Source: Chloroflexota bacterium (GTDB lineage: Bacteria > Chloroflexota > Anaerolineae > Anaerolineales > UBA11858). Taken from it: a stretch of 32,937 nucleotides of DNA. The position numbers and the translations under genes were made by a program. Position 1 is the stretch's first letter. Each line of letters begins with the position of its first letter. Shown piece by piece: positions 1 to 32,937 of the stretch. The notes under the pieces were generated by a model. The model was not told the DNA's origin. It saw only the letters and a list, made by a program, of their open reading frames with translations, and did not search any database. The DNA lies in the NCBI GenBank assembly GCA_011039385.1, contig DRBO01000032.1, positions 1 through 32,937 of the forward strand, in the 5' to 3' direction.

Positions 1-21
1 ATGCTGCTGATCGCGGGAGGA

Positions 22-282
22 TCATGCTCTTTCCTGCTGCTGGAAGGGCCGGAAACCGGCCTTCTCCACCCCATCTTTTCCAAACGGCGTCTGTGTCTGG
101 TTTTTCAGGCTTTTCAAATACATAGGATTTCCTACCGTGATGATGGTAGAATTCTGGCTATCTGGACAGAAATACAGGTTTAATGGATAAGATAAAATTG
201 TATCTAGATGACTTTTAGCCAAGAATTCATCATCTTGGTAATATATGGACTTGCGGAATTCCAGACAATCATTATAATTCAT
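22..282 (-). CDS. Small hypothetical protein (86 aa)
   Basis: Unrecognised 86-residue ORF. The ATG at 282 is preceded on the minus strand by GGAG with a 7-nt spacer, a good ribosome binding site, and the frame ends with TGA at 22-24. The product is polar and tyrosine-rich, with two cysteines (in NDC and FCP), no membrane segment and no signal peptide. The last third is richer in G, Q and R than the first. It is divergent from hppA. A + strand frame also spans 1-183, but it has no start context of its own. The gene could be real and lineage-specific, or the decayed end of something larger; no function is proposed. Confidence 0.4.
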   Translation of the reverse strand: MNYNDCLEFRKSIYYQDDEFLAKSHLDTILSYPLNLYFCPDSQNSTIITVGNPMYLKSLKNQTQTPFGKDGVEKAGFRPFQQQERA

Positions 283-639
283 GAATAATCTCCAGCGATT
301 GCTATCAATTTTACTTATGCGATTTAAGTAGCAGACATTGAAACTCCAATTACTTGGCCGTTCTCGGGTACTATTTAAGTAGCGGGCAGATCACACACTC
401 GCCTGGAACAGATCGAATTAAAAAGATATGCCGCAAGATTGCAGTCATTCGTCAATTACACAAGGACAGCTGATCACTGAACAACCTGAACTGACACACC
501 CGGAGCTCAATACTATTCCTTTCTTTCCGAAACGAATCCCGAGCCCAAGAAATGAATATTTCCTTCTCCGCTTACTCAGCAAGTGGTTTATGCTTGCAAG
601 TTCTCATGTCAACTTAACTTTAGATTGAATGGAGGAATG
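283..639. other. 357-bp intergenic region upstream of hppA
   Basis: AT-richer spacer between the divergent small ORF and hppA. It holds an 11-bp direct repeat, ATTTAAGTAGC, at 322-332 and 373-383 (51 bp apart). No confident -35/-10 pair was found. A 66-codon + frame at 428-628 has no ribosome binding site and atypical composition and is not called. The hppA promoter and leader must lie here. Confidence 0.5.
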
Positions 640-3039
640 ATGGGAGGTTTAGAAACCTTACGGAACGCAACCCTGTTTGAACAGATCGGTCTCGGTGCCG
701 TCTTGCTCACAGCCATCGCTGCCCTGGTTTATGCCTGGCTGCTTGCCCGCGAGGTACTGCGAGAGGATCCCGGCACAGAACGGATGCAGGAAATTTCTAG
801 CGCGATCAGGACAGGTGCAATTGCTTATCTAAACAAACAAATGGAAGTGGTCATCCCTCTTGCCTTTGTCCTGGCGATTGTCCTGTTTTTTACTGCCCAT
901 CTGGCTGACTCGCCCCTGGCAATCTCCATCGGTCGCGGCGCAGCCCTGCTGCTCGGCGCCAGCTGCTCCCTGGCCATTGGACAGATCGGCCTGCGGATGA
1001 TAGGCACACGCGGCAATGTCCGGGTGGCCAATCAGGCCCGCATGGGCTCCTTCCAGGGCGCCTTGCGTGTGGCTTACCGCTCCGGCACCATTGCCGGCAT
1101 GCTGGCAGATGGCCTGGGTTTACTGGGCGGCACGATCATCTTCTTGCTCTACGGAAAACACGCCCCCGAAGTCCTGCTGGGCTTTGGTTTTGGCGGCACC
1201 TTGCTGGCCATGTTCATGCGGGTCGGCGGCGGCATCTACACCAAAGCTGCCGATGTGGGCGCAGACCTGGTAGGCAAGGTCGAAGCCGGTATTCCGGAGG
1301 ATGATCCCCGCAACGCTGCAGCCATCGCCGACCTGGTCGGGGACAATGTGGGCGATTTCAGCGGCATGGCAGAGGATGTTTTTGAGTCTTACGAGGTGAC
1401 GATTGTTTCCGCCATGATCCTCGGCCTGGCAGTGATGCAGGTCGATCCCACCCAGAGCTTAAAATGGATCGTTTTCCCACTCCTGGTGCGGGCCATCGGC
1501 GTATTTTCCAGCATTATCGGAACCTACGCTGTTTCTTTGTGGCCCACCAAAGGAGATGCTTTCCGGGCCATGGACCTCTCCTACGACCTGTCATCCATCA
1601 TTTCAACCGTATCTTTCTTCTTCCTGGCCATTTATTATGCCCATGATTTGAGGCTTTTTGCAGCCACCGCGTCGGGCATCTTGCTGGCTGTCGGGTTTAA
1701 CAAATATACTGCCCTGTTCACAGAACGTGAGACACCATCCGTCAATCGGTTGGTGCGCTCAGCCAAAACAGGCGAGGCCACCATTATCCTGGCAGGTATT
1801 GCCATAGGTTACGAAAGCACGGTCTGGGCGGTGATGATCATCGTGCTCAGCATCATCCTTGCTGTTGGAATCTATTCAGTCGCGATTCCGGCTGCGCTGG
1901 TGCCAATTATCATCGGGGTATCAATTGTGATTGGTGTGGGGATGGGCATTTATTTGGCGATCAAATCCAAGAAGATCGAAAACGGTATCTTCGCCGGGCT
2001 CGGCATGCTGGTGATCGGTTTGATCATCAGCAGCTTCGAACCTGCCCCGGCTGGTCATGAGTTCATCTTCATCATGTACTCTGTTGCCCTGGCGGGTATC
2101 GGCATGCTCTCCCACACGGGCAACAACCTGGCTATGGACGCCTTCGGCCCACTGGCGGACAACGCCGGCGGTATCGCCGAGATGTCCAAAGAGGATTTTC
2201 AGGATCCCGAAAGCCAGCGAACCCTGGCCACCCTCGACAGTGTGGGCAACACCACCAAAGCCATCACCAAAGGCATTGCCATCGCCTCGGCTGTAATTGC
2301 GGCGCTGAGCCTATTCGCCTCCTTCATCGAGGTCACCGGCCTGGAAGCAGAGGGCTTGAACATCGCTGACCCGATGGTCTTCGTGGGTCTGCTTATCGGT
2401 GGAGCCCTGCCCTTCCTGTTCAGCTCCATCTTGCTACGGGCTGTTGAGCGCGCGGCCGGATTGATCATCGAGGAAGTCCGCAAGCAATTCAAGATCCCCG
2501 GCGTGATGGAAGGCACTGTCAAACCTGCCTATGATGTCGTGGTGCGAATCTGCACCAGCGCAGCCCAGCGTGAGCTGATCGTAGTTGCCATGCTCGGAAT
2601 CCTGGTGCCTATCATCGTGGGCTTTTTGATCGGCGTGCGAGCCCTGGGCGGCTTCCTGGCAGGCATCATCGTGACCGGTCAGCTGCTGGCGGTCTTTATG
2701 GCCAATGCAGGCGGCGCCTGGGATAATGCCAAAAAACAGATCGAGGACGAACCTTCGGATCCGGCAAACAATACCGGTAAGTTCTCTGATCGCCATAAGG
2801 CTAGTGTGATCGGCGATACAGTGGGGGATCCTCTCAAGGATACTGCCGGTCCCGCCCTCAACCCCATGATCAAAGTGGTCAACCTGGTTTCACTGCTGGT
2901 TGCCCCGCTGATAATCAGTGTGGCAGCAACTGGCGGATCAGTGAAAATAATCGCATTGATCATTGCGGGCGCCTGTTTGCTGGCACTGATGGTCGGTATC
3001 TCCATCAGCCTGCGCGAGGGTAAGTACCTAATTGAGTAG
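640..3039 (+). CDS. hppA: Membrane-bound H+-translocating pyrophosphatase, K+-independent type
   Basis: Integral-membrane pyrophosphatase of about 799 residues with some 16 hydrophobic segments, which couples PPi hydrolysis to ion export. The PPi/Mg-binding motif is present (DVGADLVGKVE, then DDPRNAAAIADLVGDNVGD), as is the C-terminal GDTVGDPLKDTAGPALN motif. In the family, Lys and Thr in the GNTTKAITKG stretch (here Lys540 and Thr543, replacing the Ala/Gly of the other class) mark the K+-independent enzymes, which pump protons. GGAGG at 631-635 serves a tandem ATGATG; the second ATG (640) has the better spacing, while 637 is possible. The open frame runs back to 583 but that part is unlikely to be translated. 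The gene is monocistronic, ending in a strong terminator. Confidence 0.97.
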   Translation: MGGLETLRNATLFEQIGLGAVLLTAIAALVYAWLLAREVLREDPGTERMQEISSAIRTGAIAYLNKQMEVVIPLAFVLAIVLFFTAHLADSPLAISIGRGAALLLGASCSLAIGQIGLRMIGTRGNVRVANQARMGSFQGALRVAYRSGTIAGMLADGLGLLGGTIIFLLYGKHAPEVLLGFGFGGTLLAMFMRVGGGIYTKAADVGADLVGKVEAGIPEDDPRNAAAIADLVGDNVGDFSGMAEDVFESYEVTIVSAMILGLAVMQVDPTQSLKWIVFPLLVRAIGVFSSIIGTYAVSLWPTKGDAFRAMDLSYDLSSIISTVSFFFLAIYYAHDLRLFAATASGILLAVGFNKYTALFTERETPSVNRLVRSAKTGEATIILAGIAIGYESTVWAVMIIVLSIILAVGIYSVAIPAALVPIIIGVSIVIGVGMGIYLAIKSKKIENGIFAGLGMLVIGLIISSFEPAPAGHEFIFIMYSVALAGIGMLSHTGNNLAMDAFGPLADNAGGIAEMSKEDFQDPESQRTLATLDSVGNTTKAITKGIAIASAVIAALSLFASFIEVTGLEAEGLNIADPMVFVGLLIGGALPFLFSSILLRAVERAAGLIIEEVRKQFKIPGVMEGTVKPAYDVVVRICTSAAQRELIVVAMLGILVPIIVGFLIGVRALGGFLAGIIVTGQLLAVFMANAGGAWDNAKKQIEDEPSDPANNTGKFSDRHKASVIGDTVGDPLKDTAGPALNPMIKVVNLVSLLVAPLIISVAATGGSVKIIALIIAGACLLALMVGISISLREGKYLIE

Positions 3040-3063
3040 GATTTTCCACATCTTGTAGCACTT

Positions 3064-3104
3064 AAACAGGGATTGTGTCCAGAACAACACAATCCCTGTT
3101 TTTT
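3064..3104 (+). terminator. Intrinsic terminator of hppA
   Basis: A perfect stem of at least 14 bp (AACAGGGATTGTGT at 3065-3078 with its complement at 3087-3100), an 8-nt loop and a T-run. It lies about 25 nt past the hppA stop and separates hppA from the etf operon. Confidence 0.93.
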
Positions 3105-3302
3105 CATCTCGGGGGGGTCCTTTTGGTCATGGAAATCACCCCCTGTTCTTTATAGTAACTTCAATCTGCTGCTGGACCGCTCACATTTCTTACAAGGTGT
3201 TTCTCATTACCATTTTCCTATTCAAAACGCTGTGGTAAACTCAACAAGGTTGGAGTGATAAACAAATTAGAAAAGGAATTCTTTTCCTATTTGAGGAGGA
3301 CA

Positions 3303-4142
3303 ATGATTCATCTTTTGGCATCTATCAAACAGGTACCTGATACAACGAATATCCGCATCGATCCTGAGACCGGGAGTATGATCCGGAAGGGGGTCCCAGC
3401 AATACTCAATCCCTATGACGCTCACGCCGTTGCCGCTGCAGCGGAATGGAAGCGCAAGCTGGACGGCAAACTGACCGTCATCACCATGGGACCACCTGCC
3501 GCAAAGGAAGCCCTCCAAGAATGCATCGAAATGGGTGCGGACAGAGCAATTCTGATCTCTGACCGCAAATTTGCCGGCAGTGACACACTGGCTACCTCCT
3601 ATGTGCTGGCAGAAGCCATACGGAAGATCGATCAGGATGATCCAGTTGATTTAGTCTTCTTCGGCAAACAAGCCATCGATGGTGATACCGCCCAGGTAGG
3701 ACCTGGAGCGGCCATACGCTTGGGCTTGCCTTTGATCACCTATGCAGTGGAAATCAGTGAGATCAATGTGGATGAAAAGTATGCCGTAATCGTCCGCAAG
3801 ACCGAAAGCGGGAAGGAAATCATTCAAACCAGCCTGCCGGCAGCTCTCACCGCTGAGAAGGCCATCGCAGAGATCCCTTACGCTGCCCTGCCGGACCTGA
3901 TCACCTCCCTGAAATTTATACCGGAGGTCTGGTCCGCTGACGAGCCCCTGGCATATGATGAAAACCAGATCGGTCTGAGTGGCTCCCCCACCATGGTGGC
4001 TAAGTCAGGAACGCCGGAAGCGCACGAACCAGCAGAGACAATTAGCGTTGCAGAACAGGGCCTGTCCGGCGCCGTGGAGATTATCCTAGGGAAGATGCTC
4101 TCCAATTCATCCGTGGCCTCCCTACTGGAGGAACTGAAATGA
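3303..4142 (+). CDS. etfB: Electron transfer flavoprotein beta subunit (EtfB/FixA)
   Basis: 279-residue EtfB of the FixA type. It shows the family's N-terminal KQVPDT, NPYDAHAV and TMGPP segments and the nucleotide-binding IDGDTAQVGPG stretch. With EtfA it forms the FAD-binding heterodimer that takes electrons from NADH or an acyl-CoA dehydrogenase. The start at 3303 follows a GAGGAGGA ribosome binding site; the open frame reaches back to 3255 but the upstream codons lack family similarity. It is the first gene of a four-gene operon: its TGA overlaps the etfA ATG. A GAAAAG/CTTTTC hairpin lies just upstream of the ribosome binding site. With FixC and FixX beside it, a FixABCX-type bifurcating role is likelier than plain beta-oxidation. 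Confidence 0.95.
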   Translation: MIHLLASIKQVPDTTNIRIDPETGSMIRKGVPAILNPYDAHAVAAAAEWKRKLDGKLTVITMGPPAAKEALQECIEMGADRAILISDRKFAGSDTLATSYVLAEAIRKIDQDDPVDLVFFGKQAIDGDTAQVGPGAAIRLGLPLITYAVEISEINVDEKYAVIVRKTESGKEIIQTSLPAALTAEKAIAEIPYAALPDLITSLKFIPEVWSADEPLAYDENQIGLSGSPTMVAKSGTPEAHEPAETISVAEQGLSGAVEIILGKMLSNSSVASLLEELK

Positions 4143-5179
4143 CCAGACGTTTTTGGGTATTCATTGAACAGAACCAAGGCAAGATGCACCCAGTGGCCGC
4201 CGAACTTCTCGGTGTGGCCAACCAGCTTGTTTCTGAGATTGCTGATGAACTGCAGGCCAGCGGTGAAGAAACCTCAGTGGAAGGCATCCTTGTGGGACAC
4301 AATGTCACGGATATCGCTCAGGAAGCCATCCAGTATGGAGCTCAGCGAATCCACAAGATCGACAGTCCTGCCTTTGAGCATTACCTCAACCGCCCTTACG
4401 CCGAAGCCCTGACCCATCTGGTGAAAAAATATCAGCCAGAGGTCTTTTTAATCGGCGCTACCACCCTGGGCCGTGACTTGGCTGGGGCAGTGGCAACCTC
4501 ACTAAAAACCGGCCTGACGGCTGACTGCACCAAGCTGGAGATGGGACACTTCCGCAAAATCGAGAAGAAATTACTGCTGGCTACCCGCCCGGCATTTGGT
4601 GGCAACGTGATTGCCACCATTGTTTGCAAAGACCACCTGCCTCAAATGGCAACTGTCCGTCCCCGAGTATTCGAGACCCCTGCTCGCAACGCAAAAGCTG
4701 AAGGAGAGATTCTCGAGGAGGAGTTTGAGGTCAAACCGGAAATGATGGCAGCCAAACTGGTGGAATTTATCAAGGATAATAATGCCCAGCTCAACCTTGA
4801 GTACGCCGACATCATCGTTTCCGGCGGCAAAGGCCTGGGCAACCCGGACGGATTTAAACTGATCAAGGAATTGGCGGATGAACTGGGCGGTGTGGTAGGT
4901 TCAAGCCGGGCTGCAGTGGACGGCGGCTGGATCGATTACGCCCACCAGGTAGGCCAAACAGGGAAACATGTTCGCCCCAAGCTGTATGTCGCCTGCGGTA
5001 TCTCCGGCGCTATCCAGCACAAGGTCGGCATGCAGGATTCTGACTATATCCTGGCCATTAACACAGATCCCAACGCCCCTATCTTTGAAGTCGCCACTTT
5101 GGGTGTTGTGGGCGACCTTTATGAGGTCATCCCGGAAATGATCAAGCAACTCCGGGCCCAGAAAGGAGCATCGTCATGA
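4139..5179 (+). CDS. etfA: Electron transfer flavoprotein alpha subunit (EtfA/FixB)
   Basis: 346-residue EtfA. The N-terminal half carries the TTLGRDLAGAVATSLKTGLTADCT signature. The C-terminal FAD domain carries SGGKGLGN, VGSSRAAVDGGW, HQVGQTG and CGISGAIQH, the residues that hold the FAD used in electron transfer. There is no N-terminal ferredoxin-like extension. It overlaps etfB by ATGA at 4139 and fixC by ATGA at 5176, so translational coupling is likely. It should dimerise with the upstream EtfB and pass electrons to the FixC/FixX quinone oxidoreductase and a low-potential acceptor. Confidence 0.95.
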   Translation: MTRRFWVFIEQNQGKMHPVAAELLGVANQLVSEIADELQASGEETSVEGILVGHNVTDIAQEAIQYGAQRIHKIDSPAFEHYLNRPYAEALTHLVKKYQPEVFLIGATTLGRDLAGAVATSLKTGLTADCTKLEMGHFRKIEKKLLLATRPAFGGNVIATIVCKDHLPQMATVRPRVFETPARNAKAEGEILEEEFEVKPEMMAAKLVEFIKDNNAQLNLEYADIIVSGGKGLGNPDGFKLIKELADELGGVVGSSRAAVDGGWIDYAHQVGQTGKHVRPKLYVACGISGAIQHKVGMQDSDYILAINTDPNAPIFEVATLGVVGDLYEVIPEMIKQLRAQKGASS

Positions 5180-6495
5180 GCAAAGACAAGTTACAATACG
5201 ATGTGATTGTCGTAGGTGCCGGCATGGCTGGCTCCACCGCGGCCGCCATCGTTGCCCGGTCGGGTTTGAAAGTTGCCGTGATTGAGCGCGGTGTCAAACC
5301 CGGCAGTAAAAACTATTTCGGTGGGGCCCTCTATACTCACGCCCTGCTCGATATCTACCCCGACTTCTTCGACCGCAAGCCCCCCCTGGAACGCCCGGTC
5401 ACGGAAACCGGATTCTGGTTTCTCTCTGAGGACGGGATGGTCAAGGCCACCGTGCAGGGCGGCTATGTGAACAGCGACCCGATCGATGCCTACGTGGCCC
5501 TACGGGCAGAGTTTGATCCCTGGTGGGCTGAACAGGCTGCCGCTGAAGGGGCTTTTTTCATCCCCAAGACCCTGGTAACCGACTTCCTCTATGAGGACGC
5601 TAAAGTAATCGGGGTAAAGACCGACAGACCGGAAGGGGACGTTTACGCCCCGGTAGTGATTATCTGTGAAGGGGTAAATAACCTGCTGACCCAGAAACTG
5701 GGGCTGATCGACCACGACTTGAAAATTTCCAAAACCGCCCTGGCAGTTAAACAACTGATCTCCCTGCCCGCCAAGGATATCAATGCCCGCCTTGGCCTGC
5801 TGGACAACAAACACGGCCTGGCCATCTCTGTCATCGGCGATGTCTCCCTGGGTATGCCCGGGCTGGGGTTCCTCTATACCACCAACAATGCCCTTTCCAT
5901 GGGAGTTGGTGTGACGCTGGATGCACTCGAGGAAACCCAAATCAAACCTTACGAGCTGTTGCAGCGTTATCTGGAACACCCCGCCATCGCTCCCATCATC
6001 AAGGATGGACAGCTGATGGAGTACGGAGCCCATTTGATCCCTGAAGGTGGCTGGACTACTTTGCCGAAACTCTACACGGATGGAGCCATGGTCGCCGGGG
6101 ATGCTGCCTCGATGGTCAATGCCATCCACTGGGAAGGAACCAACATGGCCATCACCGCCGGCAAACAGGCGGCCTTGACTGCCATTGAAGCCCACAAGAA
6201 GAATGATTTTTCAGCTAAAACCCTGGCAGGATATCAGAAGCGGTTGAATGAGACCTTCGTGCTCAAGGACCTCAAGCAGTACCGGAAAATGTCCGCCTTC
6301 TTGGCTAATCATCCAGAATTTATGGACATCTACCCGACCTTCCTGAATGATGCCCTGGGCATGTTCTTCACAGGATTTGGTAAACCCAAGGGAAAATTGT
6401 ACAAGGACATCTTCCGTTCCCTGACCCGGCGCCGCCCTCTGCTCAAGGCAGTAGGTGATCTGGTCGCTTTTGGCAGAGCAATTACAGGTATCTAA
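5176..6495 (+). CDS. fixC: FixC-type flavoprotein, ETF:quinone oxidoreductase subunit
   Basis: 439-residue FAD-dependent oxidoreductase of the FixC/ETF-QO family. The N-terminal dinucleotide-binding motif (VVGAGMAGSTAA, residues about 12-23) is followed by an ERG acidic end of the second beta strand. A second FAD contact, GDAASMVNAIHWEGTNMAI, lies around residue 305-325. The C-terminal Fe-S domain found in mitochondrial ETF-QO is absent; the separate FixX gene next door supplies it, as in nitrogen fixers and enteric bacteria. It overlaps etfA by ATGA. It probably reduces menaquinone with electrons from the Etf dimer. Confidence 0.94.
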   Translation: MSKDKLQYDVIVVGAGMAGSTAAAIVARSGLKVAVIERGVKPGSKNYFGGALYTHALLDIYPDFFDRKPPLERPVTETGFWFLSEDGMVKATVQGGYVNSDPIDAYVALRAEFDPWWAEQAAAEGAFFIPKTLVTDFLYEDAKVIGVKTDRPEGDVYAPVVIICEGVNNLLTQKLGLIDHDLKISKTALAVKQLISLPAKDINARLGLLDNKHGLAISVIGDVSLGMPGLGFLYTTNNALSMGVGVTLDALEETQIKPYELLQRYLEHPAIAPIIKDGQLMEYGAHLIPEGGWTTLPKLYTDGAMVAGDAASMVNAIHWEGTNMAITAGKQAALTAIEAHKKNDFSAKTLAGYQKRLNETFVLKDLKQYRKMSAFLANHPEFMDIYPTFLNDALGMFFTGFGKPKGKLYKDIFRSLTRRRPLLKAVGDLVAFGRAITGI

Positions 6496-6517
6496 TAAAG
6501 GAAAAAGGAAAGCTCAT

Positions 6518-6838
6518 ATGACAAAAAATAATACTGAAAACAAGCGCGAGCTTCCCCAGGTTTATGTGGACGACATGTTAATGTCGCTGAAATATTTCAC
6601 CGATGAGCACGAGCTGCACCTGTCAATTATCGATCCTGCGGTTTGCCAGGCATGTGAAAATCAACCCTGTATCGATTTCTGCCCTGTGGGAGCTTACCGC
6701 TCCCAAGACGGTCGCACTGTGCAGATCGCCGTCCAGAGCTGTGTGGAATGCGGTACCTGCCGGGTGCTCTGCCCCTACCAGAATGTGTCCTGGAAAAATC
6801 CCCGGGGCGGCTTCGGCGTATCCTATAAATTTGGATAG
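6518..6838 (+). CDS. fixX: FixX ferredoxin-like protein
   Basis: 106-residue iron-sulfur protein. The C-terminal half has a CxxCxxxxCxxxCP run (CQACENQPCIDFCP) and then CVECGTCRVLCP, ending in the family hallmark PRGGFGVSYKFG. The second group fits a [4Fe-4S] site; the first may hold another cluster or be a remnant. The start at 6518 has an AAAGGAAAG ribosome binding site. The frame is open back to 6455 but overlaps fixC there. Last gene of the operon; FixX is the electron exit domain for FixC. Confidence 0.94.
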   Translation: MTKNNTENKRELPQVYVDDMLMSLKYFTDEHELHLSIIDPAVCQACENQPCIDFCPVGAYRSQDGRTVQIAVQSCVECGTCRVLCPYQNVSWKNPRGGFGVSYKFG

Positions 6839-6860
6839 ATCGATCCCATCCGAATCAAAG

Positions 6861-6895
6861 AACAGGCCACCTCAATTTGACGTGGTCTGTTTTTA
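6861..6895 (+). terminator. Intrinsic terminator of the etf/fix operon
   Basis: Stem AACAGGCCAC (6861-6870) pairs with GTGGTCTGTT (6882-6891) with one G-U wobble, an 11-nt loop and a T-run. It begins 22 nt after the fixX stop. Confidence 0.88.
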
Positions 6896-6924
6896 TTTCC
6901 TGGTAGATCCATGAGATGAAGATA

Positions 6925-6952
6925 GGGGGAGTGCAGGTCCGCTGCATCCCCC
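6925..6952. other. GC-rich bulged hairpin in intergenic spacer
   Basis: GGGGGA-G-TGCAG pairs with CTGCATCCCCC around a 5-nt loop, with a single bulged G. No T-run follows, so it is not an intrinsic terminator. It sits in the 291-bp gap between fixX and the next gene. Its role is unknown; it could be a leader structure or a remnant. Confidence 0.4.
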
Positions 6953-7129
6953 CGCATACCCTGGTCGCATATCACTCCGGTTACCCGCTGAACAGGAACG
7001 ATTGTCATGATTTCAGGCTGTTGTGTGAGAAATCCAATCTGACTATGCCCTGAAACGTCAGCCTTTCCTGGATGATGAGGGTGGAATCTCCCCTAATAAA
7101 TTTGTTAACTTCCGACAAAAAAATCGTTT

Positions 7130-7534
7130 ATGATTAAGGGTATGAGTAAAACCACAACCATCATGCGAATTATCATTGCCGGATTCTTGTCCTTTCTGGG
7201 TACTTTTTCTTCTGCCCAGGTTATCCTCTATATCCTCTGGTTGGCTGGGGATACTTCCGCACGTTACCAGCTGATCACAGGGGTCATTTCGGGTTTGATC
7301 GGCCTTTTTATAGGAGGGCTGATTACTACCAGGGTGATGGACTCGGAAGATGTCTGGTTTGCGGCTTTCAATGGTTTTCTGGTCGGCGGAGTTACCGCAT
7401 ATTTTCTGCTCGGACTTGATATTCTTGTCCTCGGCATCGTGGTGCTCTCTTTCGTATTTGCTGGCCTGGGGGGTTTTGTTGGCCTGCGCAGGCGTGAACC
7501 CAAAGAAGGATCTTCCCTGTCTCAAGAAGTATGA
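7130..7534 (+). CDS. Small four-helix membrane protein, unknown function
   Basis: 134-residue glycine-rich protein with four predicted membrane segments (about residues 12-36, 47-66, 78-99 and 100-121) and a basic, charged C-terminal tail (RRREPKEGSS). No family was recognised with certainty; glycine-rich four-helix membrane proteins of this size are common and mostly uncharacterised. The start is uncertain: 7130 lacks a ribosome binding site, and the ATG at 7142 has AAGGG only 1 nt away. Its ATGA stop/start overlap with the downstream CPBP protease gene indicates one transcript and perhaps a joint function at the membrane. Confidence 0.7.
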   Translation: MIKGMSKTTTIMRIIIAGFLSFLGTFSSAQVILYILWLAGDTSARYQLITGVISGLIGLFIGGLITTRVMDSEDVWFAAFNGFLVGGVTAYFLLGLDILVLGIVVLSFVFAGLGGFVGLRRREPKEGSSLSQEV

Positions 7535-8370
7535 CCGATCGATCCGGCAGTTTTCCCTGGTCATTTCTGCTGATCGGATTTAGCCTTTCCTGGGCAGTGT
7601 GGATCCCGGTAGCAATCACAGGGAGGGATTACCAGTCCTCCCCCTATTTGCTGGTCGGAGTGCTGTTAGGCGCTTTTGGTCCTGGTCTGGCAGCCATCTT
7701 TCTCACTTACATCAACAGAGAAAAAGATGATCTCCAGGATTTCCGGAACCGGATCTATGAACTGCGCAGGATCCGCCCCTCCTGGATTCTGATCATCCTT
7801 ACCCTTTGGCCAGTCCTGCACGCAACCGCTATCGGGATCAGCAAACTGTTTGGCGCTCCGACCCCGAATTCCCCTTTTCTAGAAGAAGTGCTTGGGCAAT
7901 CTAACACCATCCCCCTGGTCATCTTTTTATATTTCCTCCAGGCGGGAGTGGAGGAGATCGGCTGGCGGGGCTACCTGCAGGACAAATTAGGGGAATACTT
8001 CTCTCTTCCGGTCAGTGCGCTGGTAACAGGTGTGATCCATACCCTCTGGTACCTGCCCCTCTTCTGGGTTGTAGGGTCAAACCAGATCAAAATGGGGTTC
8101 GGGGTCGATTTTCTGATCTTTATTGGGTTTGTGATCTCCAGTTCTGTATATTCCGCCTGGTGTTATTACGGGAACCATCGTAGCGTACTGGCAGCGGCTT
8201 TGCTTCATACCACAGGAAATCTCAGCTTTGATATTTTTGCTTACGCTCCGGGAACCCTAAAACATCTGGTATTTGTGCTGTTAATGACAGCCGGGGCAAT
8301 CCCCCTGCTGTGTTATTTGAGGCGCATCCGCCCGGAACCCAACCGATTGCTCGAAGATTCATCCACTTGA
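7531..8370 (+). CDS. CPBP family intramembrane metalloprotease (CAAX-protease-like)
   Basis: 279-residue multi-pass membrane protein of the CPBP (Abi/Rce1-like) family. The active-site motifs are intact: EExxWRG at Glu141, Glu142 and Arg146; His170 in GVIHTLWYLPLF; and His226/Asn230 in LLHTTGN. Members cleave substrates inside the membrane; bacterial ones act in immunity to self-made bacteriocins, protein sorting or regulation, and the substrate here is unknown. About seven hydrophobic segments are visible. It is translationally coupled to the small membrane protein upstream, a possible partner or substrate (inference only). Confidence 0.9.
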   Translation: MTDRSGSFPWSFLLIGFSLSWAVWIPVAITGRDYQSSPYLLVGVLLGAFGPGLAAIFLTYINREKDDLQDFRNRIYELRRIRPSWILIILTLWPVLHATAIGISKLFGAPTPNSPFLEEVLGQSNTIPLVIFLYFLQAGVEEIGWRGYLQDKLGEYFSLPVSALVTGVIHTLWYLPLFWVVGSNQIKMGFGVDFLIFIGFVISSSVYSAWCYYGNHRSVLAAALLHTTGNLSFDIFAYAPGTLKHLVFVLLMTAGAIPLLCYLRRIRPEPNRLLEDSST

Positions 8371-8432
8371 TCATTCTGGCGGACGCATATCCTAAATTAT
8401 GGATCCTTTTTTTCCCGAATTCCGCTCGGTAG

Positions 8433-8438
8433 TATAAT
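8433..8438 (+). promoter_or_regulatory. Probable -10 element of the selenoprotein peroxiredoxin gene
   Basis: A consensus TATAAT lies 44 nt before the ATG at 8483, in a 112-bp gap after the CPBP gene. The -35 position holds only a T-run (around 8407-8413), a weak match. It suggests the peroxiredoxin is transcribed on its own. Confidence 0.5.
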
Positions 8439-8482
8439 CAAATATATCAACCCTCTCCCCCATTATCGGTAAAGGAGAAACT

Positions 8483-9184
8483 ATGTCCAATTTAAAAGAC
8501 GGATGTGTCAAACCCGTAAAAGGACCAATTCTAAGCGAAGCCGCGCCGGAAACGAGCTCAGGCGCCAGTGTCATCCAGGAGGTGAAAAAAATGTTAGCAA
8601 AAGTCGGTAAGGAAGCCATTGATTTTGAAGCCAGCGCATTCATCGCAGGGGAAGGTTTTAAACCGGTCAAACTGTCCGATTACAAGGGCAAGTGGATTGT
8701 ACTCTGTTTTTACCCGGGTGATTTTACTTTCGTTTGACCGACAGAATTGGCAGCGGTCGCTGCCCTTTATGACGAATTCAAATCATTGGATGTTGAAGTC
8801 TTGTCCCTCAGCACGGACAGCCGATTTGTTCACCAGATCTGGCAGCGAGAGGAACTCTCCAAAATGGTCGACGGTGGTGTGCCCTTCCCCATGCTCTCTG
8901 ACGGGGGTGGGAAGATCGGTTCCATCTATGGTGTTTATGATGAAGCCGCCGGCGTGGACATCCGGGGACGATTTATCATCGATCCCGACTTTGTCATCCG
9001 GGCTATGGAAGTACTCACCCCTGAAGTAGGCCGCAACCCGGCCGAGCTGCTCCGCCAGGTGAAAGCTTTCCAGCACGTGGCTCGGACTGGCGAGGTCACT
9101 CCTTCTGGATGGGAACCTGGTGATACCACCCTCAGCCCAGGTCCTGATCTGGTCGGCAGGGTCTGGGAAGTCTGGAAACCTTAA
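8483..9184 (+). CDS. Selenocysteine-containing peroxiredoxin (AhpC/Prx1-like), TGA read as Sec at residue 85
   Basis: One 233-codon gene that naive ORF calling splits at an in-frame TGA (8735-8737). The TGA replaces the peroxidatic cysteine in the AhpC motif: [13 protein letters not shown]. Both flanks are in the same frame and both align with AhpC ([14 protein letters not shown], then [17 protein letters not shown], then [16 protein letters not shown]). A SECIS-like hairpin follows the TGA. It should reduce peroxides through a selenolate at residue 85. The AhpC C-terminal resolving-Cys position is Thr206 ([10 protein letters not shown]), and the only cysteines are Cys8 and Cys75, so resolution must differ from classic AhpC. 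AAAGGAG before 8483 supports this start; an internal ATG at 8591 also has a strong AGGAGGTG site. The alternative reading, a pseudogene with a nonsense mutation, is unlikely given the hairpin and intact downstream frame. Confidence 0.93.
8749..8764 (+). promoter_or_regulatory. Bacterial SECIS hairpin
   Basis: GGCAGC-GGTC-GCTGCC is a perfect 6-bp stem with a GGUC tetraloop starting 17 nt after the TGA at 8735-8737. Bacterial SelB recognises a hairpin just downstream of UGA whose loop exposes G/GU bases; E. coli fdhF also has GGUC in its loop. Position, stem and loop all fit Sec insertion. Confidence 0.88.
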
Positions 9185-9205
9185 AACTGAGGGGCATAAA
9201 AAAAG

Positions 9206-9241
9206 AATGCGCCCGGCAACCACTGCGGCGCATTTTTTTTT
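9206..9241 (+). terminator. Intrinsic terminator of the peroxiredoxin gene
   Basis: Stem AATGCGCC (9206-9213) pairs with GGCGCATT (9227-9234), followed by nine T residues and preceded by an A-run. It begins 22 nt after the stop codon. Confidence 0.9.
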
Positions 9242-9299
9242 GGATTAAGCTACAATTGGGGCTAGTTGTGTTCTTCCTGCATTGAAAAGGATCAACCTG

Positions 9300-9866
9300 A
9301 TGAGAGTAAACGTCATCGGCACCAGCGGCAGCGGCAAGACAACCTTTGGCCGCCAGCTGGCAGAGATCTTGAATATCCCCTTTATTGAGATGGATGCCAT
9401 TTTCTGGGGTCCGAATTGGAAGCCCCTGGGAGATAAGGTCTTGTTTTCCAGACTGGCCGAAGCCCTGGAGGGAGATCGCTGGGTCCTGGATGGCAATTAT
9501 TCCCGGACCACACCTATCAAGTGGCAGCAGGTGGAGGTGGTGCTCTGGCTTGATTTCAGCTTTCCTCGCACACTCTGGCAGGCTGTTTCCCGTGCGATAC
9601 AGCGATTGATATCGAAAGAAGAGCTCTGGCCCGGCACCGGGAATCGAGAAACCTTGCAGATGTTATTCAGCAAAGAATCCATCGTGCTCTGGACGATTAC
9701 CTCTTACAGAAGAAAAAGAAAGAATATAATAAGAATGATGGCAGCCCCGGAATTTCAGCACATCCGATTTCACCGGCTGCGCTCCCCAGAGGAAACCGCA
9801 GCATACCTGAACGCGGTCCTCCAGGATCCAGCGGCATACTATGCGGGAGAGGTAGCTACAGGATGA
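9300..9866 (+). CDS. Adenylate-kinase-like P-loop NTPase (topology-modulation/FlaR-like)
   Basis: 188-residue small P-loop kinase-like protein. Walker A is GTSGSGKTT at residues 7-15; IPFIEMDAIFWGPNW and WVLDGNYSRT follow, the acceptor-side pattern of the FlaR/adenylate-kinase-like group, and the C-terminal half holds a basic lid (SYRRKRKN). The physiological substrate of these proteins is unknown; a nucleoside or nucleotide is likely. The ATG at 9300 is preferred over the upstream TTG at 9282 because AAAAGG lies 9 nt before it and the Walker A then falls at the usual distance. It overlaps the next gene by ATGA at 9863, so the two are co-translated. Confidence 0.85.
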   Translation: MRVNVIGTSGSGKTTFGRQLAEILNIPFIEMDAIFWGPNWKPLGDKVLFSRLAEALEGDRWVLDGNYSRTTPIKWQQVEVVLWLDFSFPRTLWQAVSRAIQRLISKEELWPGTGNRETLQMLFSKESIVLWTITSYRRKRKNIIRMMAAPEFQHIRFHRLRSPEETAAYLNAVLQDPAAYYAGEVATG

Positions 9867-11347
9867 ATTATATGGAAGATTTCTTTAACCAATTCAGAGA
9901 AGGCATCATTGGCATTGACCACTCATTGGTTTCACCAGACGGGAATCATATCCCCCTGGTATATGCCGACTGGACGGCAAGCGGAAGATTGTATGGTCCA
10001 ATCGAGGACCGCCTTCGCGAGGAGATCATGCCCCTGGTCGCCAACACCCATACCGAGACCAGCACTACCGGCATGGCCATGACTCATGCCTATCATACAG
10101 CCCAGGAATTGATCAAAAAGCACGTCAATGCCGGACAGGGCGATCTCATCCTTACCTGTGGCTCAGGAATGACCGGTGTGATCAATAAATTCCAGCGCAT
10201 CCTGGGACTGAAGGTGAACCCTGATTTTCAAACCAAGATCGACGAGAAGGACCGACCAGTGGTTTTCATCACCCACATGGAACACCACTCCAATCAAACC
10301 AGCTGGATGGAAACAATTGCTGAGGTAGAAATCATCCCTCCTGATGAAACCGGGCTGGTAGATCTCCAGGCCCTGGACAGGCTGCTAGAGAAATATGAGA
10401 ATAAGAAAATCAAGATCGCTTCGGTCTCAGCCTGTTCCAACGTGACCGGTATTCGCACACCGTACCACAAGATAGCCCGGCTGATGCATCGGGAAGGTGG
10501 CTATTGTTTTGTGGATTTTGCTTGTGCGGCGCCTTATGTTGATATCAACATGCATCCGGACATCCCAGGCGGTGACCTGGATGCAATCTTCTTTTCTCCT
10601 CATAAATTCCTCGGCGGTCCAGGGACCTCAGGAGTGCTGATCTTCAATCGCTCTCTCTACAATCGCACCGCCCCGGATCAGCCCGGCGGCGGCACCGTGG
10701 ACTGGACCAATCCCTGGGGAGAACATAAATATGTCGATGACATCGAAGCCCGGGAAGACGGGGGCACACCGGCTTTTCTGCAAACCATCAAAGCCGCCAT
10801 GTGTATCTCCCTCAAGGAGGAAATGGGAGTTGACCGCATCCTGGCCCGGGAACACCACCTGGTGGATCTTCTCTGGGATCTTATCTCTCCCCTTCCCAAC
10901 CTGCACATCCTGGCCCAACAGCACCGGGATCGGCTGGCCGTGGTCTCATTCTATATTGACGACCTGCATTTCAACCTCGGCGTCCGGCTTCTCAACGATA
11001 AATTTGGCATCCAGGCCCGGGGCGGATGTTCCTGCGCTGGGACTTATGGACACTACCTGCTGCACATCGATCCCGGACGATCAAGAGAAATAGTAGAGAT
11101 GATCGGTCAGGGAGATTACTCAAAAAAACCTGGCTGGATCCGAGTTTCCCTGCACCCCACCATGACAGATCGGGAAGTGAGGTATATCGGAGAAAGCATC
11201 CGGAAGCTTGCTAAAAATCACCAGGCATGGCGCGATGAATACAATTTCGACCCTGCCTGTCTTGAACTGGTGCCGAAAAAATCCAATCCCGATCAAGCCA
11301 TCCGCGAATCCATCCTTTCGGCGCTGACCCGGGACTTTGTGACCTGA
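9863..11347 (+). CDS. Class V aminotransferase-fold PLP enzyme (cysteine-desulfurase-like)
   Basis: 494-residue fold-type I PLP enzyme. The PLP-binding Lys248 lies in FFSPHKFLGGPG and the ring-stacking/aspartate segment is VDFACAAPYVD (Asp218). A HMEHHSNQTSW segment matches the SufS/CsdA group. In the C-terminal part, GGCSCAGTYGHYLL (Cys389, Cys391) sits where cysteine desulfurases carry their active-site cysteine loop. At 494 residues it is longer than SufS (about 400), with an extra C-terminal tail. Substrate is unknown: cysteine desulfuration, selenocysteine lysis or another beta-elimination are all possible. No suf/isc scaffold genes lie beside it. Coupled by ATGA to the P-loop gene. Confidence 0.88.
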   Translation: MNYMEDFFNQFREGIIGIDHSLVSPDGNHIPLVYADWTASGRLYGPIEDRLREEIMPLVANTHTETSTTGMAMTHAYHTAQELIKKHVNAGQGDLILTCGSGMTGVINKFQRILGLKVNPDFQTKIDEKDRPVVFITHMEHHSNQTSWMETIAEVEIIPPDETGLVDLQALDRLLEKYENKKIKIASVSACSNVTGIRTPYHKIARLMHREGGYCFVDFACAAPYVDINMHPDIPGGDLDAIFFSPHKFLGGPGTSGVLIFNRSLYNRTAPDQPGGGTVDWTNPWGEHKYVDDIEAREDGGTPAFLQTIKAAMCISLKEEMGVDRILAREHHLVDLLWDLISPLPNLHILAQQHRDRLAVVSFYIDDLHFNLGVRLLNDKFGIQARGGCSCAGTYGHYLLHIDPGRSREIVEMIGQGDYSKKPGWIRVSLHPTMTDREVRYIGESIRKLAKNHQAWRDEYNFDPACLELVPKKSNPDQAIRESILSALTRDFVT

Positions 11348-11446
11348 TCTATTATTACGTGGGAGGGTTTTTTTATTCCTCAATTATGCTGCTTTTGGAA
11401 CCTGGGTCGATTACCGAATGAGTGAATTCGAGCGGGAGAGCTGCTC

Positions 11447-12340
11447 ATGTTAACTGAAATCCATTTTTTACTTACCTACCGCTGCAACTTTGAATGCGAT
11501 CATTGTTTTCTGTATTGCGGACCCGACTCTCCCGGCACTTTCACCATCCAACAGGTGGATGAGGTTCTTCGGGAAACACAGAAGATCGAAACCGTGAAGA
11601 TGATCTATTTTGAGGGCGGTGAGCCGATGCTCTATTACCCCCTGCTGCTGGAAAGTGTCAAAAAAGCGTATCAATACGGCTTTGAGGTGGGCATTGTTTC
11701 CAATGCTTATGGCGCGCTGGCTGAGGAAGATGCCAGGTTGTGGCTGGAGCCGCTGGTTCAGGCCGGGCTCAGCGTTCTTTCAGTCAGTGATGATCAATTC
11801 CATTACGGGGATGAAATGGATAACCCCGCAGGTACTGCCAGGAAGATAGGAGAAGAGCTGGGGCTGACAGCGTTCCCCATCTGCATCGATCCACCGGAGA
11901 TCCTGGACTCTCCTCAAGGAGAAAAAGGGGAATCCCTGATCGGTGGTGGAGCCAAGTTCCGGGGCCGGGCCGCGGACACCCTGACAGAAGGGCTGCCAAC
12001 CCGCCCCTGGAGCGAATTCCGGGAATGCCCTTATGAGGACCTGGTCTCGCCCTCCCGGGTACACGTCGACCCCTACGGCTATATCCATATCTGCCAGGGC
12101 CTCAGTATTGGGAATTTCTGGAAAGAGTCCTTGTCCAGGATCATGGCCGAGTACCAACCAGACCAGCATCCCATCTGCGGGCCGCTGCTCAGAAAAGGTC
12201 CAACTGGATTGATCGAGGAGCTGGGATTAACGCCACAAGAATCTTATGTGGATGAGTGCCATGCCTGTTTTTCTCTCCGGCGAGACCTGCTGGAAACCTA
12301 CCCGGAACTGCTGGCTCCCCGGCAGGTGTATGGTAGATAA
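11447..12340 (+). CDS. Radical SAM protein, unknown substrate
   Basis: 297-residue radical SAM enzyme. The [4Fe-4S]/SAM motif is CNFECDHC (Cys13, Cys17, Cys20), directly followed by Cys24; FEGGEP (about residues 55-60) is the SAM-binding motif. Further cysteines in ECPYED, HICQGL, ICGPLL and DECHAC could hold an auxiliary cluster of SPASM/twitch type. HVDPYGYIHICQG resembles the region that precedes SPASM clusters. GGGAG lies 8 nt before the ATG. It starts 99 nt after the aminotransferase, same strand, with no terminator seen between them. No small precursor peptide gene was found beside it. Confidence 0.88.
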   Translation: MLTEIHFLLTYRCNFECDHCFLYCGPDSPGTFTIQQVDEVLRETQKIETVKMIYFEGGEPMLYYPLLLESVKKAYQYGFEVGIVSNAYGALAEEDARLWLEPLVQAGLSVLSVSDDQFHYGDEMDNPAGTARKIGEELGLTAFPICIDPPEILDSPQGEKGESLIGGGAKFRGRAADTLTEGLPTRPWSEFRECPYEDLVSPSRVHVDPYGYIHICQGLSIGNFWKESLSRIMAEYQPDQHPICGPLLRKGPTGLIEELGLTPQESYVDECHACFSLRRDLLETYPELLAPRQVYGR

Positions 12341-12374
12341 TTCAAACTTGGCCCTTCTTACAATAGGAGAGATT

Positions 12375-13436
12375 ATGGATCACATCTTTTGGGGTTTAAC
12401 GACAAGCCAATGGCTGGATATAGGCATCTCTGCCGTGATTCTGCTTCTGGTGCTTTTGCTAGGTAGAATCATTATTTCGTTTCTGCTCAAAAAGGTCCTC
12501 TTCCAGATCACAAAAAGGACCAAGACCACACTTGATAACCAGGTTCTCCAAGCTACCCGGCTGCCGGTCTATCTATTGGCTGTAGTGATTGCGCTGAATA
12601 CTGCCCTGGCCAGGTTGGATTTCCTTCCCCAGGAGTGGAATCTCTGGATCTCAGAAGGATTTTTTGTTCTATATTTTTTGGTGAGTTTCATCTTTGCCTG
12701 GCGTTTGGTGACCCACATCTTCTCCTGGCTCAGAGATGAAGTAACATTAAAAACCAATGCCAGTCTGGATGAACAGCTTTTCCCGTTTTTCCAGCGAGTT
12801 CTCCTGATTCTGCTCAGCACCATCGGCATAATTACCATCCTGTCCCATTTTGATATTAACATCACAGCCATGGTAACCACACTGGGGATTGGTTCCCTGG
12901 CAGTAGCCCTGGCTGCCCAGAACACCCTGGAAGATACCATTAACGGATTTATGATTATGCTGGACCGTCCCTACCGGATTGGAGATAGAATTGAGCTGCT
13001 AGATCTGGATACCTGGGGTGACGTGGTCGATATCGGGCTCAGAAGTACACGCATCCGCACCCGGGATAACCGCATGGTAGTTGTTCCTAACTCTCAGATT
13101 GGGAAGAGTCTGGTAGTGAATTATGCCTACCCAAACGATCAGTACCGCCTTCAGATCCATGTTGGGATCGCGTATGGAAGCGACATAGAAAAAGCCCGCC
13201 AGGTGATGATCGATGCTGTCCGTGGCGTGGAGGGCGTGCTCCCTGATCACCCGGTGGAAGCGCTTTTCCTTGAATTTGGGGAATCCGCCTTGATCTTCCG
13301 GGTGCGCTGGTGGCTGGAGTCATACGTCGACACCCGGCGTATGTTCGACAGGGTCAATAGCTCGCTGTACAATGCGCTCCAAAAAGAGAACATCCAACTG
13401 CCGTTTCCACAGCTGGATGTGCATATGAAATCTTAA
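12375..13436 (+). CDS. MscS family small-conductance mechanosensitive channel
   Basis: 353-residue MscS-like channel. Membrane segments lie near residues 15-37, 57-75, 90-115 and 135-155. The pore helix and start of the beta domain are GIGSLAVALAAQNTLEDTINGFMIMLDRPYRIGD, the family signature. A cytoplasmic domain follows (RSTRIRTRDNRMVVVPNSQI). It opens under membrane tension to release solutes on osmotic downshock. The frame is open back to 12246 inside the radical SAM gene, but ATG 12375 has AGGAGA upstream. It lies 34 nt after the radical SAM gene and is convergent with the next gene; no clear terminator was found in the 44-bp gap. Confidence 0.93.
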   Translation: MDHIFWGLTTSQWLDIGISAVILLLVLLLGRIIISFLLKKVLFQITKRTKTTLDNQVLQATRLPVYLLAVVIALNTALARLDFLPQEWNLWISEGFFVLYFLVSFIFAWRLVTHIFSWLRDEVTLKTNASLDEQLFPFFQRVLLILLSTIGIITILSHFDINITAMVTTLGIGSLAVALAAQNTLEDTINGFMIMLDRPYRIGDRIELLDLDTWGDVVDIGLRSTRIRTRDNRMVVVPNSQIGKSLVVNYAYPNDQYRLQIHVGIAYGSDIEKARQVMIDAVRGVEGVLPDHPVEALFLEFGESALIFRVRWWLESYVDTRRMFDRVNSSLYNALQKENIQLPFPQLDVHMKS

Positions 13437-13480
13437 ATGCCAGGTACGACGTTCTCTTTTTTTATCTTCATCACGGGTAA

Positions 13481-16468
13481 TTAAGGTTTCACCACTTTCC
13501 CGGAACGCTTTCTGCCGTTGGCAATCACTGTCAGCGGCTCTTTTGTGCCAACATGGCGGAAGTAAGTGGTTTCTGCTTTGGCTGGCAGCCCTTCCAGCCA
13601 ATCCCAATCCAGGAAATCGCTCTCGGAGTTGTATTTGATGTAAAAATAGGGAATGCCAGCCGAGGAGATATTATGGAAAAAATGGCTGCCCTGGGAATGG
13701 TCCACCTGGAAATCCTCCAGATCAACCTCCATGATTACCCGGGCTCCATTGATATCCGACCAGATCACGGGAACGCCCAGATGTCTTTCACAGGTCCCCC
13801 ACCGGCCCGGCCCGATCAGAATATAAGGTTTTTCACTCTCGGCCAGACTGCGGTTCAGGACTCTAATTTCATCAACCATCTCCAGCGTTTTGGTGAGGTC
13901 GAAATCTCCTGGTTTGACATAGATGATATCCTGAATATCCTGGATCGACCGGTGGCCGGACACCACCGAGGAAGAGGCCAGCAGGCGCTCCTCCGGAACA
14001 TCCACATCATCAATCAACAGGCTTTCTTCGTGCTCCAGGAATGGCCGCAGCTGCAGCAGCCGGAAGGTGGATACTTTATCTTTCTCGCTGGAAATATTGC
14101 CTGCGAATTCCACTTCCACCGGACAGCCCATGGCTTCTTCACCGATCTGCAGCACTCGATTGATGATGCCAGCCAGCGGGAAAGTATTGAATTTCAATTG
14201 GCGATTGAAGGTGATTACAGGGGCGCCGGTCTTTTCATCCCAAAAACCGCTGTTCAATCGGCCTCCCTGGGGGTCATAGGTATCAGCAATTTCGGTGAGT
14301 GTTCCATCCTCAATGGCATCCCGCAGCGAACAGCTTAACATGAAATTGGATTCGCCTTTTTCCGGATCGATCTCCTTCTGCTGAAAAAGGTCGATCGCGA
14401 AGAAGCTGCTCTGACTGCTCTTGATCACATCCTCCACACTGCCATAGATATTCACATCAGGGCGCTTGGGGCTGAAGCGACGCGACATTCCACCCTGAAC
14501 GACTGTTTTGCCCAGACCGAGTGCCGTAAAGGCAATCCGGTCCTCCGGCTGAAGGTGATTGCCAAGAGGATAATAATTGTAGGAGGATGCCGTGCCTGAA
14601 AAAGTGGGGTAATAGCGATTCCCATGGGTCTCACCAACCACCTCCTGGATAACCACCGCCATGCGTGGCTCTCCCAGGGAGATGCCCAGCGTCTCAGCAT
14701 AGGAACGGGCCAGTTCCAGATAAGCAGAGGCATAAACCAATTTGATGGCCGATACCAGCTGCTCGAGGCGGACTTCCAAATCGGCGTGACTGTTGGGCAG
14801 CATATAAGTCGCAAAGACACCCGCAAAGGGCTGGAAAATGGAATCCTCGAAAATGTTCGAGGAGCGGACAGCCAGCGGGCGGGTCTTGTCCCTATAAATG
14901 TAGCGCAGGTCTTCCCACAAGGCATCAGCTATCCGGCTCTGCAAAAAACGCTCTTTGATTTCGCTATCGGAATGGTTCTCCGCGACGTAATCGTTGAGGT
15001 CGTTTTCCCGCATGAATTGGTCAAATTCGTCTGTGCCGATGACGACTGTTTTCGGGACCTGGATGTCCACTTCCGGAAACTCTTTTCTGAAACCTTCCGT
15101 AAAAGAGCTCCTCAGGAAAAGCAGAAACGCCAACCCCCTGCCCTTGCCTCCCAGGGATCCCGGGCGGAGGCGGATGAAGCGGGAATAGGAGTGGTAATTA
15201 TCGCGGTCAAAATCAATAATGATCCCCATGCGCTCCTGGAGGATATCTTCCACGGAAGCCAGGATCAGCTGCCGCAAATCTTCCTTGTTCTCATAGGCGG
15301 ATACTTTATGGGGTTTAAGCTGGCGGGCAACCTCAAATTCTCCTCTGGCTGCCATCCAACCAGAAAAATGGTCATTCCGGGCGTGGTAGACAAAGGATTC
15401 CAGAGGAATTTTTTCCAGCTCTTCCCGCAACTCATAAAGTGTCTCCGCCATGCCGACGATCCTCTCATCCGGCATCCGGAACGTGAAGCAGCCAAATCCC
15501 ATATACTCCATCATAAATGTCCGCAGATCATGCAGCAGAGAGCGGCTGTTCTTATTGACGAAAAAGGTCTGCAGTCGTTCTGACTGGGCCCGGTTATTCT
15601 CTTTACTGGATTGCAACATCACCGGCAGTGTGGGCGATTTCTGGCGGACTTTCTCCACCAGGAAAAATCCGGCGTCTTCCACCAATTCCCCTCCCCTGGG
15701 AAAACGGATGTCACTGATCATGCCCAGCAGGTTGTCCTGATACATTCGATAATACTCACTGGCTTCCTCGTATGTGCGGGCCAGCAGGATCTTGGGCCGG
15801 GAGCGCATTTGCAGCAGGGAAAGATAATCATTGGCTCCTTCTGAGATCAACCGCTGGGTCTGCATCATGATCTCAGAGTAAAGCACCGGCAGATAGAGGG
15901 AATAAAATCGGATCGAATCCTCTACCACGATGATTACCCGGACATCCCCGATCTGAATGTCCGCATCCACATTCATACGGTCTTCTAACAGTTTAATAAT
16001 GGCCACAAAGACTGTAGAATTGCCGTTCCAGATAAAAGTGTGGTCAATCTGGCTGTTTGCCAAAGCTGTAGAAGACAGATACTGAAGCTCAGAGGAATTG
16101 TTAAGCAGGAGCACAACCGGGATATCCTGGACGGTCTTGACCTGCTCAGCAAACTTCAAAGGGTTGATCTCCCCCAGCCTGCGCATGGTGATCACCAGAT
16201 CGAACTGGCGTTCCTCCAGCATCTCCAGGGCCCGGGGAACCGAAGTTGCCCGGAGGATATGCGGCAAGGTGCGCAGGTTAAGATTATGAAATTCCTCAAA
16301 AATCTGGTCTGACAGCCGCGCATCCTCCTCAATAATAAAGGAGTCATACGTGCTGGATACGAGCAGAATACTGTTGATGCGGTTCTGCATCAAATAGCGG
16401 TAGGTTTGATATTTGGGACGGTATTCCAGCTGGTAGCTACCAGCCGGATGGGAAGTGGATGGTGTCAT
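13481..16468 (-). CDS. Receiver-domain / PPDK-type ATP-grasp fusion protein, unknown activity
   Basis: 995-residue soluble protein. Residues about 30-165 are a receiver-like fold lacking the acidic phosphoacceptor. Residues about 176-320 form a second receiver with the expected residues: Glu183/Asp184, Asp253 (SDIRFP), Ser287 and Lys306. Residues about 430-810 match the ATP-binding domain of pyruvate phosphate dikinase/PEP synthase: GSLGGKGRGLAFL (438-450), AVRSSNIFEDSIFQPFAG (533-550), VVIQEVVG (605-612) and the closing LLQLRP (804-809). The swivelling phosphohistidine domain and PEP/pyruvate barrel are missing; instead there is a 185-residue tail containing ILIGPGRWGT and SQGSHFFHN. The start at 16468 (ATG, GAGGG close upstream) is preferred to a TTG at 16477. 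It should not be annotated as PEP synthase. Confidence 0.85.
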   Translation of the reverse strand: MTPSTSHPAGSYQLEYRPKYQTYRYLMQNRINSILLVSSTYDSFIIEEDARLSDQIFEEFHNLNLRTLPHILRATSVPRALEMLEERQFDLVITMRRLGEINPLKFAEQVKTVQDIPVVLLLNNSSELQYLSSTALANSQIDHTFIWNGNSTVFVAIIKLLEDRMNVDADIQIGDVRVIIVVEDSIRFYSLYLPVLYSEIMMQTQRLISEGANDYLSLLQMRSRPKILLARTYEEASEYYRMYQDNLLGMISDIRFPRGGELVEDAGFFLVEKVRQKSPTLPVMLQSSKENNRAQSERLQTFFVNKNSRSLLHDLRTFMMEYMGFGCFTFRMPDERIVGMAETLYELREELEKIPLESFVYHARNDHFSGWMAARGEFEVARQLKPHKVSAYENKEDLRQLILASVEDILQERMGIIIDFDRDNYHSYSRFIRLRPGSLGGKGRGLAFLLFLRSSFTEGFRKEFPEVDIQVPKTVVIGTDEFDQFMRENDLNDYVAENHSDSEIKERFLQSRIADALWEDLRYIYRDKTRPLAVRSSNIFEDSIFQPFAGVFATYMLPNSHADLEVRLEQLVSAIKLVYASAYLELARSYAETLGISLGEPRMAVVIQEVVGETHGNRYYPTFSGTASSYNYYPLGNHLQPEDRIAFTALGLGKTVVQGGMSRRFSPKRPDVNIYGSVEDVIKSSQSSFFAIDLFQQKEIDPEKGESNFMLSCSLRDAIEDGTLTEIADTYDPQGGRLNSGFWDEKTGAPVITFNRQLKFNTFPLAGIINRVLQIGEEAMGCPVEVEFAGNISSEKDKVSTFRLLQLRPFLEHEESLLIDDVDVPEERLLASSSVVSGHRSIQDIQDIIYVKPGDFDLTKTLEMVDEIRVLNRSLAESEKPYILIGPGRWGTCERHLGVPVIWSDINGARVIMEVDLEDFQVDHSQGSHFFHNISSAGIPYFYIKYNSESDFLDWDWLEGLPAKAETTYFRHVGTKEPLTVIANGRKRSGKVVKP

Positions 16469-16477
16469 ATCCCTCAA

Positions 16478-16830
16478 CGGGTAAGTTCTCCTAGATTATA
16501 TCGTAACCCGGACCTCTGTGGGCATCGTACACACCAGCCCTGTGCTGAGTTAACTATTTCCCTGAAAACCATTCCCGATCCCTAAACCTGAGTGTTTTAT
16601 CCTTAGCTTGGTTCCATTCGTCCGCTCCACGCTTCAAAAGCTGAATCGCCCGCCTGTAAAGGAGGCGTAAGTTCAAGTTTATGGGAACCGGTAGAGAATT
16701 CAGCAGCCGATCCTCTTTTTTTAATAATTTCTCCACGTCCTCTTAATAGTTTCTAAATATGTCCCTGCTACACTGGTAGCAGATCCTCTTAACCAAACCG
16801 TTGAGCGAGTTAAACTACAAGGAGTAAATG
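16478..16830. other. Divergent intergenic region with regulatory repeats
   Basis: About 350 bp between the minus-strand ATP-grasp fusion gene and the plus-strand small secreted protein. It contains the 11-bp direct-repeat array described separately, and the inverted repeat CTGCTAC-ACTG-GTAGCAG at 16765-16782 that overlaps the putative -10. A 60-codon minus frame starting with GTG at 16736 lies inside it and is doubtful. Confidence 0.6.
16727..16774 (+). promoter_or_regulatory. 11-bp direct-repeat operator with abutting -10 hexamer
   Basis: Consecutive 11-mers ATTTCTCCACG, TCCTCTTAATA, GTTTCTAAATA and TGTCCCTGCTA; the first three share CT at the same offset. The array runs straight into TACACT (16769-16774), a -10-like hexamer, and no -35 match is present. 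OmpR/PhoB-family regulators bind direct repeats of 10-11 bp that replace the -35. A matching array lies upstream of macA (23956-24014). A further TCCTCTTAA copy is at 16784-16792. Confidence 0.5.
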
Positions 16831-17304
16831 ATGAAACCAATTTACAAAACCATTCTGATCGGAGCTCTCGTTATCGGCGCCTTAGGGATAGGTGCCATTG
16901 GGATTGCCTATGCGCAAGGAGATGTGCCCTTCCCCCGGGAAACGCTGGCGAACTTGTTGGGGCTGGATCGCGAAGAACTACACGATCAGCTCCAGTCCGG
17001 TAAAACCATCCAGATGCTGGCTGATGATGCTGGAGTGGACCTGGAAGAATTCCGTACGGAAATGGAAGCCAACCGGCAGGAGGAAATGCGGGCCAGGATC
17101 GAGGAAGCCCTTGCCGATGGAAAGATCTCTCAAGACCAGTCTGACTGGCTGCTGGAAGGCCTAGAAAAGGGCTATCTGTTCGGTCCTTTCTTCAGACCTG
17201 GAGGACGTGATTTAATGCAAGATGGAAGAAAATCCGGCGCTAACGGGGAAAGATTATCAGGCCTACGGGGCGGGAATTTCATCCCAGATCAGCAGCAACG
17301 GTAG
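16831..17304 (+). CDS. Small secreted protein next to two-component system
   Basis: 157-residue exported protein. A signal peptide covers residues 1-28 (basic start, Gly/Ile-rich core, AYA then QG as the likely cleavage site). The mature part is acidic and helical: LANLLGLDREELHDQLQSGKTIQMLADDAGVDLEEF resembles the repeat seen in DUF2680/YckD-type secreted proteins, followed by ISQDQSDWLLEGLEKG and a glycine-rich tail. AAGGAG lies 6 nt before ATG 16831; the ATG at 16828 is too close to it. It precedes a response regulator and kinase and could be an extracytoplasmic ligand or accessory of the sensor, as CpxP/Spy are for CpxA; this role is inferred from position only. Confidence 0.8.
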   Translation: MKPIYKTILIGALVIGALGIGAIGIAYAQGDVPFPRETLANLLGLDREELHDQLQSGKTIQMLADDAGVDLEEFRTEMEANRQEEMRARIEEALADGKISQDQSDWLLEGLEKGYLFGPFFRPGGRDLMQDGRKSGANGERLSGLRGGNFIPDQQQR

Positions 17305-17330
17305 CATTCTCCCAATTCTTTCCCCCCAAT

Positions 17331-17362
17331 GAGAGCCGGACCTTGAAGCCTGTCCGGCTCTC
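17331..17362 (+). other. Perfect 11-bp hairpin without T-run
   Basis: GAGAGCCGGAC (17331-17341) and GTCCGGCTCTC (17352-17362) around a 10-nt loop, in the 111-bp gap between the small secreted protein and the response regulator. No T-run follows on either strand, so it is not a classic terminator. It may protect the upstream mRNA end or weaken read-through, allowing unequal expression. Confidence 0.6.
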
Positions 17363-17384
17363 TCAACATAAGCATGGATACCGG

Positions 17385-17390
17385 TATAAT
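17385..17390 (+). promoter_or_regulatory. Possible internal -10 element before the response regulator
   Basis: A consensus TATAAT lies 25 nt before the ATG at 17416. The -35 position (around 17362-17367, CTCAAC) is poor. The two-component genes may have a second promoter just after the hairpin. Confidence 0.35.
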
Positions 17391-17415
17391 TCTTACAGGT
17401 AACTATTGAGGAACT

Positions 17416-18108
17416 ATGGTAAAAAAAATTCTGGTAGTGGATGACAATCCCGATATCGTTAACATGCTCAAGGCTTATTTGAGCGGGGAAGGCTTCCAGG
17501 TTGTGACAGCCTCCAATGGGCAGAAAGCCCTCCACGTCGCCCGCAGTGAAAAACCAGACTGCATCGTTCTGGATATGATGATGCCGAAAATGAGAGGAGA
17601 TGAATTCATCCGGGTCTATTCAGCTGAATCGGATACGCCTATTCTGGTTTTGACTGCCAAAGTGGACGAAACTGACAAGGTCCTGGGACTTGAGTTGGGC
17701 GCAGACGATTATGTCACTAAACCTTTCAGTCCTCGGGAGCTCTCAGCACGGATCAAAGCACTCATCAGGCGCTCTGTAAAAAGTCAGACGGAGTCAGAGA
17801 TCTATCGATCTGCAGACATTACCCTGGATAAGCTGGGCCATCTTGTGGAGATCGCTGGACAGCCGGTAGATCTCACCCCCTCCGAATTTGATCTGCTGGC
17901 GGTTTTGATCTCAACTCCAGGCAGGACTTACAGCCGGACGGAATTGCTGGAAAGCCTGGGTGAATCCACTTACCTGGAAAGTTTTGATCGCACGGTGGAT
18001 GTGCACATTCATAATTTGCGTGAGAAAATCGAGCCCGATCCCGCCAATCCCATCTATATCCAGACAGTCTATGGTACCGGCTATCGCTTTGCGCGGGAAA
18101 GGAAATAA
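17416..18108 (+). CDS. OmpR-family response regulator
   Basis: 230-residue regulator. The receiver domain (1-120) has Asp9/Asp10, phosphoacceptor Asp53 (VLDMMMP), Thr80 and Lys102 (KPFSP). The C-terminal winged helix (about 130-228) has DLTPSEFDLLAVL, the recognition-helix region SFDRTVDVHIHNLREKI and the closing YGTGYRFA wing. GAGGAA gives the ribosome binding site. It is followed after 6 nt by the sensor kinase, its likely partner. Its binding sites may be the 11-bp repeats at 16727-16774 and 23956-24014. Confidence 0.95.
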   Translation: MVKKILVVDDNPDIVNMLKAYLSGEGFQVVTASNGQKALHVARSEKPDCIVLDMMMPKMRGDEFIRVYSAESDTPILVLTAKVDETDKVLGLELGADDYVTKPFSPRELSARIKALIRRSVKSQTESEIYRSADITLDKLGHLVEIAGQPVDLTPSEFDLLAVLISTPGRTYSRTELLESLGESTYLESFDRTVDVHIHNLREKIEPDPANPIYIQTVYGTGYRFARERK

Positions 18109-18114
18109 AATCAC

Positions 18115-19527
18115 ATGCGTTCAATAAGCCTGAAAATCATCCTGGTCCTGGTTGTTGTCAGCCTGGTGGGGGCCCTGTTCACTGCCTTCTACATTCAATC
18201 CCGGACCAGGAACGCTTTTGATACCTATATAAAAAACCAGGAACAGCTAGCGCTTGCAGATCTGCTTACCGAGCACTATCAGGAGTATGCTTCCTGGGGC
18301 AACGCAAAACAAATATTCTTGGAATTTTACAGGATCAGGTCTCCAGGCTTTTCTGGAGGGGGCACCCAGAGTAAGAATCCTAATCGGCAGGGTGATAACC
18401 AGCCTCCTCCCCCCTTTGTGCTGGCCGATCAAGAAGGGATTGTCCTGTTTGGGGGCACAAACCACATTGGATTTCAAATCGGAGATCAAATCACCGCGAA
18501 AGACCTCCAAAACAGTCTGGCGCTGGAAATCGATGGGGTGGTCGAAGGTTGGCTGGTCCCGGTTCCGATCTCCCCCAACCGCAACAGCATGCAGCAGACT
18601 TTCCTGGGGACTGTGCAGCAGGGCTTGATCATCAGCTCCCTGGTAACCCTGCTGATCGCTCTGGTATTGGGAGGGATCCTGATCATCTCATTCACCCGGC
18701 CAATCCGCAAACTGGCGGATGGCACTGAAAGGATTGCCAGCGGTGAGCTGGGCTACCAGGTAGAGATCGAATCCGGCGATGAGCTGGGCAGATTAGCGAC
18801 CTCGTTCAATAACATGAGCACGGATCTGCAAAAGGCTGATCGGCTCCGCAAACAAATGACAGCAGATATCGCCCACGACTTGCGCTCTCCTCTGAGCATC
18901 TTGCACGGCTACACAGAAGCCATGAGTGAGGGAAAGATGGCCGGCAGCCCTGAAATCTACCAGGCTATGCATCAGCAAACCAGGCATCTAAACTACTTGA
19001 TAGAGGACCTGCGAACCCTGTCACTGCTGGATTCAGAAGAGTTGAATTTCCAGCTTGAAGATATCGATCCCGCCAGAATACTCACCCAAACCCAGACCGC
19101 CTTTACCCCCCTGGCTGCCAGTGAGGATCTCACCCTAACCCTGGAACTTGAGGAAAATCTTCCCCGGGTCACCCTGGACCCAGGCAGGCTAACCCAGATA
19201 CTGGGAAATTTGATCAATAACGCCATTAATATCCTGCCAACAGGTGGAAATATCTGGCTGAAAGCCTGGCAGGAGGTGGGAGACCTGGTAATTGAAGTCA
19301 AGGATGATGGGCCGGGGATATCCAAACAAGACCTGCCCCTGATCTTCAACCGCCATTATAAGATCGATCCATCCCGGAGCCAGGATCAGGGGTCTTCGGG
19401 GCTCGGGCTGGCGATCACTAAAAAATTAGTAGAAGCTCAGGGGGGAAAAATTGAGGTGACTAGTGAGCTCGGGCAAGGAACTACTTTCCGGGTTTTGTTC
19501 CCGGTAAAAGAGACTAAGTCCTTTTAA
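18115..19527 (+). CDS. HAMP-domain sensor histidine kinase
   Basis: 470-residue membrane kinase. TM1 lies at about 7-26, an external sensing region at 27-170, TM2 at about 171-193 and HAMP at 194-246. HisKA has DIAHDLRSPLS (phosphorylated His254). The ATPase domain carries the N box (NLINNAINILPTGG), the G1 box (DDGPGIS) and the G2 box (GSSGLGLAITKKLVEAQGG). The external domain has a short Gly/Asn/Pro-rich insert near 79-100. Its last residues (KETKSF) are encoded by the left arm of the terminator hairpin at 19510-19540, so coding sequence and terminator overlap. Confidence 0.95.
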   Translation: MRSISLKIILVLVVVSLVGALFTAFYIQSRTRNAFDTYIKNQEQLALADLLTEHYQEYASWGNAKQIFLEFYRIRSPGFSGGGTQSKNPNRQGDNQPPPPFVLADQEGIVLFGGTNHIGFQIGDQITAKDLQNSLALEIDGVVEGWLVPVPISPNRNSMQQTFLGTVQQGLIISSLVTLLIALVLGGILIISFTRPIRKLADGTERIASGELGYQVEIESGDELGRLATSFNNMSTDLQKADRLRKQMTADIAHDLRSPLSILHGYTEAMSEGKMAGSPEIYQAMHQQTRHLNYLIEDLRTLSLLDSEELNFQLEDIDPARILTQTQTAFTPLAASEDLTLTLELEENLPRVTLDPGRLTQILGNLINNAINILPTGGNIWLKAWQEVGDLVIEVKDDGPGISKQDLPLIFNRHYKIDPSRSQDQGSSGLGLAITKKLVEAQGGKIEVTSELGQGTTFRVLFPVKETKSF

Positions 19528-19547
19528 AGGACTTAGTCTCTTATTTT
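19508..19547. terminator. Bidirectional terminator, copy 1 of a repeated 31-nt palindrome
   Basis: GAGACTAAGTCCTTT (19510-19524) and its complement (19526-19540) form a 15-bp palindrome. T-rich tracts follow on both strands, so it can end both the sensor kinase (+) and the convergent lipoprotein gene (-). The kinase stop codon TAA lies inside it. Copy 2 at 24020-24050 differs at one base. Confidence 0.85.
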
Positions 19548-19554
19548 GTTCAAT

Positions 19555-20256
19555 TCAGTTTTCTATTTTCCCCTCCAGCAGTTCGATCAGGGCTTCGATC
19601 ACAGGCATTTGCAACCTGTTGGCACCCATTTCCCCGATGCCGCCCATCTCTTCGCGGCGGGCTTCCCTGGTGGCCAGCAGTTCCGGATCCAAACCATCTA
19701 CAGCCCCAATGCCTCCACCCGCTCCACCACCCGGACGCGTGCCTTCAGGTAATCCCTCCGGCCTGTTGCGACCTATCCCCCCTTCTTCCCCGTCAGCACG
19801 GAGACTAACATCAATGCCGAGTTCATTCATCAGGGGTACCACATCTTCCTGGACCAGTTCCAGGTCTACAATGAAGATCATTTGCTCGGTTGTCATCACA
19901 GCTTGGATCTCATTGACTATTGCCCCCAGTTCTTCCGGGGCGGTTGTATCACTTTCTAGTAAATTAACGTACAACTTCCAGAACGGAATTAATATTTCCA
20001 CCTGGTCCAATCCAAGTGCCAGTTCAGTATCTTCCAGCAATAATGTTCCAACAGCCAGCTGAAAGGCAGGTGATAGTTCACGATTTTCGAGATTCTCCAG
20101 GAATCCTTCCCCATTTTCCCCTGTGAGTTTATTCTGGGAATTTTCTGCGCTTTCGGTCTCAATAGAATCTGCTGTTTGGTTTCCTGTTTTAATTCCACAC
20201 GCGGTTAACAACATCAAAACAATCAACAGCAGTCCAGCTTTCTTTACGATAGACAT
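19555..20256 (-). CDS. Small lipoprotein, exporter-associated
   Basis: 233-residue lipoprotein. The signal peptide ends in a lipobox LTAC, with lipidated Cys20. The mature part is acidic and includes a glycine/arginine-rich linker (about 165-188). The segments FQLAVGTLLLEDTELAL, VNEIQAVMTTEQMIFIVDLEL and VIEALIELL look helical. A TTEQM segment loosely recalls the LTxxQ motif of Spy/CpxP proteins, but the match is too short to assign. AAGGAAG gives a good ribosome binding site. It lies 218 bp downstream of the ABC permease on the same strand and may share its transcript. Function is unknown. Confidence 0.8.
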   Translation of the reverse strand: MSIVKKAGLLLIVLMLLTACGIKTGNQTADSIETESAENSQNKLTGENGEGFLENLENRELSPAFQLAVGTLLLEDTELALGLDQVEILIPFWKLYVNLLESDTTAPEELGAIVNEIQAVMTTEQMIFIVDLELVQEDVVPLMNELGIDVSLRADGEEGGIGRNRPEGLPEGTRPGGGAGGGIGAVDGLDPELLATREARREEMGGIGEMGANRLQMPVIEALIELLEGKIEN

Positions 20257-20474
20257 AGTTTTTCTTCCTTAATTGATTAAATTACAATTCCATACCTATT
20301 GATAAAACCACCTTACCAACAAACAACTCTTCCAGAACCTTCCCAGATAACACATCACGTAATCCGATAAGACCTCAACCTGGCGTTCCTCCCCTGATTC
20401 CAAGATGGTTATCACAGCACTATCACTGTGTAATTCTCCCTAATCGCCCTGATTGGGAGCAGAACTATTATTTC
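20257..20474. other. Gap between ABC permease and lipoprotein genes
   Basis: 218 bp with no gene. CACAG (20413-20417) and CTGTG (20426-20430) form a short inverted repeat with an 8-nt centre, and CCCTAATC/GATTGGG nearby can pair with a bulge (20438-20457). Neither has a clear T-run. Whether the lipoprotein gene has its own promoter here cannot be told from the sequence. Confidence 0.4.
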
Positions 20475-21731
20475 CTATTCATACCGCAGCGCCTCAATAG
20501 GATCCAGCTGGGCAGCCTGATTGGCAGGGTAATACCCAAAGAACACTCCAACAATAGCAGCGGAGCCAAATGCCAGCAGCACTGAACTGGCCACGATTAC
20601 TGTCCGCATCCCACTGGCCTGGCCAAAGATCCAGGAGCCAACAATCCCAGCAACCACACCGATCAGGCCGCCGACCAGGCTTAGCAACAATGCCTCGGTT
20701 AAGAATTGCCATCGGATGTCACTGGGTGTCGCGCCCACCGACTGGCGGATGCCGATCTCCCGGGTGCGCTCAGTAACACTCACCAGCATGATGTTCATGA
20801 TCCCGATTCCGCCCACGACCAGAGATACACCCGCAACCCAGGCCAACAGGGAGCGGAAAGCGGCCGTGGTGGATTCCTGGGTGGTGATGATATCTTGCTG
20901 GGTAGTGATCGTAAAATCTGGCTCTTCCAGGGTGACTTCGTGGCGCTTGGCCAGCAGGAACTCGATCTGGTAGATCACATCATCCAGGGTTCTTTCGCTA
21001 TTTTCACCAATGCTTTCATCCACTTCCACATAGATCAGCCGCACCCGGTCACCCAGGAAACGAGCAAATGGATTATTTGTTAATTTCTCCAACACAATCG
21101 TTATTGGGGTATAGAAACGAGAATCATAATCCACTTCACCGACCATGCCTTTTTCCTCAAAGACACCCACGACAGTCAACCGTACGCTGTCACCTACAGT
21201 AATGGTTTGTCCATAAGGATCCGTTTCGCCGAACATCTCCTCAGCCAGGTTGCTGCCCAAGACTGCTATGGGTTTGGTACGGTCTATCTCATCCTGGGTG
21301 AAGTAGCGCCCGCTGGCAATTTCCATATCTCTCACGGACGGAAAATCCGCTGTGGTGCCCATGATAGTGATATTTTCCAGGATGGTATCCCCTGCTTTGA
21401 CGTTTTGAGTTGATGTTTGTTCTACGACCACACCAGCGACTCCGTTGATCTGTTCAGCAATCGCAAATGCGTCATCATATACCAATCCGCCACCGCTTGA
21501 CTGCATGCCAGGACCCATCCGAGCAGCGCCCATGCTGGCCTGGACGTAGATCAGGTTGGAACCCAGCCCGGTGATTGCTTCTTGAATGCTTTTTTCTGTT
21601 CCAGCGCTGATGGCAATCATGATAATCACTGCGGCAACACCGATGATAATACCCAGCATGGTCAACAATGAGCGGATTTTGTTTTTCACTAACGCCAGCC
21701 AGGCGATCTTGGTTACTTTGATTGGCTTCAT
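20475..21731 (-). CDS. MacB-type ABC transporter permease (FtsX/MacB family)
   Basis: 418-residue permease. One N-terminal membrane helix (about 18-45) is followed by a large extracytoplasmic MacB-PCD domain (about 46-285), and three more helices lie in the FtsX-type C-terminal domain (starting ITTQESTTAAFRSLLAWVAGVSLVVGG, then ERTREIGIRQSVGAT, the coupling region). In this mechanotransmission class the pump moves substrates already outside the membrane or pushes peptides and antibiotics outward. The ATPase is a separate gene 1 nt upstream, as in YknYZ/LolCD-like systems, not fused as in E. coli MacB. Confidence 0.93.
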   Translation of the reverse strand: MKPIKVTKIAWLALVKNKIRSLLTMLGIIIGVAAVIIMIAISAGTEKSIQEAITGLGSNLIYVQASMGAARMGPGMQSSGGGLVYDDAFAIAEQINGVAGVVVEQTSTQNVKAGDTILENITIMGTTADFPSVRDMEIASGRYFTQDEIDRTKPIAVLGSNLAEEMFGETDPYGQTITVGDSVRLTVVGVFEEKGMVGEVDYDSRFYTPITIVLEKLTNNPFARFLGDRVRLIYVEVDESIGENSERTLDDVIYQIEFLLAKRHEVTLEEPDFTITTQQDIITTQESTTAAFRSLLAWVAGVSLVVGGIGIMNIMLVSVTERTREIGIRQSVGATPSDIRWQFLTEALLLSLVGGLIGVVAGIVGSWIFGQASGMRTVIVASSVLLAFGSAAIVGVFFGYYPANQAAQLDPIEALRYE

Positions 21732-21732
21732 C

Positions 21733-22449
21733 TTAAGCGTGCTCCTTGCCGTTTTTCACTTCCCTGGCTACTTTCCCATCCAGAAGATGAATTGTCCGGT
21801 CAGTGTAAGCTGCAATTTCCGGATCATGGGTCACCATGACAATAGTCGTACCCTTCCGGTGGAGGTCTTTTAACAGCGCCATGATCTCTGCCCCGGATCT
21901 GCTGTCCAGGTTACCAGTTGGTTCATCAGCCAGAACCAATACCGGGTCGTTGACCAACGCCCGAGCGATCGAAACACGCTGCTGCTGTCCTCCGGAGAGT
22001 TCTTGGGGTTCATGATAGATCCGGTCGCCCAAGCCTACCGCTTCCAATATCTGTGCCGCTTTCTCCTGCTGTTCCTCCTCGGTCAAGAGTGAAGCCCGGT
22101 TATAGAACAGGGGTAAGATCACATTCTGAAAGGCTGACGTCCTGGCTAGCAAATTGTAATTCTGAAAAATGAATCCCAGTTTCTGATTGCGGATCCGAGC
22201 CAATTCCACCTTGTTAAGCTCACTGACATCCTCCCCATCGAGGAAATATTCCCCTGAAGTGGGACTCATCAAACAGCCTAAAACATTCATCAAAGTTGAT
22301 TTTCCAGATCCAGAGGGTCCCATGATAGCCATAAATTCCCCTTCCTGAACCTGGATGGAGGCACCATTCAGAGCCCGGACCTCAAAATCTCCCATCTGGT
22401 ATACCTTGACCAGATTCTTTCCATCAATAATCACTTTGCTCTTTTTCAT
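21733..22449 (-). CDS. MacB/LolD-type ABC transporter ATPase
   Basis: 238-residue ATPase. Walker A is GPSGSGKST, the Q-loop lies in FIFQNYNLL, the signature is LSGGQQQR, Walker B is [13 protein letters not shown] and the H-loop is VTHDPEIA. The family-typical DEPTGNLDS segment places it with MacB/LolD/YknY. It drives the permease encoded 1 nt downstream. The start overlaps the upstream macA-like stop by ATGA. Confidence 0.95.
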
Positions 22450-23912
22450 TGAGCTGTCTCCACCTGGCCGGTTGTCAACACATCACCCTGCCGCAGGCCA
22501 GAGAGAATCTCAGCATAAATGAAATCCTTCAGACCCACTTCAACTAACTTCATGTGCGGTTCTCCACCTTCCATCACAAAGACCGCATATTCACCATCAG
22601 ATATCTCCCGCAGGGCCTCTATCGGCACCAGGATAGCGTTCTTAGCCCGGCCACCGATCACGTCCACCCCAGCTGCGGAACCCACTGGAAGGTCTCCCCA
22701 GCCTGTCACAGAGATATCCAGCTCAACCAATGCATACACCACCGAAGAGTTGTTCTGCTTTACCAGACCAGGATCTACATGCACAACCTGTCCTTCATAA
22801 ACGTTATCTGGGAGGGCATCGAAAATCACTTCAACTGGAAAACCTTCCTGGACATTTTTCCAATCCGACTCATCAAAATAGGCATCCAGGGTGGGTGGGG
22901 TCAGATCCGATATTACCATCACCACGTCGTTGCCCACCTTCTCAGACACATCCACATTGATCTTTGTAATCGTGCCAGTAATGGGTGCGATGAGGTTGGT
23001 GGCTTCCAGGTCCTCAAGTGCATCCTCTACTGCCTGCCGGGCCTGACGGATGGCAGATACCTGCGATCCAGTGGCTTGCTCTGGAAGATCGTTCCCACTC
23101 TTTGCTGCATCCAGAAGTACCTGCAGCTCAACTATAGTGGCCTCTGCCAGGTCAATCTTCGCTCGGATGGAATCGATCTCAGCTTCATCGGGCGGGTCGA
23201 TATAGTAAACCTTATCGCCATTTTTATCCCGGTAGGATCTTGTAAAATACTCAGGCAGGTATACCTGCTCATAATAATTCCGCTGAGCAGCCAAATTGGA
23301 CTCTGCCGAGCGCAGATTTTGCTGCGCTTCTGTTAAGAGTTGCTGGTTCTCTTCCGAGGGATCCTCATCATAAGCCGCCTGTGCCTGACTTACTTCAACA
23401 GAATATGCATCGACATTTTTTTCAGCGTTATATACATACAAGCTGATCAATCTAACCAGATCGTTGATCTCGTCCTGGAGGTCGATCTTTGTTTTCGCGA
23501 GTTCGATTTCCAGCTCTGCGATTGCAGAGGGAGAAGTGAGTTCTCTAAGTTGACGTTGGGCCAGAAGGAGTTTCTCTTGGCGGTCGCTGTCATCCAGTCG
23601 GGCCAGAATATCTCCCTGCTCCACCACATCCCCGACTTCAACAAGAAGCTCTACCAGCTCTTCCTGGACGTTATCGCTGATATCAAAACTGACTTCCACC
23701 TCCGCGGAAGGGATCAGTTCACCGGCTCCTGCGGCATAGAGTACGATATCCCCCCTACGGGCAACAGCGGTTTGTAATGTCGAACCCTCGCTCTCTACTA
23801 CCCGGGAGGGCAGATACCACCACTGGTATACTGCGAACGCTCCGACGATCACCAAAACCGAAGCAGCAGCAATTATCCAATATTTCCGAGTTGATTGTTC
23901 TTCGGTCTTCAT
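22446..23912 (-). CDS. MacA-like periplasmic adaptor (HlyD/membrane fusion protein)
   Basis: 488-residue adaptor. An N-terminal membrane anchor (about 10-28) is followed by a split lipoyl-like domain (VEVSFDISDNVQEELVELLVEVGDVVEQGDILARLD before, and TNLIAPITGTITKINVDVSEKVG after the hairpin), a long coiled coil (about 125-300) and C-terminal beta-barrel domains. The hairpin carries an unusual aromatic insertion with YYEQVYLPEYF and YYIDPPDEAE. First gene of the exporter operon; it should clamp onto the permease. GGAG precedes the ATG. The upstream region holds the 11-bp repeat array. Confidence 0.93.
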   Translation of the reverse strand: MKTEEQSTRKYWIIAAASVLVIVGAFAVYQWWYLPSRVVESEGSTLQTAVARRGDIVLYAAGAGELIPSAEVEVSFDISDNVQEELVELLVEVGDVVEQGDILARLDDSDRQEKLLLAQRQLRELTSPSAIAELEIELAKTKIDLQDEINDLVRLISLYVYNAEKNVDAYSVEVSQAQAAYDEDPSEENQQLLTEAQQNLRSAESNLAAQRNYYEQVYLPEYFTRSYRDKNGDKVYYIDPPDEAEIDSIRAKIDLAEATIVELQVLLDAAKSGNDLPEQATGSQVSAIRQARQAVEDALEDLEATNLIAPITGTITKINVDVSEKVGNDVVMVISDLTPPTLDAYFDESDWKNVQEGFPVEVIFDALPDNVYEGQVVHVDPGLVKQNNSSVVYALVELDISVTGWGDLPVGSAAGVDVIGGRAKNAILVPIEALREISDGEYAVFVMEGGEPHMKLVEVGLKDFIYAEILSGLRQGDVLTTGQVETAQ

Positions 23913-23955
23913 CCAAAATACTCCTTATTAAATAAAAATAGCCATACCTCGACTA

Positions 23956-24014
23956 ATTGTACAGAGAGGTTATTAAGGAATTGTTTAGAGATTGTGTAGG
24001 AATGGTAAGGAAAT
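23956..24014 (-). promoter_or_regulatory. 11-bp direct-repeat operator and -10 of the macA operon
   Basis: Read on the minus strand, five near-11-bp units carry CT at regular offsets (spacings 10, 11, 11, 11): unit examples are ATTCCTACACA, ATCTCTAAACA and ATTCCTTAATA. The array ends against TACAAT (minus strand, 23956-23961), a good -10, 44 nt before the macA ATG. No -35 element is seen, which fits an activator-dependent promoter of OmpR/PhoB type. Layout and unit sequence resemble those at 16727-16774. Confidence 0.55.
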
Positions 24015-24015
24015 G

Positions 24016-24050
24016 CAAAGAGACTAAGTCCTTTTCAAGGACTTAGTCTC
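24016..24050 (-). terminator. Terminator of the alpha-2-macroglobulin gene, copy 2 of the palindrome
   Basis: GAGACTAAGTCCTT (24020-24033) and its complement (24037-24050) form a perfect 14-bp stem around TTC. It lies 20 nt past the minus-strand stop at 24070 and is followed by a short T tract on that strand. It matches copy 1 (19510-19540) at 30 of 31 positions. Confidence 0.8.
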
Positions 24051-24069
24051 AAAACTACTAAACTCCAAC

Positions 24070-27000
24070 TTATTCCACGATCACCCAATCGCTGCCGCTG
24101 CGGCCGAACACTTCCGGTGAGTACATCTCCTCGGCCTTGGCTGGGGGCACCACAAAGGTGCCGGGTGTCGTGGCGCGGGCCACGTATGTGTATTCAAACA
24201 CCCCATTCCACAACAAGGAGGTGAATACCTCCGCTCGCTCATCGCGCATATTCTGGTGCTCGTACCAGGTCCACCACCACCACCAGCCATAGGAGGATTC
24301 AGCGCTGTTAGGATCCTGGGGAACGCTGCCGGATACCGCCAGGGCGGGATTGATGATCTCCAGTCCAGCCGGCAGTGGGTCCACCAGCGCCACATGGTAG
24401 CGGCGGTTATCTGCCACCATGGTAAGCCGGATCCGGACCCTGGCACCGGCCTTGATCACCCAGGTGCCGTCTTCCAAACGCTTGACATCTTCAGGATCAT
24501 CCACAGCTTCATACTCGCGCTGGACCACAAATCCCATCTCCAGCGGTTCCAGTTTCAGGTCTGTGGGCGCATATTTCAATCCCAGGCGGTAGTAGAGCCG
24601 GCCGGGTCCTTCTTTACTAATGATCAGGTTCTGCTCTTCCAGCTTGGTATCCATCAGATAGCCCATGGGCACTTCCGTCAGATGGCGCTCGGTGCTGTAA
24701 CCTACATATTCATGTTCCCCGGCATAGGTCTCCCCCAACCAGATGCGTGCCACAAACTCAGGTTCCACGGATTCGAAGGTGTTGAAGTAGCGGTCCAGTG
24801 CCAGCAGCACAAATACATTCTCCTGGGTGCTGCCCCAGCGTCCCCGGGTGCGGTGGGCCAAAAGGCCGTTCACCAGCTTGGGGATCAGGTCGCTATCCGG
24901 ATCATCTGCGATCAGAGTATCGAGCATAACCGCATCGGTTTTACGATCCGAGCTCAGCAGCAGATAGGTCTGGTCATTGTAATTGGTTGTGAAATTCGCT
25001 GCGCCGGGAGTTTCCACCACACGATTCCCAACCCAGTTGTGTATCTCCTCCAATTCACTGAGTGAATTGGCATCATCCACCAGCACCTGCCAGATCCAGC
25101 CAATCCCGGCCATGGAGATCTGGTCAAACCCTGAGCGTTGGAACAGGTCCCTGGCTTTGGCAGGATCCGGCTCACCCATCAGGTCCCGGACATATAGCGC
25201 GTAGGAGCTGAGTGTGTTGCGGGTATATTCGCTGTACCAGTAGGGATAGTAGTTTTCGATGTTCCGCAGATAATCCAGGGACATTACCCACATATCCTCG
25301 GGCACATCAAACCCCTTCTGGTCCGCCCGCGCCAGGGCATGGGTGACATGGATGGTGTTGTAAGGGATCGAATCCTGACCGCGGCGCCAGTAAGGGAAAC
25401 CACCGTCGTAATTCTGGATTGCAGCCAAAGTTTCCAGATCCTTGGCAACCCGGTCCTCCATTTCTTGAGGAGAAGGCAGTTCTTCCGCTTCAAAGGCACT
25501 CAAGACGTCCCTCAGGGCAGCGATGCCCAGCACCCTGGACGCCATCTGCTCAGAGCATTCATAGGGGTAGGAGTATAGATAGACCACCGCGTCGGTCAAA
25601 GCCTGCAGCGCGGTTGAAGATGTGTTGATCTCCAACCCACCGAACTGCGGGAAGACGCCCTCCGGCCTGGCAACAGGCTGAGAGATCGCTCCTTGATCGA
25701 TCACACCGTAGGTTGCAAAAGCTTCAGTGGTAGCCGGCGTATAAACCGGAAGTTCACCAGCCGCCGCATCAGCATAGGACCCAGAAGTGGCTGCCACACG
25801 GAACTTGGCTGTGCCGGCCATCTCGGTTGAGATCGGGAATCTGACTTCGATCCGGTCATAAGCTGGTACGGTGACCTTATAGCCCTGGTCCCCGTTCAAT
25901 TCCAGGTTGCTGAGTTGGACCAGGACATCCGTTTCCAGGTCCTCTCCAGTCTGGTTTTGGAGCACAACCGGGAGCTCAAACCTGTCGCCAAAGTTCAAGA
26001 AGCGGGGTGCCGAGGGCCGCACCATCAGCGGCAGCCGGGCAGTAATGCTGGCTTCTCCCGAGCCAAAACCCTTACCGCTATCATCCACCGCGACCACCAT
26101 CACCCGATAGCGAGTCAGGTTGTCCGGCAGGTTGACCCGGACAAGAGCTTTCCCATCGCTGTCAGTTTTCACCTCAGGCGCGAAAGTCGCCAGGGGGTTG
26201 AAATCAATCCGGATCTGGATTGCTTCGCCAACTGGAGCGCCTTCATCCATCCCCATTCCTGCTGCTTCCATAGCAAGGTCCGCTTCGGCTGCCGCCGGCG
26301 CCTCCATGGCTTCTTCAACCATTGCCCCTTCCTTCTCCACAGTAACCTGGGAGACATTCCTGGCAGCGTCCGTCGCCTGGTCCAAGAGCGCAGCCGGGTT
26401 AGTCAGCACAATGCTGGCCCGGGTATAATAGCTGCTGGTATCCGCCGGCCTGGTAGCGTAAAAGACTGAGAGGGGATCCGCCAGCTGGTAGTTCGTCAAT
26501 CCCAGGATAGCCTCATCCACAACCACCACAGCGAGTTCTGCATTGGCGAGCGGCTCTCCGTAGGAGTCCCTGACAATCACATCCAGCCATGTATCCGCAC
26601 CCGGTTCCAGGGCTTCCTCGTGGGGTGTGACATCCAGATCGAGCGTGCGGGTCAGAGGGGGAACCGAAAGCAGCAGCTGCCCGGTCGCAAATGCCGGACG
26701 GGGCGGCGCGTCTCCCAGGAGCTCTCCCTGATCATCTGTGCGGGGAGCGGAGCCCACCACATCTACCTGGATATGAAGATTTGGGATAGCCTTCTCTTCA
26801 ATCGGCACCCGCAGCGTATAGCTGGTGCCATCAAACTGGAAGTTTTCGGTTGAAATGATCCCATTGCGGCTGATGGTCAGTAAGCCCTCGCCGTTGGCGA
26901 AAGGCGCTTCCACCAGGATCTCCGCTACATCACCAGGCTGATAGGTTTCCTGATCTGGGATCAGGGTGACCTGCTCCTGTTCCACATCTCGGGAGGGAGG

Positions 27001-30000
27001 CCGTTGTCCTCCACTCACCCAACGGGTGAAGCGGCTCTGATTCAATCGCCCTTCACTATCGGTCACAACCGCGGTGATCTGGTAGCGCCCTCCCCGGGGC
27101 GTTTCAAATTCACAGCTGACTGGCTCATCGCTTGAACCAACACTGCATTCCTGGGTATCCACCTCGGCTTCCTGCCAGCGTCCGTCCTGGTATTTCCATT
27201 CCAGGCGGGCTGCCGCGACATTGATGGGGCGATCCGTAACCAGATTCCCATCCAGATCCGTGACGATCAGGTCCACCTCGAGCGGCTCACCCTGCTGCAC
27301 AAAATAGCGGTCAGTGCGCATACCCACATATAAGTCAGCGGGATGGACTATCAAGCTGGTTGATCCGGTCCAGGCCTGTCTGTTGACATCAAAGACTGTG
27401 CCTTCGGCGATCAGACTGTACGGCCGAGGTTCCTCCATGGACTCGAAATCTAGCCGCAGATAATGGTTGCCAGAAGCATCCGTTCGGCCGCTGAAACTGG
27501 CACCGGAGGCTCCCTGGTTTCCATTGTAGAAATAATCGTAGTACCACCAGGGTGTCCAGTACCCGAAGCTGAAATCCGGCCAATTAGGCGGTTGATAGTT
27601 GGTGGGTGTGGAATTGACATACCAGCTGGTCTCTGCATTGGGCAGAGGACCTCCAGCGTAATATTTAGCCTCTACAGCCAGCACAGCGTGCCCGCCTACA
27701 AAATAGGGGCCGGTGGTTTCATTCCGGGCGCTGACCTCAAATTCCGGCCGACGGAACTCCTGAACTTGAATGCTGTGATAGTAATTGTTGTGATCAATAC
27801 CCGATAACGTCCCAATCGGACTGAAAATGATCTGGGTATAGCCTAAATTCGCGTTTTCCGGCAGTGTGAAGTGGAAATCAAATCCACCCAGCGCGTTGAC
27901 ATCTACCTGACCGGATGCCAGTTCATTGCCCTGGGATCCGATCACCTGGTAGGAAACTCTGCTGACTTGATCCCCCACTAATGCTACATCGCCAGACTCA
28001 TCCGTGCCGATCCGCCGCATCCAGCCTTTGAGATAGACTTCCTCCCCGGGTTTATACATCTGGCGGTCATCCCAGACATACCAGCGCAGCTCATCCTCCA
28101 GAGAACGGGGTGTCCAGTTGCTTTCACCCCAGTAAAAAGTGGATGGCGGCAGGAAAGCCAGATCATCCCCATTCTGCCCAACCAGATAAGGGACTCCAGA
28201 AGGCGGCAAATCAAACCTGGCCACGCCATCGGAATTTGTCCCGGCGATCGCAGGGCCTGCTCCTGAACGGATATCCAGGTTTGCTATCGGCGCACCGCTT
28301 CGCAGATCCGTAGCCCACACCACCATTTCAGAATGGTCCACGAAGGCATCCAGACCGATCTGGGTCACCTGAACCCAAACATTGACATGCTCCCAGTACC
28401 TTTCCTGCTCAAACAAACCTTTGGGAGGACGGGCTAAGACCACAAACTGTCCGCTATTGCCATCGAGATACTCCGCCAGGGATATGTATGTTTCCGTAAG
28501 TTTATCAGCCGGCGATTCAATATTGACCGTGTCGTCAAACACCTTGGTTCCTGGAGGTGTGAGCTGCAGGTCTGTGCGCTGATAATCACGAAGATACTGC
28601 TGGAAGTCAGCCCAATCAGAGGGTTCAACCTGGTAGATCTCCACCTTGAGTTTGTTGTGATTAATGGTGAACAGTGACAATGCTGGACTGGTATCTAAGG
28701 GATCCATAGTGACAAAGATCTCATCAGGACCAAACAGGATTGGTTCTGCCGCTCCAATTCGGAATTTAAGCCTCTCATCTGAGCCCAGGGTCTGGCCGAA
28801 TTGATCTTTTATGGATTCGTCCACTGTTACCCGGTAAGTGGTCCTGCCCTGCGTGTTGCCCCGAATGTTAATGGTGTTCCCATAAATATTGATCGAGGCA
28901 TTGGGCAGCCCCGGATCAATTGTGAGCATGCTGGGATCATAAGCATCCAGATCAATGGGGTTGTTAAAGCGGATGAACAGGGGTGTCAATGGACGGCATT
29001 CATCGTCTCCCCAGGAACAGCCGTGGTCCTCGATCCGCAAGGGCGCGTAGGTGCTGAAACTGTAACTCTGGTCTGTTTCTGTTACCAGGGAACCTTCCGC
29101 GGAGGGAGTGCCTGTTTTAATGACAACAGAGACCGATGTGTCAGGAGGTAGTTCTTCCAGGACTTTAAAGGCCAGCCAGCGGCCAGCCTGGGCGTTTTCT
29201 GCTCTTCGGCTGACTATCTCATCGGACTCGATTTCCTCCTGACTGGCCAACTTGATCCCCACCAGCTTGCTGCCAGCTGTTACCTGGATATTTTCCAGGA
29301 CAGCTTCCGGGTTGATGCGCTGATCAAAGGATACAAAGAACAGCGGGTCCAGGGGTTGGGGACTGCCAGAAGGATAATAATCCTCTAAAATCGGCGGGGG
29401 CGTGGAAAATCGAAAATGGACTGTCTCCTGCAGCACATTGCCGGAAGCTGACTCCACACCGGCCGGGATGGTAACCAGATATTCTGTTGCCATCGGCAGC
29501 CGGTCGATTAATTCAGGATCATAGTTGAAATTTAGTGTACGGGTGCCTAACCAGCGCCAGGTACCGGGAATCCTCGGGGTCACCTGGACCGGTACACCTT
29601 CTGCATCCAGTATCTCCAGGGTATTAAGGGCGATCATGGGCTGATTAAAGGTCACACTGATAAAAGGTGCGATCGCAACCTCCCCGTTCGGAGCAAAGCG
29701 CAGCACCTCCAGCTCCTCACCATAGACGGGCTCTGGGCCGGTCAGTTCCGATGAGGTTGGGAAAGTTTCTGGAATGGTCTCGCCAGTTAGCGGTGGCGGC
29801 AGGATTTCGTCCGGGAGTCGGAAATCTACCCCCAGATCCTGGTCATCGACCCAGGGAGCCAACCGATCAAGGATGGCTTGTATTTCCGCGTCAGTTAGCG
29901 GCATTCCCCTGATTGGAACAAGCTGTTCAATGACTGCTGGCACCGCCTGCCCGTCACTCAAACGAAGGGTCAAACCTTGCTGGTCCTCACCTTCCCCATT

Positions 30001-30186
30001 AAAGATCGGACCTCCCGTCTCGACCATAACGCCTGAATCCGTCTGGTCAATAGGAATCGGCTGGGGAGTGACCGGGCTGCTGCCTCCAATCCCCAAGAAG
30101 CTGCATCCTGCCGAAATGCTTGTTACGAACACCACGGTCAGAAAAATCCAAATCCAGCTTTTGATAGCAGCGGTTTTAGTCATCAT
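24070..30186 (-). CDS. Alpha-2-macroglobulin family lipoprotein with thioester
   Basis: 2038-residue protein. The signal peptide ends in a lipobox (SAGC, lipidated Cys28), so it is anchored outside the membrane. The thioester motif is intact: CSEQ at 1544-1547, after the YSYPYE segment. An Ala/Met/Glu-rich stretch at about 1277-1322 before IRIDFNPLATFAPEVKTD is the likely bait region. DEAILGLTNYQLADPLSVF, the DNLTRYRV segment and the C-terminal RDERAEVF...YVARATTPGTFVVPPAKAEEMYSPEVFGR are family hallmarks. Members trap attacking proteases after bait cleavage. E. coli pairs this protein with PbpC; no such gene is adjacent here. It is longer than E. coli YfhM (about 1650), with extra N-terminal Ig-like domains. 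AAGGAG lies 8 nt before ATG 30186. A run of five Trp occurs near residue 1965. Confidence 0.95.
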   Translation of the reverse strand: MMTKTAAIKSWIWIFLTVVFVTSISAGCSFLGIGGSSPVTPQPIPIDQTDSGVMVETGGPIFNGEGEDQQGLTLRLSDGQAVPAVIEQLVPIRGMPLTDAEIQAILDRLAPWVDDQDLGVDFRLPDEILPPPLTGETIPETFPTSSELTGPEPVYGEELEVLRFAPNGEVAIAPFISVTFNQPMIALNTLEILDAEGVPVQVTPRIPGTWRWLGTRTLNFNYDPELIDRLPMATEYLVTIPAGVESASGNVLQETVHFRFSTPPPILEDYYPSGSPQPLDPLFFVSFDQRINPEAVLENIQVTAGSKLVGIKLASQEEIESDEIVSRRAENAQAGRWLAFKVLEELPPDTSVSVVIKTGTPSAEGSLVTETDQSYSFSTYAPLRIEDHGCSWGDDECRPLTPLFIRFNNPIDLDAYDPSMLTIDPGLPNASINIYGNTINIRGNTQGRTTYRVTVDESIKDQFGQTLGSDERLKFRIGAAEPILFGPDEIFVTMDPLDTSPALSLFTINHNKLKVEIYQVEPSDWADFQQYLRDYQRTDLQLTPPGTKVFDDTVNIESPADKLTETYISLAEYLDGNSGQFVVLARPPKGLFEQERYWEHVNVWVQVTQIGLDAFVDHSEMVVWATDLRSGAPIANLDIRSGAGPAIAGTNSDGVARFDLPPSGVPYLVGQNGDDLAFLPPSTFYWGESNWTPRSLEDELRWYVWDDRQMYKPGEEVYLKGWMRRIGTDESGDVALVGDQVSRVSYQVIGSQGNELASGQVDVNALGGFDFHFTLPENANLGYTQIIFSPIGTLSGIDHNNYYHSIQVQEFRRPEFEVSARNETTGPYFVGGHAVLAVEAKYYAGGPLPNAETSWYVNSTPTNYQPPNWPDFSFGYWTPWWYYDYFYNGNQGASGASFSGRTDASGNHYLRLDFESMEEPRPYSLIAEGTVFDVNRQAWTGSTSLIVHPADLYVGMRTDRYFVQQGEPLEVDLIVTDLDGNLVTDRPINVAAARLEWKYQDGRWQEAEVDTQECSVGSSDEPVSCEFETPRGGRYQITAVVTDSEGRLNQSRFTRWVSGGQRPPSRDVEQEQVTLIPDQETYQPGDVAEILVEAPFANGEGLLTISRNGIISTENFQFDGTSYTLRVPIEEKAIPNLHIQVDVVGSAPRTDDQGELLGDAPPRPAFATGQLLLSVPPLTRTLDLDVTPHEEALEPGADTWLDVIVRDSYGEPLANAELAVVVVDEAILGLTNYQLADPLSVFYATRPADTSSYYTRASIVLTNPAALLDQATDAARNVSQVTVEKEGAMVEEAMEAPAAAEADLAMEAAGMGMDEGAPVGEAIQIRIDFNPLATFAPEVKTDSDGKALVRVNLPDNLTRYRVMVVAVDDSGKGFGSGEASITARLPLMVRPSAPRFLNFGDRFELPVVLQNQTGEDLETDVLVQLSNLELNGDQGYKVTVPAYDRIEVRFPISTEMAGTAKFRVAATSGSYADAAAGELPVYTPATTEAFATYGVIDQGAISQPVARPEGVFPQFGGLEINTSSTALQALTDAVVYLYSYPYECSEQMASRVLGIAALRDVLSAFEAEELPSPQEMEDRVAKDLETLAAIQNYDGGFPYWRRGQDSIPYNTIHVTHALARADQKGFDVPEDMWVMSLDYLRNIENYYPYWYSEYTRNTLSSYALYVRDLMGEPDPAKARDLFQRSGFDQISMAGIGWIWQVLVDDANSLSELEEIHNWVGNRVVETPGAANFTTNYNDQTYLLLSSDRKTDAVMLDTLIADDPDSDLIPKLVNGLLAHRTRGRWGSTQENVFVLLALDRYFNTFESVEPEFVARIWLGETYAGEHEYVGYSTERHLTEVPMGYLMDTKLEEQNLIISKEGPGRLYYRLGLKYAPTDLKLEPLEMGFVVQREYEAVDDPEDVKRLEDGTWVIKAGARVRIRLTMVADNRRYHVALVDPLPAGLEIINPALAVSGSVPQDPNSAESSYGWWWWWTWYEHQNMRDERAEVFTSLLWNGVFEYTYVARATTPGTFVVPPAKAEEMYSPEVFGRSGSDWVIVE

Positions 30187-30231
30187 CGGAGCACTCCTTC
30201 TTGTCGAGAAAATTAACCTTTAACCACAAGC

Positions 30232-30271
30232 CTGAAAGAAAAACCATCCAGCTTAGAAGATAGGACGGTTT
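30232..30271 (-). terminator. Terminator of the DNPH1-like gene
   Basis: On the minus strand AAACCGTCC pairs with GGATGGTTT (one G-U) around a 13-nt loop, followed by TTTCTTTC. It lies about 50 nt past the stop of the 30320-30754 gene and just upstream of the macroglobulin gene, separating the two. Confidence 0.75.
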
Positions 30272-30319
30272 TTCCCCGAAATAAGTTCCTCCGGAAGGCA
30301 ATATTCCTGTCCTCCTGGA

Positions 30320-30754
30320 TCACAAACCGGATTTCTCCCGGGCAGCAGTCAGATACTCTCCCAGCATGGCCTCTGCTTCTGTCAGATCCTGATAAGCCCT
30401 GACAGTCAAAAGGGGATGAGGATTTCCCGTGATCATTTTGGATACCATCACATCTTGATTGTATAGGCACAGGACCGGTTTTCCCAGGTAGAGAGCATAG
30501 CCAATCTCATAACCGACACCATGAGAAGGTGTACTGACTTCGGCGACCAGCAAGTCGCTTTCTTCTATCCAATCCACATCCCTCTGGTAGATGTCCTGCG
30601 GTTCCTTCTGGCCATCAATGACCTCGATCCCGGTTTCTGCGATATGGGCTGTAGGCACTTCGACCCCCATCTCCTCCAGTGCGCCGACAAGATGCTGGTA
30701 GGCCTTTTCATCCTTCCTGCCCCCGCTGATCGAACAGGCAAAATAAATTTTCAT
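30320..30754 (-). CDS. DNPH1/nucleoside 2-deoxyribosyltransferase-like protein
   Basis: 144-residue protein of the nucleoside 2-deoxyribosyltransferase fold. The N-terminal KIYFACSISGGR is the phosphate-binding start seen in DNPH1 (Rcl), which hydrolyses the N-glycosidic bond of 2'-deoxynucleoside 5'-monophosphates. The catalytic Glu is likely Glu83 in STPSHGVGYEIGYAL; Asp residues in DIYQRDVDWIEESD complete the site. A nucleotide-pool cleaning role is probable, but a deoxyribosyltransferase cannot be excluded. GAGGGAAG lies 5 nt before the ATG. It is divergent from the ABC ATPase gene. Confidence 0.82.
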   Translation of the reverse strand: MKIYFACSISGGRKDEKAYQHLVGALEEMGVEVPTAHIAETGIEVIDGQKEPQDIYQRDVDWIEESDLLVAEVSTPSHGVGYEIGYALYLGKPVLCLYNQDVMVSKMITGNPHPLLTVRAYQDLTEAEAMLGEYLTAAREKSGL

Positions 30755-30782
30755 GGGCTTCCCTCATAGGAAATTTGATTAT

Positions 30783-30823
30783 GTTATACTCGAAATTGAC
30801 TTTTGTGATCAATTTGTCTAAAT
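30783..30823. promoter_or_regulatory. Overlapping divergent promoters
   Basis: On the minus strand, TTGATC (30807-30812) and TATAAC (30783-30788) are 18 nt apart and face the DNPH1-like gene. On the plus strand, TTGACT (30796-30801) and CTAAAT (30818-30823) are 16 nt apart and face the ABC ATPase. The two sets interleave, so the promoters would compete. Confidence 0.45.
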
Positions 30824-30840
30824 TGTACCCTTGGATTGTG

Positions 30841-31899
30841 ATGCAAGGTTTAGAAATTCGCGATATTCAAAAATCTTTTGACAATCAGCCCGTGCTGAGT
30901 GGTATTTCCTTTCAACAAACCCCGGGGGAAATTCTGGCCTTGCTGGGCCCCAGCGGGAGCGGGAAAACCACTTTGCTGGAGATTATTGCCGGACTGATCG
31001 AGCCAGACAGCGGGGATTGCTTCTGGGATGGAAAATCCCTCCTCGGGATTCCTCCTCACCAGCGCTCATTCGGGTTGATGTTCCAGGAATATGTCCTTTT
31101 TCCCCACAAGAATGTCCGCGATAATGTCGCCTTTGGATTAAAGATGGCGGGGGAGAAGCCGGAGATCTCAAGTGCGCGGGTGAGGGAAACCCTCAAACTA
31201 GTAGGGCTGGAGGGGTTTGAAAACCGAGATATCAGCACTCTCTCCGGGGGAGAACAGCAGCGGGTCGCGTTAGCCCGCAGCCTGGCCCCTGAGCCAAAAC
31301 TGGTCATGCTGGATGAACCCCTGGGGGCGCTGGACCGGACTATTCGGGAAAGGCTCGTGGGCGATCTCCGCCGGATCCTCAAGGGAGCCCGGCAAACTGC
31401 CCTGTATGTCACTCACGACCAGGAAGAAGCTTTCAGCATTTCGGACCGGGTTGTGATCCTGGGGGATGGAAAAGCAGCCCAAATTGGCACACCTCAGGAA
31501 ATCTACTACCATCCCGCCTCCCCCTACGTGGCCAGGTTCCTGGGTATGGACAATTTTCTAGAAGGGAAAGCCCGGAAGAATGCGCTGGGTTCGGTGGTCA
31601 AAACCAGCCTGGGGGAATGGCAAACCAGCCAGGATTGGCAGGGAGATGGTTCTGTGCTGCTCCGGCCTGATAGAATCCAGATCCTTGCTGAAGCTACTGA
31701 CAGCCTTCCCTGCCTGGAAGGTGCCGTTCTGAGCAGTAGATTCAGCGGTTCAGACCTGCAAATTGATTTGGATATCGACCAAATTCGGATCCAGTTCACC
31801 ACAGCTGAATCCAGAATACCCGTACCAAATATGGGGGAAAAACTAGTTGTCTGCTTTAATCCCGACCAGGCAATACATTTTTTCCCAAATCAGAAATGA
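30841..31899 (+). CDS. Orphan importer-type ABC ATPase (PotA/FbpC/CysA-like)
   Basis: 352-residue ATPase with a C-terminal regulatory extension. Walker A is GPSGSGKTT, the Q-loop lies in LMFQEYVLFPH, the signature is LSGGEQQR, Walker B is LVMLDEPLGALD and the H-loop is VTHDQEEA. Residues about 240-352 form a TOBE-like domain (LLRPDRIQIL). This architecture belongs to importers of polyamines, iron, sulfate, molybdate or thiamine; the substrate cannot be told. No permease or binding-protein gene is adjacent. The frame extends upstream to 30775, but MQGLEIRDIQKSF is the usual family start. A start at 30841 leaves a very short leader (about 10 nt) if the TTGACT/CTAAAT promoter is used, and there is no clear ribosome binding site. 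Confidence 0.88.
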   Translation: MQGLEIRDIQKSFDNQPVLSGISFQQTPGEILALLGPSGSGKTTLLEIIAGLIEPDSGDCFWDGKSLLGIPPHQRSFGLMFQEYVLFPHKNVRDNVAFGLKMAGEKPEISSARVRETLKLVGLEGFENRDISTLSGGEQQRVALARSLAPEPKLVMLDEPLGALDRTIRERLVGDLRRILKGARQTALYVTHDQEEAFSISDRVVILGDGKAAQIGTPQEIYYHPASPYVARFLGMDNFLEGKARKNALGSVVKTSLGEWQTSQDWQGDGSVLLRPDRIQILAEATDSLPCLEGAVLSSRFSGSDLQIDLDIDQIRIQFTTAESRIPVPNMGEKLVVCFNPDQAIHFFPNQK

Positions 31900-31959
31900 T
31901 GGCGTTGGCGGGGAACAGACTGCCAGGGTTTAATCTCATATCAACTACTCCAGGAATCC

Positions 31960-32775
31960 CTACCAGGTCCCGGTCAGGAAATAGCGGACCGCATCGATCA
32001 GCGTGATCTGAAAAGACGCTGTGCCAAAGCCTGCCAGGATCCACCAGCCCAGGTCTCCCCAGCTGCTAAAAGAATTTTCTCTGCGGAACAGCAAGATCCA
32101 AATCATCGTATAGAGCAGTGTTAGCAGAACCAGCAATCCGCCGGTGCTGAGCAGAATCAGCGAGTAGAGGATCAACGGGTGGCCGGTCAGAACCAGCAGC
32201 CCAATCCCAATCCCTCCTCCAGTCCACAGCAGCCATTCTCTGGTCCCTGCCAGGGGCTTTTCAAGTGAGTAGTCCTTCCAGATCGTCTGTCCCATCAGCG
32301 GATAATACAACCCGCTGATTGCCAGGCCCATGCCCAGACCGGTAAACAACCTCAGTGGATTATTGGGTAAATAAAGAGACCAGTTCTCAAGGCCAGGATA
32401 GAGATAAAAAAACGAGTTCAGGCCATCCAGGGCATAAAGAAGGACCAGGAGGACTAACACGCCAGCAGCCCACCGGGAAGGGAATCCTGATTTTTTCTTA
32501 CCCAAAAGGACTTGCAGCCCAAATCCCCACAGGAACCCCAGGTACTGACCACTGCAGCGAGCGCAGAGCGAAAAAGGTCGATCACCAATCATAAAGGAAT
32601 GGGAGCTGATCCGGTGGCAAACTGCATAGGCAACCGCATCGGATTTGCCAAGCAGCCCCGGAGGAGTGGTTATCAGCCAGATCAGCAGCAATCCGCCAGT
32701 GAAAACCACCAGGAGTATTTTGAGAGCGATCTTGGGTTTTCTTTTCCCGGATTGCATATCGGATTCTGCAGCCAT
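31960..32775 (-). CDS. DUF2085 family membrane protein
   Basis: 271-residue membrane protein with about seven hydrophobic segments. The DUF2085 signature is present: CHR (53-55), His59, then GDRPFSLCARCSGQYLGF with Cys71 and Cys74, a pattern that could bind a metal between membrane helices. Function of the family is unknown. It is longer than many family members, with additional C-terminal helices. It lies 21 nt downstream of surE on the same strand, so they are probably co-transcribed. GGGAG lies 11 nt before the ATG at 32775; a second ATG at 32757 has no ribosome binding site. Confidence 0.85.
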   Translation of the reverse strand: MAAESDMQSGKRKPKIALKILLVVFTGGLLLIWLITTPPGLLGKSDAVAYAVCHRISSHSFMIGDRPFSLCARCSGQYLGFLWGFGLQVLLGKKKSGFPSRWAAGVLVLLVLLYALDGLNSFFYLYPGLENWSLYLPNNPLRLFTGLGMGLAISGLYYPLMGQTIWKDYSLEKPLAGTREWLLWTGGGIGIGLLVLTGHPLILYSLILLSTGGLLVLLTLLYTMIWILLFRRENSFSSWGDLGWWILAGFGTASFQITLIDAVRYFLTGTW

Positions 32776-32796
32776 AACAATCGGAGCTCCCGGAGA

Positions 32797-32937
32797 TTAC
32801 TCTCCAAAGATTTTATCCAGCACCTGTAAAGTATTGGCTGCTGTCAGATCCAGATTCAATGGAGTCAGCGAGGTATATCCCGCCTTCAACGCCCCAATAT
32901 CCGTTCCCTGATCGGGAATGCCTGTTGGTGGATCCCC
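32797..32937 (-). CDS. surE: 5'/3'-nucleotidase SurE, C-terminal end (partial)
   Basis: Only the last 46 codons lie in the window; the gene continues beyond the right edge. The translated segment includes GTDIGALKAGYTSLTPLNLD and then LTAANTLQVLDKIFGE before TAA at 32797-32799. The pattern GTD-AL--GY-S-TPL--DLT is characteristic of the SurE C-terminus. SurE removes phosphate from nucleoside monophosphates and exopolyphosphate. The gene is upstream of, and likely in an operon with, the DUF2085 gene. Confidence 0.85.
   Translation of the reverse strand, partial: GDPPTGIPDQGTDIGALKAGYTSLTPLNLDLTAANTLQVLDKIFGE

Follow-up and report, generated by a model that had tools for sequence, protein, structure and literature searches.

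Enzymes that carry an ATP-grasp domain of the pyruvate phosphate dikinase (PPDK) type transfer phosphate from ATP to a histidine on a swivelling domain, and from there to an acceptor on a third domain (PMC4844700, PMC12167813). In rifampin phosphotransferase (RPH), Lys 22 and Arg 117 of the ATP site are required for resistance (PMC4844700). The swivelling domains are marked by the motif T/SxxGGxxxH (PMC12167813). Proteins in which a receiver is paired with a PPDK domain have already appeared in published censuses which, in the portions available, record the domain pair alone and give neither the tail, nor a link to glutamate dehydrogenase (GDH), nor a function. As far as those portions go, the published fusion very likely belongs to the same family as the protein described here (Heimdallarchaeota as outgroup; many Bacteroidota copies). 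GarA and OdhI are FHA-domain proteins. GarA/OdhI and PknG control GDH and 2-oxoglutarate dehydrogenase in Actinobacteria, and they are a possible analogue, with phosphorylation-dependent control at the 2-oxoglutarate/glutamate node. Unlike that system, to which the present protein is unrelated, the ATP-using enzyme is here often encoded beside GDH. Finally, Baggio and Morrison reportedly observed in 1996 that GDH activity in Bacteroides thetaiotaomicron is influenced by one or more trans-acting genes located downstream of gdhA.

The gene investigated here lies on the minus strand at positions 13,481-16,468 of the window, which is the whole stretch of 32,937 nucleotides that was analyzed from a Chloroflexota genome. 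It begins with an ATG at 16,468 and encodes 995 amino acid residues. The plus-strand frame over the same positions contains several stops; the original prediction had the coordinates right and did not mention the minus strand. With Met 1 at 16,468, the residues that it had numbered in the second receiver (Glu 183, Asp 184, Asp 253, Ser 287, and Lys 306) are all in place. A TTG at 16,477 is an alternative start that would lead to 998 residues, and an AGGAG located ∼10 bases 5' of it is a better fit to a ribosome-binding site for this start than for the ATG (positions 16,468-16,500, minus strand). Orthologues with amino acid sequence identities of 63-79% in seven other genomes of the genus, and the 554 or more relatives that a single scan gave, place the receiver/PPDK_N gene far beyond chance. 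Three kinds of homologue were distinguished, namely the REC-type, a short REC-less type (∼580 residues, ATP-grasp domain and tail), and a type of ∼800 residues. No relative was found on viral contigs, and a sequence search of the PDB gave weak receiver matches and nothing else. The whole-chain AlphaFold2 model, calculated with a 66-sequence alignment, has a pLDDT of 86.8 and a pTM of 0.80. Its domains run in the order receiver (residues 30-164), receiver (residues 176-327), helical linker, ATP-grasp domain, and tail.

The first receiver (15,977-16,381, minus strand, as for all features of the gene) is degenerate. Its Pfam Response_reg match at residues 51-124, with an E-value of 4.2e-6, falls under the curated cut-off, and its fold is that of the PorX receiver with a Z-score of 14.6. 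Positions 93-96 read I/T/M/R such that the phospho-acceptor aspartate is missing. The second receiver (15,488-15,943) matches the ComE receiver with a Z-score of 15.2 and contains everything expected of a response regulator: the acidic pair, the aspartate, the Ser/Thr, and the lysine. Among 66 relatives Glu 183, Ser 287, and Lys 306 are invariant, Asp 253 is conserved in 64, and Asp 184 in 62. These residues are also retained in a set of 44 homologues of the REC-type that was assembled by similarity. Asp 253 (codon 15,710-15,712) is, on the basis of this conservation, the predicted phospho-acceptor. The earlier description of one degenerate receiver followed by one with all phosphorylation residues was thus accurate. 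A helical segment resembling DUF5752 (residues 341-409; 15,242-15,448) connects the receivers to the ATP-grasp domain. The match to PF19027 has an E-value of 0.0054 in this protein and 1.5e-8 at best, and is seen in eight of nine family members. DUF5752 was dropped as a pointer to function, the matches being too few and uninformative.

The ATP-grasp domain (residues 429-815; 14,024-15,184) is recognized by Pfam as PPDK_N at residues 438-814 with an E-value of 1.1e-34. Its best structural match is RPH with a Z-score of 26.8, and HpeI gives 18.9. As in PPDK and PEP synthase, the ATP site displays a lysine, an arginine, a glutamate, and a glutamine. Lys 442, Arg 535, Glu 787, and Gln 806 are found without exception in the homologues whose sequences cover these positions (44 of the REC-type, 10 short, and 33 of ∼800 residues). 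From a reading of the motifs, Lys 442 and Arg 535 appear to be the counterparts of Lys 22 and Arg 117 in RPH. The domain ends, as the original prediction had it, in LLQLRP (residues 804-809).

What follows LLQLRP is a tail of ∼180 residues (residues 816-995; 13,484-14,023) containing the segments ILIGPGRWGT and SQGSHFFHN. It had been described as novel, and the phosphohistidine domain as absent. The predicted structure suggests that both statements are probably wrong. A separate AlphaFold2 model of residues 816-995 has a pLDDT of 91.5 and a pTM of 0.89. In a second look at this model with VIA-align, carrier domains of the PPDK/Enzyme I type or a relative occupy all of the top ten rows with Z-scores of 6.1-7.1, values of ∼7 being under the tool's line of 8 and no higher than chance arrangements can give; the next row, at 5.7, is unrelated. 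The best match is the isolated PPDK carrier domain 2fm4 (Z-score 7.1, 115 of 128 residues). The others include PPDKs (5jvl and 1vbg among them), EIN-Ntr, and 2e28, a pyruvate kinase with an extra C-terminal domain related to the carrier fold. Superposition of the full model onto PEP synthase (2ols) aligns residues 419-995 with 4-466 and puts the tail at the place of the swivelling domain. Likewise, residues 429-995 superimpose onto 7-510 of PPDK (1dik) and onto 7-866 of RPH (5hv3), in each case with the tail included, and the alignments to 2ols, 1dik, 1kbl, and 5hv3 all reach residue 994 or 995.

Carrier domains display a strand-loop-TSH-helix arrangement. In the AlphaFold2 model His 929 (codon 13,682-13,684), the proposed phosphohistidine, is the first residue of a helix formed by residues 929-936 and is preceded by a strand formed by residues 909-915. 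It is a histidine in 83 of the 83 homologues with sequence at this site, which span the REC-type, the short type, and the type of ∼800 residues. Because the genome scan by motif selects for HFF and so biases the counts, that number is taken from homologues drawn by similarity, for which the motif was not selected. His 932 is replaced by Gln, Arg, or Tyr in most relatives and was rejected as the phosphate acceptor. The original prediction had proposed either histidine as a possible acceptor; the first is invariant and the second is unlikely to be essential. The tail also harbors the motif GPGRWG (residues 886-891; 13,796-13,813), in which Arg 889 is invariant.

At the level of sequence the resemblance to carriers does not extend as far. 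No Pfam family matches the tail, and none of 66 tails matches PF00391 at E-values up to 10. Comparisons of several tail sets with PPDK swivel/carrier sets by hhalign gave no significant score (probability 0.5%), the histidines being paired in only three of nine set combinations. A Foldseek search with the tail against the PDB and viral models returned nothing significant. The motif T/SxxGGxxxH is missing, and the residues leading up to and including His 929 are QVDHSQGSH. That the tail belongs to no sequence family and has no significant Foldseek match would suit the earlier reading, in which it is a new domain with a catalytic or acceptor role and has no kinship to the swivelling domain. With carriers filling the ten best structural rows, with the PEP synthase and PPDK superpositions extending through the tail, and with a helix that begins exactly at the invariant histidine, such a reading is decidedly unlikely. 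The tail is more reasonably viewed as a highly diverged swivelling phosphohistidine domain, an assignment that is probable rather than proven because the Z-scores are below 8, the profile comparison fails, and T/SxxGGxxxH is missing. Structure prediction of the tail thus gave a mostly swivel-like answer with respect to fold, and not with respect to sequence.

Beyond the tail there is nothing. No Pfam match to the C-terminal PEP/pyruvate-binding domain was obtained at E-values up to 1, and the tail ends the chain, as had been anticipated. Like PPDK and PEP synthase, the protein contains an ATP-grasp domain followed, by predicted fold, by a swivelling domain; unlike them, its PEP/pyruvate domain is absent and its swivel sequence is unrecognizable. 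In combining an ATP-grasp domain with a putative phosphohistidine domain and, presumably, a non-pyruvate acceptor, it resembles RPH and the two-component dikinases HpeHI, CreHI, and PpsAB. It differs from these in its N-terminal receivers, in the missing T/SxxGGxxxH, and in having no dedicated acceptor-binding domain, since the tail follows directly after residue ∼815. Without a third domain of its own, the protein should find its acceptor outside the chain.

A candidate emerged from the neighboring genes. A motif scan of species genomes gave at least 554 loci with relatives, the best 80 of which were used for clustering of the neighbors; these 80 represent well over twelve bacterial and archaeal phyla. 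One neighbor recurred, a Glu/Leu/Phe/Val dehydrogenase found at 33 of these 80 loci, nearly always as the next gene; many of the loci without it have incomplete flanks. Copies drawn by similarity, for which a distance limit of 1.5 kb was applied, agree with those drawn by motif: GDH is within 1.5 kb in seven of eight copies from the class of the source organism and, for the REC-type copies of Bacteroidota, in 20 of 26. The usual order in Bacteroidota is GDH followed, after a short gap and in the same orientation, by the REC-type gene, and often a second GDH thereafter. In Parabacteroides distasonis the annotated gdhA adjoins the gene in divergent orientation. GDH is next door in two of three Heimdallarchaeota, the nearest outgroup. 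The homologues of ∼800 residues from the class provide an internal control, with GDH within 1.5 kb in none of 21. This linkage was missed in the original prediction, and a literature search found no published link of the family to GDH in openly available papers; in contrast to the receiver-PPDK fusion, it is new here.

The short, REC-less homologue follows a different type of GDH in seven of eight cases, the eighth having an incomplete flank. These proteins bear on one alternative, a closed relay in which phosphate would pass from ATP to His 929 and on to Asp 253 of the same chain, creating a self-phosphorylating switch that binds GDH. The chain does have the parts for such a relay: its receiver and its ATP-grasp domain are both intact, its histidine is invariant, and an acceptor domain is absent. 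The short homologues, however, keep the core and adjoin GDH, so the core needs no receiver in the same chain, and the relay is very unlikely.

Other arrangements were observed as well. On a different contig of the source genome, a REC-less homologue of 582 residues (locus L002, 1462-3207) adjoins a second GDH gene, and a homologue of 1058 residues fused to a C-terminal nucleotidyltransferase domain (locus L003, 487-3660) lies by the same GDH. Similar pairs occur in two further genomes of the genus. REC-type genes form adjacent tandem pairs at five loci. Genes for a 2-oxoacid:ferredoxin oxidoreductase are located upstream at four Marinifilaceae loci, and a glutamate-synthase-like gene of 526 residues is upstream at five Desulfobacterales loci. 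These last neighbors point to the 2-oxoglutarate/glutamate node generally.

They also fit a second alternative, namely that the protein is a receiver-gated kinase or ligase for a small molecule (glutamate, 2-oxoglutarate, or a derivative) which sits beside GDH and leaves the GDH protein unmodified. In this case 2-oxoglutarate may be the common metabolite. Characterized dikinases do act on small molecules, including rifampin (PMC4844700) and phenolic compounds (PMC12167813). Those enzymes have a substrate-binding domain, whereas here none separates the ATP-grasp domain from the tail and none follows C-terminally, and the small-molecule reading is considered unlikely.

The linkage to GDH extends to gene content. 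Among 151 genomes of the class, the REC-type gene and a gdhA-type GDH (60-71% identity) occur together in nine, and neither occurs in the remaining 142. Among the 21 genomes of the family, eight have both and 13 have neither. Fisher p-values, which ignore the kinship of the genomes, are 1e-14 and 5e-6, respectively. Adjacency has been lost in the source genus: GDH is within 1.5 kb in none of seven relatives, the gdhA-type GDH of the source genome is on a contig other than that of the gene, and no GDH gene is present in the 32,937 nucleotides of the window. Because the genes appear unlinked in the genus, co-occurrence in the family is not a by-product of adjacency. The four genomes with the short form, the source genome included, have a second GDH, and three without it that were compared with the GDH family have one.

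Within the genus the gene is flanked by mscS on one side and by a response regulator and a histidine kinase on the other. A search for an operon partner in the window was unsuccessful, the gene standing alone. It is convergent with mscS and divergent from a plus-strand group (16,828-19,527) composed of a small exported-looking open reading frame, an OmpR-type response regulator, and a HAMP histidine kinase. At least five relatives within the genus retain the OmpR-type regulator beside the gene, and for that reason the neighboring kinase might act on the second receiver.

Many copies of the gene are found in Bacteroidota. In the phylogenetic tree, the proteins of the source genus group with those of Heimdallarchaeota (seven rows, support 100). 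The Chloroflexota genus, represented by the window and three further loci, and the three Heimdallarchaeota loci are sister groups, which suggests gene transfer between archaea and bacteria. REC-type proteins of the source class occupy three separate places in the tree, suggesting horizontal transfer.

Taken with its anatomy, the linkage makes GDH, or a molecule bound to GDH, the leading candidate for the acceptor. We infer a stripped-down dikinase, that is, a receiver-gated ATP-to-histidine phosphotransferase serving GDH, and regard this as a possibility falling only a little short of probable. The failure of sequence comparison for the tail, the position of the gene away from GDH in the source genus, and those relatives that have 2-oxoacid:ferredoxin oxidoreductase or glutamate-synthase genes as neighbors in place of GDH count against it. 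The ATP-grasp domain would phosphorylate His 929 on the diverged swivelling domain, turning ATP into AMP in the manner of PPDK, PEP synthase, and RPH. The phosphate would then be handed to a separate partner, most likely the gdhA-type GDH or a molecule that GDH binds. The activity would be switched through phosphorylation of Asp 253, the degenerate first receiver would be structural, and the outcome would be an adjusted flux at the 2-oxoglutarate/glutamate node. The original prediction of a phosphorylation-controlled, ATP-dependent phosphotransferase with a self-phosphorylated histidine in its tail agrees with the anatomy and the conservation; its premise that a swivelling domain is lacking does not hold up well.

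A different role for the same parts would be that of an ATP/ADP-sensing scaffold, with His 929 structural or metal-binding and GDH regulated by contact only, as with GarA/OdhI. The unconserved swivel motif and the lack of detectable sequence homology to carriers are in keeping with a scaffold, and control by contact, acting on glutamate metabolism and on 2-oxoglutarate dehydrogenase, does exist in Actinobacteria (GarA/OdhI). Full conservation of the residues that match the PPDK/RPH ATP site by motif suggests catalysis instead, and the scaffold is judged quite unlikely.

The gene accompanies the gdhA-type GDH so consistently that it most likely controls the synthesis of glutamate from ammonia in the organisms that carry the two. 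In most GDH-flanked Bacteroidota copies it is directly downstream of GDH on the same strand. The trans-acting gene or genes of B. thetaiotaomicron are, by report, downstream of gdhA, and we hypothesize that these belong to the present family. The most far-reaching version, in which a dikinase-type enzyme passes phosphate via His 929 to GDH, constitutes a widespread bacterial and archaeal control of ammonia assimilation, and is the product behind the Bacteroides report, must be called rather unlikely as a whole. The linkage and co-occurrence with GDH nevertheless give a receiver-PPDK fusion known only from censuses a testable function at a central step of ammonia assimilation, in organisms that include gut Bacteroidota, Asgard archaea, and members of many uncultured phyla. 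If GDH is the acceptor, the enzyme would be a member of the dikinase superfamily that has no built-in acceptor domain and acts on a protein, and its gene would be a candidate for the trans-acting Bacteroides genes of 1996 downstream of gdhA.
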